A DNA stretch of 55,766 nucleotides. Origin: a virus. The stretch is taken from the IMG/VR virus record IMGVR_UViG_3300046171_000083, positions 1-55,766 of that record. One strand, 5' to 3'. Of the stretch, positions 1 to 55,766 are shown piece by piece (the stretch's first letter is position 1; each line of letters starts with the position of its first letter). The translations under genes and the position numbers were made by a program. The notes under the pieces were generated by a model. It saw only the letters and a program-made list of their open reading frames with translations. It did not search any database and had not been told where the DNA came from.

Positions 1-893
1 TTACCCATATCCTGATGCAAGGGACATTTGGTGATCCAAATTGGGGCGACTTAAGTAAAATGTCTTGGTCTGGATCTACTTCAGCGCCTATTTCAGATTA
101 TTACGATATTCAGTCTGCGGATATTGGTAGTCAAATTCCAACTGGCTTTTATTTGCGTGAAGACGGAAATATGCTTTTTACAAATGACTCAAATGAAACT
201 ATTCGACGTTGGGATTTAAGCACATCTTTTAATTTAACCACAGCAAGTTACAATAACTCTCTTGGGGGTTTTACTAGTTATGACAACCAAGGCACAGGAA
301 TTTATTTTAAACCCGATGGTACTAGTGTTTATATGATTGGTAATCAAAACAACAAAATTTATCGCAGGCCGTTATCTTCGGCTTGGACTACTATGGTAAG
401 TTCAGGAAATCCTGATGCAAGCTCCAGTTTAACGAGCACAAATAAACGAGGTCTTTACTTTCGTTCAGATGGTAAAAAGTTTTATTTTACAAGCAATCAA
501 CAAACAAACGCAAATACAACCGTCAATGTAATATACGAGTATACATGTAATACTGCTTGGAGCATTACGGACACCATTACGAGTTCTGGTAGTTTTAATC
601 AAAGTTTTACACACGGTAATGGTGCCTATGAACGTTATGAATCGATAGATTTTAGTACAGATGGAACCAAGGTTTATGTTATTCGCTCTGTTCCTAGTTC
701 ACCAAATATTTTAATGAAATATAATTTAGCAAATGCTTGGGACATAACCTCCGCTCAAACCCCCGCTCAAACCCTCTCAATGCCAACAGCTTTAACTAAT
801 TCTTTGTTTGTTCGTTTAAGAAAAAACGGTACGTCTGCTTTTTTAGTGGATGCTCAAAACAATGGGAATATTTTTAGAATTGGGTACTCATAA
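1..893 (+). CDS. Tail-associated beta-propeller-like protein (continues from the right end of the window)
   Basis: The reading frame is open from base 1, and joining the window ends places an ATG at 55757 in frame (MSFITHILMQGTFGDP...), overlapping the stop of the preceding tail gene as TAATG. The first internal ATG is at 15. The protein of about 300 aa carries repeated phrases such as GFYLREDGNMLF, GIYFKPDGTSVY, GLYFRSDGKKFY and SIDFSTDGTKVY spaced 50-60 residues apart, which resemble beta-propeller blades. It stops in a TAATG overlap with the next structural gene. A tail spike or fibre role is inferred from position; I do not recognise a named family. Confidence 0.75.
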   Translation, partial: THILMQGTFGDPNWGDLSKMSWSGSTSAPISDYYDIQSADIGSQIPTGFYLREDGNMLFTNDSNETIRRWDLSTSFNLTTASYNNSLGGFTSYDNQGTGIYFKPDGTSVYMIGNQNNKIYRRPLSSAWTTMVSSGNPDASSSLTSTNKRGLYFRSDGKKFYFTSNQQTNANTTVNVIYEYTCNTAWSITDTITSSGSFNQSFTHGNGAYERYESIDFSTDGTKVYVIRSVPSSPNILMKYNLANAWDITSAQTPAQTLSMPTALTNSLFVRLRKNGTSAFLVDAQNNGNIFRIGYS

Positions 894-2809
894 TGCCGTT
901 AACCAAATTACAATTTAAACCTGGAGTTAATAAGGAAACCACTTCTTACGCAAATGAGGGAGGTTGGTTTGATGTTGATAAAGTTAGGTTTAGATTTGGT
1001 ATGCCTGAAAAAATAGGCGGATGGGTAAAAAGATCTTCCGATTCTTTTCTTGGAACATGTCGTGCATTACATCCTTGGATGACCTTATCTCTTGATAAAT
1101 TTATAGGCGTTGGCACCAGTTTAAAGTATTATATAGATCAGGGCGGTGGTCTTGTAGACATAACTCCTTTACGGAGAACAACTTCTGCGGGTAGCACAAC
1201 TTTTGCAGCGACTAACGGAGATGCCACAATTACAGTTACAGAAGCTTCTCATGGGGCTGTTGCCAATGATTTTGTAACTTTTAGTGCTGCCGCCTCTTTA
1301 GGCGGAAATATCACTGCTGCTGTATTAAATCAAGAATACCAAGTCGCTACTATAGTTAATGATAATAACTATACTATTGAGGCTCGTGCTGTGGCAAATG
1401 TTGGCGATATTACGGTCAACGGACAATATACTCCAATTCCTGTTTTAGCTAACTCATCTGATACAGGAAATGGTGGTTCCTCTGTAGTAGCTAATTACCA
1501 AGTAAATGTTGGTTTGGACACTACTGTTTTTAGTAATGGTTGGAGCGCGGGTACTTGGGGCCGTCAAGGTTGGGGTCAGGCTGCGGATGTTACTGTACTC
1601 ACTGATACATTGCGTATTTGGTCACACGATAATTTTGGAGAAGATTTATTATTAAATGTTCGTGATGGAGGTGTGTTTTATTGGGATGCATCTGTGGGAC
1701 TTGGAACACGCGCTACAAATTTAACAAATTTAGCGGGGGCAACTTCCACACCAACTATAGTAAAGCAAATCATGGTTTCTGACAGAGATCGTCACATTAT
1801 TGCTTTTGGTTGCGATACAGAAGCCAACCCTGGCGTTCAAGATCCGTTAGCCATAAGATTTTCCTCTCAAGAATCTCTAACACAATGGGCAACTACTTCA
1901 GAAAATACAGCGGGAGAATTGCGGCTAGGTTCAGGCTCAGAGATCATAACAGCCGTAGAAACCCGTCAACAAATTCTAGTATTTACGGACGAATCTCTTT
2001 ATTCTATGCAATTTCTTGGCCCACCATTTACATTTGGTATAAGTTTAATTTCAGAGAACACTACAATAAAAAGTCCTTTATCTTCTATTGCTGTTGCGGA
2101 TAGTGTTTTTTGGATGGGGCAAAATGAGTTTTTTGTTTACGATGGTACAGTCAGAAGGCTTCCATGCACCGTTCGAGGTCATGTCTTTAATGATTTTAAC
2201 AACTCACAATCAGAAAAAGTAGTAGCGGCATTAAATAGTAAACATTCAGAAATTTGGTGGTTTTATCCTTCTGCATCAAGTCAAAACATAGATAAATATG
2301 TTGTTTTTAATTACATAGAAAATGTTTGGTACTATGGTATTCTTGGTCGTACAGCTTGGATAGATCAAGGTATATATGATGATCCGATTGCTGCTTCTTC
2401 AGATGGATATTTATATGAACATGAAACTGGTTTTGATGACGGTTCAACTTCGCCTTCTTCTGCTATAAATGCTTACATAGAATCTAGCCAAATGGATTTA
2501 GGGGATGGTCATAACTTTTCTTTTATTTCAAGATTAATACCTGACATTACATTTATAAACTCAAGTGACCCAACTCCTTCAGCTACTATGACGTTAAAAA
2601 CAAGAAATTTCCCTGGGGGTAATTATCTTCAAACTGTTGATAGTTCTGTTGAGAAGTCTACTTCTGTGCCTGTGGAACAATTTACTACACAAGCACATGT
2701 TAGATTAAGAGGCAGAAGCTTTGCACTAAAAATTTCGTCAAACGAAAAAGGTGTTGCTTGGAGATTAGGTTTCCCCCGTATTGAAATACGTCAAGATGGA
2801 AGAAAATAA
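893..2809 (+). CDS. Virion structural protein, possible packaged-DNA stabilisation/tail hub protein
   Basis: This 638-aa protein begins MPLTKLQFKPGVNKETTSYA and continues with GGWFDVDKVRFRFGMPEKIG, an N-terminus I recognise from marine podovirus-like phages, where it is annotated as a virion or DNA-stabilisation protein (P22 gp10-like). Residues about 100-190 look like an inserted beta-rich domain (TTFAATNGDATITVTEA...). The rest is rich in aromatic and beta-forming residues, as expected for a propeller-like tail component. Its start overlaps the upstream stop (TAATG) and its stop overlaps the next ATG, so it lies in a tightly coupled structural operon. The structural role is well supported; the exact role is inference. 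Confidence 0.75.
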   Translation: MPLTKLQFKPGVNKETTSYANEGGWFDVDKVRFRFGMPEKIGGWVKRSSDSFLGTCRALHPWMTLSLDKFIGVGTSLKYYIDQGGGLVDITPLRRTTSAGSTTFAATNGDATITVTEASHGAVANDFVTFSAAASLGGNITAAVLNQEYQVATIVNDNNYTIEARAVANVGDITVNGQYTPIPVLANSSDTGNGGSSVVANYQVNVGLDTTVFSNGWSAGTWGRQGWGQAADVTVLTDTLRIWSHDNFGEDLLLNVRDGGVFYWDASVGLGTRATNLTNLAGATSTPTIVKQIMVSDRDRHIIAFGCDTEANPGVQDPLAIRFSSQESLTQWATTSENTAGELRLGSGSEIITAVETRQQILVFTDESLYSMQFLGPPFTFGISLISENTTIKSPLSSIAVADSVFWMGQNEFFVYDGTVRRLPCTVRGHVFNDFNNSQSEKVVAALNSKHSEIWWFYPSASSQNIDKYVVFNYIENVWYYGILGRTAWIDQGIYDDPIAASSDGYLYEHETGFDDGSTSPSSAINAYIESSQMDLGDGHNFSFISRLIPDITFINSSDPTPSATMTLKTRNFPGGNYLQTVDSSVEKSTSVPVEQFTTQAHVRLRGRSFALKISSNEKGVAWRLGFPRIEIRQDGRK

Positions 2810-3105
2810 TGTCACGAATTACAAACGTACCATATTTTCCTATTCCACCAAAAGGATATGAACAGCAATATTTTGCTGAATTAGTACGTTCATTTTCTGT
2901 TTTTTTGGCGCAACAACAGAATCCAGGTGAAGGCAGAAACACAAGTTTAGTTTTAACTAATCTACCACAAGATGATTTTGGTCTTGAGATTGGGACTTTG
3001 TTTCAGCATGATGGTTTTGTTAAAATAACCTTAACAAATTCATCGTATGTGCGAGGTTCTGAAGCTGTAGGATCAATAGGAACAGTGACGGTGACAACAA
3101 CATGA
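2809..3105 (+). CDS. Small conserved structural protein of unknown function
   Basis: The 98-aa product begins MSRITNVPYFPIPPKGYEQQ and has a predicted helix (YFAELVRSFSVFLAQQ) followed by a beta-rich C-terminal half ending in VGSIGTVTVTTT. It starts in a TAATG overlap with the upstream stabilisation protein. Comparable small genes accompany that protein in marine phage genomes, so a minor virion role is likely. No catalytic motif is visible. Confidence 0.65.
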   Translation: MSRITNVPYFPIPPKGYEQQYFAELVRSFSVFLAQQQNPGEGRNTSLVLTNLPQDDFGLEIGTLFQHDGFVKITLTNSSYVRGSEAVGSIGTVTVTTT

Positions 3106-3136
3106 TTTTCTTATATATGGAACATGAGGCTCTTTA

Positions 3137-3553
3137 GTGGACCCCGTATCTTGCGTTATGATGGCAACTGGCGCTTTCAAGGGATTGAAGGCTGCTATTG
3201 GTGCAGGTAAAGACCTACAAGATATGACGGGTCAGCTTGCCAATTGGGGCAAGGCGTTCAGTGATTTCACCAACCTTGAAGAGCGAGAAAAAAACCCACC
3301 TTTCTGGAAAAAAACATTTCGAGGTTCGGATGAAGAAACTGCTTTAGAAATCTTTGCTAATAAAAAAAAGATGGAACAAATGCGACAAGAAATAAAAGAT
3401 CATATTTCTTGGAACTATGGGCCTGCTGCTTGGAAAGAAGTCTTAGCTATTGAAGCACAAATGCGTAAACGTAGAAAAGATGAATTATATAAAAAACAGG
3501 AGCAGATGGATGCTGTGATTAACTTTTCGATTGGTGCTTTTATCTTTGTATAA
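3137..3553 (+). CDS. Conserved phage protein of unknown function, charged helical
   Basis: The frame starts at a GTG (3137) and encodes 138 aa beginning MDPVSCVMMATGAFKGLKAA. Residues 40-120 are highly charged and helical (EEREKNPPFWKK..., ...AQMRKRRKDELYKKQEQ). The MDPV...A start followed by a charged helix and a C-terminal hydrophobic segment is typical of a small protein found before phage lysis cassettes. The hydrophobic C-terminus (INFSIGAFIFV) is short, and a +1 shift would extend it with a Trp/Phe-rich membrane segment to about 3606, so the 3-prime end may be affected by an indel. Confidence 0.6.
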   Translation: MDPVSCVMMATGAFKGLKAAIGAGKDLQDMTGQLANWGKAFSDFTNLEEREKNPPFWKKTFRGSDEETALEIFANKKKMEQMRQEIKDHISWNYGPAAWKEVLAIEAQMRKRRKDELYKKQEQMDAVINFSIGAFIFV

Positions 3554-3611
3554 GTGGTGGCTTATTGTTTATTGCTTTTTATTTTTTGGTAGATGGCAGG
3601 GTAGGTGGTAG

Positions 3612-3770
3612 ATGTGGGTTTTACTTTGGGTTCAATTAGCAACAGCGAGCTACGGTACTTTGAACATTATCATGTTGGAAGTCATCTCAAACAAGAAGGT
3701 GTGCGAATTAGCAAAAGAAGAGGCTAAAGTTCTTGTAACAAGCGATAAAATCAAAAGTTGTGTGTATTAA
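3612..3770 (+). CDS. Small exported or membrane protein
   Basis: A 52-aa ORF starts at ATG 3612 and reads MWVLLWVQLATASYGTLNII..., a hydrophobic N-terminus that could be a signal peptide or a single membrane anchor, followed by a charged region with two cysteines (KVCELAKEEAK, IKSCVY). A GGTGG-like ribosome site precedes it. It lies between a conserved phage protein and the lysis cassette; a lysis-accessory role is only positional inference. Confidence 0.5.
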   Translation: MWVLLWVQLATASYGTLNIIMLEVISNKKVCELAKEEAKVLVTSDKIKSCVY

Positions 3771-3779
3771 AATAGAACT

Positions 3780-3893
3780 GTGATTGTAGTTGAGCGGCGC
3801 GGAAAATACATAATATATGACAAATCTGGGAAAGTTGTTATAATCACACGGGAAAAAAGAATAGCAATTGCGTATGCGAGGTCAAAGAAATGA
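3780..3893 (+). CDS. Micro-protein, basic, unknown function
   Basis: A 37-aa frame starting at GTG 3780 encodes a basic beta-like peptide (VERRGKYIIYDKSGKVVIIT...). Its TGA overlaps the next ATG as ATGA, which supports real, coupled translation. The start is uncertain because no strong ribosome site is visible. Confidence 0.4.
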   Translation: MIVVERRGKYIIYDKSGKVVIITREKRIAIAYARSKK

Positions 3894-3979
3894 CAGAGTT
3901 TGATAAAGCAGATACCAATAACAACGGTGTTATAGAAAATGCAGAGTGGAATAAAATGGCTTTGGAAGATCGCGATTAG
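3890..3979 (+). CDS. EF-hand micro-protein
   Basis: This 29-aa frame (ATG 3890) overlaps the previous stop as ATGA. Residues 8-19 read DTNNNGVIENAE, a canonical 12-position EF-hand loop: acidic residue 1, Asn 3, Asn 5, Gly 6, Ile 8 and Glu 12. The peptide ends ALEDRD two bases before the next membrane-protein gene. Similar calcium-loop micro-proteins sit near lysis or connector genes in other marine phages. Calcium binding is inferred from the motif. Confidence 0.5.
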   Translation: MTEFDKADTNNNGVIENAEWNKMALEDRD

Positions 3980-3981
3980 AG

Positions 3982-4236
3982 ATGATTGATCGTGATCTCA
4001 AGCGCAATGCAGAACGTAGATTTACTGGTTTTGCTTTGATGGGAATGTTGATTTACCCGTTTATAATATTGCTTGCTTCTGTCCTTGGATTTGACAAAGC
4101 GGCAAGTTTAATTACAGATATTGCTAGTGTGTATGTTATAGCGGCTTCTGGAGTAGTCGCAGCTTTTATGGGATTCAATGCTTATAGCGCAAAAGCTGAG
4201 AGCAAGAAGACCAGTATACAGATGGAGGATAGTTAA
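3982..4236 (+). CDS. Small two-TM membrane protein, holin-like candidate
   Basis: The 84-aa product has a charged N-terminus (MIDRDLKRNAERRF) and two hydrophobic segments at about residues 17-37 and 44-67, then a polar tail. Its stop overlaps the next ATG (TAATG). Position directly before a 3-TM holin makes it a lysis-cassette member, but two-TM phage proteins are diverse and the role is unproven. Confidence 0.6.
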   Translation: MIDRDLKRNAERRFTGFALMGMLIYPFIILLASVLGFDKAASLITDIASVYVIAASGVVAAFMGFNAYSAKAESKKTSIQMEDS

Positions 4237-4616
4237 TGTTACAGTCTATAATTGGGCCAATAGCAGGTTTAGCGGGTAGTTGGCTTGATGCAAAGTCACA
4301 AGCACAAGCTGCTAGTGCAAAGTTAAAACTTACAGAGGCAGAAGCCAAAGCTAAGATAATGCTCAGTAAAGAAACAAGTGTTGCCGATTGGGAACGCATT
4401 ATGGCTCAAGGCTCTCAGTCGAGTTGGAAAGACGAATGGTTTGTAATTGTCCTGTCAATCCCACTTGTTTTGGCGTTCGTTCCAGGCACTGAGGGTTGGG
4501 TAGATAGTGGTTTTGAACAGCTTTCCAAAGCACCTGATTGGTATTTTTATAGCTTGGGTATAGCAATCTCTGCATCGTTTGGTGTCAGAGGCGTACAGAA
4601 ATTCTTTAAGAGGTAG
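4236..4616 (+). CDS. Holin, GTA-type 3TM family
   Basis: The 126-aa protein has a short hydrophobic N-terminus (MLQSIIGPIAGLAGSW), an Ala/Lys-rich helix, and two hydrophobic segments at about residues 69-84 and 101-117 with the KDEWFVIVLSIPLVLAF and FGVRGVQKFF signatures I associate with the holin-of-3TMs (GTA_holin_3TM) family. It lies two genes before the endolysin. Holins permeabilise the inner membrane to release endolysin. Confidence 0.8.
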   Translation: MLQSIIGPIAGLAGSWLDAKSQAQAASAKLKLTEAEAKAKIMLSKETSVADWERIMAQGSQSSWKDEWFVIVLSIPLVLAFVPGTEGWVDSGFEQLSKAPDWYFYSLGIAISASFGVRGVQKFFKR

Positions 4617-4618
4617 TT

Positions 4619-4822
4619 ATGAAATACATGAAAGATATTGTAGTATTAGTGCTTGCCGTAGGACTCATGGGTATACTTGGTTTAATTGTTTATGATGAGT
4701 TTAAAATGGCGAATGAGCATGGCGGAGAGCTTGATGAAAACATTATAGGTTTATTGCAAATGTCGATGACGGGTGTGATCGGAGTTGTTGGTGGCTATAT
4801 CGGTGGCAAGTCTAATGGCTGA
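4619..4822 (+). CDS. Small membrane protein of the lysis cassette
   Basis: A 67-aa protein with one clear N-terminal TM segment (residues 6-26, VVLVLAVGLMGILGLIV) and a second glycine-rich hydrophobic stretch at the C-terminus (MTGVIGVVGGYIGG). It starts two bases after the holin stop and overlaps the next gene. It could be a second holin or an antiholin. Confidence 0.6.
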   Translation: MKYMKDIVVLVLAVGLMGILGLIVYDEFKMANEHGGELDENIIGLLQMSMTGVIGVVGGYIGGKSNG

Positions 4823-5084
4823 TATGAAAATACCTGTTGCTCTAGTCTTTGCTATGGCTGTGCAATTAGTTGGCTTAGTGTGGTACATAAGCAACATCGT
4901 CCATGACATTGAACATCTTCAAGGTCAGGTATCAGCGCAACAAGATATTATTGATTTGTTGAATGATGATGTTAATGACCTTTGGGTATTCTGTACTTTT
5001 ACAGAGAACAAATGGGCAGAAGCCTACATAGACGATATGGTGTATGAACGTGTTTGTGGAACAAAAGAGGTTGTAAATGAGTGA
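4815..5084 (+). CDS. Membrane-anchored lysis-cassette protein, spanin-like candidate
   Basis: Start chosen at ATG 4815, overlapping the upstream stop, giving 89 aa. It has an N-terminal TM anchor (residues 6-24), then a heptad-like helix (IEHLQGQVSAQQDIIDLLND), an arrangement resembling an i-spanin (Rz). The C-terminal part (LWVFCTFTENKWAEAY...) is unusual, with two cysteines. It overlaps the endolysin gene by 8 bp. Spanin function is inference from topology and position. Confidence 0.55.
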   Translation: MADMKIPVALVFAMAVQLVGLVWYISNIVHDIEHLQGQVSAQQDIIDLLNDDVNDLWVFCTFTENKWAEAYIDDMVYERVCGTKEVVNE

Positions 5085-5685
5085 AGCATTAAAAACATTA
5101 CAGGAAAAGATAGGATCTTCACCTGACGGTGCGTTTGGTCCTAACACCGCAAAAAAGATTTGCGACCATTATGCTTTGAATCCAGAGCGTGGAGCGCACT
5201 TCTTAGGACAGCTTGTACACGAGAGTGGCACGTTTCGTTATACACAAGAAAACCTAAACTATAGCAAAGAGTCTATACTGGCAGTATTTGGTAAGTATTT
5301 TAAGTCAGAAAGCGATGCCGAAAGCTGTGCTCGAAACCCACAAGCTCTAGCTGACCGTGTGTACGGTGACAGGATGGGCAATGATGGACAGGGCTATCTG
5401 TGGCGTGGTCGAGGATTTTTACAATGCACGGGCAAAAATAACTATTCTCAGTTTGCGGCTGATATGAATTTGTCTGAAGTAATGGAAGATCCTGACTTAG
5501 TAGCCACTAAATTTCCTATGGAATCAGCCATCTGGTTCTTTAAAAGAAACAAATTGTGGGATATTTGTGATGAAGGTGTTAATGATGATACGATTAAACG
5601 TCTTACTAAACGTATCAACGGTGGTTATAACGGATTAAAGCACAGAAAAGAAGAAACTAAGAAGATTTATGAGTGGCTAAGATAA
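5077..5685 (+). CDS. Endolysin, GH19 chitinase-like (lysozyme superfamily)
   Basis: The 202-aa protein has a GH19-type core: HESG (HFLGQLVHESGTFRYTQENL, about residues 44-64) containing the catalytic Glu, YGDRMGNDGQGYLWRGRGFLQ at about 94-115, TGKNNYSQFA, and the late KRINGGYNGLKHR signature near 176-189. The N-terminal region with DGAFGPNTAK resembles the first part of a peptidoglycan-binding repeat. No signal peptide is present, which fits release through the upstream holin. It would cleave cell-wall glycan at lysis. Confidence 0.9.
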   Translation: MSEALKTLQEKIGSSPDGAFGPNTAKKICDHYALNPERGAHFLGQLVHESGTFRYTQENLNYSKESILAVFGKYFKSESDAESCARNPQALADRVYGDRMGNDGQGYLWRGRGFLQCTGKNNYSQFAADMNLSEVMEDPDLVATKFPMESAIWFFKRNKLWDICDEGVNDDTIKRLTKRINGGYNGLKHRKEETKKIYEWLR

Positions 5686-5756
5686 ATTAAGAGTGGCACT
5701 TTGAAATTGGAAATAGTATGCTAAAAATATATAAACTGCTTTGGATGTTTTAAAAT

Positions 5757-7689
5757 ATGTCTTTTTTTGCAAATTTATTAGGTAATTACATTACTGGTAG
5801 ACTTCTTGGAGGCAAAAAAGGCGGTAACATTGCTGCTCTTGGAACGGCGGGTTCTGCACTTTTTCAACAAGGGCTTGGTTCAGACGGTTTTAGTTTAGAA
5901 AGTTTGTTTGGTGGTGGGAAACAATCAGACCCTGTTACAAAAGCTGTTACTAATATGGTTGATCCAATTGTGCAAAAAGGGTCATCTGGACTTGCTAGTG
6001 CGGATGCTACCGCAAAAGCCGTTCAAGCCTCTAATGTTGCTAGAGATATAGCGCCTGTCTTTACTCAAGGCGAAGGAACACTTGGTTTTGCTAAAGCTTT
6101 AGTGGATAGTGGTATTATGAGTGAAGGTAAAGTAGCAGATTTTTTAAACACCAAAGCGGGAGAGGGTTTACTTAGCGGTCTTGGGGCTGAAGTATTGTCT
6201 ATGTTCAATAAAGACGATGAAGGATCAACGCCAGTAAGCAGACCATTTGGTGGTGAAGGAGATGTTAGAATTAATATCCCGAACAAATATGCGGCAGGGT
6301 GGTTATATAGATGATCAATATTTTCCAAGGCGTAACGGTGGTATCATGCCATCTGAGGGTTCAGGTCAAAAAGATGACGTTCCTGCTATGCTTATGGCAG
6401 GTGAATTTGTATTAACGAAAGACGCTGTAAAAGGTCTCGGTAACGGCGATTCAAATCGCGGCATTGAAAAAGCTTATTCAATGATGAACAAGTTAGAGAT
6501 AAGGCGGATAATTATGTCTAATGCAGATGAAATAGTAAGTAGACAGGTACAAGAGCAACGCCGCCCAGAATATATTGAACGTTTAGAAAAAGCTTTGCTT
6601 GGCGGTATATTCGGAACAGAGGCACAGAAAGATATTTATGATCCAGACGATCCAGAAAAGCTTCTTTACAAAAAGGGAACTATGTATGGTGGTCTTCTTC
6701 AAGACCCTAACAAGTTTAATGTTGCACCTTACCTACTAGCAGGTCAAACTGGTCGTGATGCGGAAACAGGAGCGATTACAGGTCTTGGTTTAGAAACGTT
6801 TGCTTCTCAAGCTTTAATGCAAGACGCAAATAATGATGGCGTTCCAGATTTTCTTGGCAGGTATCAGCCTTATTTTGAAACAGCGGGAGGAGCCGCTACT
6901 GGAGGGATAGAATCTTTTAGTCGTGGTCTTGGATCTTTAGGAGAAGCAAAAACACTTTTCGGTCCTGCGGCACAGTATGTTTCTGGCGGTAGAGGAATGT
7001 ATGATCCCAATGATTATGTAGAATCTTACATGAATCCATATACTGAAAATGTTATAGACTCAGTTGAAAAAGACATTGAAAGAACTGGAGATGTAGCTCG
7101 GAAAAGGGCTGCGGCTCAAGCTGTAGGATCAGGAGCTTTTGGTGGTTCAAGACAGGGAATACAATCAGCAGAAATTGAACGTAATATTCAAGATGCCAAA
7201 ACAAAAGCTTCATCAGATCTTCGTGCTAGAAATTACGATCAAGCGTTAAAGGCTTCACAAGATGCGTATCAACAGGGAGCAACTAGAGAATTAGAAGCAG
7301 GAAGGTTAATGGGTGGCTTGGGTCAATCATTAGGACAAATTGGTTCACAATATGGCAATATAGGTGGTCAGTATGGAACTTTAGCAGGCACAACCGCAGA
7401 TATTGGTCGTGTGTACTCAGCATTACAGCCTGCGGATCTTGCGTTTATGACAGGTGTGGGTGAAGCAGAACGTGGTTATCGTCAGAAAATGATAGATACA
7501 GCAAGACAAGAATATCAACGTCCAACAGAGCAGGCGTTGCTACCATATCAGTTTGCTTACGGTGCGCTTACAGGTACACCTTCAGCGGGAATTTACTCAC
7601 AAACTCAAGCAAGTTATGCGCCTCCTGCTAACCCATTCCTCTCTGGTCTTGGGGCTTACACAACGCTTCAGGGCATTAACCAACAATAA
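5757..7689 (+). CDS. Virion-associated protein, interrupted by a +1 shift near 6290
   Basis: Two frames join: 5757-6314 ends ...NKYAAGWLYR and 6247-7689 reads ...RQGGYIDDQYFPRRNGGIMP. Removing one G from the GGG at 6297-6299 yields NKYAAGGYIDDQYFPRRNGG, a continuous protein of about 643 aa. The KDDVPAMLMAGEFVLTKDAV motif downstream is a hallmark of a marine phage virion-associated family. The N-terminal part is Gly/Ala-rich; the C-terminal part has long helices (EIERNIQDAKTKASSDL...). It begins the block of large proteins after lysis and may be an internal or ejection protein; the function is not established. The indel is probably a sequence error. Confidence 0.7.
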
Positions 7690-7700
7690 GAGGGCATAAG

Positions 7701-9458
7701 ATGGCTAAACCTACATTTTCACTCGATCCTTTTAACACAGAATTAATGAAGCGTGGTGTGGGTGGTGTTCCTATGACTAGGAAGGAAGCAGAAATTGCTA
7801 AAAGTGGATTTGTTAAAAAAGATAATCCTGCCACTTTAGCAGATAATTTACAAAGAGGTTTAAACAGTTTTATTCAAACAATAAACGCAGGTGGTCTTAG
7901 TCAACAAAACCAACCGTATAAAGTAGGTGACTCACCATTATCTAAACAATCATCTGTTGATATAGAACAAGAGAATATTTTTGCGCCAAGACCAGAGATA
8001 GATATACAGCCTAGAGTAAACTTTGATGAAATTGCAAAAACCGCAATAAAAGAAAAAAAACAAAATCAACAAGACTTCAGAGATAAAGAAGCTGCTCTCG
8101 TAGAGATGCAGGGTGGATTAAAGTCACAGCCAGTTGTAGGTCAAGGACAAGATAATAATCCAAATGCAACGGGTGTAGAGGAAAAAGATCCTGAAGTTCG
8201 TGCATTTATGGCAGGAATGGATGAGTTTATAAATTCTGCTAGGGGTGCCGCTCCAGATGCTCCATCTGTGAAAAGTATTGAAGATTATAAAAAAGTTTTT
8301 GCAGAAGCTACAGGTTTAGACATTAGCGGTAAACCAGACAAAAGTTCGGCTTTGATGTCTCTTGGTCTTGCGCTTATGCAAAATCGAGCGGGAAGTGGTT
8401 TTAACGTAGGAAATATATTAAGAGCAGTTGGTCAGGCGGGTGAAGTTGCTCTTCCTAAACTTGAAGCAGCTAAGAAAGAAGCTAAGGCAACAGCAGCGTC
8501 TGCGGGTAAATTTGCTTTAGAAATGAGATCTTCGGATCAAGCTAAAGCTACTGTGGCAAAAGAAAAAGCCATGCAACGTGATGATTATTTTATTATTCCA
8601 AAAGTTGGTGGTGGTGTTTCTGGAGATATAGCAGGTATTTTGAGCAATAAAGGTCGTTTGGAAAAATTAAATAAGTATGAATTAGATAGACTCGTTAATA
8701 ACTCAGAGTTTTCTGATAAATTTACTATTTTACCTGGAGCTACTTATGCAACTGTTGTTGAAGAGGCAATGAAAACAGAAGAAGCTAAAGACATGTATCT
8801 CACAAAAAATCCAATAAGTTTTAACTTATTAGGTGAAGGAGATGACAAAGGGGCAGATGTTTTCAACATTCGCTTATATGATGCTGATCCAAATAAAAAT
8901 CCTAGCGGCAAGCCGATGTTTGGGGGTGGAGATGGCAGTATGCAGTATAGAGCTTTAGGGTTAGCTGCTCGTGATCTTGAGAAAGCTAAACAAAAGTTTT
9001 TAGATGCTATGCCATTAGTTGAAGGTACAAACATATTTAGATTTAGTGTTGATAAAATAGATGCGGCTGCTTCTGCATTTGGAGTTAATTTTAGAGAAGG
9101 TGCAACTCCTAGTCAAAAATTAAAATTATTTTTAACTAAACTATCAGCACAAAATGCTAAAGAAATCTTAGGAGAAGCGGGAAAAACTATTTCGGACGCA
9201 GACCGCGCTCTTGTTAAATCTATTATTGGAGATTTAAATGCTGGATCAACTCCAGATGAGTTGCAAGTAAAGTTAGATGGTCTTTTTAATGATATCATTA
9301 TTAATAAACAACAAAAAATAACAGACGCAATTTCAACATTAGATTATTACACAGGTAGAAATGTTTCTTCCTTACTTAGTGGCGGCTCTATGTCTGAAGA
9401 AGATGAAAAAGAAAGAATAGAAGGCCTTAAAAAATTAGGAATAAACCCTGATGAATAA
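7701..9458 (+). CDS. Large internal virion protein candidate, unknown family
   Basis: A 585-aa soluble protein with an AGGAG-less start region but a clear ATG 11 bases after the previous stop. The first 180 residues are low-complexity, Gln/Asn/Pro-rich; a helical region follows (ALMSLGLALMQNRAGSGFNV..., LEAAKKEAKATAASAGKFAL), then a mixed C-terminal domain. There is no transmembrane segment. Its place between two other large proteins and the absence of a tape-measure gene suggest an internal virion or ejection protein. I do not recognise a family. Confidence 0.6.
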   Translation: MAKPTFSLDPFNTELMKRGVGGVPMTRKEAEIAKSGFVKKDNPATLADNLQRGLNSFIQTINAGGLSQQNQPYKVGDSPLSKQSSVDIEQENIFAPRPEIDIQPRVNFDEIAKTAIKEKKQNQQDFRDKEAALVEMQGGLKSQPVVGQGQDNNPNATGVEEKDPEVRAFMAGMDEFINSARGAAPDAPSVKSIEDYKKVFAEATGLDISGKPDKSSALMSLGLALMQNRAGSGFNVGNILRAVGQAGEVALPKLEAAKKEAKATAASAGKFALEMRSSDQAKATVAKEKAMQRDDYFIIPKVGGGVSGDIAGILSNKGRLEKLNKYELDRLVNNSEFSDKFTILPGATYATVVEEAMKTEEAKDMYLTKNPISFNLLGEGDDKGADVFNIRLYDADPNKNPSGKPMFGGGDGSMQYRALGLAARDLEKAKQKFLDAMPLVEGTNIFRFSVDKIDAAASAFGVNFREGATPSQKLKLFLTKLSAQNAKEILGEAGKTISDADRALVKSIIGDLNAGSTPDELQVKLDGLFNDIIINKQQKITDAISTLDYYTGRNVSSLLSGGSMSEEDEKERIEGLKKLGINPDE

Positions 9459-12400
9459 ACAAAATCAATTAATTATTTTAAGAGGCTTACAGTCTGGTTC
9501 TTTTAACAAAAATCAACAACTTGAAGCGATTAGATCTTTAAAAAATAATGTTGAAGATAGTGAAATTTCAGATTTAGTTAGCTCTCTATCTTTTTCTACT
9601 TTGAATGCTAATAAAGATTTAAAAACGATGGCTGATGAACGTAGAGGCCGTGATAGAGAAAACTTTGATTATACTACTGGCGGAGATGGAAAACTTCGCG
9701 CTCTTATGTCTTTTGGAGAGACTGAGGGAGATCGTGAAGCAATATTAAAAAGTCTTGTTGGTGAAGATGGATATGTTCGAGACAAAGGTGGACAACTTGC
9801 TTTAACCCCAACTGGTCAAAAAATAAGAGGTATGGATTCAGCAGGTAAAAATATCGTCATTGAGGACGAAGGTTTTTCAATGAGAGATTTTTCTGACTTT
9901 GCAGGAATTTTACCAGAAACTGTAGGTTCAATAGCAGGTGCAGTCATAGGTGGTGGGCCTTCTTTTGGTCTTGGTGCTGTAGCGGGTGCGGGTATAGGTG
10001 GCGCAGCAGGACAGGCTATTGAAGAATCAATTGAACAATTTCTTGGAGTGCAAACTCAAGGACTTGGTGATGTGGCTAAAGATGTTGCGGTTGAAGGTCT
10101 AATTGGAGCAGGTGGTGAAGTATTAGGTGCCGCAGTTATTGGTGCAGGTAGAAGAATTGTAGGTGGTGGTAGAAATCTTGCAGGTAGAGTTACAGGTGCG
10201 GGTAGCGCAGAAGAATTAGCTGAAAATAGACTAGCAAGAATGGAGAGCATGGTTGAGAGAGATTATGTACCTTCTATGGAAGCTATGGGTGCTCCAAGAT
10301 TTTTAGGTTTTGGGCAAAAAGTTCTTGAAAATATAGGAAAAGTAGAAAGCAGAATCCAAAACAATGTGCGAGTAGCATTGTCAGAAAAAGATCAATTTTT
10401 ACAAGGATTAAAAGGAACAGAAGTAGAAGAATTGGGAGAAACGGCATCTACTTTAACACCTAGAAAATTTGATGAACTTACAAAAATTAGAAACTCTAGT
10501 CAGAAAAAAATATTAAAAGCAGTTGATGATAGTATCAATTTACTTACAAAATCTGTAGATTCAAATGTAGACTTAAATGCCTCTACATTAAACGCAATAA
10601 CTGATGCTTTCGCTAAATTTGGAAATGATACAGTAGATCAGTTTGATGAAGTCGATACAATTTTAAGTCAGATAAAAAGTAAACAAAAAGTATTAGATCC
10701 AGAAACAGGTAAACGTGTTCCAATCAGTGGAGATAAAATACCTCTTTTTAATGTAAGTGGTTTAAGATCTCCATTAGATGATTACATGAAAGAGATGAGA
10801 AACTTAGCTGATCCCGCAGCGACAGAAATAAATACATTCTTAAAAACCACAAATGCAGAAGGGGCAACATTTAGAGATTTAACTAATTTGAGAAAAAGTA
10901 TAAATGATAGTTTATATTTTGGTGGTAATGTTTCTACAAAAGCTTTTGGTGTTTTAGAAACCCTTCGTGGCACAATAGATGATATGATGGACACTAGATT
11001 AATTGAAAATATGATTGATCCAAATTCTTTAAGAGGTACAGCAGATTTAACAAAATTAAAATTAGCAGCTAAAAAAAGAAAAATAGCAATGGCTAATTAT
11101 AGAGAAGGTATTCAAAGATTTGAAAAACTTTCCAGACTAAGATTAGTTAGATCTGTTCGTGATTTGCAAAGATTAGATGGTTATGAACCCAAAGCCATAT
11201 CTGATAGATTTGTTGATAATGTTATTAAGGGAGATTCTCCTGAAACATTAGAAGCAGTTTTAAAAGCAGCAGACAATCCTCAAGAGTTAAAAGATGCATT
11301 TGCTCGTAGTTTTTTAAAAGACGCTTTGCAAAAAGGTAAAATTGATGAATTAAATCCTGATAGGTTTAATGGGAGAACTTTTGCTGATAGAGTTAGGAGC
11401 CTTGGAACAACAGGTCCAAAACTCTTTGGAAAAGATTGGAAAAAAATTAATGAATTAGCCAATGAGATATCAATTACGAGTGCAAAAACTAATATCACTA
11501 AAAATGAAGTAGATAAAATATTAGATTTAAATGGCACTAGCCCAATATCTTTAGGAATGAAAGATCTTTTAGACGCTCAAGTTAATTTAAATAATGCAAA
11601 CAAAAGAACAATTCTTAAAAAACTAAATGATAATGAATATGAAACTTTTGATGCTGTTGCACAGGCATTAACACAACCTACCCTTAGTCAAAACGAAGTC
11701 ATAAAAATGATGCGTTTTTTTGATGATAACCCAGAATTTAAACAAAATATGAAAAATGTTGTTCTTCAAGATATTTTGTCTGTTGTTGATGACCAGGTAT
11801 TTTCAAATTCTAAAAAAGCAGGTGGATTAAAAGAGGTTCTTAAAAAATATAAACGAGGAACTTTAAAACAAATATTAGGTGAAGATACAGAAGCTGCGAT
11901 ACAAGGATTTGCTGATGATTTAATAGATTTAGGTGATGTAGGCAAAGAAGGTGCTATTGCAGCAGGTTCTATTTGGGCAAACTTTTTTAAACATCCTATA
12001 AATACACTTACAACCGTTGGTAGGGCTAAAGTTATTTCTAATGCTGTATCAACACCTGAAGCGGCAAAGGCTTTTCTAGCAGCTAGAAGATCAGCAGGAA
12101 ACGATCCTAAAGCACAAGCGAGAGCAATGTTGGGTGCTCTTAATCAATCTATGGTTGATGAAGGTCTTGATATTGGTGGATCTGCATCAAAAGCGGGTAA
12201 AATTTTAAGCGGTGGATTAAGAACAGCAAGTCAAGGAACTAGAGCTATTCGTCAATCATTGCCTAGAGGAGTTGAGCTAGGGTCTTTTCAACAAGCAGAA
12301 AAACCCCGAACAAATGTTCCAGTTGTAACTCCTCCCGCTGTTGATTTTAGTTCAATTCCCATTCCTCAAGGACCAACCAGAAGAGCGCCTACTAGACCAC

Positions 12401-12525
12401 TAAGCCCAATAGAACAATTAAGACAAGATGCTTTTAGAAAAGCAAACATTCGACAGAGAGCAAAAGAAAACCCCGCAATAGCATCAACACTCTTGGGGGG
12501 TCTTGGTAGCGCAGGTCTTCTTTAG
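9451..12525 (+). CDS. Giant internal virion/DNA-ejection protein candidate
   Basis: At 1,024 aa this is the second longest product in the genome. Residues about 155-265 form a glycine-zipper region (GSIAGAVIGGGPSFGLGAVA..., AVIGAGRRIVGGG) able to insert in membranes, followed by about 600 residues of charged helices and a Pro/Arg-rich tail near the C-terminus (GPTRRAPTRPLSP). Large virion proteins with an amphipathic or glycine-zipper segment in podoviruses form the trans-envelope ejection channel. It starts 8 bp inside the previous gene. No lytic transglycosylase motif is visible. Confidence 0.65.
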   Translation: MNKQNQLIILRGLQSGSFNKNQQLEAIRSLKNNVEDSEISDLVSSLSFSTLNANKDLKTMADERRGRDRENFDYTTGGDGKLRALMSFGETEGDREAILKSLVGEDGYVRDKGGQLALTPTGQKIRGMDSAGKNIVIEDEGFSMRDFSDFAGILPETVGSIAGAVIGGGPSFGLGAVAGAGIGGAAGQAIEESIEQFLGVQTQGLGDVAKDVAVEGLIGAGGEVLGAAVIGAGRRIVGGGRNLAGRVTGAGSAEELAENRLARMESMVERDYVPSMEAMGAPRFLGFGQKVLENIGKVESRIQNNVRVALSEKDQFLQGLKGTEVEELGETASTLTPRKFDELTKIRNSSQKKILKAVDDSINLLTKSVDSNVDLNASTLNAITDAFAKFGNDTVDQFDEVDTILSQIKSKQKVLDPETGKRVPISGDKIPLFNVSGLRSPLDDYMKEMRNLADPAATEINTFLKTTNAEGATFRDLTNLRKSINDSLYFGGNVSTKAFGVLETLRGTIDDMMDTRLIENMIDPNSLRGTADLTKLKLAAKKRKIAMANYREGIQRFEKLSRLRLVRSVRDLQRLDGYEPKAISDRFVDNVIKGDSPETLEAVLKAADNPQELKDAFARSFLKDALQKGKIDELNPDRFNGRTFADRVRSLGTTGPKLFGKDWKKINELANEISITSAKTNITKNEVDKILDLNGTSPISLGMKDLLDAQVNLNNANKRTILKKLNDNEYETFDAVAQALTQPTLSQNEVIKMMRFFDDNPEFKQNMKNVVLQDILSVVDDQVFSNSKKAGGLKEVLKKYKRGTLKQILGEDTEAAIQGFADDLIDLGDVGKEGAIAAGSIWANFFKHPINTLTTVGRAKVISNAVSTPEAAKAFLAARRSAGNDPKAQARAMLGALNQSMVDEGLDIGGSASKAGKILSGGLRTASQGTRAIRQSLPRGVELGSFQQAEKPRTNVPVVTPPAVDFSSIPIPQGPTRRAPTRPLSPIEQLRQDAFRKANIRQRAKENPAIASTLLGGLGSAGLL

Positions 12526-12737
12526 TCCTCTATAACTGCTGAGATTCCCCCGACCATTGCTCTAGCAACTGGTGGTGGAGTCTTTTGAAGACCCTGACTT
12601 CTGTATTCTTCATCAACAAGCAAAGACAATTGCTGTGATATGTTTCGTCTTTCTTTATTTGCGATCTGTACGATCTTGTCATAAGTGTCTACATTGACAC
12701 CTATAGACTTGTATTTAGATGGTTTAGGCACTAGCAT
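12522..12737 (-). CDS. Ribbon-helix-helix-type regulator candidate
   Basis: This antisense gene encodes 71 aa from ATG 12737. Residues 9-44 (KYKSIGVNVDTYDKIVQIAN...) fit the beta-strand, helix, helix pattern of Arc/CopG/MetJ-type DNA-binding proteins: a short beta strand (SIGVNV), then DTYDKIVQIAN and ISQQLSLLVDEEY helices. It lies between late and early blocks, its stop overlaps the stop of the giant virion gene, and its start is 10 bp from the ATG of the divergent nuclease gene. A GGGAG stretch lies just before the ATG. Role as an early repressor is inference. Confidence 0.6.
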   Translation of the reverse strand: MLVPKPSKYKSIGVNVDTYDKIVQIANKERRNISQQLSLLVDEEYRSQGLQKTPPPVARAMVGGISAVIED

Positions 12738-12747
12738 AACTCCCACA

Positions 12748-13122
12748 ATGTACTCAAAACCAACATATAATCCCAAACTAAAAAGGTCAAGACCCAAGTA
12801 TGGTAATAAGAAAACTGTGGTTGATGGGGTAAAGTTTGATTCTAAATGGGAATCACAACGGTATCTTTATTTAAAATCTTTAGAAAAAGCAGAACGAATT
12901 AAAAATCTTACTTTGCAACCCAAGTTTCTTATTACTGTGAACGGACAAAAGATTTGTGCATACATAGCAGATTTTGAATATGATAAAGAACATGCAAGCG
13001 GTGAGTGGGAACATATTATCGAAGATGCAAAAGGTATGGAAACCCCTGAATTTAAACTAAAAAAGAAGCTTATGAAAGCTGTTCATAATATTGATATCTA
13101 TCTTTCTAAAAAAAATAGTTGA
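12748..13122 (+). CDS. DUF1064-type phage endonuclease (resolvase-like)
   Basis: From ATG 12748 the product is 124 aa; a GTG at 12685 would add 21 residues. YGNKKTVVDGVKFDSKWESQ, then RYLYLKSLEKAERIKNLTLQ, YIADFEY and EDAKGMETPEFKLKKKLM match the DUF1064 family, a restriction-like PD-(D/E)XK fold proposed to act as a Holliday junction or branched-DNA nuclease. Likely active residues are E in KWES, D in YIADFEY, and the E/D-x-K of EDAKG. It opens the replication and recombination block, consistent with resolving replication or packaging intermediates. Confidence 0.8.
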   Translation: MYSKPTYNPKLKRSRPKYGNKKTVVDGVKFDSKWESQRYLYLKSLEKAERIKNLTLQPKFLITVNGQKICAYIADFEYDKEHASGEWEHIIEDAKGMETPEFKLKKKLMKAVHNIDIYLSKKNS

Positions 13123-13147
13123 CATAGATCCCATACTTTTCTAAGTT
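13119..13147 (+). promoter_or_regulatory. Sigma70-like promoter before the recombination operon
   Basis: A perfect -35 TTGACA (13119-13124) is followed 17 bp later by TAAGTT, a weak -10. The octamer TCCCATAC (13129-13136) lies in the spacer and recurs near other early promoters. The next CDS begins at 13178. Confidence 0.45.
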
Positions 13148-13177
13148 GAAATCTCTAGAACTAAAGAAAGTATTATT

Positions 13178-13576
13178 ATGGACAGTATAAAACTGCTCAG
13201 TGAAAGAGATGAACTCAAAGAGCATATTGATATGCTCAGGGGTGAACTCAAGGATCTTGAAGAGCAAATCAAAGACACTTTTTATACCCAGGCTCGTGAT
13301 GCGTTACGGGCAGACGGTAAAGATTTTGGCACCACACACATGATTGCAGGTAATCAAAAGCTTAAAGCTAAGGTTACTAAAAAGGTCGTGTGGGATCAGA
13401 ATGAATTAGGCTGTGTATTGGAGGCAATGGCTCCAGAAGACGCACAGCACTATGGGAAGCTTACGATTACAGTTGATGAGCGTAAGTATACAGCAGCACC
13501 ACCCGCTATCAAATCGTTACTTGAACCTTGCCGTAGCGTTGAAGTTGGTGGATTTACAGTAGAAGTGGATAATTAA
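13178..13576 (+). CDS. Conserved early phage protein, coiled-coil N-terminus
   Basis: A 132-aa protein with a clear coiled coil at residues 8-32 (RDELKEHIDMLRGELKDLEE) and a mixed alpha/beta C-terminal part (KLTITVDERKYTAAPPAI...). It stands one base before the Sak4-like ATPase gene, in the position where small conserved proteins occur in phage recombination operons. The function is unknown. Confidence 0.6.
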   Translation: MDSIKLLSERDELKEHIDMLRGELKDLEEQIKDTFYTQARDALRADGKDFGTTHMIAGNQKLKAKVTKKVVWDQNELGCVLEAMAPEDAQHYGKLTITVDERKYTAAPPAIKSLLEPCRSVEVGGFTVEVDN

Positions 13577-13577
13577 T

Positions 13578-14450
13578 ATGAGTTTACAAATTATTTCTGC
13601 TGAACAGCGTCTTGCGGAAAAGCGTGGTCACAAGGTTGTGGTCTGCGGTGCAAGCGGTGTTGGCAAAACAACCTTGGCTCGAACTCTTGAGCCACACTCG
13701 ACACTATTTATGGATTTGGAAGCAGGGGATGCAGCAATCGAAGGATATGAGATTGATGTTATTCGCCCTCAAACATGGATAGATTGTCGTGACTTTGCTT
13801 GTTATTTAGGAGGTCCAAACCCTTCTTTGGCAGAAGATCAACCATATAGTGGGGCACATTATGAGTATGTGTGTCAGCATTTTGGTGATCCAGAACAGAC
13901 AATCAATAAGTATGAAACTCTGTTCATTGATTCGATTACGGTTGCAGGGCGATTGTGTTTTCAATGGTGTACGCAGCAACCAGATTCAAGGTCTGATAGA
14001 ACAGGCAAACTTGATACTCGTGCAGCTTATGGTTTGCATGGGCGCGAAATGATGGGGTGGCTTACACAGCTACAACACATTCGCTCAAAGAATGTAATCT
14101 TTGTTGGGATTTTAGATGAAGTTACCGATGATTATGGACGCAAGCAATATGCGTTGCAAATCGAAGGGTCTAAAACTGGCAGAGAATTACCAGGGATCGT
14201 AGATGAAGTGATCACGATGGCTGTTATGGCGGGAGACAACGGCCCTTATCGTGCCTTCATCTGCGGTGCCTTAAATGAATGGGGCTATCCTGCAAAGGAT
14301 CGCTCTGGTAGGCTTGATACACTTGAAGAGCCACATCTTGGTAAACTATTAAATAAAATGAGTGTTGGAGCACCACAGGCGGAAAGGCCACTTAATTTTG
14401 TAGATCCAAACACTCAGCATTCTAGCGAAGGAGAATTAGAAAATGCTTAA
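13578..14450 (+). CDS. Sak4-like RecA-fold ATPase (AAA_24), single-strand annealing/recombination
   Basis: The 290-aa protein carries Walker A GASGVGKTT at residues 28-36, a following strand with TLFMDLEAGD, and Walker B ETLFIDSI at about 113-120. A Gln-containing strand (NVIFVGILDE) follows. This layout matches phage Sak4-type recombinases, which are RecA-core ATPases that act with a partner SSB. The partner SSB-like gene overlaps its end by 8 bp, which strongly supports the assignment. It would promote strand annealing or recombination-dependent replication. Confidence 0.8.
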   Translation: MSLQIISAEQRLAEKRGHKVVVCGASGVGKTTLARTLEPHSTLFMDLEAGDAAIEGYEIDVIRPQTWIDCRDFACYLGGPNPSLAEDQPYSGAHYEYVCQHFGDPEQTINKYETLFIDSITVAGRLCFQWCTQQPDSRSDRTGKLDTRAAYGLHGREMMGWLTQLQHIRSKNVIFVGILDEVTDDYGRKQYALQIEGSKTGRELPGIVDEVITMAVMAGDNGPYRAFICGALNEWGYPAKDRSGRLDTLEEPHLGKLLNKMSVGAPQAERPLNFVDPNTQHSSEGELENA

Positions 14451-15066
14451 TCTAAATAATGCAAACGTATCAGATGCTCCACAAATGGAGCGAACATTAA
14501 TTCCTGCGGGTACAGTATGTCGTGCAGTTGTAAATGTTAAACTTGGTGACATGGAAATTCCAGAGTTTGGAACAGGTCAGTGGTTTAAGAAATCTCAAAC
14601 ATCTAAGGCAAAATGGATGGAGTTGGAGTTTACCGTCATTGGCGGTGAGCATGACAAACGTAAGTTCTGGGACAAAATCTTTGTCGATGGCGATAAGATG
14701 AGTCCAAACGGCATTCCAGTAACTAAAGAGATTGGTTTGTCCACTCTTAGAATGATTATTGAAAGTGCATTTAATATCGTTCCAACCGATACTTCAGCCG
14801 AAGCACAGGCTCGTAGACAGATCTCAGGAGTAAATGACTTGAATGGTATGGAGATTTGCGCTAAAGTTGGAATTGATAAAGGAACAAATGGATATGCGGA
14901 TAAGAATAAGTTAACCGCAGCCATGACACCTAACCAAAAGGATTTTATCCCTTCTGGTCAAGCGCCAATGTCTCAGACACCTGCTTCAAGTCAGCAGATG
15001 GCGCAACCACAGCAACAGGCACAGCCCGTAGCTAGTGGTGCAGTACCAAGTTGGGCTAATCGCTAA
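14443..15066 (+). CDS. Phage single-strand DNA-binding protein-like (DUF669-like)
   Basis: The 207-aa protein has an OB-fold-like N-terminal region (PAGTVCRAVVNVKLGDMEIP, KWMELEFTVIGGEHDKRKFW) with alternating beta strands, then a flexible Gln/Pro-rich tail (residues 170-200) ending SWANR. This combination beside a Sak4-like ATPase is typical of phage SSB-like proteins. It would coat ssDNA and recruit the recombinase. The family call is from pattern recognition. Confidence 0.65.
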   Translation: MLNLNNANVSDAPQMERTLIPAGTVCRAVVNVKLGDMEIPEFGTGQWFKKSQTSKAKWMELEFTVIGGEHDKRKFWDKIFVDGDKMSPNGIPVTKEIGLSTLRMIIESAFNIVPTDTSAEAQARRQISGVNDLNGMEICAKVGIDKGTNGYADKNKLTAAMTPNQKDFIPSGQAPMSQTPASSQQMAQPQQQAQPVASGAVPSWANR

Positions 15067-15105
15067 TCTAGCGGCACAGGTTTACTTCACCTGCTAGACC
15101 ACCGA

Positions 15106-15139
15106 AGGGGAGCGGTGGGCCAAATACTCCCCCTCTTTT
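15106..15139 (+). terminator. Hairpin, possible attenuator/terminator between SSB-like gene and helicase
   Basis: AGGGGAG (15106-15112) can pair with CTCCCCCT (15127-15134), followed by CTTTTC. A second imperfect inverted pair, TCTAGC/GCTAGA, lies just upstream (15068-15098). The T-run is short, so partial termination or mRNA processing is as likely as full termination. Confidence 0.4.
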
Positions 15140-15161
15140 CTAGACAAATGGAGTCCCCAAT

Positions 15162-16826
15162 ATGTTACTGCGCCCTTATCAAGAGGCCGCTGTTAGTGAT
15201 GCGTGTAAGGCATTAGATAAACACGGTAATACAATTGTTGTAGCACCTACTGGAGCAGGTAAGACAATTATGCTCTCCGCGCTCGTAGGTGAACGCTACA
15301 AAGACGGTAAAAAGATTTTGGTGATGCAACACCGCGATGAGCTTGTAGATCAAAACAAGTCCAAGTTTGAACGCATCAACCCATATATTACAACAAGCAT
15401 TGTGAACGGCACAGTTAAGAATTGGGATGGTAATACAATCTTCTCAATGGTGCAGACAATCTCACGCGAGAGAAACCTAAGAGATCGCCCAAAATTTGAT
15501 ATGGTTGTTGTGGATGAAAGCCACCATGCAGCAGCCGATACATACTTAAAAGTTATTAACGCGGTAAAAGATGACAATCCAAACGCAGAGATTGTTGGCT
15601 TTACTGCAACACCGAATCGTGGCGATGGCAAAGGGCTACGCAGCGTTTTCAATAATTGCTCACATCAGATCGAAATCACAACATTGATTCGTGAAGGATT
15701 TTTGGTTTCACCTAAATCATACGTCATTGATTGTGGTGTAGGCGAACAGCTTAATAACGTATCTCGTAGGGGTAACGACTTTGACATGGAGCAAGTCGAA
15801 GCCATTATGAACCACAAAGTCATCAATGAGAAAGTTGTAACAGAGTGGATAGATCGTGCAGATGGACGTAAGACAGTTGTGTTTTGTAGCACAGTTAAAC
15901 ATGCAGAAGATTTATTAGAATCGTTTATAGAGCATGAGGTTGATGCCAAGCTTGTAACTGGCGAGACACCAAAGGATGAAAGAGCCGAAACACTACATGA
16001 GCTTGCCTATGGTGATCTTGAAGTGGTTGTGAACGTGTCAGTATTGACTGAGGGCTTTGACGCTCCTGCCGTGTCTTGTATCGTTCTTATGAGGCCATGT
16101 TCACAAAAGGGTACGATGGTTCAAATGATTGGTCGTGGTTTACGCACGATTGATCCAGAAGAGTTCCCTGGCATTGTCAAAACAGATTGTTTGGTTCTTG
16201 ATTTTGGTACGAGTGTTCTTACGCACGGATCTCTTGAGGACTCAGTTAATCTTGATGATCGTGAAAAAGGTGAGGCACCCTTAAAAGAATGTCCAGAGTG
16301 CGAGTCTTTTATTCCTATGGGTTCTCAGGAGTGTCCAATATGTGGACATCTCTTTGAGTCCGAAAAAGAAGAGAAGGAAGAACTATCTGCATTTACAATG
16401 ACAGAATACGATTTGATGCAAATGTCACCGTTCCGTTGGATTGATTTGTTTGGTGATGGCAGCTTGCGTATGGCGATGGGTTTTGAAGGATTTGTCGGTG
16501 TGGCAAACACATCGGGGTTATCTATCTCTTTTGGTAGGACAAAAAGTGGGAGAGTGCAGCTTAAAGTCCTTGCCGTAGGCGGTAGCGCACAGGCTACAGC
16601 AGCCGCAGATGATTTCTTGCGCGAAATAGAAGATGGCGGTGCCGCCAAGAAAACAAAGAGATGGCTAGATCAGAGAGCCACAGAGAAACAACGTGAGCAT
16701 TTACGCAAGCAAGGTATTGAAGTTGGTTTAATGGACTTCTCATGGACTAAATACAGAGCCGCATGCATGCTTAATTTCATGTGGAATAAAACAGTAATTG
16801 AACAGGCAGTGGAGAAATACCTATGA
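15162..16826 (+). CDS. SF2 DEAD/DEAH-type helicase with C-terminal zinc ribbon
   Basis: The 554-aa protein contains motif I APTGAGKT (residues 28-35), motif II DESHH near 120, motif III GFTATPNR near 149, motif V VSVLTEGFDAP and motif VI MVQMIGRGLRT. A four-Cys knuckle (CPECESF...CPICGH) at about 374-394 follows the helicase core. The set is typical of RecG/UvsW-like or type-I restriction-like helicases encoded by phages. It probably unwinds branched DNA or R-loops during replication. The start ATG 15162 follows a possible attenuator. Its stop overlaps the next ATG (ATGA). Confidence 0.9.
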   Translation: MLLRPYQEAAVSDACKALDKHGNTIVVAPTGAGKTIMLSALVGERYKDGKKILVMQHRDELVDQNKSKFERINPYITTSIVNGTVKNWDGNTIFSMVQTISRERNLRDRPKFDMVVVDESHHAAADTYLKVINAVKDDNPNAEIVGFTATPNRGDGKGLRSVFNNCSHQIEITTLIREGFLVSPKSYVIDCGVGEQLNNVSRRGNDFDMEQVEAIMNHKVINEKVVTEWIDRADGRKTVVFCSTVKHAEDLLESFIEHEVDAKLVTGETPKDERAETLHELAYGDLEVVVNVSVLTEGFDAPAVSCIVLMRPCSQKGTMVQMIGRGLRTIDPEEFPGIVKTDCLVLDFGTSVLTHGSLEDSVNLDDREKGEAPLKECPECESFIPMGSQECPICGHLFESEKEEKEELSAFTMTEYDLMQMSPFRWIDLFGDGSLRMAMGFEGFVGVANTSGLSISFGRTKSGRVQLKVLAVGGSAQATAAADDFLREIEDGGAAKKTKRWLDQRATEKQREHLRKQGIEVGLMDFSWTKYRAACMLNFMWNKTVIEQAVEKYL

Positions 16827-16975
16827 TACGTTGGGCAGTTTATGATGATGGGCTTAAGAGTTTGGGACAATGGCAAACTTATTGCAGTTCTCCAACATCT
16901 GATTTTAAATACATTTTGTCTGATTTGGCGTTATGGTTAAGACATAACGATAAAGAGAGGCAAGAGGATGGCTAG
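16823..16975 (+). CDS. Small protein, unknown function
   Basis: A 50-aa frame overlapping the helicase stop as ATGA. It begins MIRWAVYDDGLKSLGQWQTY and is rich in Trp and Asp. Its end overlaps the next start (16968). The coupled overlaps support expression, but no family is visible. Confidence 0.5.
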   Translation: MIRWAVYDDGLKSLGQWQTYCSSPTSDFKYILSDLALWLRHNDKERQEDG

Positions 16976-17278
16976 GTTTGAACTCGTTTTATCATTAGCC
17001 AAGCGTAATGATGATAACGAATTATATACAGAAGAAACTGATATGTGTGCTTTTGTAAAAACCTCAAAGATTTAGAGGAAATCACAGATACAGCAAACGA
17101 AGTTATTAAAGAAGAAATAGGCGAATCAGAGGAAGGAGAAGTTTTGTTCGGGTCAGCAGATGTTATCATAAACAATCTTACAGTTCTTATGCTGCAATAC
17201 ACGAATAGCGAACTTCCAAGAGATGAAATGGATGAAATAATTGATTTATTAACAGAACCACAAGGAGCAATGCATTGA
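16968..17278 (+). CDS. Small acidic early protein, interrupted by a -1 shift near 17060
   Basis: The frame from ATG 16968 (MARFELVLSLAKRNDDNELY...) stops at 17076, while the +2 frame from 17045 continues ...KNLKDLEEITDTANEVIKEE... to 17278. Adding one A to the AAAAA run at 17058-17062 joins them as ...CAFVKNLKDLEEITD..., about 103 aa. The product is acidic and helical and has no recognised family. A missing base in the homopolymer is the simplest cause. Confidence 0.5.
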
Positions 17279-17493
17279 TAGAAGAAAGAAAGCCAGTAGA
17301 AGAATTGGCGTTTATATTAGAAAAATTCGGATGGGACACCAAGTTTTGTGACCTAACAGAAGATCAAGTCTACACACTTATATTCGGATTACAGGCAGCA
17401 AAAGATATATCATCGGAGATTGAAATTGGGAAGCTCGAAGAAAATTACTTTAAGTCAACGGGCACTTGGCCCCCTACAAGTATCCCGTTCTGA
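17275..17493 (+). CDS. Small early protein, unknown function
   Basis: A 72-aa frame starting at TTG 17275, which overlaps the previous stop (TTGA). It reads IEERKPVEELAFILEKFGWD... and ends in a Pro-rich tail. The last 68 bp overlap the nuclease gene in another frame. No ATG is available; the alternative is that only its N-terminal part is translated. Confidence 0.4.
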   Translation: MIEERKPVEELAFILEKFGWDTKFCDLTEDQVYTLIFGLQAAKDISSEIEIGKLEENYFKSTGTWPPTSIPF

Positions 17494-18211
17494 TCCTGTA
17501 ATAGAGTCTATAGCAAAAGCTGTAGACCGAGGAATTGTTCGGCTTAATGAGCGAAGAGAGCGGCGGAAGTACCTGGGAGCGTCAAGTATTGGCGATGAGT
17601 GCAGCCGTAAAATTCAGTATCGTTACCTAAATTACCCTCAAGATGAGAACTCTGGCTTTAGCGCACAGACATTACGCATCTTTGAGTTCGGTCATGGGAT
17701 CGAAGATTACGCAGCCAAGTGGATTAAAGATGCAGGCTTTGATCTCAGGACAGAAGACAAGATGGGAGAGCAGTTTGGTTTTTCAATCGCTGATGATGAA
17801 ATCAAAGGACATATAGATGGGGTTATCTGTGATGGTCCTGTTGATATGGGCTACCCATCTTTGTGGGAAAACAAGTCAGCGAAAGACAGCAAATGGAAAG
17901 CTTTTCAACGCATGGGTGTAGCAAAAGCCAATCCCACATATGCAACGCAGATCGCTCTGTATCAGGCTTACATGGATCTAACAGAATGCCCTGCATTGTT
18001 TACAGTCGTGAATAAAAATACGTCTGAAATATACTACGAATTAGTTCCTTTTGATAAGGAGTTGGCACAGGCAGCAAGTGATAAGGCAGTAAATATCTTG
18101 ACTGCATCAAAAGCAGGTGACATTCTACCTCGCATAGCTCAGAGCAAAGATTTTTATCTTTGCAAGTTTTGTGAGTTTAGGGAGACTTGTTGGAAAGATG
18201 AATGTAATTAG
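17426..18211 (+). CDS. Cas4/RecB-like PD-(D/E)XK exonuclease with Fe-S cysteines
   Basis: The start is assigned to TTG 17426, six bases after a GGAG; product 261 aa. A first cysteine is in IGDECSRKIQYRYL, the nuclease core is GHIDGVI (Asp) followed by LWENKSAK (Glu-x-Lys), then a conserved QIALYQAYM helix, and a terminal CKFCEFRETCW provides three more cysteines. One N-terminal plus three C-terminal cysteines around a RecB-type nuclease is the Cas4/AddB iron-sulphur arrangement. It is likely a phage exonuclease producing single strands for the Sak4-like annealing system. Confidence 0.8.
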   Translation: MGSSKKITLSQRALGPLQVSRSDPVIESIAKAVDRGIVRLNERRERRKYLGASSIGDECSRKIQYRYLNYPQDENSGFSAQTLRIFEFGHGIEDYAAKWIKDAGFDLRTEDKMGEQFGFSIADDEIKGHIDGVICDGPVDMGYPSLWENKSAKDSKWKAFQRMGVAKANPTYATQIALYQAYMDLTECPALFTVVNKNTSEIYYELVPFDKELAQAASDKAVNILTASKAGDILPRIAQSKDFYLCKFCEFRETCWKDECN

Positions 18212-18240
18212 GGGTCAGCACCGTGTCAATGCTAACCCCT
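18210..18240 (+). promoter_or_regulatory. Intergenic hairpin upstream of primase-helicase
   Basis: AGGGGTCAGC (18210-18219) pairs with GCTAACCCCT (18231-18240), 9 of 10 positions. No T-run follows, so this looks like an mRNA structure or protein site rather than a terminator. It lies in the 62-bp gap before the primase-helicase. Confidence 0.4.
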
Positions 18241-18273
18241 TGAAGTGGTAAATACGAGTATGAGGACAATATA

Positions 18274-20461
18274 ATGTCATTAAGAGTAGTTGGCAATACA
18301 ATATATGGTAGCAATCAAAAAGATTTAGTCGCTGAGATTACGGAGAAAGTTCCTTCATATGTACAGATCGAAGCACTAAAGAATGCCTACCCAAACGGAA
18401 GAGTTGTTCGGAATGAGTTCTATCTTGGCTCATTGTCAGGTGAGGCAGGGCAATCTCTTAAAATAAACATTGATCCATCAAGCCCAAACTTTATGCGCGG
18501 CATGGATTTCAATAGTGGTGACGGGATCGGGGGCATATCCAAGATTCTAATGGAGGCTTACAGGTGGAAGATCACTGATGTAGCCGAACATTTCTCTACG
18601 TTCTTAGATCGTCCCCAGGCAGAAGCGCCAATTAACCCGATTAACCCGAACAAGTTACAGCAGCCCCAGGAAGAACAACCCGAACAAGTCAAGCAAAAGC
18701 GGGTCATTGATATCAATACACCGCACGATGGTGAGTATTTCTACCTATCAACTGATGGGGAAGTCCTCGTAACGGTACGAAGATATATCGAAAGAGATCC
18801 AACGGGTGAAATTGTTCGGGATACGGACGGGAATACGAAGAAAGAGTTCCGCCAGTTTCCGCGTTTACCTGAAACCAGACCGCTTTATAACCTCCCTGAC
18901 ATTGCGCAATCAGATCGCGTAATATGGGTAGAGGGTGAGAAGTGCGCAGATGAGCTAACAAAACAAGGATACACAGCTACTTGTACTATCGGTGGTGCAG
19001 GGATGTTATCTCGTAATACAAAAGACAAGTTTGATTTCTCTCCATTGCAAGGCAGAGAGCTAATCATATGGCCTGATAATGACGATGCAGGTAAGAAATT
19101 AGCTAGGATAGTTCAAGAACTGGCTCAGAATGCAGGTGCAAAATCAATCACCATGCTCGTGCCACCGAAGGGAAAGCCTAAGAAGTGGGATGCCGCAGAT
19201 GCAATTGAAGAGGGATTTGATATTTCAAACTTTCTCAATGCGCCTACGCATAAGGTTAAAAAGGTATTATCTCTTAAAAACCAGAACTTGCTTATTACTC
19301 AGCAGTTTGTTGGTTCGGCTCCAGAGCAGAAGTTTTTGATTGGAGATACAATACCGCTTGGGGTACCAGTGGTGTTTCGCAGCCGCAGGGGATAGTGGTA
19401 AAGGCATGATGACGCTTGATCTAGCGATGAAGGTAGCATCGGGCGATGGTATGCAAAGCTCTTTCGGTGGTTTTGTTTCAAATCATGGCACATCAATAAT
19501 TTTATCAGCAGAAGATGACAAAGATGAGATCCACAGACGGATCAGCAGGCTAGATCCCCTGAACAAACGTTCGGGTTATGAGCATGATTGTATCATTGTG
19601 CCGCTGCCGAACGAAGGCGGTGTGTTTCCAATTATGATGAAAGTAGACAATACATACGCAACATCACCAGAATTTGAAAAGATATACGAAGAAATGTTGG
19701 AGATTGAAGACCTTGCGTTAGTTGTTATTGATCCAATGGCATCATTTGTGCATGCAGATGTAAACGCTGATCCCGCCGCAGGTGCAGCATTCATGGGTTT
19801 GTTGGCTCAAATATCCACAGAGACAGGCGCAACAGTCATGGTAAACCACCATATGGCGAAGGTAAGCGACAATGACTTTATAGACTCGCCAGAGAAGGCT
19901 CGTAATAAAATTAGAGGTACGTCTGCGATTGTGGACGGTGTAAGATGCGCCTTCTCTGTATGGCAAGTGGATGAGCCTACAGCTAAGTCACGCTGTAAAG
20001 ACTTACAAGTTCCATACACAAGAAACGCTGTGTTTGACGGTGCAGTGGTAAAAGCAAACGGTCCTGCAAATCGGGAGATAAGACACTTTATTCGTAACCC
20101 AGATACTGGTCTGTTAGAAGATAGAAGTATAGACATACGAAATTTTGCTATGTCTCAAGCCGTTCGGGAAAGAATAGAGTATGTCTTTAATTTTATTAGA
20201 ATTCGAGAGGATCGCGGCATTCCTGTTACTAAGGGTGGTATGCATGATGGTATTTTTGATGCCATCAGAACAGCGCCAAATGATGACATAAACGCAGGAA
20301 ACCTTAGAAATGCGGTAGGAGAAAGTACAATTAAAAAGGCTGTGACTACGTTGCAAAACGATGGACGTATTGACCAGTTTAAACGAAACAGAAGTGGGCC
20401 TCGTAAATGGCTTGGTGTTGTCGGGGGTCAATTAAATCAAGAGGAAGATATACTTGACTAG
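18274..20461 (+). CDS. TOPRIM primase fused to RecA/RepA-type helicase, interrupted by a +1 shift near 19378
   Basis: The first frame (18274-19395) has a TOPRIM domain: VIWVEGEKCADEL (about residue 210), TIGGAGML and ELIIWPDNDDAGKK with the DxD metal site. The second frame (to 20461) begins with Walker A AAAGDSGKGMM and continues with a RepA/AAA_25 core: SIILSAEDD and Walker B LALVVIDP, then VNHHM. Deleting one T of the TTT at 19376-19378 fuses VPVVF to AAAGDSGKG, giving about 728 aa. It would prime and unwind DNA at the fork. The split falls in the middle of the ATPase fold, so the intact phage almost certainly makes one protein; the indel is probably a sequence error. Confidence 0.85.
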
Positions 20462-20482
20462 CTTGGGAAAGTATGGTATAAA
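20454..20482 (+). promoter_or_regulatory. Sigma70-type promoter upstream of the DUF3846 gene
   Basis: TTGACT (20454-20459), a 17-bp spacer and TATAAA (20477-20482). The spacer contains GGGAAAGTATGG, related to the TCCCATAC/GTATGGGA element near the other early promoters. The ATG at 20512 follows an AAAGGAAAG ribosome site. Confidence 0.75.
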
Positions 20483-20511
20483 TCCCAATTACTCTAGAAA
20501 AAGGAAAGATT

Positions 20512-20740
20512 ATGATTACAGTATTTGAAGATAACCAACCAACGTTACAAGAGGCGCAGAAGATTGTCGGGGGGTTAGTGGAGATGGTACATTCTCCATC
20601 AGAACCCGATTGGCAAATCTTGGTAAACGAAGAAGGACTGCTTGAAGGGCTTGCCGTTCAACGAAGAAGCCACAGAATTATGCGGGACAGGTATTGTCGG
20701 ACCCGCTATCGTTTTAAAAGGGGATGCTATGTGGACGTAG
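20512..20740 (+). CDS. DUF3846-like early protein, interrupted by a +1 shift near 20650
   Basis: The start frame reads MITVFEDNQPTLQEAQKIVG... and NEEGLLEG, then goes off-family. Removing one G from the GGG at 20647-20649 continues as LPFNEEATELCGTGIVGP and AIVLKGDAMWT, ending at TAG 20738-20740. NEEGLL-GLPFNE and IVGPA are the core of the DUF3846 family, found widely in phages, function unknown; corrected length 75 aa. The uncorrected frame runs to 20787 with a Cys/Arg-rich non-homologous tail, which argues that the indel is an error. Confidence 0.65.
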
Positions 20741-20885
20741 AAACACAAGCGATATTAAGCAGCTTAGAAGAAAGGCTCATCTGTTAGTTAGTCACTCAGA
20801 ACAGATGGGCTTTTTTAATATAAAACAACAGGGTGAAGAAATAGTAACTTTGTTGGAAATGTTAGAAAGAAAAATCCAAAAATAG
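20724..20885 (+). CDS. Possible small overlapping gene
   Basis: A 53-aa frame from ATG 20724, after AAAGGGG, runs through the terminator hairpin and encodes a helical C-terminus (QQGEEIVTLLEMLERKIQK). An alternative start is GTG 20731 in another frame (DVETQAILSSLEERL), which would need an indel near 20785 to join. Either way the region 20724-20885 seems to encode a short helical protein. The terminator inside it is unusual, so confidence is low. Confidence 0.3.
   Translation: MLCGRRNTSDIKQLRRKAHLLVSHSEQMGFFNIKQQGEEIVTLLEMLERKIQK
20775..20816 (+). terminator. Rho-independent terminator of the + strand early operon
   Basis: GCTCATCTGTT (20775-20785) pairs along its full length with AACAGATGGGC (20800-20810), one G-U pair, loop 14 nt, followed by six T. 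It ends the replication operon. Confidence 0.7.
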
Positions 20886-20969
20886 TAGTCGTGGGACAAA
20901 GAAGGAAACCCGCTCAAACCTGTCCCAGGCGAACAATACAGACATTTGTTCGGGTTATCAACCTGGGAC

Positions 20970-21003
20970 AAAAAAAAGCGGGATAAATCCCGCTAATTTT
21001 TTT
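20970..21003. terminator. Bidirectional terminator between convergent operons
   Basis: AGCGGGAT (20977-20984) and ATCCCGCT (20987-20994) form a perfect 8-bp stem with an A-run before and a T-run after, so it can end transcription from both sides. It separates the + replication operon from the - operon carrying the guide-RNA-like array. The segment 20886-20969 holds only one AATTGTTCGGGTT-like motif and no gene. Confidence 0.85.
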
Positions 21004-21151
21004 CTTTATCTTCTTTAATTTGTTCGACTTTTTTTTCCCAAGGAGGTTTGGATAAACTAACGCTTTCTTTTTTAAAGTTTGCTAATTTACGTTTATAACC
21101 CATCCACTCCTTTTCTGCTTTAGTCCATTTTTCGTTGGTTCTATCTCTCAT
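20993..21151 (-). CDS. Small charged protein, last gene of the TIGR-like operon
   Basis: A 52-aa frame from ATG 21151 overlaps the stop of the upstream gene as ATGA. It is strongly charged (MRDRTNEKWTKAEKEWMGYK..., ending VEQIKEDKEKN), probably helical. Its stop lies in the terminator hairpin. Coupled start and operon-end position support a real gene; the function is unknown. Confidence 0.5.
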   Translation of the reverse strand: MRDRTNEKWTKAEKEWMGYKRKLANFKKESVSLSKPPWEKKVEQIKEDKEKN

Positions 21152-21360
21152 GGCCTCACTTTCGGCTTAACAAGTTTATTAGATGCAACCTCAGTTCCTT
21201 TGCAATGTATCAACACCGAATCATGTTGGCTTTCCATCATAAAATACATAGCTTCTTTGCTATAACTACAATCGTCATAGCTTTTAAATAGTATGTTGTG
21301 TGTTACCTGTTCGCCTTGAACAAAGTAACTTAACACCATGAACGTAAAATATTTAATCAT
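21148..21360 (-). CDS. Small secreted or membrane-anchored protein
   Basis: ATG 21360 overlaps the HTH gene stop as TGATG. The 70-aa product has a hydrophobic N-terminus (MIKYFTFMVLSYFVQG) compatible with a signal peptide, then a polar domain with two cysteines (DDCSYSKEA, LIHCKGTEV) that could form a disulphide in the periplasm. Function unknown. Confidence 0.55.
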   Translation of the reverse strand: MIKYFTFMVLSYFVQGEQVTHNILFKSYDDCSYSKEAMYFMMESQHDSVLIHCKGTEVASNKLVKPKVRP

Positions 21361-21737
21361 CAATTCACTCCCATTCTTTTGTCTTCAGCCTCGTATTGAG
21401 CCTTCTCTAATCGGTCAATCCAGTTCTGCAAAGTCTGGTAATTAGAAAAACCAAGCAAGTCAGCAGCCTCAGATAAAGTTTTTGTTTTAGTCAATGCTCT
21501 CTCAATATAGTTACGCTTAACCCTCTCAAGCGCAGCGTTCATATCGAAATCATCGGGGTCATCAACAAACGAACCATCGGGCATGTCGCCATCTGGGTTA
21601 GCGTCACGCCATTCATCGTTCACGCCAATGTTGTGCCTGATTTCTTCCATAAACTCTCGTAAGTCAGTTTCGGTCTTAATACCGCCCAACCGCTCAAGTG
21701 TGTAATGCATACACATCGTATCATCTGCAATAGACAT
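21360..21737 (-). CDS. Fis/NtrC-C-terminal-type helix-turn-helix protein coupled to the Tas-like gene
   Basis: Start is ATG 21737, seven bases after AAGGAGG; it shares a TAATG overlap with the Tas-like stop. The 125-aa protein has an acidic middle (DGSFVDDPDDFD) and a C-terminal HTH: RNYIERALTKTKTLSEAADL followed by LGFSNYQTLQNWIDRL, matching the Fis/HTH_8 pattern (EAAxLLG turn, then recognition helix). Tight coupling to the Tas-like gene suggests a joint role, for example regulating array expression or aiding DNA binding; that link is inference. Confidence 0.65.
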   Translation of the reverse strand: MSIADDTMCMHYTLERLGGIKTETDLREFMEEIRHNIGVNDEWRDANPDGDMPDGSFVDDPDDFDMNAALERVKRNYIERALTKTKTLSEAADLLGFSNYQTLQNWIDRLEKAQYEAEDKRMGVN

Positions 21738-22444
21738 TATGCTACCTCCTTCCATTCTTTGTATAAATCTTTAACCAAACGCTTTGTCATATAACGTAAG
21801 GCTCTGTTATGCGCATGACCGTCTGTTTCAACTCTCTCACGCTCCATAATCTTACGCTTATCGTACACCATTCTGTATGGCCCTGCATTTTCTTCTTTGC
21901 CTTGAGCCTTGAGAAGACTGTCGCCAATTGTCCAAAATACCGCATGCCTTGAGGGGCTATAGCCGTGAACCAATGCCATTTCAGCATTGCTGTGCTTACG
22001 CTGTCGTTCTCCATCAATCACGGCAAGTCCTGCACGTTTATAAATACCGTCCAGTTCTTTCTCATAAGCCATGAAGTCGCCAACTTCTCCGACAATACCT
22101 GCCAAGCCCAAATGACCAAAGCCTCTAACTTTGTCTACAAAAGTTGCAACAGGTAATTCTTTTGCTAAGTCAGATAACCACTTTTCAAAACCCGCTCTAC
22201 TTTTTAACAAAGGTTCTCTGGCATCAAACAATGGTTTTGTTGCAGCCATAAGCTCAATTGAGCCTTCTCCTTTTTTCAAAGCAACAAATAATTTGTTTGC
22301 TGCTTTAATCTCACCATCTGCAAAACCTCTACAGATAGCTTTAATTTGCAAAACTAATTTACCTTCAGCGCGAACCATATTTTGACGGTTGCGCCATGTT
22401 CGATAAATCATTGCGATAGTCGGGTCTTCATATCTTGTATCCAT
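21737..22444 (-). CDS. Tas-like (TasA-type) Nop-domain guide-RNA-binding protein, no nuclease domain visible
   Basis: A 235-aa protein starts at ATG 22444, seven bases after AAGGAG (22452-22457), directly downstream of the repeat array. Residues 1-100 are helical. Residues 106-124, VRGFGHLGLAGIVGEVGDF, match the conserved G-x-G...GE-GD helix-turn element shared by Nop56/58-type domains and the IS110 C-terminal (Transposase_20) domain; GYSPSRHAVFWTIGDSL (161-177) and GPYRMVYDKRK (188-198) continue it, and HAHNRALRYMTKRLVKDLY (210-228) closes it. I see no RuvC DEDD set and no HNH motif. In TIGR-Tas systems, Nop-domain Tas proteins bind the array RNA; nuclease-free members are known as TasA. The assignment rests on motif pattern plus array adjacency, not on a search. 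The alternative is a degenerate IS110-type transposase, but no catalytic N-terminal domain or transposon ends are present. Confidence 0.8.
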   Translation of the reverse strand: MDTRYEDPTIAMIYRTWRNRQNMVRAEGKLVLQIKAICRGFADGEIKAANKLFVALKKGEGSIELMAATKPLFDAREPLLKSRAGFEKWLSDLAKELPVATFVDKVRGFGHLGLAGIVGEVGDFMAYEKELDGIYKRAGLAVIDGERQRKHSNAEMALVHGYSPSRHAVFWTIGDSLLKAQGKEENAGPYRMVYDKRKIMERERVETDGHAHNRALRYMTKRLVKDLYKEWKEVA

Positions 22445-22463
22445 ATTGGATCTCCTTGGTTGC

Positions 22464-23241
22464 GAGGCGACTACGTTGTGGCATTGCTGCGTGTCGTCGA
22501 TAGCCTCTGGTTATATTGGGCGCTCAGGGACTGGCATTTCTGCGGATTGAGTTTGGCCCAAATCTGGTGGGAGCGCCCTCTAAAAGACATTGCTGCGTAC
22601 CTATAGCGGCTCCCATAAATTAATAGAAAAGGGAGAAACAGTAGCGGCTTGATGAGCGTACAAATTATGTCCTTTCCTAACTGGTGGGAGAGTGCAATCC
22701 CCGTGACATTGCTGTGGGTCTCTTCTGACCCTCCCATAAACTGGTGGGGAAGGGTGAACCATGAATGGCATTTCTGCGGGGCCATGATGACCCTTCCCTT
22801 GAGAGCGGTAGCGCATTGGCATTTCTGCGTTTGATCCTTGGCTCTCGTAAATAAGTGGGAGCGATCATAGATGGGCATTGCTGCGTGGTAACAAAGGCTC
22901 CCGTAAACTGGTGGGGAAGGGCGACTCCGCCTTGGCATAGCCGCGCTTTTTGATTGACCCTTCCCTTGGGAGCGTTCCTCCATAGGCATTACTGCGCAGT
23001 CATGATGGCTCCCGTAAACTGATCGGGAAGGGTGTTTGTTACGTGGCATCTCTGAGATAAAGCCGTGACCCTTCCCTTGAGAGCGAGTGACCCTTGGCAT
23101 TTCTGCGCTGACTCTCTGGCTCTCGTAAACTAATCGGGAAGGGTGATTTAAGATTGACACTGCTGTGTGATTAGGATGACCCTTCCCTAACTGGTGGGAG
23201 CGTGCGCTGTGTAGCATTGCTGCGATATTCAAGTGGCTCCC
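22464..23241 (-). repeat. TIGR-like guide RNA array, 14 units
   Basis: Fourteen units share the + strand plan arm-G-N9-T-GGCATTnCTGCG-N9-T-G-arm. Cores start at 22480, 22533, 22586, 22646, 22705, 22767, 22818, 22874, 22934, 22985, 23045, 23096, 23156 and 23213, 51-62 bp apart. Left and right variable segments are always 10 nt (9 plus a usual T: 10/14 left, 12/14 right). Arms pair and covary: GGGAGC/GCTCCC, GAGAGC/GCTCTC, GGGAAGGGT/ACCCTTCCC, TTGGGC/GCCCAA, GAGGC/GCCTC. On the - strand the core reads C-GCA-GNAA-UGC-C, a GNRA tetraloop hairpin. Variable pairs (+ strand) by unit: 1 actacgttg/tgtcgtcga; 2 ctcagggac/gattgagtt; 3 ccctctaaa/tacctatag; 4 aaacagtag/tacaaatta; 5 caatccccg/ggtctcttc; 6 aaccatgaa/gggccatga; 7 gtagcgcat/tttgatcct; 8 atcatagat/tggtaacaa; 9 actccgcct/ctttttgat; 10 ttcctccat/cagtcatga; 11 tttgttacg/ataaagccg; 12 agtgaccct/ctgactctc; 13 atttaagat/tgattagga; 14 tgcgctgtg/atattcaag. 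Flanking genes are all on the - strand, so the transcript is leftward. Confidence 0.9.
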
Positions 23242-23249
23242 ATATAACA

Positions 23250-23789
23250 TTACGATACCATCACATCCGTATGGATGGCCTCTACATCTTCAATCTTCCA
23301 AACATCCCGAACAATTTTACCTTCGGGCATCTTCTCCAAGATCGCAGATAAAAACTTATGATTACGTTTGTGCGTACTCATCTTGCCATGCTCTCGCTTA
23401 ACAACAATCTCTAAATCGCTTTTAGTTGCATCTCCAAGAGCAATACCCAATTCGGGTAATGCAAAGTAATCAAAGATATTCTTGGCATAATTAACAGCCG
23501 TATTCTTCAAAGACACATTCGGGGTAGAATGTTCGCCCTTCTTTAATAAAACCTGCTTTGAAATCTTTTCAGCCTGACGCTTAAAACTAATTCGGTTTGT
23601 TCTTGATCTGGCGCTTACATCTTCAGATGCAATGCGTTGCAAATAACGTGCGGTAGCCGCATCACGCAAATCTTTATCATTACGCAACATATTAAGATAC
23701 TTTTCAGCAGCTTGCTTTTGCGTCTTTGAGTTTTCCCAAGCCTTTTCAATGGCCTCTAAAACAATCGGGTTTCTACTTTGATAAGTCAT
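23250..23789 (-). CDS. Unknown basic helical protein abutting the array, candidate TIGR partner
   Basis: The 179-aa protein (MTYQSRNPIVLEAIEKAWEN...) is rich in Lys/Arg and helical over residues 1-105 (QKQAAEKYLNMLRNDKDLRD, SFKRQAEKISKQVLL), then more mixed (DYFALPELGIALGDATKSDL...). Its stop is 8 bp from the first transcribed array unit, and its start overlaps the upstream zinc-knuckle gene. I recognise no family. The placement immediately 5-prime of the array transcript makes it a candidate array-associated protein; a DNA- or RNA-binding role is only suggested by its charge. Confidence 0.6.
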   Translation of the reverse strand: MTYQSRNPIVLEAIEKAWENSKTQKQAAEKYLNMLRNDKDLRDAATARYLQRIASEDVSARSRTNRISFKRQAEKISKQVLLKKGEHSTPNVSLKNTAVNYAKNIFDYFALPELGIALGDATKSDLEIVVKREHGKMSTHKRNHKFLSAILEKMPEGKIVRDVWKIEDVEAIHTDVMVS

Positions 23790-23940
23790 TTTCTACTTCC
23801 TTTTTTCCAGTGCCCTCACATTCGGGGCATTCAATTTTATCAACGTCGATGTAACCAACGTCACGGTCAAAGCCGTGTGGTCGGGGGCTATCGACTTCGA
23901 TCAACCCCCAACCCTCACATTCTTTGCAAAATTCAGTCAC
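23773..23940 (-). CDS. Zinc-knuckle mini-protein (DnaJ-type CxxCxGxG)
   Basis: From GTG 23940, one base after the previous stop, a 55-aa protein reads MTEFCKECEGWGLIEV... and ...IECPECEGTGKKEVEN. Two CxxCxGxG-like knuckles give a DnaJ-type zinc-binding pair. The longer frame upstream is a shadow of the neighbouring gene. The gene is in the operon leading into the array. Function unknown; such small knuckles often mediate protein or nucleic-acid contacts. Confidence 0.6.
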   Translation of the reverse strand: MTEFCKECEGWGLIEVDSPRPHGFDRDVGYIDVDKIECPECEGTGKKEVENDLSK

Positions 23941-23941
23941 T

Positions 23942-24379
23942 TTACCAACTCGCCTGATATGTAACACTGCCCCAAGAGGTGGACTCCACCCAATCAGCAG
24001 CATTGTCAAATACTTTGGCATGGTCTTTGCCCTCGGATCGGTCTTGATCCCAAATCTCTGGGCTACCAAAAAAGCACCCATGACAATCATCATTGCTAGG
24101 CAATTTGTTATCTCGTAATGCGTCAGCAATCTTGCGCAACTGTTCAGCCTCAAGATCAATTCTCTGGCATTTATCAACACCATCAGCGAACTCATTTACA
24201 ATGTAAACATGCAACGGTGCGAACTTGCGCCATGTGCCCATGTCCAAAACATATGTCTCTACATCGAACCCATCAACAACGGGGCGCTTCACTTCCAGTG
24301 ACCCACCTTCGGGCGCTTGCTGTGAATGATCCCACTGACTGATATACTTGTCGCCTCTTAAATACATATCTAAACCCAT
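23942..24379 (-). CDS. Conserved phage protein (MGLDMYL... family), first gene of the TIGR-like operon
   Basis: Start at ATG 24379, after GAAGGGAAG, gives 145 aa beginning MGLDMYLRGDKYISQWDHSQ. The GLDMYL start and the later EQLRKIADALRDN and WDQDRSEGKDHAKVFD... segments match a phage protein family I know only as hypothetical. It is the first gene after a terminator and a promoter-like site, so it heads the transcript that carries the array and the Tas-like gene. Confidence 0.65.
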   Translation of the reverse strand: MGLDMYLRGDKYISQWDHSQQAPEGGSLEVKRPVVDGFDVETYVLDMGTWRKFAPLHVYIVNEFADGVDKCQRIDLEAEQLRKIADALRDNKLPSNDDCHGCFFGSPEIWDQDRSEGKDHAKVFDNAADWVESTSWGSVTYQASW

Positions 24380-24413
24380 GATTTTACTTCCCTTCGTTAT
24401 ACTAGATGTCCCA

Positions 24414-24442
24414 TACATAAAATAGTTTATTATGAGTGTCAA
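24414..24442 (-). promoter_or_regulatory. Promoter-like site for the array operon
   Basis: On the - strand TTGACA (24442-24437) is followed by a 17-bp spacer and TATGTA (24419-24414), a weak -10, overlapping the octamer TCCCATAC (24409-24416 on +). It lies directly downstream of a terminator for the previous operon, which suits a dedicated promoter. Confidence 0.45.
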
Positions 24443-24468
24443 GAAAAAAAATAAAAAAATTTATGAAC

Positions 24469-24503
24469 AAAAAAAAACCCCTCAGAACGGAGGAACTGAG
24501 GGG
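24469..24503 (-). terminator. Rho-independent terminator, second of a tandem pair
   Basis: CCCCTCAG (24478-24485) pairs with CTGAGGGG (24496-24503); on the - strand the hairpin is followed by a run of nine T. With the hairpin at 24646-24676 it insulates the array operon from the upstream operon. The 140 bp between them (24504-24645) hold only an imperfect AACCCGA/TTCGGGTT palindrome. Confidence 0.8.
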
Positions 24504-24645
24504 GGTCTAGTTGTGAGGCAGAAAGGCAGACCTTATGCATCCCTGCAAATATTGGTTTATCATGGGAAAAATCCCAATGCAAGAAAAAAGTGCGCAGCAG
24601 GGACAGAAAAACAACCCGATAAATTGTTCGGGTTCCTGGCTGGTA

Positions 24646-24676
24646 CAAAAAAACCCCCGCTTGAATTTTGCGGGGG
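24646..24676 (-). terminator. Rho-independent terminator of the GGCT-like operon
   Basis: CCCCCGC (24654-24660) pairs with GCGGGGG (24670-24676); on the - strand a T-run (24653-24646) follows. It lies 28 bp after the last gene of the operon. Confidence 0.8.
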
Positions 24677-24704
24677 CTTCATATTATTCGGGTTATGTCG
24701 GGAT

Positions 24705-24794
24705 CTACCACCATTGAAGCACCGCTCCAATCAACCAACCGTAAACACCAATTATAATTAAGGTGGCAATAATCCAATCCTGCCAATCAATCAT
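24705..24794 (-). CDS. 29-aa single-TM micro-protein
   Basis: ATG 24794 overlaps the upstream coding end. The peptide MIDWQDWIIATLIIIGVYGW... is a single hydrophobic helix with tryptophans at both interfaces and ends LQWW. It is the last gene before the terminator. Unknown role; phage micro-proteins of this type can inhibit host membrane processes, but nothing here shows that. Confidence 0.45.
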   Translation of the reverse strand: MIDWQDWIIATLIIIGVYGWLIGAVLQWW

Positions 24795-24936
24795 CGGACA
24801 CCTCAACCTTTTTATCCACTGGAATAAGAACTTTAAGGTGAACAAATCCCCCTTGCATCGAACTGATGCTGTAAGTATAGGGGCAAGTTTTCACCCACTT
24901 TAAAAAGCTCTCCATGTTTTCAATTTGAAAATTCAT
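24787..24936 (-). CDS. Small early protein, unknown function
   Basis: A 49-aa frame from ATG 24936 with AAGGAGG seven bases upstream; it overlaps the stop of the GGCT-like gene as ATGA. Sequence starts MNFQIENMESFLKWVKTCPY and has a beta-rich second half (GGFVHLKVLIPVDKKVEV). The strong ribosome site makes it real; no family is recognised. Confidence 0.6.
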   Translation of the reverse strand: MNFQIENMESFLKWVKTCPYTYSISSMQGGFVHLKVLIPVDKKVEVSDD

Positions 24937-25358
24937 ACTGCAACCTCCTTTCGCTTCTCCTCATTAAAAGAAGCATCTTCCCTAGCCGCTCTCAAATACC
25001 AATCATCAAGACCGAAATCATCATAACCGCTCTCAATCATATCGTAATAGCCGCTTGATGGATGCCGCAAGTTACCTTTGTCGCCATTCATGTCGTAGAT
25101 AATCCAATTGCCGTTGATCTTGCGTCTACCGTATAAAGTCGGGTAGCCTTCAAGCCTATCAAGTGCCTTCAAACAATCGTGGGTAATCTCCCACAATACT
25201 ACAGGCAACACACAATCTGGGTCGTAACGAAAGTCAGCTACGCCCCGAAAAATCAAACGGTGATTGGGCAGATAAAAGCCGCCCATAGGTTTTGCATTCG
25301 GACACCTTGCCGCCATAGCATCGCGGTTTGTGTTCATGCCATACGCTAAATAATACAT
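24933..25358 (-). CDS. Gamma-glutamylcyclotransferase-like protein (GGCT/AIG2 fold)
   Basis: The 141-aa protein has the GGCT signature YLAYGMNTN at residues 3-11, RCPNAKPMGGFYLPNHRLIF (18-37), and the catalytic-Glu segment ALDRLEGYPTLYGR near 68-81. GGCT-fold enzymes release 5-oxoproline from gamma-glutamyl amides. An amidoligase is encoded 2.2 kb away; comparative analyses of amidoligases have noted pairing with GGCT-like proteins, consistent with making and removing isopeptide or gamma-glutamyl tags. Its ends overlap both neighbours by a few bases. The fold is well supported, the substrate is unknown. Confidence 0.85.
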   Translation of the reverse strand: MYYLAYGMNTNRDAMAARCPNAKPMGGFYLPNHRLIFRGVADFRYDPDCVLPVVLWEITHDCLKALDRLEGYPTLYGRRKINGNWIIYDMNGDKGNLRHPSSGYYDMIESGYDDFGLDDWYLRAAREDASFNEEKRKEVAV

Positions 25359-25714
25359 TATGCGTTCTCCTCACATAAACCGTAAGCATCGTAAATTAAA
25401 GCATCTGTCAGCCGTTCCAAATAATCGGGCAAGATACCCTTCACAATAACTTTTTGTGCATAAGACGGTGAGCAATCCGCATCATGCGCGGTATACTTGC
25501 AAAATTCACTGATAACAAAAGAACGAATTGCCTTTTTGTTGTGTGCGTTCTTAGCAATATAATCAACATTTTTACGATAGTGATCTTCACCTAAATAAGA
25601 ACCGTCCAACCATAAACGGAAGTAACGTCTTAAAGGCTCATTAACGCCCATAAAGTCGCCTTGAAATTCTCTAAGAATGCGACCCTTTGCTGTCGTTGTG
25701 TCATAACTAGACAT
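25358..25714 (-). CDS. Early protein of unknown function, first gene of the operon
   Basis: Start at ATG 25714 with AAAGGAGG upstream gives 118 aa (MSSYDTTTAKGRILREFQGD...). It is helical with Tyr/Asp-rich stretches and a few Cys. Its position directly upstream of the GGCT-like gene with a one-base overlap suggests a shared pathway. No family recognised. Confidence 0.6.
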   Translation of the reverse strand: MSSYDTTTAKGRILREFQGDFMGVNEPLRRYFRLWLDGSYLGEDHYRKNVDYIAKNAHNKKAIRSFVISEFCKYTAHDADCSPSYAQKVIVKGILPDYLERLTDALIYDAYGLCEENA

Positions 25715-25744
25715 TTTCTGTCCTCCTTTTACTAGACAGTATAT

Positions 25745-25773
25745 TATATATCCCATACCATCCCAAAGATCAA
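25745..25773 (-). promoter_or_regulatory. Sigma70-like promoter for the - strand GGCT operon
   Basis: On the - strand TTGATC (25773-25768), 17-bp spacer, TATATA (25750-25745). TCCCATAC (25751-25758 on +) abuts the -10 side of the spacer. The first gene starts at 25714. Confidence 0.65.
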
Positions 25774-25829
25774 CCCCTAAATATAAAATAATTTATGAAA
25801 AGTGCCCCCATTGATTTTAAAGGATAATT

Positions 25830-25988
25830 TACGTCAAAAAAATCTACGTCAAAAGTTGACGTAAGTAACGTAACGTAGAATATGTAATAATATCAATGGT
25901 TTACGGGTTTACGTCACTTACGTCAAAAAGTTAATTTGACGTAAATAATGTAATGAAATCAATACGTTATTTTACGTCACCTACGTCA
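25830..25988. repeat. TACGTCA/TGACGTA iteron-like cluster, possible origin or operator
   Basis: Eight exact copies of TACGTCA in either orientation (25830, 25845, 25857 reverse, 25910, 25919, 25937 reverse, 25973, 25982) lie in 159 bp, with partial copies (ACGTA) near 25867-25877. The cluster sits in an AT-rich, gene-free 435-bp gap between divergent operons. It is followed by CCCCCTTATAGGGGGG, a short inverted repeat. Repeated heptamers in a divergent intergenic region usually mark an initiator or regulator binding site; which one cannot be told from sequence. Confidence 0.7.
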
Positions 25989-26149
25989 CCCCCTTATAGG
26001 GGGGTATATATACCTTACCCCCCTGATGTAATGTTGTTGCTGCCACTTTTGATGTTGTGTTGGAAATGTTTGGGATAGATAGCACTTGACGGCAGCAGCG
26101 GATGAGGTAATATAAACCGACAAATTGTTCGGGTAACACGGGGGCCAGT

Positions 26150-26674
26150 ATGCCAAAGGTCGGGGAGCAGGTAGCCAAAGGAGAAAAGAGACTAACGCCG
26201 CCGCAGCAGAAGTTTCTGGATAACTACATTCATAAAGATATGACACAGACCGCAGCAGCTAGGGAGGCAGGGTACAAGAATGCAAATGTCTCAGCAGTGC
26301 AGCTTCTTAATAACCCAAAGGTCAAAGAGCGCATGGAGGAGATGCGCTTAGAGCTTGAAGCAAAGTACGGGGTTTCAATAACCAAATCTGTTCGGGATAT
26401 GCAACGCTTGCGGGATGAGGCATGGCAAGAGGGGAACTTTGGAGCAGCGATTAAAGCCGAGGAACTCAGGTTAAAGGTAACGGGGTTAATGGTTGCCCGT
26501 AGCCATGTAACACACGAACATGTTGACAATCTCAGCCGTGAGCAGATCGTAGAACAGCTTCAAGAGTTTATGGATCGTGCTAAAAACCGCATGATTGACG
26601 TAACACCCGCAGAAAATCCCACAGAACCCGAACAAAATCCTATAACGAACTATAGTCAGGAGGCGGCAGAGTAG
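26150..26674 (+). CDS. terS: Terminase small subunit
   Basis: The 174-aa protein has the N-terminal DNA-binding module of phage TerS: RLTPPQQKFLDNYIHKDMTQ, then TAAAREAGYKNANVSAVQLL and NNPKVKERMEEMR, a helix-turn-helix ending in a long helix. A coiled helical middle and an acidic Pro-rich tail (TPAENPTEPEQNP) follow. TerS recognises viral DNA and loads the large subunit. It is unusually far from terL (about 6.7 kb), across a repeat-rich GC island. Confidence 0.85.
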   Translation: MPKVGEQVAKGEKRLTPPQQKFLDNYIHKDMTQTAAAREAGYKNANVSAVQLLNNPKVKERMEEMRLELEAKYGVSITKSVRDMQRLRDEAWQEGNFGAAIKAEELRLKVTGLMVARSHVTHEHVDNLSREQIVEQLQEFMDRAKNRMIDVTPAENPTEPEQNPITNYSQEAAE

Positions 26675-27245
26675 TCTTTACGCTTGGGGAGGGTGCGTAT
26701 CCGCCCCCCAACCCCGTTTTTTTGACGGAGGAGGCGGGGGAGGAGGAGTTTCGGGGTCCGATAAGCCGAAAAATTGTTCGGGTTACTGCCGAGGCGCTAC
26801 GGGCTTCTCAGGCATACATCGGGTTTCGGGTTGATCTTCCCAGGCGCTTCGGAATTGCCCGAAGAATTGTTCGGGTTATTATACCAGGGCGCTGACAACC
26901 AGGCAAGCAGCTCCAGGGCACTTCTGTCTCCTGGTATCTTCCCGCTGCATTCCCGCTGCCTGGGACAACAACCCGAACAATTGTTCGTTCTCTTCACCGA
27001 GCCTGGGCCATCGGGCCATCGGGGTTCGGGCTTCGGGGTTTCGGGTTCGGGGTTCGGGATATATGTATATATACCCTTATTTATATACATATTATCTATA
27101 ATTTTTTTCTTTTTTTTTAGATTTTTTTAGATTTTTTTGGCAAAAATAATCCGAATAATTTAGGATTTTATGGGATTTTTTACTTGTTATATAAATAAAT
27201 TTATGTCAATAATAGGTATAAACAAAAAAAGAGAGTGAGAAAATT
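26675..27245. other. Gene-free GC-rich repeat tract downstream of terS, candidate pac region
   Basis: No credible gene is seen in 571 bp. The left two thirds are GC-rich and contain several CCGAA-n-AATTGTTCGGG half or full palindromes (26766, 26858, 26970) and a cluster of TTCGGG repeats at about 27020-27058. From 27060 the tract becomes extremely AT-rich with T-runs. A 118-aa frame at 26774 is low complexity (runs of G, F, S and a poly-Phe tail) and is probably not a gene. Its place directly behind terS fits a packaging signal; that is inference. Confidence 0.5.
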
Positions 27246-27575
27246 ATGTTAGATTTTACAATAGACCTACCAACCGATGAAATAGAAAATCTATTTTCCA
27301 ATTTTGACGATGACCATATGGCAATACCTAGTTTGTCACTAGGTCAAAATCATAAAAGCCATAATGAAAAATTTCACGATGATATGTTAGACTTTATCGC
27401 TGATGAAAAACCACCGTCACAAAATATTAAGAATTGGGTTAGTGGTATGCGAATAAGCGGTAAACAACGCCGTAATGAAAAGATTATAGAACGCCGCGCA
27501 AAATATGCGCATAGGGATAACCCAACCCACCAATGGCTAAATATGAACCAATTACAGCAATTAATAAATCAATAA
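27246..27575 (+). CDS. Unknown protein preceding the amidoligase
   Basis: A 109-aa protein with an acidic N-terminal half (MLDFTIDLPTDEIENLFSNF, DDDHMAIPS) and a basic second half (GMRISGKQRRNEKIIERRAK). It has the same AAAGA-AGTGAG-type leader as the amidoligase gene 24 bp downstream and is probably co-transcribed. It might be a substrate or partner of the ligase; that is untested. Confidence 0.55.
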   Translation: MLDFTIDLPTDEIENLFSNFDDDHMAIPSLSLGQNHKSHNEKFHDDMLDFIADEKPPSQNIKNWVSGMRISGKQRRNEKIIERRAKYAHRDNPTHQWLNMNQLQQLINQ

Positions 27576-27598
27576 AAAAAAGATAGTGAGATATAATT

Positions 27599-28666
27599 AT
27601 GACCTTAACATTTGGAATAGAAATAGAAACGTACCGCAATTCAGTTAGCATTGTTCAAAGCGCATTACATAATAACGGCATAAAAGGCTGTTTAGTAAAA
27701 CCCGATGGAACGCCTAGTGTGGATGCCGAAATAGTATTGCCACCGATAACATTATGCCAAGTTGGTAAAGAATACCTTGAAAGCGTTTGTACTGTATTGA
27801 GTAACGCGGATTGCCGCATTAATCAATCATGTGGATTGCACGTTCACATAGGCAACGCGCCACTAGCCGACACAACTCACGCGGCACGTTTTACAGGCGA
27901 TAGTATTTTACATACTGAGCGTACAGGCCGTTTTTTATCAGAGCATGGCGATACTTTTGAGTTTCCAATAGTAAAAGATTTAAATTGGCGTTGGGAACGT
28001 CAACAAAATATTATCAATGGCATGTTTCCTAGATCTCGCACCAATAACAGATATTGCAAACCATTGAACGCCACCAAAATTGAAAACGCCAATACTATTA
28101 GCGAATTAAATCATGGCAAGTTTTACGCTATTAACCTTGATACTTGGCGTAACGGTACCATAGAATTTAGGCAGCATAGCGGCACGATTGAAGCCGACAA
28201 AATTTGGCGTTGGATGCAATTCTTAGACAATTTTGTTAATTGGACGATTGAAGCAAGAGTTGAACAAGGCAATAGATCGACAACGATTGAAACGCCTATC
28301 GCGCCATTTCGCAATGGTTCAAGAGTTGGCGTTCAATATACTATGATGCGAAATGACAACGGCGTATCAACTCGAGAAATTATGGATGCAACAGGTTGTA
28401 GCGAACAACGCGTTCGCGCCGCCGTTTCCGAAATTAGACAACGCGTTGGTGATAATGCTGTAGTCACTCATACGCAACAATCCAACGGCGCTAGATATGG
28501 TGATGGTACGGATCTTACACGTTATCAAGTTCTACAAACTATTGAGAGCGAGACAAACGGCGTGACATTACTTCCCGAAAATAGAATTGGCATACCTAGC
28601 ATTTGGGCGGGATTGGACGATAGCGAGTTCGAGCATTGGCAAAATAGAATATCCGCGCTGCGATAG
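27599..28666 (+). CDS. Putative amidoligase (COOH-NH2 ligase, glutamine-synthetase-like fold)
   Basis: The 355-aa protein shows the diagnostic motifs of the phage/plasmid amidoligase family: TFGIEIETY at residues 3-11 (metal/ATP-binding acidic residues), INQSCGLHVHIGN near 77-89, and GTIEFRQHSGTIEADKIWRW near 181-200. These align with the glutamine-synthetase-like amidoligase family (PF12224) predicted to join an amine to a carboxylate on peptides or proteins. The last 100 residues are an extra region possibly containing a winged-helix-like segment (TREIMDATGCSEQRVRAAVS). A GGCT-like gene is encoded nearby. ATP-dependent ligation is expected; the substrate is unknown. Confidence 0.85.
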   Translation: MTLTFGIEIETYRNSVSIVQSALHNNGIKGCLVKPDGTPSVDAEIVLPPITLCQVGKEYLESVCTVLSNADCRINQSCGLHVHIGNAPLADTTHAARFTGDSILHTERTGRFLSEHGDTFEFPIVKDLNWRWERQQNIINGMFPRSRTNNRYCKPLNATKIENANTISELNHGKFYAINLDTWRNGTIEFRQHSGTIEADKIWRWMQFLDNFVNWTIEARVEQGNRSTTIETPIAPFRNGSRVGVQYTMMRNDNGVSTREIMDATGCSEQRVRAAVSEIRQRVGDNAVVTHTQQSNGARYGDGTDLTRYQVLQTIESETNGVTLLPENRIGIPSIWAGLDDSEFEHWQNRISALR

Positions 28667-28684
28667 GGCAGCGCATAAAATTAA

Positions 28685-28710
28685 GAGCGGGCATTGCCCG
28701 CTTTTTTTTT
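28685..28710 (+). terminator. Rho-independent terminator after the amidoligase
   Basis: GCGGGC (28687-28692), loop ATT, GCCCGC (28696-28701), then nine T. Confidence 0.9.
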
Positions 28711-28713
28711 GCA

Positions 28714-28954
28714 AGGTACCCTAAGCAATATGAACAATTGTTCGGATTATCGGGGCGGGCAGGTATGGTCCCCCCCTGTTTGTACTTGTGTCGGTCAGTC
28801 AGCTTACACTAAGTTTTCCACCAACAGCCACCACAAAAAAATTTTTTAAAAAAAATCGCAAGGTACCCTATAGACATTAGGACTCCCCCATAAAGGGGGG
28901 TGTCCATGTCTGTCTGTCTTAGGTACCCTACCCTTCCCCTTGACAGGTACCCTA
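28714..28954. repeat. Four AGGTACCCTA repeats upstream of the 29-kb promoter
   Basis: The decamer AGGTACCCTA is found at 28714, 28861, 28921 and 28945, the last within the spacer of the promoter at 28940. The two first copies are each preceded by GCA. Between them lie a GGGGAG-type palindrome region (TCCCCC/GGGGGG at 28883-28900) and A/T tracts. A repeated decamer overlapping a promoter suggests operator sites for a phage regulator. The gap 28711-29000 holds no gene. Confidence 0.65.
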
Positions 28955-28968
28955 GACAGTCCCATAAT
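28940..28968 (+). promoter_or_regulatory. Strong sigma70-like promoter
   Basis: TTGACA (28940-28945), 17-bp spacer, CATAAT (28963-28968). TCCCATAA overlaps the -10, and one AGGTACCCTA copy lies in the spacer. The downstream gene starts at 29001 after AAGGAGAAAAGG. Confidence 0.75.
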
Positions 28969-29000
28969 ATGCTAAACATTAGTAATAAGGAGAAAAGGTT

Positions 29001-29264
29001 ATGGCTAGTTTTGCATTTTTTAGCAAGAATTGTAGTAGTGCGGATTCTGTCTGCATTAATATAGATCAGATTTCGTATTTTACGGAGTTACCATTCGGCA
29101 ACGATAGAGGCACTAGAATATATTTTACTTTTACTGATGAAGATGGTGATCCTTGTTATATTGATGTTATGGGCAATGTAAATGCGACTGAGCGTCAAAT
29201 TATGAAGGTTCATAAAAGGTTTGGTAATGATTTAAACTTAACGCGAGAACCAATTGATGCCTAG
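29001..29264 (+). CDS. Small conserved-looking protein, unknown function
   Basis: An 87-aa protein with a strong ribosome site. It is beta-rich with an acidic turn (TFTDEDGDPCYIDVMGNV) and three Cys. It has its own promoter with operator-like repeats and overlaps the next gene by 8 bp. Unknown family. Confidence 0.6.
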   Translation: MASFAFFSKNCSSADSVCINIDQISYFTELPFGNDRGTRIYFTFTDEDGDPCYIDVMGNVNATERQIMKVHKRFGNDLNLTREPIDA

Positions 29265-29493
29265 ATATAAGTTAGATTATTGTGAAGTTCTTGAGTTTGA
29301 GGCGCAGACTGCGAGTGAGGTTGTGCCGTTTATTGCTGTGAGTCATATGATGGGTGGCGAGAGCGAGTTAAAGTTTGTTCGTAGGTTAGCGATTGAGATG
29401 TGCGAGTATAACGGCAAGAATTATTGTTATTCTAATAGGCATAGGTTGGCAAAAAGCATGATGAAGAATGGATTGTTAGAGTGTGTTGATTAA
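29257..29493 (+). CDS. Small protein, unknown function
   Basis: Start ATG 29257 overlaps the end of the upstream gene; 78 aa, basic and Met-rich (SHMMGGESELKFVRRLAIEM..., NRHRLAKSMMKNGL). No family is recognised. It ends the short operon driven by the 28940 promoter, unless that continues into the proline-rich genes. Confidence 0.5.
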   Translation: MPRYKLDYCEVLEFEAQTASEVVPFIAVSHMMGGESELKFVRRLAIEMCEYNGKNYCYSNRHRLAKSMMKNGLLECVD

Positions 29494-29541
29494 ATTTTAA
29501 CTTGCTGTTAGGATGTCGTTAAATTTTATAGGGGTTTAATT

Positions 29542-30489
29542 ATGAACCAATTAGATTTAATCAATCAAATAATGAGCAGACGGCGAAATGTTTTTAATGA
29601 CAGGCGTGGATTAGGATCTTCTAGAACTATGAACCCTAGACAGATAGCGATTTTAAAATATTTACAAAATAGGGATAGGAGCAGGGGTCCGAGGGGGATT
29701 AATTTGCCTGGAGTTCCAGGTGCTCGTTATATAGACACGATACGCAATCCTGATAGGAGGATGCCTAATCCTCTTCCGCCGAATGTAATGCCAGAGCCTT
29801 TGCCACCTGCGGATGATTTCCGTCCTAGGCTACCAAATTTGCCGCCTATTTATCGCGGTGGACCTGCTCTTCCGCCGAATATGCCTACAATTCCTATTCC
29901 TCGTGATCCTGAAGACTACCGATTAGATCCTCCTATGCCGTATCCTCCTATTAATGCGCCTCGTCCTCCGAATGCTACTCAGCCTTTACCCCTTCCTTTT
30001 ACAGATGAGCAGAAAAAAATTGATGCAATTAAAAAAAGGATAGACGATATTATCCGAAATCCTCGACCTCCTGTGACGCGTCCTATGCCAATGCCTCCTG
30101 TAGCACGACCTCCTATGGCACAGCCTGTAGTTAATCCTGCGCCACAGCCGAGGGTTACACCTACGCCTTCGCCGCCTATGACTCCACCTTCATCTGTTAA
30201 TACGACTCCTAATCTTTCGTATCCGTATCAGCAACCCTATCAACAGCCTTACCAACAACCATACCAACAGCCATATCAGCAACCATACCAACAACCGTAT
30301 GGTCAGCCATATCAGCAGCCGTATCAAAGTCCTCTTTCTGGTTTTGGTCTTGGCGCTATGTTTGGTAGCACTTCACCTACATATGGTGGGGGTATGGGTA
30401 ATTTTGGGAGTGTTTATGGAACGTATAACAATAGTTATGGCGGTTCTCAGAATCAATTTCAAAGTCAGCCTTCGCAGCCTCAGTATTAA
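29542..30489 (+). CDS. Proline/glutamine-rich repeat protein
   Basis: A 315-aa protein. After a basic N-terminus (DLINQIMSRRRNVFNDRRG) about 200 residues are Pro-rich, and residues 228-268 are seven or eight tandem PYQQ tetrapeptide-like units (QQPYQQPYQQPYQ pattern), followed by a Gly/Tyr-rich end. It must be largely disordered. It heads the structural gene block next to a second Pro/Met-rich protein, suggesting a virion role. Tandem DNA repeats in the PYQQ region may cause length variation. Confidence 0.6.
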   Translation: MNQLDLINQIMSRRRNVFNDRRGLGSSRTMNPRQIAILKYLQNRDRSRGPRGINLPGVPGARYIDTIRNPDRRMPNPLPPNVMPEPLPPADDFRPRLPNLPPIYRGGPALPPNMPTIPIPRDPEDYRLDPPMPYPPINAPRPPNATQPLPLPFTDEQKKIDAIKKRIDDIIRNPRPPVTRPMPMPPVARPPMAQPVVNPAPQPRVTPTPSPPMTPPSSVNTTPNLSYPYQQPYQQPYQQPYQQPYQQPYQQPYGQPYQQPYQSPLSGFGLGAMFGSTSPTYGGGMGNFGSVYGTYNNSYGGSQNQFQSQPSQPQY

Positions 30490-30499
30490 GGAGATTTAG

Positions 30500-33410
30500 A
30501 TGCCGATTCCCGTAAAGACAGGTATGCCAGGTACACCTCCTCCGATGGGTGGCCCACCTCCTCCGATTGGCGGAACGCCACCGATGGTTCCGATGGGTGG
30601 TCCTGGTACTTTTCCTGTACCGCAGGGTGGCAATCCGTTTGCGCCTATGCCACCTATGCCATTGGCGGGTATGCCTCCTCCGCAGCCTCAGATGGCGCAG
30701 CCTCAGATGCCACAGCAGGGTTCAAATGCGCCTAGAAGGAGGCGTTTTGGTGACTCGTTAGAGAGTATGATGAACCGCAATATGTTTGCGGCGCAGCAGC
30801 GTCCGTTACCGATGCCACAACGTCCACCTCAGATGATGCCGCAACAGCGTATGGTTGCGCCTAACACGCCTATGATGAGAACGCCAACGCCGCGTCCTAT
30901 GCAGATGGGCGGTATAGTTGGTGGTTTAGGTCCGATTACGAATGATTCTAGAACTAGGCTTGGCGATACTCAGTATTTTGACGATGGTGGTGCTGTTAAT
31001 AGATTTGATCCTGATACGAGCACTTATGAGATTGGCGATTCATCTTTTACGATGGGCGATACATACGGCGAGGAGGAATTACCTGCTAGTGTTGCGTATT
31101 CAAAACAGGTTCAGGAGAACAGGGAGGCTCAAGGTTTACCTACTAATGAGTCTAGTGCTTGGAATTTGTATCAAAAGGGTGAGCATTGGAGTCAGCAATA
31201 TCAAGCTCAAGACCCCTGTTGAAGAGCAGAAGAGCCCTGTTGAGGTAATAGATCCTGTTGAGAAAATAGATCCTGTTGAGGAAGTTAAGCCTGTTGAGGA
31301 GGTTCAGCCTTCTGTATCTTACTCTCCTGTTGTTCAACAGCCTGTTGTTCAGGAGCCTATTAACTATGACAATTTCACAGGAGATATTGGTTCAATTACT
31401 GGTGGTTATCCAGAGGGTCAGCAAACATATGAGATGTCTGCTTTATATGGTCCTAAAATAAACATTCCAAAATATGAATCTAAGTTTGTTCAAGACCCTG
31501 TAACTAACACTTTAACGACTACAGCGGGTCCGACAATGACTGCGGTTAGTCCTATTGGTGCTATTAATTTACCTGCGAGTCCGATTGAATTTAATATTTT
31601 CGATTATTTAGTAGATCCTGTGTATGGGTCAATAAATGACGATGATGATGTTGAAGAGTTTGAGGACGGTGGCATTGTTCAGTATTTTGCGAATGGCGGT
31701 AATGCGAATGCGCAAGCTGCGGCGAGTATGATGTCTGCGGGTATTGGGAATGTTGGCGGCAAGGCGATTACGTCAGAGGCTCAAAGTGTACAAGATAGTT
31801 TTTCTGATGCATCTAGTAGACGAAAGAGAAGAAGACGTAGAAGAAAAGCTAGAGAAGAGGCTGAGAGGTTAGCGTCAGAACAATTAGCGTTAGAATCAGC
31901 GGCACAGCAGAATAATCCTAACATAGATGGTCCGATGGAGAGTGCTTTACAGAATTACGGTGGCACGGCTTTTCAGAGTGCTGCTACTCTTCCTCCTTCT
32001 TCTGATGTAACTCCAGAGATTTTTGTTCCAGAAGTTGGTGCTGAATCAGGTTTTGCATCAAATTTTATGAACATAGAGCGACCTGATAGGATTTTAGACA
32101 GGGAGGCGGCGCTGTTCCCAGATTTGCGAGATGATGATCCTGCTTTAACGCAGAACATTATACCATCTGAAGTTGACCCTGGATCTCAATATACTTATGA
32201 CCAAGGCGCGATTGGTTTTGGTGATAACCAAGATATTACTAATCCAGATTTGGGTGCAGGCGCTGATGTTGATCAATCTGGCGTTGGCCTTCCTTCTGGA
32301 ATATATTCTCCTGAAATGATTAGGCTAAATTTTGGTATGGATGATAAAGCTGAATTTCCTGCTTTACCAGGCAACAGAGAGTTTAAGCCTGAAGGCACTC
32401 AGATTGCGCCCGAAGCGGCAACGGTAACTCCTACTGAAAACTTTGAGAGCACTAGGGCGATGTTGGAGTCAAATGTTTTTGACCCTGACAAACTTGATCC
32501 GAGGGGCGATCAGATTGTATCACCAACTGGGACAGGAATAGGACAAAAAATTACTCCACCGAAAGCAATTACAGGCGTTGATGCTCAAGCGGATCAATAC
32601 AGACCTTCAGTAAACGCTGCGGAAGCTGCTTATTTGCAAGAAGCTTTGGATCAGCAAATTGAATATAATGATGAAGGTGAATTAGTTGCCTCAGATCCAA
32701 ATTTTCTTGAAGAAGTTTTTGGTAAAGTTATTAAAAATTTAACATTTAATATGTATGATCCTAATAATCCTCAGAAGAAAGAGGACGCCAAGGCTATCTT
32801 AGATGCTTATAGGGAAACTGGTAAATTTGTTTATGATGGCAAAGAATTGAGTCTTACTGAACTTATAAAAGCGTCAAAAGACGAGGGCATTCAACCTGCT
32901 GTGATTGGTGTTGAGGGTGCAGATGGAACTGTTGGCTTTGACGATGGCACAGGCTTTAGAAACATCATGGGCGATTATGATATGGGCAAGGGCATAGGCA
33001 GTGATACGGAAAATATCCTAACTGGCTCTACAGATATATTTGGCGGTGGTGATAATCTTACAGACATAACAACAACTGGTGGTGATGACCGTTCAGATGG
33101 GCCAGATACAGGCTTCATAACTGATGAAGATGGCAACATTATTTGTAACACTGAAGGGTATGTTCATAATCCTGAAACAAATATGTGTGAACCTGCAAAA
33201 GAAGAAGAGGAAGGTGAGTCTAGCGGATCGCCCTCAATTGATATTGGTAAAGTGGGGCCAACAGAGAGTTTTGAGGATATTATGAAGCGAGTTGTAGTAG
33301 CTGCGCCAAACATTGCTCCTATATCTGCAAATGTTCAGCCTATGCAAGAGGGTGGCATGGCAGGTTTAAATCGCGCTGCGGATAATTTTTTGCAGGCTCT
33401 CGCGGGGTAA
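30500..33410 (+). CDS. Long Pro/Met-rich then acidic protein, interrupted by a +1 shift near 31213
   Basis: The first frame (30500-31222) starts MPIPVKTGMPGTPPPMGGPP and ends ...QYQAQDPC; the second continues from the PVE repeats (TPVEEQKSPVEVIDPVEKID...) to 33410. Deleting one C from the CCCC at 31211-31214 links QAQDP to VEEQKSPVE, giving about 969 aa. A six-fold PVE repeat follows the join. Elements such as QMGGIVGGLG, FEDGGIVQYFANGGN and MQEGGMAGLNRAADNFLQAL are typical of marine phage virion-associated proteins. It immediately precedes terL. Function unknown. Confidence 0.6.
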
Positions 33411-33413
33411 CTT

Positions 33414-34893
33414 ATGAATGAGCTTAGTGACTTTACTAAGTATCTGACCGATGAAGAGTTAGCTAAAGTCGCTCCCATGTTGGAGCGTCTTAAAGTATTA
33501 GATGATAGAACAGAAAAACACGATAACTTTATGAACTTTGTGAGGCATGTTTGGCCTCAGTTTATTGAAGGATCGCATCATAAAATTTACGCTGAGAAGT
33601 TACAAGCAGTAGCGGATGGCAAGCTGAAGCGGTTGATTATTAATATGCCGCCACGACATACGAAAGTCTGAGTTTGCGAGTTATTTATTTCCCACATGGC
33701 TTATGGGGAGAAAGCCAGATTTAAAGATTATTCAAGCAACGCACACAGCGGAGCTTGCTGTTGGTTTTGGTAGAAAGGTTAAGAACCTTATAGATAGCGA
33801 GGATTTTAGAGATGTCTTTCCTAATGTCAGTCTTGCGACAGACGCTAAAGCGTCTGGTCGATGGAGTACGAATGGTGGTGGTGAATACTACGCTGTGGGT
33901 GTGGGCGGCGCTCTCGCGGGTCGCGGCGCTGATTTGGCGATTATTGACGATCCCGTTTCGGAACAGGATGCGTTAAGCGTTAGCGCATTAGATAATATCT
34001 ACGAATGGTATACTTCTGGTCCTAGGCAGCGTTTGCAGCCTGGAGGCGCGATTATCATTGTGATGACGCGATGGAGCATTCGTGATCTAACTGCAAAGGT
34101 TTTGCAGAAACAAAGTGATAGAGGCGCAGATCAATGGGAGGTTGTAGAGTTCCCTGCAATCATGCCATCTGGAAAATCTCTATGGCCTGAGTTCTGGTCG
34201 TTGGAGGAGTTAGAGAGCGTAAAGGCTTCTATTCCTGTAGGCAAGTGGAACTCACAGTATATGCAGAACCCGACTGCTGAAGAGGGTGCGATTGTAAAAC
34301 GTGAATGGTGGAACTTGTGGCAGAAGGAAGACCCACCTTTTTGCAGCTATATTATTCAAAGTTATGACACGGCGTTTAGCAAAAGCGACAGGGCAGACTA
34401 CTCTGCGATTACAACTTGGGGTATATTCCATCACGAGGATACAGGCGAGGATCATATTATTTTACTTGACGCTGTTCGTGGTAGATGGGAGTTTCCTGAG
34501 TTAAAGGAAGCGGCAAATGATTTGTTTCAAGAATTTGATCCTGATATGGTTTTGATAGAGCAAAAGGGTTCTGGGATGCCGTTGACACAGGAATTAAGAA
34601 GAATGGGTATACCTGTGACTCCTTTCACACCTGGGCGTGGTGCAGATAAGTTTACGAGAATGCATGCTTGCGCTCCTGTGTTTGAAAGCGGTATGGTTTG
34701 GGCACCAGAAACTGGTTTTGCCGATGAGGTTATTGAGGAATGCGCCGCATTTCCAAATGGTGAACATGATGACTTGGCGGATTCGATGACTCAGGCTATA
34801 CTACGTTTTAGACAGGGTGGTTTTATTACGACCCCAAGTGATTATGAGGACGATGATTTAATGTACTCTCGCAGACGAAAGGAATATTACTAA
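33414..34893 (+). CDS. terL: Terminase large subunit, interrupted by a +1 shift near 33660
   Basis: The first frame ends ...LIINMPPRHTKV; removing one A of the AAA at 33661-33663 continues as MPPRHTKSEFASYLFPTWLM into the second frame (492 aa total). PPRHTKSE is the terminase Walker A variant, LAIIDDPV near residue 175 is Walker B with a following motif C-like region, and the nuclease domain shows IQSYDTAFSK, VLIEQKGSG and HDDLADS acidic residues. It packages DNA into the prohead through the portal. Because terL is essential, the break is almost certainly a sequence error. Confidence 0.9.
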
Positions 34894-35291
34894 TGGCTAA
34901 AAAAGGTAGAAACGTAGCTCGTAAGACTATGAGTAGATCTGATGACTTGCTAGAAGCTGCGGGATTTTTAGCTGCGCCTGAAGCACAGAAAAAAAGAATA
35001 GAAGATGCATTAGCAGATGCTATGACAACAGATCCTATTCCAAGGCCAAAAATGAGGCCAAAGAAATTAACAAAGCCAAAAAGGAGGCCAGAGGAAATGA
35101 GAGAAGGTGGATTAATTGGTGGTCAGAAAAAACTTGATAAAAATAAAGATGGAAAAATATCAGGTGCAGATTTTAAAATGATGGAAGATGGTGGAGAAGT
35201 TAAAGGGAAAAAAAGTAAAAAAAGTAAAGGAAATATGTGTCGTGGCGGTGGTGCCGCTCTTCGTGGCATTAGTTTTTCTGGGACTAAATAA
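34893..35291 (+). CDS. Small basic protein with an EF-hand-like loop
   Basis: A 132-aa Lys/Arg/Pro-rich protein starting in a TAATG overlap with terL. Residues about 83-94 read DKNKDGKISGAD, close to an EF-hand calcium loop, followed by a Lys-rich tract and the conserved-looking C-terminus MCRGGGAALRGISFSGTK. Such GGGAALRG tails occur in small structural proteins of marine phages. A minor virion role is likely. Confidence 0.6.
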   Translation: MAKKGRNVARKTMSRSDDLLEAAGFLAAPEAQKKRIEDALADAMTTDPIPRPKMRPKKLTKPKRRPEEMREGGLIGGQKKLDKNKDGKISGADFKMMEDGGEVKGKKSKKSKGNMCRGGGAALRGISFSGTK

Positions 35292-35467
35292 TGAGAGATA
35301 TGACTTACAAAATTGATATAGAAAAATTAAAATCTGGTGTAAATCAGGTTTTCTTTGATTGCTGTGAGTCACAGAATATTGAGGTTGGGGCGGAGGATAT
35401 CGAATGTGGCATCTCCCTGCCCATTGATGCAGGCGCTCCCAAAGTGTTACTGCTCCATGATGGTTGA
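35291..35467 (+). CDS. Small protein between terL cluster and portal
   Basis: 58 aa from ATG 35291, sharing the A of the previous TAA. It has four Cys (FFDCCESQ, DIECGISL) in a short acidic protein. No family recognised. It ends 35 bp before the portal gene. Confidence 0.5.
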   Translation: MRDMTYKIDIEKLKSGVNQVFFDCCESQNIEVGAEDIECGISLPIDAGAPKVLLLHDG

Positions 35468-35502
35468 GCGACTTTCGCTCCAACACCTAAAAGGGAAAGA
35501 AA

Positions 35503-37938
35503 ATGGCTATTGAAAGAGATGCAGGTCCAGGCGGCGCTTTAGAGCAACAGATGCTCGAACAAGCTGAAGTGTTGGTTGGAGATGCGATAGGTGAAAACCC
35601 TGGAGTTTTTAACTTTGACGATGGCTCTGCTATTGTTGGGGAATATACAGAAACGGAAGCAACGGTAGAAGTTGCTTTTGATTCTAATTTAGCAGATGTC
35701 ATGGAAGAGGGAGATCTTGGTCAAATATCAAATGATTTGATTGGGAGCATTGACGATGATTTTTCATCAAGACAGGATTGGGAAGACACATACAAACGTG
35801 GCCTAAATTACTTAGGAATGCAGAATGAAGAAAGAGTTGAGCCTTTTGAGGGTTCCTCTGGTGTTGTTCATCCTCTTTTGGCTGAAAGTGTTACACAATT
35901 TCAAGCACAGGCGTACCGTGAGATGTTGCCTGCCACTGGCCCTGTTAGAACACAGGTAGTTGGAGGCCAAAATGAACAGCTTGTAAAGCAAGCTGAACGT
36001 GTAAAAGACTACATGAACTACATGATTACATATGAAATGGAAGAGTATGACCCAGAAATGGATCAAATGCTCTTTTATTTGCCCGTAATTGGTTCTACTT
36101 TTAAAAAAATATATTTTGATCCTCTGAAGGGTCGTGCGGTTAGTCAATTTGTTCATGCTGAAGACCTAGTTGTTCCTTATGGAGCTACAGATCTAGCCAC
36201 GTCTCCTAGAATTACGCATGTAATTAAGATGGATTCTAATGAAGTTAAGAAACTTCAGTTAGCAGGCTTCTATAAAAATGTTGATTTGCCCGAAAACGGC
36301 ATTAGCGCGGATGAAATGTCAGAAGTTCAGGAGTCAATAAATGAAATTCAAGGGGTTCACCCTAGTAATTCGTCTGTTGAATTAACACTATACGAGGTTC
36401 ATACAGATTTGGACCTCATTGGCTTTGAAGATATGGGTCAGGACGGTGCTCCTAGTGGCTTAAAGCTGCCATATATAGTTACAATAATAGAGGATACGAA
36501 CCAGATTCTTTCAATTCGTAGAAATTACGATGAAATGGACCCAATGATGAAGCGTAAGCAGTATTTTGTGCATTACAAGTTTCTTCCAGGGTTAGGATTC
36601 TATGGTCTTGGCCTTACGCACATGATTGGTGGACTAGCACAAGCTTCTACTTCAATTTTACGCCAATTAATTGATGCAGGTACGCTTTCTAACTTGCCTG
36701 CGGGATTTAAGGCTCGTGGCGCGAGGATTCGAGAGGAAGATAACCCAATACAGCCTGGAGAATTTAGAGATATAGACGTTGCAGGCTCTGATATACGGTC
36801 TTCTTTGATGCCTTTGCCATTTAAAGAGCCTTCAGGTACATTGTATAACCTTTTGGGTACTCTCGTGGACGCAGGGCGGCGTTTTGCGGCTATGGCAGAC
36901 ATGAAAATAGCTGAAATGAGCGGTGAAACGCCTGTTGGAACAACAATGGCTATTATGGAACGCGGTACAAAAGTCATGTCTGCGATTCATAAACGCATGC
37001 ATTATTCGCAAAAAATTGAGTTTAAACTTTTGGCAAAAGTATTTTCTGAAACAATTCAGATGTACCCTTATATGCCATCTACAGAGTTTGGACCCGAAGT
37101 CTTTGCGCAAGACTTTGATGCTAGAGTTGATGTTCTCCCTGTTAGTGACCCGAACATCTTTTCAATGGCACAGCGTATTGCACTTGCGCAAACACAGTTG
37201 CAGCTAGTTCAGTCAAACCCACAGATTCACGGTGGACCGCAAGGATTATACCAAGCATATCGAAAAATGTATGAGGCGCTTGGAGTAAACAATATTGATT
37301 CAATATTACCACCGCCCCCACAGCCAATGCCAATGAACGCAGCTATGGAAAATAAAATGGCAATCACTGGTGGTATGCCTCAAGCCTTTCCACAACAAGA
37401 TCATAAGGCTCATATGGAAACACATTTAGCAATTATGTCTACGCCTGTGGTTCAAACCAATCCACAAGCTATGGCAACGCTACAAGGACATATTCAAGAA
37501 CATATTGGTATGTTAGCAGAGCAGCAAGCACAACAAATGGTTATGGAGCAAGCAGGGCCAGAGGTTCAACAGAATCCAGAAGCTATGCAGATGTTACAGC
37601 CTGCTATTGAGCGTCAAGCGGCTGTGCTAATAGCTGATTTAACTGAAGAATTTACTCAAACTGTTGAGCCTGTAGGTGAGGGAACCGATCCTCTTGTTGC
37701 AATTAGACAACAAGAATTACAATTAAAAGCAGCAGATATGCAACGTAAATCTTCCGAATTTGAAGCTAAACAAGACTTAGAACGCACAAGAGATGCGGCA
37801 GAAGCTGAGTTGGCTGAAGATAGGTTAGAACTACAAGAAGAAGCTCTAGCCGATAAAACAAGAGTCGCAGAAGATCGTATTCAGACACAAAGAGATATTG
37901 CGACTCTCAACGCACAAATGAAGGGAGTCAGACAATGA
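35503..37938 (+). CDS. Portal protein
   Basis: The 811-aa protein has the portal features of podovirus-like marine phages: DDDFSSRQDWEDTYKRGLNY at about residue 87, EGSSGVVHPLLAESVTQFQA, the long wing/stem region, and GLGLTHMIGGLAQASTSILR with LIDAGTLSNLPAGFKARG near 370-405. The C-terminal 200 residues are Gln/Glu-rich coiled coils (VAIRQQELQLKAADMQRKSS). It forms the dodecameric DNA gate at the head vertex. GAAAGGGAAAGAAA precedes the ATG. Confidence 0.9.
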   Translation: MAIERDAGPGGALEQQMLEQAEVLVGDAIGENPGVFNFDDGSAIVGEYTETEATVEVAFDSNLADVMEEGDLGQISNDLIGSIDDDFSSRQDWEDTYKRGLNYLGMQNEERVEPFEGSSGVVHPLLAESVTQFQAQAYREMLPATGPVRTQVVGGQNEQLVKQAERVKDYMNYMITYEMEEYDPEMDQMLFYLPVIGSTFKKIYFDPLKGRAVSQFVHAEDLVVPYGATDLATSPRITHVIKMDSNEVKKLQLAGFYKNVDLPENGISADEMSEVQESINEIQGVHPSNSSVELTLYEVHTDLDLIGFEDMGQDGAPSGLKLPYIVTIIEDTNQILSIRRNYDEMDPMMKRKQYFVHYKFLPGLGFYGLGLTHMIGGLAQASTSILRQLIDAGTLSNLPAGFKARGARIREEDNPIQPGEFRDIDVAGSDIRSSLMPLPFKEPSGTLYNLLGTLVDAGRRFAAMADMKIAEMSGETPVGTTMAIMERGTKVMSAIHKRMHYSQKIEFKLLAKVFSETIQMYPYMPSTEFGPEVFAQDFDARVDVLPVSDPNIFSMAQRIALAQTQLQLVQSNPQIHGGPQGLYQAYRKMYEALGVNNIDSILPPPPQPMPMNAAMENKMAITGGMPQAFPQQDHKAHMETHLAIMSTPVVQTNPQAMATLQGHIQEHIGMLAEQQAQQMVMEQAGPEVQQNPEAMQMLQPAIERQAAVLIADLTEEFTQTVEPVGEGTDPLVAIRQQELQLKAADMQRKSSEFEAKQDLERTRDAAEAELAEDRLELQEEALADKTRVAEDRIQTQRDIATLNAQMKGVRQ

Positions 37939-38177
37939 CCAGTAGTGTAAGGGCTAAAATGGCTCAAACTGAAAAAGAAAAGAAAGTAGCTAAAAGAGAA
38001 GCTATGTCTTCTTCAGAAACAGTTACAGAAATGGTTCGTGCTCGTAGCGATAAAGGACATTATATATCAGATGACCCAAGCACCCCAGAAAACGAAGCGT
38101 GGGTTGAGAATCCCAAAAAGAAGGCGGCCCCTAAAAAGAAAGCCCCTGCCAAAAAGAAAACTGCAAAAAAAAATTAG
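37935..38177 (+). CDS. Small basic protein after the portal
   Basis: An 80-aa protein overlapping the portal stop as ATGA. The N-terminal half is helical; the last 25 residues are Lys/Ala/Pro repeats (KKKAAPKKKAPAKKKTAKKN), resembling histone H1-like tails. Nucleic-acid binding is plausible from charge only. Confidence 0.55.
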   Translation: MTSSVRAKMAQTEKEKKVAKREAMSSSETVTEMVRARSDKGHYISDDPSTPENEAWVENPKKKAAPKKKAPAKKKTAKKN

Positions 38178-38275
38178 CGGCGTAACAAGACGATTTAGTA
38201 AAATAGCTAGACCCCAGAGATTTCAAGGTATTTTCTAAAACTCTGGGATAAATACTTGTATTCTCCGATAGATTG

Positions 38276-38281
38276 TATAAT
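38276..38281 (+). promoter_or_regulatory. -10 element TATAAT upstream of the cpn10/capsid operon
   Basis: A perfect TATAAT without a clear -35. A CCCAGAG/CTCTGGG inverted repeat (38213-38247) lies just upstream and may end transcription from the portal gene. The gap 38178-38300 holds no gene. Downstream ATG at 38301. Confidence 0.4.
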
Positions 38282-38300
38282 GTCCTAGTATGGAGATCGC

Positions 38301-38498
38301 ATGGACGCACTAAATCTAGCTGAATACCTCTACAAAAAGTTACGTCAACGCCGTGATGACATACAGGTGTCTTTAGGCACAGGTAACATTGGTTCGTTTG
38401 ATGACTACAAGTATGCAGTTGGGCAGATCAAAGGTTTGACGTTTATGGAAGAAGAAATCAGAACAGCAATGAGAAATATTGAGCTATCAGATGAGTAA
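38301..38498 (+). CDS. Small helical protein upstream of cpn10
   Basis: 65 aa (MDALNLAEYLYKKLRQRRDD...), charged and helical, overlapping the cpn10 start by 8 bp. Known only as a conserved hypothetical in related gene orders, from my recollection. Confidence 0.55.
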   Translation: MDALNLAEYLYKKLRQRRDDIQVSLGTGNIGSFDDYKYAVGQIKGLTFMEEEIRTAMRNIELSDE

Positions 38499-38970
38499 AA
38501 AACTGTATGTGCCTGAAAGTATGGCAAGAAAACCAAAGGATATGGAAAACATTCCTACGCCTATAAAGACTGCTTTTGGAAAAGATAAAGAAGAAAGCAA
38601 GAACGAGAATGATCCTTCTCAAATGGAAGCTTCAGCTTTAGAGCGTCTTCCACAACCAACTGGATACAGAATGTTAATCATTCCGTATTACCCAAGTGAA
38701 AAAACCAAAGGTGGTGTTTATGTTCCTGATGCAGTTAGAGACAGAGAAGCCTTTGCAACAGTAGCAGCATATGTTGTAAAACTTGGCCCCGATGCATACC
38801 AAGACTCCCAGAAATTCCCAACTGGTTCGTGGTGTTCTGAAAAAGATTGGGTTCTTATAGGAAGATATGCGGGAAATAGGTTTAAAGTGGAAGGACTTGA
38901 GGTTCGTATTATAAATGACGATAATATTATAGCTACGATACTTGACCCCAAAGACATTTCGTATGTATAA
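38491..38970 (+). CDS. GroES-like co-chaperonin (phage cpn10)
   Basis: Start ATG 38491, overlapping the previous stop. Of 159 aa, residues 1-55 are a polar extension; the cpn10 domain follows: PQPTGYRMLIIPYYPSEKTK, GGVYVPDAVRDREAFATVAA, then YVVKLGPDAY, and GRYAGNRFKVEGLEVRIIND near the end. The K-GG-Y-P mobile-loop region and the RIINDDNIIATI end fit GroES folds. In T4, gp31 replaces GroES for capsid folding, and this gene lies just before scaffold and capsid, so the same role is likely. Confidence 0.8.
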   Translation: MSKKLYVPESMARKPKDMENIPTPIKTAFGKDKEESKNENDPSQMEASALERLPQPTGYRMLIIPYYPSEKTKGGVYVPDAVRDREAFATVAAYVVKLGPDAYQDSQKFPTGSWCSEKDWVLIGRYAGNRFKVEGLEVRIINDDNIIATILDPKDISYV

Positions 38971-38993
38971 GATAACAGAGGAGAGTTTTTGTT

Positions 38994-39905
38994 ATGCAGG
39001 CAGAAGCCCAAGAAAAAGAAATTGAAGAAGTAACATCAGTAGAAATAGAAGATGAAAGTCAAGATACTGTTGAGCTTTCTTCAGATAATGAATCTGAAAA
39101 TCAAGAAGATATTCAGAATGAAAGTGATGAACTCACCAATTATAGTGAAAATGTTCAAAAACGTATTAGAAAATTAACTGCTGCTCGTCGCCAAGCTGAA
39201 GAAGAAGCTCAAGCTGCGGTTGAATATATTCAGCAAGTTCAAGCTCAAAACGAAGATTACAAAAAAAGACTTTCTAATTTAGACAAGGGATACATGTCTG
39301 AATATGAGGGAAGAGTTACAACTCAAGAAGCTCAAGCGAAACGTGCATTAGCAGAAGCACATGAAGCAGGAGATTATGAAAAATTAGCAGATGCTCAAAC
39401 AGCAATATCACAAGTTGCTATTGAAAAAGAGCGTCTTCGATTACAAAAACAACGCTCTCAACAGCAAGCTAGACAAGCTCAAATTGAGGCGCAAATGCAA
39501 CAGCAGCAACAACAACAACCGCAGCCTGTTCAGCAACAACGTGATCCAAAATTGGATTCATGGTTGGAAAAGAATACATGGTTTGGCACAGATAAGGTTA
39601 TGACAAGTGCTGCAAGAGCAATTCACGAATCTTTAGTCGCAGAAGAAGGTTTTAATCCTCAAACTGATGATTATTACAAAGAAATAGATCTTCGTATGCG
39701 CCGTGAAATGCCTAATAAGTTTGCTAGTGGCAAGAAAAACGCTCAGTCTGTCACTCCATCTGGGAACGGAACTCGTTCTCTGGTAAATGGGCGGAAAAAA
39801 CAGGTGGATTTGAACCCTGGACAAGTAGCTTTGGCTAAAAAACTAGGTATACCCTTGGAAAAATATGCACAAGAAGTGCAAAAACTAGAGAATCGGAGAG
39901 ATTGA
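38994..39905 (+). CDS. Capsid scaffolding protein
   Basis: A 303-aa protein with a very acidic N-terminus, a long coiled coil (about residues 55-165, with AARRQAEEEAQAAVEYIQQV and QQQQQQQ) and a basic C-terminal part, the usual make-up of scaffolding proteins. It sits between cpn10 and the capsid genes. It would direct prohead assembly and be lost during maturation. Confidence 0.75.
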   Translation: MQAEAQEKEIEEVTSVEIEDESQDTVELSSDNESENQEDIQNESDELTNYSENVQKRIRKLTAARRQAEEEAQAAVEYIQQVQAQNEDYKKRLSNLDKGYMSEYEGRVTTQEAQAKRALAEAHEAGDYEKLADAQTAISQVAIEKERLRLQKQRSQQQARQAQIEAQMQQQQQQQPQPVQQQRDPKLDSWLEKNTWFGTDKVMTSAARAIHESLVAEEGFNPQTDDYYKEIDLRMRREMPNKFASGKKNAQSVTPSGNGTRSLVNGRKKQVDLNPGQVALAKKLGIPLEKYAQEVQKLENRRD

Positions 39906-40366
39906 TGGCTGATCGTACCTCACGCGAAACACAAACGCGGGAAAGTCAAGAACGTAAAGTTTGGAGGCCAGGAACAGCCTTAGAAGCTCCAGAACCCCCT
40001 TTAGGATATAAGCATCGTTGGATCAGAGAATCAGTGATGGAGTTTGATGACAAAACTAACGTCCATAAGCGGCGGCAAGAAGGATATGATCTCGTTCGTG
40101 CAGAGGAATATCCAGGTTATACAGGTCCAGTTGTAGATGAGGGGCGAAACGCAGGCATCATAGGTGTTGGCGGTTTAGTATTAGCTCGTATTCCGCAAGA
40201 GTTGGCAGATCAACGCAATCAGCACTACCAGAAGACTACACAAAATCAGATGGATGCTGTTGATCGTGATTGGATGCGCGAAAATAACCCTGCGATGCCA
40301 AAAATGGCACCACAACGTAAATCAAGTGTGAGTTTCGGCTCACGACCTAAATCTGATGGAGATTAA
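39905..40366 (+). CDS. Conserved virion-region protein, unknown
   Basis: Start ATG 39905, overlapping the scaffold stop; 153 aa. It begins with a charged stretch, then LGYKHRWIRESVMEFDDKTN and DEGRNAGIIGVGGLVLARIP, a pattern known to me from marine phage genomes next to the capsid gene. Role unassigned, perhaps head assembly. Confidence 0.65.
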   Translation: MADRTSRETQTRESQERKVWRPGTALEAPEPPLGYKHRWIRESVMEFDDKTNVHKRRQEGYDLVRAEEYPGYTGPVVDEGRNAGIIGVGGLVLARIPQELADQRNQHYQKTTQNQMDAVDRDWMRENNPAMPKMAPQRKSSVSFGSRPKSDGD

Positions 40367-40368
40367 AG

Positions 40369-40944
40369 ATGGCGAATTTAGACGCACCTTTTGGCCTTCG
40401 TCCTGCTCGTACAAGTATAAGCTCTCAACAGCAAAATCGTTACCGAATTGCTGCAAACTATAACACCTCTATTTTTCAGGGTGATCTAGTTGCAATGGTA
40501 ACTGGTGGCGGTATTGAGAGAGTTGCGGCAGGTGGTTCAGGATTTATTCTAGGCGTTTTTAACGGCTGTGAATATACTGATCCAAGCACAGGAAAGCCAA
40601 GATTTTCAAACCACTATCCTGCAAGCACAAATGCGGCTGATATCATGGCTAACGTGATTGATGATCCAAATGCAGTGTTTGAAGTTCAAGCTGATGCTGC
40701 ATTTCCAGTAACAGACTTGGCAGGTAACTACGATATTCTAGCAACAGCAGGAGATACCGTATCTGGTACTTCTCGCATTGAGTTAGAAGTAGGAACTGCG
40801 GATAGTACGGTAGCAACCCTACCACTAAAAGCAATCGATATTTCTCAAGATCCTGAGAATAGCGATGCATCATCGGCAAATACAAATGTAATTGTCAAAA
40901 TTAACAACCACCTGTTCAGTGCTGGCACTGCGGGTCTAGCATAA
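40369..40944 (+). CDS. Capsid-associated (decoration or structural) protein
   Basis: A 191-aa beta-rich protein starting MANLDAPFGLRPARTSISSQ, a typical start of a structural protein that precedes the major capsid protein in marine podovirus-like phages. It contains NTSIFQGDLVAMVTGGG and FILGVFNGCEYTD. A head decoration or cement role is likely. Confidence 0.7.
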   Translation: MANLDAPFGLRPARTSISSQQQNRYRIAANYNTSIFQGDLVAMVTGGGIERVAAGGSGFILGVFNGCEYTDPSTGKPRFSNHYPASTNAADIMANVIDDPNAVFEVQADAAFPVTDLAGNYDILATAGDTVSGTSRIELEVGTADSTVATLPLKAIDISQDPENSDASSANTNVIVKINNHLFSAGTAGLA

Positions 40945-40956
40945 GGAGACTGAGTT

Positions 40957-41865
40957 ATGGCTATTTCAAGATCCCAGCTCGTCAAAGAGCTAGAACCTGG
41001 GCTTAACGCTTTGTTTGGTATAGAGTATGAACGTTACGAAGGTGAACATGCAGAAATCTATGACACAGAGGCATCTGATCGTGCTTTTGAAGAAGAGGTA
41101 ATGCTTGTTGGCTTTGGTAATGCCCCAACCAAAAGCGAAGGTGCAGGTGTACAATTCGATAATGCAAATGAAGCGTTTACTGCTCGTTATTCACACGAAA
41201 CAGTAGCTCTTGCTTTCGCATTAACGGAAGAAGCTGTTGAAGATAATCTGTATGACCGCCTTGGCGCTCGTTATACAAAAGCATTAGCTCGTTCAATGGC
41301 GCACACGAAGCAAATCAAAGCAGCATCTGTTTTAAACAATGCGTTTGATGCAAACTTTACTGGCGGTGACGGTGTTGAGCTATGTTCAACCGTGCACCCA
41401 CTATCTGGTGGTGGTACGTTCCGTAATGAGTTAGCAACTGCTTCTGACCTCAACGAAACTTCACTTGAGAATGCTCTTATTGACATCTCAACATTCGTTG
41501 ATGAACGTAATATGATTGTCGCAATGCGTGGCACTAAGTTGATTATTCCACCACAACTGCAATTTATTGCAGATCGTTTGTTGGAATCAACTCTTCGTGT
41601 TGGTACTGCTGATAATGATGTTAATGCAATCCGTAACATGGGTATGTTACCAGAAGGTTACACTGTTAACCATTTCTTGACAGACCCAGATGCGTTCTTC
41701 ATTAAAACAGACGCTCCAAATGGCTTTAAGCACTTTGAGCGTTCTCCAATGAGAACGAATATGGAAGCAGATTTTGATACAGGAAACATGAGATTCAAAG
41801 CTCGTGAGCGTTATAGCTTTGGCTTTAGCGACCCACGTTGCGTATTTGGTTCCCCTGGAGCATAA
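40957..41865 (+). CDS. Major capsid protein
   Basis: The 302-aa protein, with AAGGAG upstream, has the HK97-fold-like outline: an N-terminal helix (RSQLVKELEPGLNALFGIEY), an E-loop-like region, GAGVQFDNANEAFTARYSHE, the TVHPLSGGGTFRNEL spine segment and LIIPPQLQFIADRLLESTLR in the A-domain. GFKHFERSPMRTNMEADFDT and FKARERYSFGFSDPRCVFG complete the C-terminus. It is the main shell protein. The gene ends before a strong terminator, consistent with high expression. Confidence 0.88.
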   Translation: MAISRSQLVKELEPGLNALFGIEYERYEGEHAEIYDTEASDRAFEEEVMLVGFGNAPTKSEGAGVQFDNANEAFTARYSHETVALAFALTEEAVEDNLYDRLGARYTKALARSMAHTKQIKAASVLNNAFDANFTGGDGVELCSTVHPLSGGGTFRNELATASDLNETSLENALIDISTFVDERNMIVAMRGTKLIIPPQLQFIADRLLESTLRVGTADNDVNAIRNMGMLPEGYTVNHFLTDPDAFFIKTDAPNGFKHFERSPMRTNMEADFDTGNMRFKARERYSFGFSDPRCVFGSPGA

Positions 41866-41917
41866 TTTGTGTTAAGATAGAGTATAAGCATTTTTCATGT
41901 TTTTACTCCTTAAACTT

Positions 41918-41946
41918 AGAGGCGGCGCGAGTCGCCTCTTTCTTTT
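41918..41946 (+). terminator. Terminator after the major capsid gene
   Basis: AGAGGCG (41918-41924) and CGCCTCT (41933-41939) with a T-rich tail. It also ends the converging oxygenase transcript region. Confidence 0.8.
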
Positions 41947-42571
41947 AGTATTCTATCTGTTCTGTTGGGTTTAATTGAACGTTAGTTGTAATAGTAATTC
42001 TTGGTTTATCTGTAGGCACAGTAAAATGTTGAAGCCATGCAGGAAAAATCACAAACGATCCAGTTGAGGCATCTAATGTTACCTTTTCATGGTCTTTAAA
42101 AAAATCAAATATATAATTAAGATTAGTATATTTTGTTTCTGCACCGTATCGGTTTATAAAAAAAGTTTTTCCCGCAGGTTCTGGTTGATAAGGAAGTTCA
42201 TAGTAATATATGCAACTAAATGTTATGTCTCGAAAAGCATGGTCGTGTGTCTCTTGAAAGTGTCCGACCTCGTATTGGTTTATCCATGTAGAGCCAATTT
42301 TTATTTCAAAGTTTCGCATAGGTCTTAAAAGTTCAAAGAAACTATCAAAATGTGGGCGCAAAAAGTTAATGTATTGTTCCCAAGGAAGTTCAGAATTCTT
42401 GGTATTTCTAATTGAACTTTTTTGTTTACTTAAACGAAAAGCGTTTTCATCCATAATCTCGTCATTAATATGCGGATCTAATAATCTTTTAATCTCGCTT
42501 TGATCTGACGCATCAAGTTTTCTATGATAAATAGGTGTAGGCCAAACTACAATACTTTGATCTTTTTCCAT
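41945..42571 (-). CDS. 2OG-Fe(II) oxygenase-like protein, antisense between capsid genes
   Basis: The 208-aa protein, convergent to the capsid gene, resembles the phage 2OG-FeII_Oxy_5 group: VVWPTPIYHRKLD at the start, then QETHDHAFRDITFSCIYYYE supplying the first His/Asp iron ligands, and SFVIFPAWLQHFTVPTDKPR supplying the distal His and the 2-oxoglutarate-binding Arg. Such enzymes hydroxylate proteins or modify nucleic acids; the substrate is unknown. It is a lone minus-strand gene inside a plus-strand structural operon, as an accessory insert. An AT-rich promoter-like region lies at 42575-42620. Confidence 0.8.
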   Translation of the reverse strand: MEKDQSIVVWPTPIYHRKLDASDQSEIKRLLDPHINDEIMDENAFRLSKQKSSIRNTKNSELPWEQYINFLRPHFDSFFELLRPMRNFEIKIGSTWINQYEVGHFQETHDHAFRDITFSCIYYYELPYQPEPAGKTFFINRYGAETKYTNLNYIFDFFKDHEKVTLDASTGSFVIFPAWLQHFTVPTDKPRITITTNVQLNPTEQIEY

Positions 42572-42715
42572 GTTTTTCTCCCTAATTAATGTTTTGATTT
42601 TATATAATTAAGATTAAAAACACTATCTCTTTCTTTTTGTTAAATATGTGGTATTGTGTGGTTATCCCTGACAGCGGCATTGGGCTGCTGACACAACCCA
42701 AGACAGGAGATTGAC

Positions 42716-43177
42716 ATGGGTATTACTACTTTTTCTGGCCCTATAAAGGCAGGAACAATCAAAAATACAACAGGAACAACTCTTGGTTCTGACATTGCAA
42801 ATGTCGGTCAAGTTGTTATGGCACAAACATTTTCAGCAGATTTATCTGGCGGTGCATTAGCCGCGTCTGTTACAAACGTTGTTATTCCTGCAAACTCTCA
42901 GATAATTGACTGTGTTATTGATGTTATTACTGCTGCCAACGCAACAACAAATTTGAGCATCGGTGATACTGTAGGTGGCGCTGCTACTATTTTAAACACG
43001 TTTGCAAGCGGAACAACTGCGGGTCGTAAATATCCAACTACAGAAGCAGGCGCTGCATTAGCTTGGCAAGACACAGGAACAGCGGATATTCGTTTGACTG
43101 TTACTGCTTCTGCCGCAACAAATGCGGGTTTAGTTCGTTTTACAATTCTGTATCAGCAAAACAATAACCTAGCGTAA
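42716..43177 (+). CDS. Head fibre/decoration-like structural protein
   Basis: A 153-aa Ala/Thr/Gly-rich beta protein (MGITTFSGPIKAGTIKNTTG...) containing NVVIPANSQIIDCVIDVITA and DIRLTVTASAATNAGLVRFT. Start follows AGGAGATTGAC. Such proteins follow the capsid gene in marine phages. Surface decoration is inferred. The 144 bp upstream (42572-42715) hold no gene but must contain its promoter. Confidence 0.65.
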   Translation: MGITTFSGPIKAGTIKNTTGTTLGSDIANVGQVVMAQTFSADLSGGALAASVTNVVIPANSQIIDCVIDVITAANATTNLSIGDTVGGAATILNTFASGTTAGRKYPTTEAGAALAWQDTGTADIRLTVTASAATNAGLVRFTILYQQNNNLA

Positions 43178-43189
43178 TAGGAGGCTAGT

Positions 43190-43471
43190 ATGGCAGGTCC
43201 AGTACAAGCATTTAATCATACACAAGGAAGTGCTGCGGCTGTTGTTGGTCCTGCACGTTCACGCATTCGTCAAGTTGTAATATTTGCAGACGCGGCAGGA
43301 GCGTTTACAATTAAAGATGGAAGCGGTTCAGGTGCTACGTTACTTACACAAACATTTCCAACAGGTTATCATCAAATAAACATTCCAGATGATGGAATAC
43401 TTGCCACAAGTGGTGCGTATGTTAGTGCCTTTACAGGAAGTAGTAATCAACTGACGCTATTTCTGTCTTAA
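43190..43471 (+). CDS. Small beta-rich structural protein
   Basis: 93 aa, starting after a GGAGG; beta-rich (RQVVIFADAAGAFTIKDGSG, HQINIPDDGILATSGAYV), a likely single jelly-roll-like decoration domain. Adjacent to the upstream head protein. Confidence 0.6.
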   Translation: MAGPVQAFNHTQGSAAAVVGPARSRIRQVVIFADAAGAFTIKDGSGSGATLLTQTFPTGYHQINIPDDGILATSGAYVSAFTGSSNQLTLFLS

Positions 43472-43480
43472 AGGTGCAAC

Positions 43481-43765
43481 ATGGCTCGTAAAAGAGACAA
43501 AATGCCTGCAAGAAACAAAAAGAATTTCCGCTCCACTAAATCTGGGGCGGGAATGACTAAGGCAGGTGTCGCTTCTTATAGGCGAAAAAACCCAGGATCA
43601 AAGTTAAAAACAGCGGTAACTGGCAAAGTAAAGCCTGGAAGTAAAGCTGCAAAAAGGCGTAAGTCATTTTGCGCTCGTTCCGCAGGTCAAATGAAGAAAT
43701 TTCCAAAAGCAGCTAAAGATCCTAATTCACGTTTAAGACAAGCGAGAAAAAGGTGGAAGTGTTGA
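43481..43765 (+). CDS. Basic virion-region protein (KR-rich)
   Basis: A 94-aa protein of more than 30 percent Lys/Arg, with Cys near the end (SFCARSAGQMKKFPKAAKDP) and a terminal KRWKC. Comparable Lys-rich small proteins come in sets of three or four in marine phage structural regions. DNA condensation in the head is possible but unproven. Confidence 0.6.
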   Translation: MARKRDKMPARNKKNFRSTKSGAGMTKAGVASYRRKNPGSKLKTAVTGKVKPGSKAAKRRKSFCARSAGQMKKFPKAAKDPNSRLRQARKRWKC

Positions 43766-43989
43766 GCAAACAAGTCACGATAGCTCTTGCAACAGCCTTT
43801 ATCATAGGTGTTGGTGGTGTTGGCTATAGTTGGGCCGATTGGGTTACAAAAACCCTTATTGCAGTAGACAAAAGAACAGAGGTTATGGCCTCTCAAATTA
43901 GCTTTATTAAAGAACATATGGAGAGAAATTATGGCAATGTCGAGGGCGCAAATGAGCGAACAAGTATCCAAGCCACCTTTAAAGAATAA
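43762..43989 (+). CDS. Membrane-anchored small protein
   Basis: Start set at TTG 43762, overlapping the upstream stop; 75 aa with a TM helix (TIALATAFIIGVGGVGYSWA) and a helical tail (EVMASQISFIKEHMERN). Resembles a spanin- or tail-lysin-type anchor by topology. The end overlaps the next gene by 59 bp in another frame. Confidence 0.5.
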   Translation: MSKQVTIALATAFIIGVGGVGYSWADWVTKTLIAVDKRTEVMASQISFIKEHMERNYGNVEGANERTSIQATFKE

Positions 43990-44191
43990 AACGCCAAAAG
44001 GCTTAACTTATTATAGAAAAGGTGGAAAAGCTTCTTCTAAATCAAAAGGTAGTAAGATTTGTCCAGAGGGTAAGGCATGGGCAAAACGTACTTTTGATAC
44101 CTATCCTTCAGCGTATGCAAACATGGCGGCATCTAAATACTGCAAAGACCCCAACTACGCTAAAGGTGCTAAAGGAAAGAAGAAAAAGTAA
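43931..44191 (+). CDS. Basic virion-region protein with ICPEGKAWAKRTF motif
   Basis: 86 aa; ICPEGKAWAKRTFDTYPSAY and ASKYCKDPNYAKGAKGKKKK are shared with a small family of phage proteins, to my recollection. Two Cys could bind metal. Stops in a TAATG overlap with the next gene. Confidence 0.65.
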   Translation: MAMSRAQMSEQVSKPPLKNKTPKGLTYYRKGGKASSKSKGSKICPEGKAWAKRTFDTYPSAYANMAASKYCKDPNYAKGAKGKKKK

Positions 44192-44574
44192 TGGGTGCTC
44201 TTAAAAAATGGAGAGATCAGCAATGGGTGAGGATAGGAACCGATGGTAGTATCAAAGGTCCGTGTGGCACTTCAAAAGATAAAAAGAACCCTGATAGGTG
44301 TCTTCCAAAGAATAAAGCAAATAGTCTTTCAAAGGAAGAAAGAGCATCCACTGCCCGAAAAAAGAAAAGTGCAGGTAAAAAAGGCAAAACAGTCGTTAAA
44401 AACACCAAAGCCGCAGAAGTCAAATTTGCAAAAAAAGGCGGCGAAATCAAACAAACAAAAGCCAAAAGGCCGTTCAAAGGGAAGGCCAAAAAAGGCACAG
44501 CCGTAGCAAGAGGATGCGGTGCAATTATGAAGAATCGACGTAAGCGCACAAAAGGTGCGGTTAAACAATCCTGA
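44191..44574 (+). CDS. Lys-rich virion-region protein
   Basis: 127 aa; N-terminus MGALKKWRDQQWVRIGTDGS followed by IKGPCGTSKDKKNPDRCLPK, a small-protein signature with two Cys, then about 70 residues of Lys/Ala/Gly repeats and a C-terminal GTAVARGCGAIMKNRRKRTK. Belongs to the same basic protein set. Confidence 0.6.
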   Translation: MGALKKWRDQQWVRIGTDGSIKGPCGTSKDKKNPDRCLPKNKANSLSKEERASTARKKKSAGKKGKTVVKNTKAAEVKFAKKGGEIKQTKAKRPFKGKAKKGTAVARGCGAIMKNRRKRTKGAVKQS

Positions 44575-44587
44575 AAGGAGAATTATT

Positions 44588-44809
44588 ATGGCGATGAAAA
44601 AGAAAGGCTACCGTAGCGGTGGTAAAGTAAAAAGAATGAACAAGGGTGGTGCCGCAGGCGGCAAGAAGCCCAAGAGAATGATGAAGGGTGGAGCCGCAGG
44701 TGGCAAGAAGCCCCGAATGATGAAAAAGGGTGGCGCAACTGGCGGTAAAAAATCACTTGCTGCTGCAAAAGCAGTGCTCCCTACAGGATATAAGATAGTT
44801 AAAAAATAA
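44588..44809 (+). CDS. Lys/Gly repeat protein
   Basis: 73 aa from ATG 44588, seven bases after AAAGGAG. Three tandem repeats of about 14 residues (KGGAAGGKKPKRMM type) are followed by a short conserved end. The repeats are also visible as DNA repeats. A nucleic-acid-binding virion protein is possible. Confidence 0.6.
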   Translation: MAMKKKGYRSGGKVKRMNKGGAAGGKKPKRMMKGGAAGGKKPRMMKKGGATGGKKSLAAAKAVLPTGYKIVKK

Positions 44810-44811
44810 AT

Positions 44812-45487
44812 ATGCCATATTTACATAGCAATAGTACCCTATTTTAAAGGCATGGGTTCGTCGTGAATATACTCATAACCATGAGGATTATCACGGCGAA
44901 TTTCTACATGCTATGGTTGTTGGCGTTACATCAATGCCAAACAGGTGTCTTAGCTTTCAGGTTATCTTCACTGGTAGTGAAGCTGAAGGTGAAGAGAGGA
45001 TACAGTACACGGTGGAGCAATGTGGGCTAGAATGCCCATAACCGCGTTAGTTGCCGACATTCCCTTAGATGAATGGCCTGAACCAATGGAAACCTATGAT
45101 GCACAGCCTTGGGATTGTGCTTCGTATAATCATGCAGTTTATGTAATAGATCGTGCTACCCCATGCCCTTGGTTGGCAAAGGTAGATGGTCAAATGCATC
45201 CTGCAAAGTATCTTTTTACAGTTGATTACGCAGAGAGCGAGATAGCAGACGATCCTGCACAACACAAACAAAGTCACGTTTTACAACTACTGGACGCGGG
45301 AGAGTGGACAGGTAATATCGTAGCTTTACCAAATAACAGAGTAAGAGTAACGCATCCTGCATGGTTTGCTGCGGGAGAGGGTGCGCCTGACTTTAAACCT
45401 TCACAACATATACACTATTCAAAAAGTGATTTAGACTATACATTAGACGTAAATCGCATTTTTGATAATCTTTATAATGAGGAATAA
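44812..45487 (+). CDS. Tail/connector-region protein, disrupted by three apparent indels
   Basis: The ORF that survives (45020-45487) starts MWARMPITALVADIPLDEWP, but the upstream frames supply the missing N-terminus: MPYLHSN near 44812, then KAWVRREYTHNHEDYHGEFL, HAMVVGVTSMPNRCLSFQVI and FTG to about 44985. Assuming net extra bases near 44833 and 44847 and one missing base near 45013, the product is about 224 aa. MPYLHSN...FKAW and GGAMWARMPI are family markers I recognise from marine phage structural proteins. Either a sequence-error hotspot or a decayed gene. Confidence 0.55.
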
Positions 45488-45489
45488 AA

Positions 45490-46159
45490 ATGGCTGTATC
45501 AGGATCAACCGACTTTGAATTAGATGTAGCTGAATACATAGAAGAAGCTTTTGAGCGTTGTGGTTTAGAAGCTCGTACAGGTTATGACCTAAAAACAGCT
45601 AAAAGATCTCTTAATCTTAATGCTTGCTGATTGGGCAAATCGTGGTCTTAATCAGTGGACTATAAAACAAAGAACTCAAACTGTTACTTCTTCAGACGGA
45701 GAGTATGATTTAGGGACAGATGTTATAGATGTTTTGTCAGTTGTTGTTCGTAGAAGCGGGACGGATTACACAATGGATAGAATTAGTCGTGATGAATATC
45801 TTGCAATTCCCACAAAAACAACTACTGGAAGGCCAACTCAATTTTTTTTAGATAGGCAGATAACTCCAAATTTAAAAATATGGCCTCTTCCAGATAATAG
45901 TACAGATGTTTTGGTCTATGATTCTTTAACCAGAATTAATGATGCCGATAACCAAGTTAATACAATGGATGTACCGTTTAGATTTTATCCATGTTTAGCC
46001 GCAGGACTAGCTTATTATATGTCTTTAAAACGTGCTCCAGACAGAATCCAACTATTAAAATCAGTATATGAAGAAGAAATGAGAAGAGCGATTGATGAGG
46101 ACAGGGACCGCGCTTCTTTTCAAATTACACCTAGTTTGAGGAACTATAGAATTGTCTAA
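45490..46159 (+). CDS. Head-tail connector (P22 gp4-like) protein, interrupted by a +1 shift near 45620
   Basis: The first 46 residues (MAVSGSTDFELDVAEYIEEA..., TGYDLKTAKRSLNLNAC) are in one frame, then MLADWANRGLNQWTIKQRTQ follows in another. Removing one A at 45617-45618 gives TAKRSLNL-MLADWANRG, 222 aa. The phrase YDLKTA-RSLN-L--DWANRG-N-W is typical of podovirus connector or gp4-like adaptor proteins that extend the portal. The C-terminal two thirds are alpha/beta. Confidence 0.7.
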
Positions 46160-46625
46160 ATTTGCAACAGGGAAGCATGCTTTTGGCATATCAGACCGAT
46201 CTGGCTTCAGGTATCGGTTAAAAAATATGCGCAAAGAGTGGAATGGCTTACTTGTTGGCAGAGATGAATGGGAAGAAAAACACCCTCAATTACAACCACT
46301 TAGGGCTATTCCTGACCCTCAAGCAATAAAAGACCCAAGACCAGAACAGAATTTAGAAGAACAAAGAGACATACAATATGGCTATGATCCTGTTGGCTTT
46401 AGGGACATACTTGGAATTACACCTGCAAATAATCTTGTTGCGCAGGGTGGAGTTGGAACTGTTATAATAACAACGACTACATCTGTCTCAGGAGTAACGG
46501 TTAGTCCAACAGGTGTACAAGGAACAATTTCTATTAATAGTGTGACCGTAATTGATGACGCAGGAACTTTTGATAGCACTAGTGAAACATTAGATTCAAC
46601 TGCACAAACATACGATGAGGGGTAA
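46152..46625 (+). CDS. Tail/connector structural protein
   Basis: 157 aa from TTG 46152, overlapping the connector gene. MSKFATGKHAFGISDRSGFR and KEWNGLLVGRDEWEEKHPQL are family signatures in marine phage tail regions; the C-terminal half is Thr/Val-rich beta sequence. Confidence 0.65.
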   Translation: MSKFATGKHAFGISDRSGFRYRLKNMRKEWNGLLVGRDEWEEKHPQLQPLRAIPDPQAIKDPRPEQNLEEQRDIQYGYDPVGFRDILGITPANNLVAQGGVGTVIITTTTSVSGVTVSPTGVQGTISINSVTVIDDAGTFDSTSETLDSTAQTYDEG

Positions 46626-46628
46626 AAG

Positions 46629-47282
46629 ATGGCAAAACAAATAGTAGGCATTGGTTCTTCTGCAAACGATGGAAACGGTGATACCCTTCGTGTAGGTGCA
46701 GATAAAATCAACGATAACTTTAATGAGATTTATGCTGCGTTAGGTAATAGTTCTAATGTTCTTACTGATATTATAGATGCCAATGGTGTTATAGATGTAA
46801 GCTCTGGTGCAAACAAAATTGTATTTTACTATGCCAATCTAAGTGATCTTCCAAGTGCCTCAACATATCATGGCGCAGTAGCCCATGTTCATGCAACTGG
46901 AGGATTGTATTTCGCGCATGGCGGGGCATGGATTCGTCTAAATGATGAGACAACTGGCCCTGTAACTAAATACACCGCAGGAACAAGCGGTTCATCTGCA
47001 TATACCTTTACTGGCCCTGGAGCTACTGCGGGTAACAATCCAAACTTTACTTTCTATAAAGGGCACACCTATTTAATTGACAATACGGCTAACGTAGGAA
47101 GTCATCCTTTACAGATTAGAACATCTAACGGTGGCTCTGCTTTTACTACGGGTGTTACAGACAACTATAACTCAACAACAGGACTGACACAATTTATTGT
47201 GCCACATGAACCCAGTGATACATCCTTAGTCTATCAATGTACTAGCCATAGTGCTATGGTAGGAAATATAACAATAGTGTGA
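46629..47282 (+). CDS. Tail protein with a cupredoxin-like C-terminal domain
   Basis: 217 aa. The N-terminus (SSANDGNGDTLRVGADKIND, NFNEIYAAL) is a common marine phage tail attachment motif. The C-terminal part (about residues 118-217) reads YTFTGPGATAGNNPNFTFYK, GHTYLIDNTANVGSHPLQIR and LVYQCTSHSAMVGNITIV: a cupredoxin-like beta sandwich with the possible copper ligands His (SHPL), Cys, His and Met (CTSHSAM). Metal binding is inferred. It could aid host receptor contact. Confidence 0.75.
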   Translation: MAKQIVGIGSSANDGNGDTLRVGADKINDNFNEIYAALGNSSNVLTDIIDANGVIDVSSGANKIVFYYANLSDLPSASTYHGAVAHVHATGGLYFAHGGAWIRLNDETTGPVTKYTAGTSGSSAYTFTGPGATAGNNPNFTFYKGHTYLIDNTANVGSHPLQIRTSNGGSAFTTGVTDNYNSTTGLTQFIVPHEPSDTSLVYQCTSHSAMVGNITIV

Positions 47283-47286
47283 CACC

Positions 47287-47937
47287 ATGAGCTTTACATA
47301 CGCACAACTTAAAACGGCTATACAAGATTATACAGAAAACAACGAAACATCGTTTGTGACCAATATTCCTTTGTTCATAAGACAATCTGAAGAAAGAATA
47401 TTAAAAAACGTTCAATTAAGTATATTTAGAAAAAATGTTGCGGCGACAACTACGGCATCAAATAAATATTTAGCTTGCCCTTCTGATTTTTTAGCACCTT
47501 TTTCTTTAAGTTTATCAGGTTCAAATGGCAATAAATTTTTTATAGATTTTAAAGATCCTAGTTTTTTGCAAACTTATACGCCGAACCCTACTACAACAGG
47601 TGCTCCACGATATTATGCTCAATTTGATGTAAACAATTTTTTGTTAGGGCCGACACCAGATGCAGCCTATAATGCCGAGCTTCATTATTTTCATAGACCT
47701 GCAAGTTTAACTGTAGGAGCAGATAGCGGCACTACATGGTTAAGTATAAATGCAGAGATAGCATTATTATATGGTGCATTAACAGAAGCTTACGTTTATA
47801 TGAAGGGTGAGCAAGATATGATGGCGGTTTACGATAAAAGGTTCCAAGAATCTTTAGCAGGCGTTAAAATGTTGGGAGAAGCTAAAGATACAACAGACGA
47901 ATATAGAACAGGTAAAGTGATAAGGGCGAAACAATAA
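47287..47937 (+). CDS. Head-tail adaptor/tail structural protein
   Basis: 216 aa starting MSFTYAQLKTAIQDYTENNE, with IRQSEERILKNVQL, a signature of connector or tail-tube-like proteins in pelagic podovirus-like phages. The rest has KDPSFLQTYTPNPTTTGAPR, LHYFHRPASL and a helical end. It overlaps the next gene (TAATG). Confidence 0.7.
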   Translation: MSFTYAQLKTAIQDYTENNETSFVTNIPLFIRQSEERILKNVQLSIFRKNVAATTTASNKYLACPSDFLAPFSLSLSGSNGNKFFIDFKDPSFLQTYTPNPTTTGAPRYYAQFDVNNFLLGPTPDAAYNAELHYFHRPASLTVGADSGTTWLSINAEIALLYGALTEAYVYMKGEQDMMAVYDKRFQESLAGVKMLGEAKDTTDEYRTGKVIRAKQ

Positions 47938-48233
47938 TGTTTACGGCAAGTATGGATATTCCAAGAGATAAAGTTCTCGTGAGTGTGAATACAACGAATA
48001 ACAGGGGATTTACTCCTGAAGAATTAGCAGAGCAATGTGTTAAAAAAATAATTTCTATTTCTGAAAACACTCATCCAGGGGTTAGAGATCAAGCTCATGC
48101 TTTTGCTAAAGACATTGAAAAGCTTATTGCTCATTATATGCAACAGGCTGTTCAAAGTGACCGCACAAGTGTATATAATGCACTTACGGATGCAGGTCAT
48201 CCCCAACTGGCTGAACTTATAAGGAGACTTTAA
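47937..48233 (+). CDS. Small conserved structural-region protein
   Basis: 98 aa, helical, with PEELAEQCVKKIISISENTH and IEKLIAHYMQQAVQSDRTSV. This type accompanies the adaptor gene in related phages by recollection. No catalytic feature. Confidence 0.6.
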   Translation: MFTASMDIPRDKVLVSVNTTNNRGFTPEELAEQCVKKIISISENTHPGVRDQAHAFAKDIEKLIAHYMQQAVQSDRTSVYNALTDAGHPQLAELIRRL

Positions 48234-48234
48234 C

Positions 48235-48684
48235 ATGGCCTTTTCAGGAAACGCAATGTGCACATCTTTTAAACAAGAAGTGCTTCAAGCGAAACATGAT
48301 TTTACCGCATCTAGTGGTGATACTTTTAAACTAGCTTTGTACACAAACAGTGCTGCTTTTACTGCGACAACCACAGCTTATACAACTTCAAATGAAGTGA
48401 GTGCGTCTGGTTCTTATTCCGCAGGCGGCGGAACTCTTACAACTGTAACGCCAACTACTTCAGGAACTACAGCATTTTGTGATTTTGCAGACCTTACCTT
48501 TACCTCTGCAACGATTACAGCTAGAGGCGCTTTGATTTATAACACTACTACGGGGTCAGGTTCTGGCACAACAAATACAGTAGCTGTTCTAGATTTTGGT
48601 GCAGATAAAACATCCACCGCAGGTGATTTCCAAATTAGTTTTCCAACAGCAGATGCGAGTAATGCTATAATTCGCATAGCTTAA
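48235..48684 (+). CDS. Virion structural protein, Thr/Ser-rich beta protein
   Basis: 149 aa (MAFSGNAMCTSFKQEVLQAK), followed by FKLALYTNSAAFTATTTAYT and a beta-rich end NAIIRIA. MCTSFKQE-L-A-HDF is a marker of a common marine phage tail protein. The gene precedes the long fibre. Confidence 0.7.
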   Translation: MAFSGNAMCTSFKQEVLQAKHDFTASSGDTFKLALYTNSAAFTATTTAYTTSNEVSASGSYSAGGGTLTTVTPTTSGTTAFCDFADLTFTSATITARGALIYNTTTGSGSGTTNTVAVLDFGADKTSTAGDFQISFPTADASNAIIRIA

Positions 48685-48702
48685 ACTTTAGGAGTTGATG
48701 CG

Positions 48703-51700
48703 ATGGCTTTAGTTGTTAAAAACAGAGTTAAGGAAACAACCTCAACTACAGGAACTGGAACCTTGACATTGGCGGGAGCCGTAACAGGGTTTCAGGCTTT
48801 TTCTTCTGCGCTATCAAATAATGATACGACTTACTATTCTTTGATTGAATCTAGCACAGGTTCTTTTGAGGTTGGAATAGGTACGTTTACGGCCTCTGGA
48901 ACTACTCTTGCAAGAACTACTATTTTAGCTAGTTCTAACTCCAATAATGCTATAAATCTTACTGCGAGTAATGCAGAAGTTTTTATTACACAACCTGCTG
49001 AAAAAGCAGTTTTCTTTGATGCCTCTGGTGATGTTACTTTAATTAGAAATCCTCAGTCTGCTTTACAAGCTGCCACTAAGCAGTATGTAGACACAATTGC
49101 TGCGGCGGGTCTTCATTATCACGCCCCTGTAAGAGTTCAGACTACAGGTAATTTAAATGCAACATATAGCAATGGATCTTCTGGAGTAGGAGCAACTCTT
49201 ACTAACGCAGGGACTCAAGCAGCCATCTCAATTGACGGTGTAACGTTATCCAGTGCAGATAGAGTTTTAGTGAGTGAGCAAACAAATGCTGCTCATAACG
49301 GCATTTACACAGTTACAACCGTGGGCACAGCGAGTAGTAATTTTGTTCTTACAAGAGCAACTGATGCAGATAGTTACGGACCTTCTGATCCTGATGCTTT
49401 TGGACAGGGTGACGCTTTTTTTATAAAAGAAGGTAATACAAACGCAGGTCATTTGGACGTAATGAATACGTCTGGAGCTATTACTTTTGGAACTACAAAT
49501 ATTGTATTTGCCGAAGTTGCGGAAACCACCGTGTATTCTGCGGGGAACGGTTTAACGTTAAGCGGCACAACGTTTGCAGCGGGTGCAGGAACAGGGGTTA
49601 CTGTTAATACAAATGACATAGCCATAGGCCAAGATGTAGCCACAACAGCAAGTCCAACTTTTAATACAGTTACAGCAAGTCTAACAGGTAATGTCACAGG
49701 TAATGTCACAGGGGATGTTACAGGTAATGCCGATACTGCTACAGCTTGGGAAACCGCCAGAACTATAAGTCTTACAGGAGATGTTACAGGTTCAGCTACA
49801 GGCGTAGATGGTTCAGGTAATGTAAGTATTACGACAACCTATAATAATGATGTAGTTCTTGGTACAGATACATCTGGAAATTATATTGCGACAGGTGCTG
49901 TTAGTGGTAATGGTTTGTCTGGTTCAGCGGGTGCCGAAGGTGCTACTTTTACCGTTACGTCAAACGCTACCAACTCAAACACGGCAAGCACAATAGTTTT
50001 TCGTGATGGATCAGGTGATTTTAGCGCAGGTACTATTACAGCTAATTTAAGTGGGGTTGCTACCAATGCTACTAATGCCAACAGCGCATTAACAGCAGCT
50101 ACAGTCACAACGGCTGCACAACCTAACATCACAAGCCTTGGTACACTAACGACTCTTACTGTAGATGACATCACAATAAACGGCTCAACCATATCTGATG
50201 GTGGTGACTTTACCTTAGACGTTGGTGGAGTCATATCATTAGATGCTAATGGTGGAAATATTAGATTTAAAAATAATGGCACACAATTTGGAACTATATA
50301 TCAATCTAGCAGTCATCTTGTTTTTCAGTCAGATACTTCTGATGGTGACATTATACTTCAAGGCAAGGATGGTAGTTCATATGTAAATGCCCTCACCCTT
50401 GATATGTCAGATGCAGGTACTGCTACTTTTAACCATGACATAAAATTAGGTGACACTAGTAAAGCCTTATTTGGAGCAGGGTCTGATGTAGAAATTTTCA
50501 GTGATGGTACAAATGGAGTTGTAAGACAGGCTAATAATAGTGGTAATTTGTACATTCAAGCAGATGGCTATGTTTCTCTTGGTGAGGTTGGAAACATCAA
50601 CCCTATGCTAAGAGCGCATAAAGATGGTGCTGTTGATTTATATTATGATTACTCTTCTCATAACACTGCCAAACTTTCTACAACAGCCACAGGTGTAAGC
50701 ATCAACGGTGACAATTACATTTCTATGCAAGAAAACCATTTCATCAATCGTAGATTTGAGATGGATGCAGCGGATAATGCAAGTCCTGTTTATATTTTGC
50801 TCTGTCTTAATGCAGGAAGCAATGACGTTAACGGTACAATTACAATGGACCGAACAAGCGCCCTCAAACACGCTTGTAGTTGGAATATGATTGTAAGTTC
50901 AGGCAGTTCAACTGCACCTATTGGAAGTCTTATGGGGCATGGTGTTGCACATGCAGGTCAACCGTCAGCAAGGTTAGTTACACTTACTTATAGTTCTGTA
51001 AGTTACGTTGCATTAGAGATTACAAACCCTGACGCTTACCACGAAACAACTGGCGCATATTTTAATGGTCGTATTGTAAACTCTGGGTCAAACACCCTCA
51101 CGCCTAAAATTGCTTCTGCCGTGACTAGTGTTTCAGCTTTAGCTCAAGGTAATAGCAAAGCTGTAATTGGAAATACATTAAGCGTTGGTGACATCACAAT
51201 AAGTGGATCAACTATCTCTGATGCTGGCGATCTGACTTTTGATGTTGGTGGTGATATTATTCTTGATGCCGACGGTAGTTATATTTATTTTAAAGATGGT
51301 GGCACTCAGTTTGGTAAGATTGCAAATGGTGGAAGCAATGTTGAACTTCACTCAAATGCACATTTGTCTTTGCGCCCTAATAATGGAACGTCAGCTACAT
51401 CCAACACAGTATGGAATCAAGGCAATGTTGTACCTTGGGCAAATGATTATTTTACTCTTGGGAATTCGTCATATGGGTGGCAAAATCTTTGGCTTAGTAG
51501 TGGAATATACCATCAAGGGGATGATGACACTTACTTACAGTTCGATGCTGCTAACAGCTTCCGCATTGTCACGGGGAATAGTCAAAGAGTAAAAGTAGAC
51601 AGTAGTGGCGTTCAATTAGGTGACAATGGCAACGGCTACTTCCAACCTGTTTCTGGTGACTATGGCTCTATTCAAATTGATGGTGGGGCGCATACTGGAT

Positions 51701-52221
51701 ACGAAGGTTACAGCATTGGTGGTCGTATTGTGTTTATGCATGACAACTCAACCACAAGTTATCTTTTTAATGATGTTGAAAACGAAGCTTTCATTAAAAT
51801 GACTAATAATGGAGCAGTAGATCTTTATTATAATGGTGCGATTACTTTCTCAACAGTAAGTGGAGGAGCCGCAGCCGCAGGTACACTAACCGCTACAGGC
51901 GACATCACTGCCTACTATTCAGATGAACGATTAAAGGACTTTGAAGGCAAGATTGACGGTGCTTTAGATAAGGTTAGCAAACTCAACGGTTATTATTTCC
52001 GCGAAAACGACAAGGCTAAAGAATTAGGGTACGATAACGATGCCCTACAAGTTGGTGTATCTGCTCAAGAAGTTGAAGCGGTAATGCCAGAGGTAGTAAA
52101 ACCTGCGCCAGTTGATCCTGAATATAAAACAATACAGTATGAAAAACTTGTTCCGTTGCTCATTGAAGCAATTAAAGAATTAAAAGAAGAAGTACGCCAA
52201 CTCAAGGAGGATAAGGCATGA
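48703..52221 (+). CDS. Long tail fibre with C-terminal S74 intramolecular chaperone
   Basis: The 1,172-aa protein is the largest in the genome. Residues 1-130 contain an attachment domain (KQYVDTIAAAGLHYHAPVRV). The middle has repeated beta elements (GNVTGNVTGDVTGNADTATA, and two GDxxxSGSTISDxGDxTxDVGG modules). Residues about 1070-1172 form an S74 peptidase chaperone: YSDERLKDFEGKIDGALDKV with the Ser-Asp dyad, YYFRENDK, GVSAQEVEAVMPEVV and a terminal coiled coil. S74 domains trimerise fibres and then cleave themselves off. It should determine host binding. Confidence 0.9.
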   Translation: MALVVKNRVKETTSTTGTGTLTLAGAVTGFQAFSSALSNNDTTYYSLIESSTGSFEVGIGTFTASGTTLARTTILASSNSNNAINLTASNAEVFITQPAEKAVFFDASGDVTLIRNPQSALQAATKQYVDTIAAAGLHYHAPVRVQTTGNLNATYSNGSSGVGATLTNAGTQAAISIDGVTLSSADRVLVSEQTNAAHNGIYTVTTVGTASSNFVLTRATDADSYGPSDPDAFGQGDAFFIKEGNTNAGHLDVMNTSGAITFGTTNIVFAEVAETTVYSAGNGLTLSGTTFAAGAGTGVTVNTNDIAIGQDVATTASPTFNTVTASLTGNVTGNVTGDVTGNADTATAWETARTISLTGDVTGSATGVDGSGNVSITTTYNNDVVLGTDTSGNYIATGAVSGNGLSGSAGAEGATFTVTSNATNSNTASTIVFRDGSGDFSAGTITANLSGVATNATNANSALTAATVTTAAQPNITSLGTLTTLTVDDITINGSTISDGGDFTLDVGGVISLDANGGNIRFKNNGTQFGTIYQSSSHLVFQSDTSDGDIILQGKDGSSYVNALTLDMSDAGTATFNHDIKLGDTSKALFGAGSDVEIFSDGTNGVVRQANNSGNLYIQADGYVSLGEVGNINPMLRAHKDGAVDLYYDYSSHNTAKLSTTATGVSINGDNYISMQENHFINRRFEMDAADNASPVYILLCLNAGSNDVNGTITMDRTSALKHACSWNMIVSSGSSTAPIGSLMGHGVAHAGQPSARLVTLTYSSVSYVALEITNPDAYHETTGAYFNGRIVNSGSNTLTPKIASAVTSVSALAQGNSKAVIGNTLSVGDITISGSTISDAGDLTFDVGGDIILDADGSYIYFKDGGTQFGKIANGGSNVELHSNAHLSLRPNNGTSATSNTVWNQGNVVPWANDYFTLGNSSYGWQNLWLSSGIYHQGDDDTYLQFDAANSFRIVTGNSQRVKVDSSGVQLGDNGNGYFQPVSGDYGSIQIDGGAHTGYEGYSIGGRIVFMHDNSTTSYLFNDVENEAFIKMTNNGAVDLYYNGAITFSTVSGGAAAAGTLTATGDITAYYSDERLKDFEGKIDGALDKVSKLNGYYFRENDKAKELGYDNDALQVGVSAQEVEAVMPEVVKPAPVDPEYKTIQYEKLVPLLIEAIKELKEEVRQLKEDKA

Positions 52222-52706
52222 CGCTGCAATCCTCTGGTGCAATTTCTTTTAGTCAGCTTCAAACAGAACTTTTAGGGTCTAATCCGATTACTTTAAGTGA
52301 ATATTATGATGCTGTAGATGATTTGCCTGCTAGTGGTGCAATTTCAATGTCTGATTTCTACGGAAAACAACGTAAGGGTAAGCTTCATGCTATTGGTCTT
52401 TGGAAAAGCAGTTTACAAACCAGTAAATCAACAGGCGTAAGTTCTCTTTCATATGTAGGCACTGCTGATTATAGATGGAATTACAGCACTGCTCTAAGTA
52501 CAGGATCTAACCCTTGCTTGCATCAAGGCACAGATAATAGGCAGTCTGGTTACGGTTACGGAACTTCTGCGTTGTACTTCTACAAGTATGGCTATGAACA
52601 AAATACTAGCTCTACCAGATGCAAGCACAGGTACAATGCTTACAGATCGGGAAGAGATTGGTCAATTAATCACATGTCCATGATTTCATGGGCGCATTAT
52701 GATTAG
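52218..52706 (+). CDS. Tail-associated protein downstream of the fibre
   Basis: 162 aa; starts in a 4-bp ATGA overlap with the fibre. The N-terminus LQSSGAISFSQLQTELLGSN and SGAISMSDFYGKQRKG repeats are a typical marine phage fibre-partner module. The remainder is Tyr/Ser-rich, likely exposed. Confidence 0.65.
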   Translation: MTLQSSGAISFSQLQTELLGSNPITLSEYYDAVDDLPASGAISMSDFYGKQRKGKLHAIGLWKSSLQTSKSTGVSSLSYVGTADYRWNYSTALSTGSNPCLHQGTDNRQSGYGYGTSALYFYKYGYEQNTSSTRCKHRYNAYRSGRDWSINHMSMISWAHYD

Positions 52707-52714
52707 GTTGTAAT

Positions 52715-53386
52715 ATGTCAGAAAACCCTGTTGCCACCTGTGCTGCCGATGGAACAACGATATATGGATCGCACGGTGTATCAAGCGTATCCTATTCATC
52801 TACAGGGCATTATATTTTTAACTTTGACAGTACGACTCAGGGTTATCGCACAACATCTTGGGATGCCTGTAATATCTCGTCAGCACAAACTCCTTATACA
52901 AGCAACACTTATAGCTATCGTATGCTTCAGAGATACAATTACCATCACACAAGCAATCAAACGCGGGTAAGTATTTACACGACTAATGTATATTACAATA
53001 GCTATTTTTATGGGTTATTGCGTAATCCAGGTTATCATACACTTATTTCTACTTCTGGAGGGACACAAGACGTAGATGAGTGCGATGTTGTAGGCGCAGT
53101 AAGGTTTAGCACAAACGCTAGTATTAGTCAGTGGGAAACAGGAACTTCAAGCGTATCAGATCAAGGTACAGGAATTCTTAGAGTTAATTGGACTACTGCA
53201 TTTCAAGGTAACTTTACCGATTATCGTGCAGCAGCTATAATGTTTCAATCATATATCTCTGGAGGTTATAATGCAATTGATATGGTTTATCAGCGTGGCG
53301 CAAGTTATATAGATATACAAAGTGTAGACAGTTATGGGAATAGGCGTAACCAAGCAAACTGTTCACTTTTAGCTTTTAAGACATAA
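52715..53386 (+). CDS. Tail fibre-like receptor-region protein
   Basis: 223 aa, Tyr/Ser/Thr/Asn-rich, few charges (YSSTGHYIFNFDSTTQGYRT...), typical of exposed beta-structured distal fibre domains. No known fold named. Follows its fibre-partner gene after nine bases. Confidence 0.6.
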   Translation: MSENPVATCAADGTTIYGSHGVSSVSYSSTGHYIFNFDSTTQGYRTTSWDACNISSAQTPYTSNTYSYRMLQRYNYHHTSNQTRVSIYTTNVYYNSYFYGLLRNPGYHTLISTSGGTQDVDECDVVGAVRFSTNASISQWETGTSSVSDQGTGILRVNWTTAFQGNFTDYRAAAIMFQSYISGGYNAIDMVYQRGASYIDIQSVDSYGNRRNQANCSLLAFKT

Positions 53387-53395
53387 GGAAATAAC

Positions 53396-53752
53396 ATGGC
53401 AAATTCTGATTATAGAATTTTATATAAATCGGTAGAAGAAGTATTAATTATTGTATCCCCTGCGGATAATTGTGGATTAACCGTTCAAGAAATTGCAGAC
53501 AAAGATGTTCCTACAGGACATCCTTACAAAATAGTTTTAACATCTGAATTAAATCTTGATGATGACGATGATTATCGCAATTCATGGACATGTGATGATT
53601 CTATTCTTACAGATGGTGTAGGAGGAGAAAATGGAATAGATGCGGATGCAGGGTATTTGGTGCCTTTACGAAACGAAGACGGTTCTGAAAAAACAAAAGA
53701 AGAATTAGATAAAGAATTAATAAATTTATTGTACGGAGTTGCCCCTAAATGA
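53396..53752 (+). CDS. Small tail-region protein
   Basis: 118 aa, acidic: SVEEVLIIVSPADNCGLTVQ, ELNLDDDDDYRNSWTCDDS. Its stop overlaps the next ATG (ATGA). Similar small acidic proteins follow tail fibres and may be fibre chaperones; that is inference. Confidence 0.55.
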   Translation: MANSDYRILYKSVEEVLIIVSPADNCGLTVQEIADKDVPTGHPYKIVLTSELNLDDDDDYRNSWTCDDSILTDGVGGENGIDADAGYLVPLRNEDGSEKTKEELDKELINLLYGVAPK

Positions 53753-54000
53753 TACAGTATAATTTAGATAGAGCTAAAGAGCTAAAGCGTCAATTCATTC
53801 GAGTTGAAAGGTTTGAAAAACTTCAATCATTGGACATTGAGTTTATGAAAGCTTTAGAAGTAAACGATACCGATAAAATTGCGGATATTGCTGCAAAAAA
53901 AACAAGATTAAGAGATGCTCCCGCAGATTCATCAATTGATTCTGCATCTAGTATAGAGGAGGTAAAAGCGGTGCGTCCTTCAGTTTTAGATGAAGTTTAA
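53749..54000 (+). CDS. Small helical tail-region protein
   Basis: 83 aa; helical N-terminus (LDRAKELKRQFIRVERFEKL) and acidic end. Coupled to the upstream gene by ATGA. Possibly a fibre-assembly chaperone partner. Confidence 0.5.
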   Translation: MIQYNLDRAKELKRQFIRVERFEKLQSLDIEFMKALEVNDTDKIADIAAKKTRLRDAPADSSIDSASSIEEVKAVRPSVLDEV

Positions 54001-54018
54001 TTAAAAAAGGAATAATAA

Positions 54019-54849
54019 ATGTTCGGTTCCGCTACTTTTGCCCAATCTGCATTTGCTGATCAAGGTAGAACCGATGTTGCCGTAAGCGTTACAGGGGTAT
54101 CTGCAACGGGGCAGATGGGTGATGCCACAGGTAAAAATATTCTTATTGTTGGAGTAACTTCTCCTGCTCTTACTGGCAACATAGGTGATTCGAGCGTTGC
54201 CGCTAATTCTACTTTAAGCGTTACAGGCGTAGCTGCTACGACACAGCTTGGTTCTGGATTTAGTGTAGTGGCTAGTGCGAATGTTTCACCTGATGGGGTG
54301 TCTGCCACTGGATCTATTGGTGATGTAACTGTTTCTGGTGATGCGATTATAGACATCACTGGTTTAGAAATGGTCAATTCAGTCGGTGATGCAACTGCCG
54401 TTGGAAATGCGATTGTATCACCTGATGGAGTTTCTGCCACTGGTGCTATTGATGATGTAACTGTAGTAGGGGATGCCGTTTTTTCACTTGATGGCGTATC
54501 TGCTACTGGAGCTATTGATGATGTCACCGTAACTGGTGATGCTTTGGCTTCTCCTGATGGAGTTACAGGAACATTAGGGCTTGGCACAGTAACTATAAAA
54601 ATAAATACAACTGCGAATGTTACTGGTGTTGAGGCAACGGGCGCGGTAAATGATGTAACAGTTACAGGGAAAGCGGTAGTTTTCCCTACAGGTATTGCTG
54701 CGACAGGCGCAATAGGTCAAGTTATTGTTTGGGGTAGAGTAATCCCTGATCCAAATACTGAATATACTACAATTGCTCCAGACGCAGAAACAAGCTATAG
54801 TGAGATACAACCAAGTCCAGGCACAGGATGGACAGAAATTGCAGCATAG
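54019..54849 (+). CDS. Tandem-repeat tail protein
   Basis: 276 aa. Residues 15-240 are about ten imperfect repeats of 22 residues built on GVSATGxIxDVTVxGDAxxSPD, each probably two beta strands. The DNA repeats are imperfect. Repetitive beta proteins of this kind form long thin virion appendages. The last 40 residues (PNTEYTTIAPDAETSYSEIQ) are a different module. Confidence 0.7.
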   Translation: MFGSATFAQSAFADQGRTDVAVSVTGVSATGQMGDATGKNILIVGVTSPALTGNIGDSSVAANSTLSVTGVAATTQLGSGFSVVASANVSPDGVSATGSIGDVTVSGDAIIDITGLEMVNSVGDATAVGNAIVSPDGVSATGAIDDVTVVGDAVFSLDGVSATGAIDDVTVTGDALASPDGVTGTLGLGTVTIKINTTANVTGVEATGAVNDVTVTGKAVVFPTGIAATGAIGQVIVWGRVIPDPNTEYTTIAPDAETSYSEIQPSPGTGWTEIAA

Positions 54850-54860
54850 AGGTGATATAA

Positions 54861-55757
54861 ATGCCTAGTTCATATACAACCAATGGTGGCATAGAAAAAA
54901 TAGCTACTGGAGAACAATCTGGTACTTGGGGTACAACCACCAATACAAATTTTGATATAATAGATAGGCTCAACAGCGGTGTTGGGACGATAGATCTTTC
55001 TAGTTCAGGTGCGGCCCATACTCTTACTACGTCAGATGGAACGCTTTCTGATGGCATGTATAAAGTTCTTATTTTAAGCGGAGCCACTCAAGCTTGTACC
55101 ATTACAATTGCACCTAATGATGCACAGAAATTTTATTTTGTTGACAATAACAGCGGTCAAGATTGTACTTTTTCTCAAGGATCTGGTTCAAACGTCACTG
55201 TTACAAACGGCGAAACTGGAATAATATATGCGAATGGCGCAGGCTCTGGTGCAGCGGTTGTATCCATAGGTGTTTCGGTTCTCGCTGATTTAGGCGTTAC
55301 GGCAAGTACTACAGAAGTAAATTACAATGATATTACTACATTAGGAACATCACAAGCTAGTAAAACAGTTACCGCAGATGCGAACGGTGATGTTACTCTT
55401 TCAGAAGAACTAAAAGCAAAAAGTTATAACGAAACGTATGCAACTGTAAGCTCATCAAGTGGAACGCTTACAATTGATTGCGAAGCAGCAAATGTTTTTC
55501 AAGTTACTCTGTCTGAAAACGTTACTACACTTACCGTTTCAAACCCTCCCGCTTCAGGAACAGCCTACGGTTTTACATTACGAGTGATTCAAGACTCCTC
55601 TACAAGAACAATTACATGGCCTGCTAGTTTTAAATTTTCAGGCGGCACAGAACCTACGGTTTCAACAGGTAGTGGTGATATTGATATTTATGCGTTTTTT
55701 ACTACTGATGGTGGTAGTACATGGTACTCCTTCACCGCAGGACAGGATATGAGTTAA
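54861..55757 (+). CDS. Tail fibre/spike structural protein
   Basis: 298 aa with AGGTG before the ATG. Starts SSYTTNGGIEKIATGEQSGT and WGTTTNTNFDIIDRL, a widely shared marine phage tail module. The rest is beta-rich (TLTVSNPPASGTAYGFTLRV, STRTITWPASFKFSGG), typical of a fibre head. Its stop overlaps the ATG of the gene that crosses the window ends. Confidence 0.8.
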   Translation: MPSSYTTNGGIEKIATGEQSGTWGTTTNTNFDIIDRLNSGVGTIDLSSSGAAHTLTTSDGTLSDGMYKVLILSGATQACTITIAPNDAQKFYFVDNNSGQDCTFSQGSGSNVTVTNGETGIIYANGAGSGAAVVSIGVSVLADLGVTASTTEVNYNDITTLGTSQASKTVTADANGDVTLSEELKAKSYNETYATVSSSSGTLTIDCEAANVFQVTLSENVTTLTVSNPPASGTAYGFTLRVIQDSSTRTITWPASFKFSGGTEPTVSTGSGDIDIYAFFTTDGGSTWYSFTAGQDMS

Positions 55758-55766
55758 TGAGTTTTA
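55757..55766 (+). CDS. 5-prime end of the gene that continues at base 1
   Basis: ATG AGT TTT A at 55757-55766 continues in frame with TT ACC CAT at base 1, giving MSFITH before the internal ATG at 15. It overlaps the previous stop as TAATG, as do its neighbours. Confidence 0.8.

What the first reader, a model, noticed from the sequence alone, without database searches (positions are those of the whole stretch)
21737..22444. Nuclease-free Tas-like protein (TasA type) encoded next to the array
The G-x-G...GE-GD element and the GYSPSRHAVFW and HAHNRALRYM segments are the signature shared by Nop domains and the IS110 C-terminus. No RuvC or HNH residues are present in 235 aa. A guide-binding protein without nuclease suggests binding, silencing or recruitment of another effector instead of cutting.
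Basis: partly seen in the sequence, partly recalled or inferred. Interest (0 to 1): 0.9.

Follow-up and report, generated by a model that had tools for sequence, protein, structure and literature searches.

The report
Phage nuclease-free RNA-guided TasA cassette
A marine phage carries a small RNA-guided system of a recently described kind (TIGR-Tas): a protein with no cutting domain, a row of about 14 two-part guide RNAs, and a previously undescribed partner gene that is always found with them, which gives a concrete lead on what these non-cutting systems do.

Summary
The 235-aa ORF (21737-22444, minus) is a TasA-type Tas protein. Its profile matches TasR (PDB 9MTY, E 3.6e-14) over the Nop domain and NCBIfam TIGR_Tas_endo (E 1.2e-21, below that model's endonuclease cut-off). 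No nuclease domain is present. The adjacent repeats are a stem-loop TIGR array of 13 clear units plus one degenerate unit. Each unit is an outer stem, box C, 9-nt spacer A, a GNRA-capped loop with boxes D and C, 9-nt spacer B, box D and stem, supported by strong covariation. This is the kind described by Faure et al. 2025 (PMC12045711).

New here: a 179-aa gene ends 6-9 nt before the array, and tasA starts 18-24 nt after it. This partner-array-TasA order holds wherever sequence suffices (57/57 arrays and 48/48 TasA beside the partner), across unrelated phage backbones and, more distantly, in alphaproteobacterial genomes. The partner has no detectable family or fold. The cassette is optional (5 of 14 phage relatives); spacers turn over fast.

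Targets remain unidentified. Likely mechanism (inferred): RNA-guided dual-strand DNA binding that blocks or recruits instead of cutting, probably with the partner. Verdict: new variant of a known kind.

The parts
21737..22444 (-). tasA: 235-aa Nop-domain Tas protein without nuclease
   Evidence: TasR 9MTY profile match E 3.6e-14, residues 67-233; NCBIfam NF052498 TIGR_Tas_endo E 1.2e-21; PHROG 4285 transposase E 1e-13
22464..23241 (-). stem-loop TIGR array, 13 clear units plus 1 degenerate, lying between the partner stop and the tasA start
23250..23789 (-). partner gene, 179 aa, conserved immediately upstream of the array; no known family
23196..23241 (-). unit 1: spacer A ACTTGAATAT, loop CGCAGCAATGCT, spacer B ACACAGCGCA (10 nt each, first nt counted with box C)
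   Evidence: minimum-energy fold shows the exact architecture
23136..23187 (-). unit 2: ATCCTAATCA / AATCTTAAAT
   Evidence: fold z -4.56
23079..23124 (-). unit 3: AGAGAGTCAG / AAGGGTCACT
23025..23076 (-). unit 4: ACGGCTTTAT / ACGTAACAAA
22968..23013 (-). unit 5: ATCATGACTG / TATGGAGGAA
22914..22965 (-). unit 6: AATCAAAAAG / AAGGCGGAGT
22857..22902 (-). unit 7: TTTGTTACCA / CATCTATGAT
22801..22846 (-). unit 8: AAGGATCAAA / AATGCGCTAC
22747..22798 (-). unit 9: ATCATGGCCC / ATTCATGGTT, the most widely shared spacer pair
22686..22735 (-). unit 10: AGAAGAGACC / ACGGGGATTG
22625..22677 (-). degenerate unit with 13-nt loop: ATAATTTGTA / GCTACTGTTT
   Evidence: weak fold; seen by eye, not scored by the unit scan
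22569..22614 (-). unit 11: GCTATAGGTA / TTTTAGAGGG
22516..22561 (-). unit 12: AAACTCAATC / AGTCCCTGAG
22464..22507 (-). unit 13: ATCGACGACA / ACAACGTAGT; its stem ends 19 nt before the tasA ATG
22452..22457 (-). ribosome-binding-site-like AAGGAG of tasA
   Evidence: sequence

Best explanation
The locus is a TasA-type TIGR-Tas cassette of stem-loop array type. Partner gene, array and tasA lie on one strand with almost no spare sequence, so they are probably made as one transcript (inferred). Each hairpin is one guide: an outer stem and a short GNRA-capped hairpin hold apart two 9-nt spacers flanked by box C (CCA) and box D (CRC) (shown in sequence and by covariation). A TasA dimer would grip both box C/D ends of one unit through its Nop domains (inferred from homology to TasR). 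It would unwind a DNA target so that spacer A pairs with one strand and spacer B with the other, bending the DNA (inferred from Faure et al. 2025). TasA has no nuclease, so the output is occupancy: blocking transcription or replication, or recruiting something. The obligate basic partner protein is the best candidate for the effector or loading factor (inferred). Fast spacer turnover, patchy presence and absence of self-targets suggest it acts against other mobile elements in the same hosts (inferred).
For: TasA homology to TasR over the Nop domain and not its RuvC part; NCBIfam TIGR-Tas match. Unit architecture and covariation. 50 of 50 TasA loci with upstream sequence carry the array. The partner is followed by the array in 57/57 and by TasA in 48/48 where there is room. 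The reciprocal array scan hit 52 contigs; 51 carry TasA or partner and the other is a chance match. Spacing is strict: 6-9 nt and 18-24 nt. The cassette is conserved in phages sharing no other flanking gene with the window. Partner-like gene upstream of TasA in distant alphaproteobacterial loci, with hairpin arrays in most. Only 5 of 14 phage relatives carry it, the others keeping flanking genes. Spacer turnover. Targeting geometry and TasA pull-down data from PMC12045711.
Against: No natural target was found: no exact dual-spacer match for 319 units in 1.8 million distinct 20-mers of related phages, and one-mismatch matches are not above shuffled pairings. The only exact match of unit 9 in IMG/VR and in 385 alphaproteobacterial genomes is one prophage site, not above chance. 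The partner's function is unknown and no fold match was found. DNA as the target is taken over from TasR and TasH, not shown for this clade. Expression and binding are untested.
Confidence: 0.78

Rival explanations
1. The guides address RNA, as box C/D snoRNAs do, and TasA with the partner controls or marks transcripts instead of DNA.
For: The unit (two guide segments between box C/D ends and stems) also resembles a box C/D snoRNA; the structure-match list for the weak TasA model includes Nop5 and Prp31.
Against: The closest sequence relative with known activity is TasR, which binds and cuts dsDNA and showed no activity on RNA (PMC12045711). No methyltransferase or L7Ae-like gene was recognised in the cassette.
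Confidence: 0.12
2. The hairpins are cis-acting mRNA elements (attenuation, processing or stability) between two genes, and TasA is an autoregulatory RNA-binding protein, not a guided effector.
For: The array sits inside what looks like one transcript with strict spacing to both genes; its fold is stable, z -3.9.
Against: Spacer sequences change fast while stems, loop and spacer lengths are kept, which is expected of guides and not of a cis element. The homologous stem-loop system was processed into single units bound by TasA (PMC12045711).
Confidence: 0.07
3. TasA is a decayed or domesticated IS110-type transposase and the repeats are unrelated.
For: PHROG 4285 calls it transposase; weak IS110 NCBIfam match, E 0.0066.
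Against: No DEDD/RuvC domain; the TIGR-Tas model scores far better (E 1.2e-21). The ORF is intact and conserved in 55 loci and always beside the array.
Confidence: 0.03
4. The cassette is a TIGR-TasA system, but the partner gene is an independent passenger or regulator of the operon and not part of the guided complex.
For: The partner has no recognisable domain, and close linkage alone does not prove a joint function.
Against: It is retained in every locus across phages sharing no other flanking gene and in distant alphaproteobacterial loci, while the downstream Fis-like gene is not.
Confidence: 0.3

Closest known systems
TIGR-TasA with stem-loop array (Peromyscus leucopus gut contig; Faure et al. 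2025, PMC12045711)
   Same: Solo Nop-domain protein without nuclease; palindromic stems in place of edge repeats; [quoted passage not shown] about 13 units.
   Different: Here the inter-spacer loop has fixed length and sequence (CGCA-GNRA-UGCC, a small hairpin); units lie in one tight array between two genes; a conserved partner gene is always present; carriers are marine phages of the alphaproteobacterial sphere.
TasR (9MTY) and dual-repeat TIGR arrays
   Same: Nop domain homology (E 3.6e-14), box C = CCA, 9-nt spacers, expected dual-strand targeting.
   Different: No RuvC; edges are variable stems and not fixed repeats; box D is CRC instead of UG.
TasA with TasParB operon (PMC12045711)
   Same: TasA encoded beside a second conserved gene with the array near or between them.
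   Different: That partner is ParB-like and its arrays are dual-repeat. The partner here has no detectable ParB similarity.
IS110 transposase with bridge RNA
   Same: C-terminal RNA-binding domain homology; box C/D-like guide ends.
   Different: No DEDD domain, no transposon ends seen, many guides instead of one bridge RNA.
Nop56/58-Nop5 box C/D snoRNP
   Same: Nop-type fold expected, coiled-coil dimer expected, two guides per RNA.
   Different: No fibrillarin partner recognised, no K-turn/L7Ae element, GNRA-capped loop.

Membership tests
TIGR-Tas (TasA type) | Nop domain homologous to characterised Tas proteins | tested here: met
   Profile vs TasR 9MTY E 3.6e-14 over residues 67-233; single sequence E 4.2e-10; NCBIfam NF052498 E 1.2e-21
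TIGR-Tas (TasA type) | No RuvC or HNH nuclease domain | tested here: met
   235 aa, alignment starts after TasR RuvC; no Pfam nuclease
[quoted passage not shown]
   13 clear units, 9-nt spacers after CCA (10 nt counting the A), CRC box D
TIGR-Tas (TasA type) | Stem-loop variant: palindromic stems replace edge repeats | tested here: met
   Covarying 6-bp stem, 99.2% of cells paired, 5 of 6 pairs with double changes; folds
TIGR-Tas (TasA type) | Nop/coiled-coil fold and dimer | tested here: inconclusive
   AF2 pLDDT 60; helical residues 8-96 align to TasH, Nop5, IS621 at Z about 7-8 and TasR 6.9, Foldseek E above 0.3
TIGR-Tas (TasA type) | Tas protein binds processed unit RNAs | not testable with these tools
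   needs pull-down and RNA-seq
TIGR-Tas (TasA type) | Dual-strand DNA targeting by spacers A and B | tested here: inconclusive
   no natural target found
NCBIfam NF052498 TIGR-Tas RNA-guided endonuclease (equivalog) | Score above curated cut-off of 100 bits | tested here: not met
   77.7 bits; related to, but not an equivalog of, the endonuclease
Dual-repeat TIGR | Fixed edge repeats of 8-12 nt | tested here: not met
   edges are variable palindromic stems
IS110 transposase | DEDD catalytic domain | tested here: not met
   absent from the 235 aa; IS110 model E 0.0066 over residues 12-141 only
Box C/D snoRNP (Nop5/56/58) | Fibrillarin-binding N-terminal domain, K-turn/L7Ae | tested here: not met
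   protein starts at the coiled coil, with no room for the N-terminal domain; no Rfam snoRNA or K-turn family at the array
TasParB partner | ParB homology of the second gene | tested here: inconclusive
   no ParB match in Pfam, NCBIfam, PHROGs or PDB for 23250-23789; more sensitive comparison not available

The most novel reading that the evidence does not exclude
The 179-aa partner is an obligate component of a two-protein, RNA-guided, non-cutting DNA-binding machine: TasA and its two-spacer guides find the site and the partner delivers the effect (silencing, replication block or recruitment). It would define a TIGR subtype carried as a swappable cassette by alphaproteobacterial phages with rapidly renewed spacers.
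Probability: 0.45. Interest if true: 0.85.

Novelty: new variant of a known kind. Interest (0 to 1): 0.62.

Why it matters
Faure et al. state that the function of nuclease-lacking TasA is unclear, that targets are hard to find, and that TasA generally lacks clear partner proteins apart from occasional ParB-like genes. Here a partner gene is tied to array and TasA in every locus examined, across phages that share nothing else in the neighbourhood. That gives a defined two-protein cassette to purify, and a natural comparison between close phages with and without it. Distant relatives lie in culturable Rhizobium, Shinella and Methylobacterium strains and in the isolated phage RHph_X2_25, so the biology can be tested in the laboratory.

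Tried and rejected
Self-targets in the window: best 3 mismatches, none in the right geometry with a 0-2 gap. Targets in 388 fetched loci: no exact match in the B+rc(A) geometry. The two exact matches that appeared have another geometry (same-strand B then A), so they count as background. One-mismatch matches at gap 2 (5 clusters) are not clearly above shuffled pairings (2.2 expected). Exact IMG/VR scan for unit 9: one site in a GC-rich phage; the genome hit proved to be the same DNA (100% over 1.7 kb), so it is one site and at chance level. Second conserved unit: no hit in 385 alphaproteobacterial genomes. Idea that spacers track coding sequence: within-spacer differences show no 3-nt periodicity (45 of 176 against 25% expected); a cross-spacer phase preference was weak and is not claimed. 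AF2 for TasA was poor with a shallow alignment. Partner AF2 (pLDDT 73.6) gave no convincing match to PDB or viral structures. The Fis-like gene downstream (21360-21737) was considered as a component and rejected: absent from other TasA phages and present in relatives without the cassette. The 259-aa ORF across the array (22471-23250) is a by-product of the repeats. Plasmid search for TasA: none.

Full report
Observation. The ORF at 21737-22444 (minus) is real: 235 aa, a good ribosome-binding site, and 55 relatives in IMG/VR from 71 to 100% identity. The window is itself a whole IMG/VR record of 55,766 bases encoding a tailed phage: terminase, portal, major head protein, primase-helicase, Sak4-like and Cas4-like proteins. 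Near-identity search of a 25-kb stretch in GenBank phages finds nothing.

The protein. Pfam gives no hit and PHROGs gives a transposase family. A single-sequence search of PDB sequences gives only TasR, 9MTY, E 4.2e-10, the TIGR-TasR structure of Faure et al.. With a profile the match is E 3.6e-14 over residues 67-233, aligned to TasR 138-295, that is, the Nop domain without the N-terminal RuvC. NCBIfam TIGR_Tas_endo matches at E 1.2e-21, 77.7 bits, below the 100-bit cut-off set for the endonuclease. The structure prediction was poor (pLDDT 60; most of residues 10-90 well predicted, as long helices). Nop5, Prp31, TasH, TasR and IS621/IS110 appear among its structural neighbours, but helical bundles give such Z scores easily and the Foldseek E-values are above 0.3, so fold is scored inconclusive and the assignment rests on sequence homology.

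The array. On the tasA strand, 22464-23241 holds 13 clear units and one degenerate unit. A unit reads: stem, GYC, 10 nt, CRC-A-GNNA-TGYC, 10 nt, CRC, stem. The first of the 10 nt is A in about 85% of 280 distinct spacer pairs, so box C is CCA-like as in TasR arrays and the spacers are 9 nt. The outer stem and the 3-bp loop stem are supported by covariation: 98.6% of cells paired against 83.5% shuffled, 63 doubly changed cells against 16, and at most 52.8% paired when the partner column is slid. Most of the covariation lies in the outer stem; two of the three loop pairs never vary. Unit 1 folds exactly into the expected structure. The loop is most often CGCAGAAATGCC, a GNRA tetraloop on a 3-bp stem. 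This fits the stem-loop TIGR arrays of Faure et al., in the subset whose intervening sequence keeps a fixed length and sequence.

Linkage. Every TasA locus with upstream sequence has such an array (50 of 50), with no units elsewhere. The gene just upstream of the array (23250-23789, 179 aa) is present at 38-100% identity even in phages in which none of the other flanking window genes tested is found. Searching from this partner, 60 loci were found; all 57 with downstream room carry the array and all 48 with enough room carry TasA. Searching from the array pattern, 52 contigs were found; 51 carry TasA or the partner, and the last is a chance match inside a protein-coding gene without a stem. 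Partner stop to first stem is 6-9 nt and last stem to TasA start is 18-24 nt. The array is therefore locked between two genes.

Distant relatives. Rhizobium phage RHph_X2_25 (34% TasA identity) and five alphaproteobacterial genome contigs, including Rhizobium, Shinella and Methylobacterium, encode TasA homologues. Upstream of each lies a protein with a C-terminal pattern like the partner's (LGxAT..DL in most). The marine-only profile finds the Methylobacterium one at E 2.9e-8. A profile extended with the Rhizobiales and Methylobacterium sequences finds the MAG one at E 4.9e-7 and ranks the Rhizobium sp. one second among 4,119 ORFs at E 0.06. For the Rhizobiales members alone the marine profile is not significant, so homology there rests on pattern, position and the joined alignment. 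Hairpins with interiors of about 30 nt lie between partner and TasA in most of these loci; the Methylobacterium locus showed none.

Dynamics. Of 14 relatives of the window phage with enough sequence, 5 have the cassette. The other 9 keep the Fis-like gene, and several also the 166-aa gene or the cyclotransferase gene on the far side, with other cargo in between. Spacer pairs turn over fast: all shared at 99.9% or more tasA identity, 18% at 97-99%, almost none below 85%.

Targets. None found. In 388 loci there is no exact dual-spacer match in the expected B+rc(A) geometry for 319 units, and near matches do not clearly exceed shuffled pairings. One exact match of unit 9 in an alphaproteobacterial prophage is at chance level.

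Mechanism. Shown: homology, absence of nuclease, unit architecture, linkage, spacing, turnover. Taken from the paper: TasA binds processed unit RNAs; spacers A and B of TasR and TasH guides pair with opposite strands; TasR bends DNA by about 180 degrees. The B+rc(A) target order is my deduction from the paper's cut sites and 3' overhangs. Inferred: one transcript, DNA occupancy as output, partner as effector or loading factor, use against competing mobile elements.

Comparison. It is a member of TIGR-Tas, TasA type, stem-loop array, by every feature that could be tested except fold (inconclusive) and natural target (none found). It is not a dual-repeat TIGR, not IS110 and not a snoRNP. What is new relative to the main text of the paper is the obligate partner, the fixed GNRA loop and the cassette dynamics. 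The paper's supplement could not be read here, so a mention there cannot be excluded.

Noticed in passing
window 18274-20461: The two overlapping ORFs 18274-19395 and 19340-20461 match successive parts of one primase/helicase family (PHROG 239, positions 148-314 and 354-609), as if one gene were split by a frameshift; relatives keep the same offset, so a conserved split or programmed frameshift is possible.
   Followed up: no
window 17420-18211: Cas4-domain exonuclease (PHROG 1990, E 2e-70) encoded in the same phage.
   Followed up: no
window 42666-42718: Rfam Mu-gpT-DE RNA (RF03012, 69 bits), downstream of the major head protein gene.
   Followed up: no
window 21360-21737: Fis-type HTH protein whose start overlaps the end of tasA; conserved in the phage lineage with or without the cassette.
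   Followed up: partly
window 24933-25358 and 27599-28666: Gamma-glutamyl cyclotransferase-like and amidoligase-like genes, possible host-takeover or modification genes.
   Followed up: no
L336 16556-17846, L378 16300-18400: The slot between the Fis-like gene and the next conserved gene holds different cargo in relatives without the cassette (a 97-aa ORF in L336, a 335-aa ORF in L378), so it looks like a variable cargo site.
   Followed up: partly

What the first reader, a model, noticed from the sequence alone, without database searches (positions are those of the whole stretch)
22464..23241. TIGR-like guide RNA array with 14 dual-spacer units
Seen directly: 14 units with constant 10-10 nt variable segments around a conserved 12-nt core, all bounded by inverted arms. 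The two variable segments per unit, 9 nt plus a near-constant T, and a central loop repeat match the spacer A/loop/spacer B/edge layout I know for tandem interspaced guide RNA (TIGR) arrays, and not CRISPR repeats. The Tas-like Nop-domain gene lies 20 bp from its end. This would be a phage-borne RNA-guided system.
Basis: partly seen in the sequence, partly recalled or inferred. Interest (0 to 1): 0.97.

Follow-up and report, generated by a model that had tools for sequence, protein, structure and literature searches.

The report
Phage stem-loop TIGR guide RNA array
A marine virus of bacteria carries an array of 14 RNA hairpins, each holding two short variable guide sequences, beside a protein of the recently described TIGR-Tas family of RNA-guided DNA binders; comparison of about 60 related virus sequences shows that the guides turn over fast, hints at how they read DNA, and suggests that at least some are aimed at structural genes of rival viruses.

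Summary
The array is real and is a TIGR array, of the stem-loop class described with nuclease-less TasA proteins (PMC12045711), not the dual-repeat class. A covariance model built only from relatives finds 13 units on the minus strand (E<4e-4); a 14th has a variant loop. Each unit is stem / box C (YCA) / 9-nt spacer A / box D (CR) / GNRA-capped hairpin / YCA / 9-nt spacer B / CR / stem, on the strand of the adjacent gene by wobble evidence. That 235-aa product is homologous to TasR (9MTY, E=7e-12) without its nuclease. About 60 IMG/VR loci carry the locus; flanks stay nearly identical while spacers are swapped.

New points: (1) The last bases of spacers A and B are complementary in 95 of 187 non-redundant pairs (46 expected, z=7.9), the only such position pair of 81, in all five clades: probably one double-stranded target read from both strands with a 1-bp overlap. 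(2) A 179-aa gene of unknown fold always precedes the array (54/54), never found without tas. (3) Candidate targets are structural genes of other phages: tail-gene start, collagen-like fibre repeats, T7-like capsid. Target statistics are suggestive, not decisive. Processing, binding and effect on rivals are untested.

The parts
21737..22444 (-). tasA-like gene, 235 aa: TIGR-associated protein with the TasR C-terminal (Nop-type) region and no RuvC/HNH nuclease
   Evidence: hmmsearch to PDB 9mty_A (TasR) E=7.1e-12, profile 69-233 to chain 140-295; NCBIfam NF052498 TIGR_Tas_endo E=1.2e-21, 77.7 bits against cut-off 100; phrog_4285 'transposase' 1.1e-13
22459..23246 (-). stem-loop TIGR array, 14 units (13 canonical, 1 variant)
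22463..22508 (-). unit 1, spacers TCGACGACA / CAACGTAGT
   Evidence: CM hit E=4.9e-6; parse
22516..22561 (-). unit 2, spacers AACTCAATC / GTCCCTGAG
   Evidence: CM hit E=2.1e-6
22569..22614 (-). unit 3, spacers CTATAGGTA / TTTAGAGGG
   Evidence: CM hit E=1.3e-5
22624..22679 (-). unit 4, variant loop CG-CTCATCAAG-CCG, spacers TAATTTGTA / CTACTGTTT; nearly unchanged within the window's clade
   Evidence: fold; occurrence in L001-L003, L006-L012
22688..22733 (-). unit 5, spacers GAAGAGACC / CGGGGATTG
   Evidence: CM hit E=1.2e-4
22750..22795 (-). unit 6, spacers TCATGGCCC / TTCATGGTT
   Evidence: CM hit E=3.8e-7
22801..22846 (-). unit 7, spacers AGGATCAAA / ATGCGCTAC
   Evidence: CM hit E=4.1e-7
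22857..22902 (-). unit 8, spacers TTGTTACCA / ATCTATGAT (the most widely shared pair of the window's clade)
   Evidence: CM hit E=3e-5; sharing
22917..22962 (-). unit 9, spacers ATCAAAAAG / AGGCGGAGT
   Evidence: CM hit E=3.4e-4
22968..23013 (-). unit 10, spacers TCATGACTG / ATGGAGGAA
   Evidence: CM hit E=3.1e-6
23028..23073 (-). unit 11, spacers CGGCTTTAT / CGTAACAAA
   Evidence: CM hit E=2.4e-4
23079..23124 (-). unit 12, spacers GAGAGTCAG / AGGGTCACT
   Evidence: CM hit E=3.6e-6
23139..23184 (-). unit 13, spacers TCCTAATCA / ATCTTAAAT
   Evidence: CM hit E=1.1e-4
23196..23241 (-). unit 14, spacers CTTGAATAT / CACAGCGCA
   Evidence: CM hit E=9.4e-6
23250..23789 (-). u179: conserved partner gene of 179 aa directly upstream of the array, function unknown
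   Evidence: present upstream of the array in 54 of 54 loci with enough sequence, in no locus without tas among L001-L220; alignment; no Pfam, PHROG, NCBIfam, PADLOC, PDB or fold match
20977..20994 (.). terminator-like hairpin closing the leftward gene run
   Evidence: consensus scan only

Best explanation
This is a stem-loop TIGR-TasA system on a marine phage of the HTVC023P / CRP-901 kind. The u179-array-tas strip is read leftwards as one transcript (inferred). Each hairpin is released as one guide holding two 9-nt spacers between box C (YCA) and box D (CR) motifs that fit the two halves of a symmetric Tas dimer (by homology with TasR). Spacer A pairs with one strand of a target and spacer B with the other; in many guides the two read a single 17-bp site whose central base pair is used by both (inferred from A9-B9 complementarity). 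TasA has no nuclease, so it most likely binds and bends the target and blocks its use, much as catalytically dead CRISPR proteins do, in the genome of another phage sharing the cell; the spacers turn over fast because the rivals differ. u179 is a dedicated partner of unknown role. Likelihoods: membership in stem-loop TIGR-TasA about 0.95; two-strand DNA reading about 0.8; use against rival phages about 0.5.
For: Shown by computation: the array and its structure; strand; Tas homology; A9-B9 complementarity, 95/187 against 46 expected, z=7.9, unique among 81 position pairs, z 2.1-5.0 in each of five clades and in 6 of 7 pairs with a 10-nt spacer; spacer turnover between phages whose tas and u179 are 97-100% identical; obligatory u179; no self-target of the window's guides. 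Suggestive: guide 17-mer TGAATAGCCATCTTCGT is exact in 38 marine contigs, nearly all sharing tail genes with this phage family, at the start codon of a tail gene; CTACAGGTGCAACTGGT is exact in at least 80 listed contigs (scan stopped at 120), all encoding TGATG collagen-like fibre repeats; in 84 kb of such repeats 3 other pairs (2 independent) match within 1 base against a shuffled mean of 0.1; in 0.6 Mb of cultured marine phages 4 guide families match within 1 base in the overlap register, none at gap 0 or 1.
Against: Targets are not proven: searches of 2.3 Mb of relatives, of the 38 tail contigs with other guides and of six cultured relatives (108) were at or near shuffled level; of 20 shuffles one reached 4 families too; two of four guides scanned over IMG/VR gave only chance-level hits; one large hit cluster of TGAATAGCCATCTTCGT is enterobacterial prophages, presumably chance. 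Spacer variants show no codon periodicity. Half of the pairs lack A9-B9 complementarity. In E. coli, TasR did not protect against phage (PMC12045711). Neither transcription, processing nor binding could be tested.
Confidence: 0.6

Rival explanations
1. TIGR-TasA used on the phage's own genome or the host's (gene control, replication, packaging or help to an integrase), not against rivals.
For: TasA has no nuclease; the TIGR paper raises regulation and integrase aid (PMC12045711); a conserved unit (unit 4) keeps its spacers while others change.
Against: The window's guides have no match better than 3 mismatches in its own 55.8 kb, as with re-paired spacers; spacers differ almost completely between phages 97-100% identical in the flanking genes, which a fixed self-target would not allow. 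Host genomes were not searched with the guides.
Confidence: 0.2
2. The A9-B9 complementarity is an RNA-RNA contact inside the guide (the two spacer 3' ends meet near the symmetry axis) and says nothing about a shared target base pair.
For: By homology the guide is pseudo-symmetric and the two 3' ends are equivalent; only half of the pairs are complementary; G-T/T-G cells (20 of 187) are not clearly depleted.
Against: The two bases are not in a nested hairpin position; no clear excess of G-U pairs; the candidate targets of complementary pairs fit in the 1-bp overlap register and not at gap 0 or 1.
Confidence: 0.25
3. Box C/D-like guides that direct modification or binding of RNA rather than DNA.
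For: Box C/D motifs and a Nop-type protein resemble snoRNPs (PMC12045711).
Against: No fibrillarin-like gene was seen beside the locus; the only biochemically studied relatives bind DNA (PMC12045711); two 9-nt halves complementary at their ends point to two strands.
Confidence: 0.05
4. A non-guide hairpin array (attenuators, packaging or REP-like repeats) or a coding repeat: a 259-aa open frame crosses it on the minus strand.
For: The frame 22471-23250 is open.
Against: Stem and loop pairs covary, spacers of fixed 9-nt length are hypervariable, boxes are near-invariant and match Tas boxes, the locus is always beside tas.
Confidence: 0.02

Closest known systems
TIGR-TasA stem-loop arrays (Faure et al. 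2025, PMC12045711, section on stem-loop arrays, Fig. 7)
   Same: [quoted passage not shown] the paper notes arrays whose loop keeps a conserved length and sequence.
   Different: Here the loop is a 3-bp hairpin capped by a GNRA tetraloop, spacers are almost uniformly 9 nt, one array of about 8-14 units lies between an obligatory partner gene and tas, and the spacers' 3' ends are complementary; the paper reports no obvious covariation between spacers.
TIGR-TasR / TasH dual-repeat systems (TasR structure 9MTY)
   Same: Homologous Nop-type region; CCA box C; 9-nt spacers; a base pair closing each box C/D set (G-C in TasR; R-Y here, with covariation).
   Different: Box D here is CR (CG, CA, sometimes UG) rather than UG; no RuvC or HNH; stems instead of edge repeats.
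TasA-TasParB loci (PMC12045711)
   Same: A second protein encoded in the tas operon.
   Different: TasParB has ParB domains and dual-repeat arrays; u179 matches no ParB or any other family.
IS110 transposase with bridge RNA
   Same: RNA-binding region related (NCBIfam IS110 E=0.0066); two guides reading opposite strands.
   Different: No DEDD transposase domain; an array of many guides rather than one bridge RNA.
CRISPR arrays
   Same: Array of variable guides in fixed scaffolds.
   Different: No 25-36-nt direct repeats, no Cas genes, two split 9-nt spacers per unit.

Membership tests
TIGR-Tas | Tas protein with Nop-type domain | tested here: met
   TasR 9MTY E=7e-12 over residues 69-233. Pfam PF01798 itself does not match; NCBIfam TIGR_Tas_endo E=1e-21 but 77.7 bits, below its cut-off of 100; the AlphaFold model is too weak to help, though Nop5 and TasH are among its weak fold hits
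[quoted passage not shown]
   9+9 nt, YCA and CR boxes in about 290 distinct units
TIGR-Tas | Box C/D pair with covariation | tested here: met
   C-G 175, U-A 64, U-G 47; loop G-C 229, A-U 29, G-U 23
TIGR-Tas stem-loop subclass | Palindromic stems instead of edge repeats, nuclease-less TasA | tested here: met
   the 235-aa protein has no significant match to TasR residues 1-139
TIGR-Tas | Transcription and processing into unit-length guide RNAs | not testable with these tools
   no RNA data
TIGR-Tas | Tandem-spacer targeting of both DNA strands | tested here: inconclusive
   A9-B9 complementarity and candidate targets fit A+rc(B); no binding data
TasR / TasH | RuvC or HNH nuclease domain | tested here: not met
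TasA-TasParB | ParB-like partner | tested here: not met
   no ParB match for u179 or its 29 relatives in Pfam, PHROGs, PDB
IS110 | N-terminal DEDD transposase domain | tested here: not met
   235 aa only; the IS110 model matches weakly over part of the protein, 15.6 bits against cut-off 140
CRISPR | Direct repeats of 25-36 nt with Cas genes | tested here: not met

The most novel reading that the evidence does not exclude
The arrays are a fast-changing repertoire of guides by which marine phages silence structural genes of rival phages (tail-gene starts, collagen-like fibre repeats, T7-like capsid genes) without cutting, through 17-bp sites whose central base pair is read by both spacers, with u179 as an essential second protein. 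This would be the first identification of natural TIGR targets and of a natural guide register.
Probability: 0.35. Interest if true: 0.92.

Novelty: new variant of a known kind. Interest (0 to 1): 0.74.

Why it matters
The natural targets, guide origin and role of TIGR systems, and of TasA in particular, are open questions in the founding paper. Here about 60 natural loci with 275 distinct spacer pairs, all beside one Tas lineage, make these questions directly testable: they give a likely guide register, a named partner protein, a view of spacer turnover and a short list of candidate target genes in phages, some in cultured ones.

Tried and rejected
Plus-strand RNA: rejected by wobble counts. 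Self-targeting by the window: none. Targets in the nearest relatives' genomes: an early excess of 2-bp-gap matches (4 pairs) did not hold against distinct-pair counts and shuffles, nor did overlap-1 with matched controls. Start-codon or ribosome-site bias of guides in general: not found. Collagen-type GG-9-GG spacing as a general property: 8 against 6 expected, not significant. Codon-phase pattern of spacer variation: none. Close tas relatives in bacterial genomes and plasmids: none found. Array in helicase-bearing relatives without tas: none. Rhizobium guide in cultured phages: no match, at uncertain sensitivity. Structure model of Tas too weak (mean pLDDT 62); u179 model mean pLDDT 70, no fold match. 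Partner-like gene of the Rhizobium phage against u179: 12% probability, E=0.0024, weak.

Full report
What is there. The region 22459-23246 holds tandem hairpins. Reading the minus strand, each unit is: stem of 4-9 bp, YCA, 9 nt, CR, CA-GNRA-TG, YCA, 9 nt, CR, stem. A covariance model made from 40 units of other phages finds 13 units in the window, all minus, and nothing else below E=0.6. A further unit (22624-22679) keeps stem and spacers but has the loop CTCATCAAG; it recurs, nearly unchanged, in the close relatives L001-L003 and L006-L012. Structure counts: 97.5% of cells paired, seven of nine pairs with double changes, 51 double-change cells against 12 in shuffles.

Strand. In 293 distinct units the pair between box C and box D is C-G 175, U-A 64, U-G 47, C-A 3; the loop pair is G-C 229, A-U 29, G-U 23, A-C 1. 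Wobbles on this strand outnumber those of the other strand 70 to 4, so the RNA has the strand of tas and of the gene upstream.

The protein. The 235-aa product of 21737-22444 matches the cryo-EM structure of TasR, 9MTY (the accession given in PMC12045711), E=7e-12, TasR residues 140-295; NCBIfam TIGR_Tas_endo 77.7 bits, under the cut-off of 100. The nuclease part is missing, so it is TasA-like. Pfam's Nop model does not match.

Relatives. IMG/VR holds 55 loci with tas 71-100% identical plus a few more; 61 loci carry readable arrays, 44 of them distinct, with 282 distinct spacer pairs, 275 of them 9+9. The window's phage belongs with HTVC023P, HTVC027P, DSL-LC04 and CRP-901/902 by portal and capsid; these cultured relatives show no tas match. 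A distant homologue (34%) is in Rhizobium phage RHph_X2_25, with hairpins bearing CCA/CG boxes around it.

Turnover. L001, from another sample, has the same array but for one linker base. L002, L004 and L007, with tas 98-100% and u179 97-99% identical to the window, share only 2, 4 and 3 of the 13 canonical spacer pairs, although stems and linkers at many slots are kept. The same pair can recur in phages whose tas is only 71% identical, in near-identical stems (L007/L048, L002/L058), which suggests exchange of units. How new spacers arise is unknown.

Spacer ends. Among 81 position pairs of the two spacers only A9-B9 departs clearly from independence, by Watson-Crick complementarity: 138 of 275 pairs, z=9.0; 95 of 187 after removing similar pairs, z=7.9; 35 of 71 at a harsher cut, z=4.7; z 4.3, 3.5, 2.1, 3.3, 5.0 in five clades; 6 of 7 pairs with a 10-nt spacer. 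TasR targets read A then rc(B) on one strand (my derivation from the C-5 cleavage rule and the 8-nt 3' overhangs given in PMC12045711). Complementary ends mean that A and rc(B) overlap by one base pair: one 17-bp site. This is an inference; an RNA-RNA contact remains possible.

Partner. u179 (23250-23789) is directly upstream of the array wherever enough sequence is held, 54 of 54, and in none of L001-L220 without tas; other neighbours vary. It diverges faster than tas (37-49% where tas is 71-83%) and matches no family or fold.

Targets. Four guides were scanned over IMG/VR. One gave 9 scattered hits in 8 clusters. One gave 91 hits, of which 38 are marine contigs at one homologous site, the start of tail genes beginning MAIQ, nearly all in phages sharing tail genes with the window's family, and 50 are enterobacterial prophages. 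One gave 1 hit. One gave at least 120, all those read encoding the collagen-like TGATG repeat of tail fibres. In 84 kb of such repeats three further pairs (QGPTG twice, PQGNTG) match within one base, mean 0.1 in 40 re-pairings, maximum 1; no such repeats were found in the window, the tas loci or the relatives L061-L220. One guide (L004-L006) matches the NRDWG motif of T7-like capsid genes of roseophages CRP-227, CRP-171 and CRP-113 with one mismatch, at a third codon position. In 14 cultured marine phages four guide families match within one base at the overlap register and none at gap 0 or 1, but 1 of 20 re-pairings also reached four; the collection was partly chosen because of one of these matches. 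Larger searches in relatives gave nothing above controls. The target evidence is therefore coherent but not conclusive.

Mechanism and novelty. The kind is known (stem-loop TIGR array with TasA). The loop form, the dedicated partner, the end complementarity and the population data are, as far as the held literature shows, not described; the supplement of the founding paper could not be read. That paper states that its spacers show no obvious covariation and that natural targets are hard to identify. What is shown: structure, strand, homology, turnover, covariation, co-occurrence. What is inferred: co-transcription, processing, dual-strand DNA binding, absence of cleavage, action against rivals.

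Noticed in passing
window 42666-42718 (+): Rfam Mu-gpT-DE RNA (RF03012), 69.1 bits, a little downstream of the capsid gene; the related CRP-902 capsid gene is annotated as Mu-like gpT.
   Followed up: no
window 18274-19395 and 19340-20461 (+): Two overlapping frames match the first and second part of one primase/helicase family (phrog_239): a split or frameshifted gene.
   Followed up: no
L056 (MW960032.1) 4652-4704, 5346-5385, 5676-5722 and genes at 4735-5334, 5746-6801: Rhizobium phage RHph_X2_25 has an unannotated Tas-like protein (351 aa), hairpins with CCA/CG boxes, and an upstream gene with a weak likeness to u179; a cultured host is known.
   Followed up: partly
window 21360-21755 (-): Small protein with a Fis-type helix-turn-helix downstream of tas; matches the C-terminal HTH of a PADLOC RtcR-like model (E=8e-10); present in only part of the relatives.
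   Followed up: partly
L231-L320, e.g. L264:9603 (+): Tail genes of many marine phages share an almost invariant start (TAATAGTGGAAGGACACGAAGATGGCTATTCAA) before unrelated downstream sequences: a modular tail-gene joint, seen in altered form also in roseophage CRP-227.
   Followed up: partly
window 22624-22679: Variant unit with a different loop whose spacers stay nearly constant while its neighbours change; present twice in L006 and L007.
   Followed up: partly
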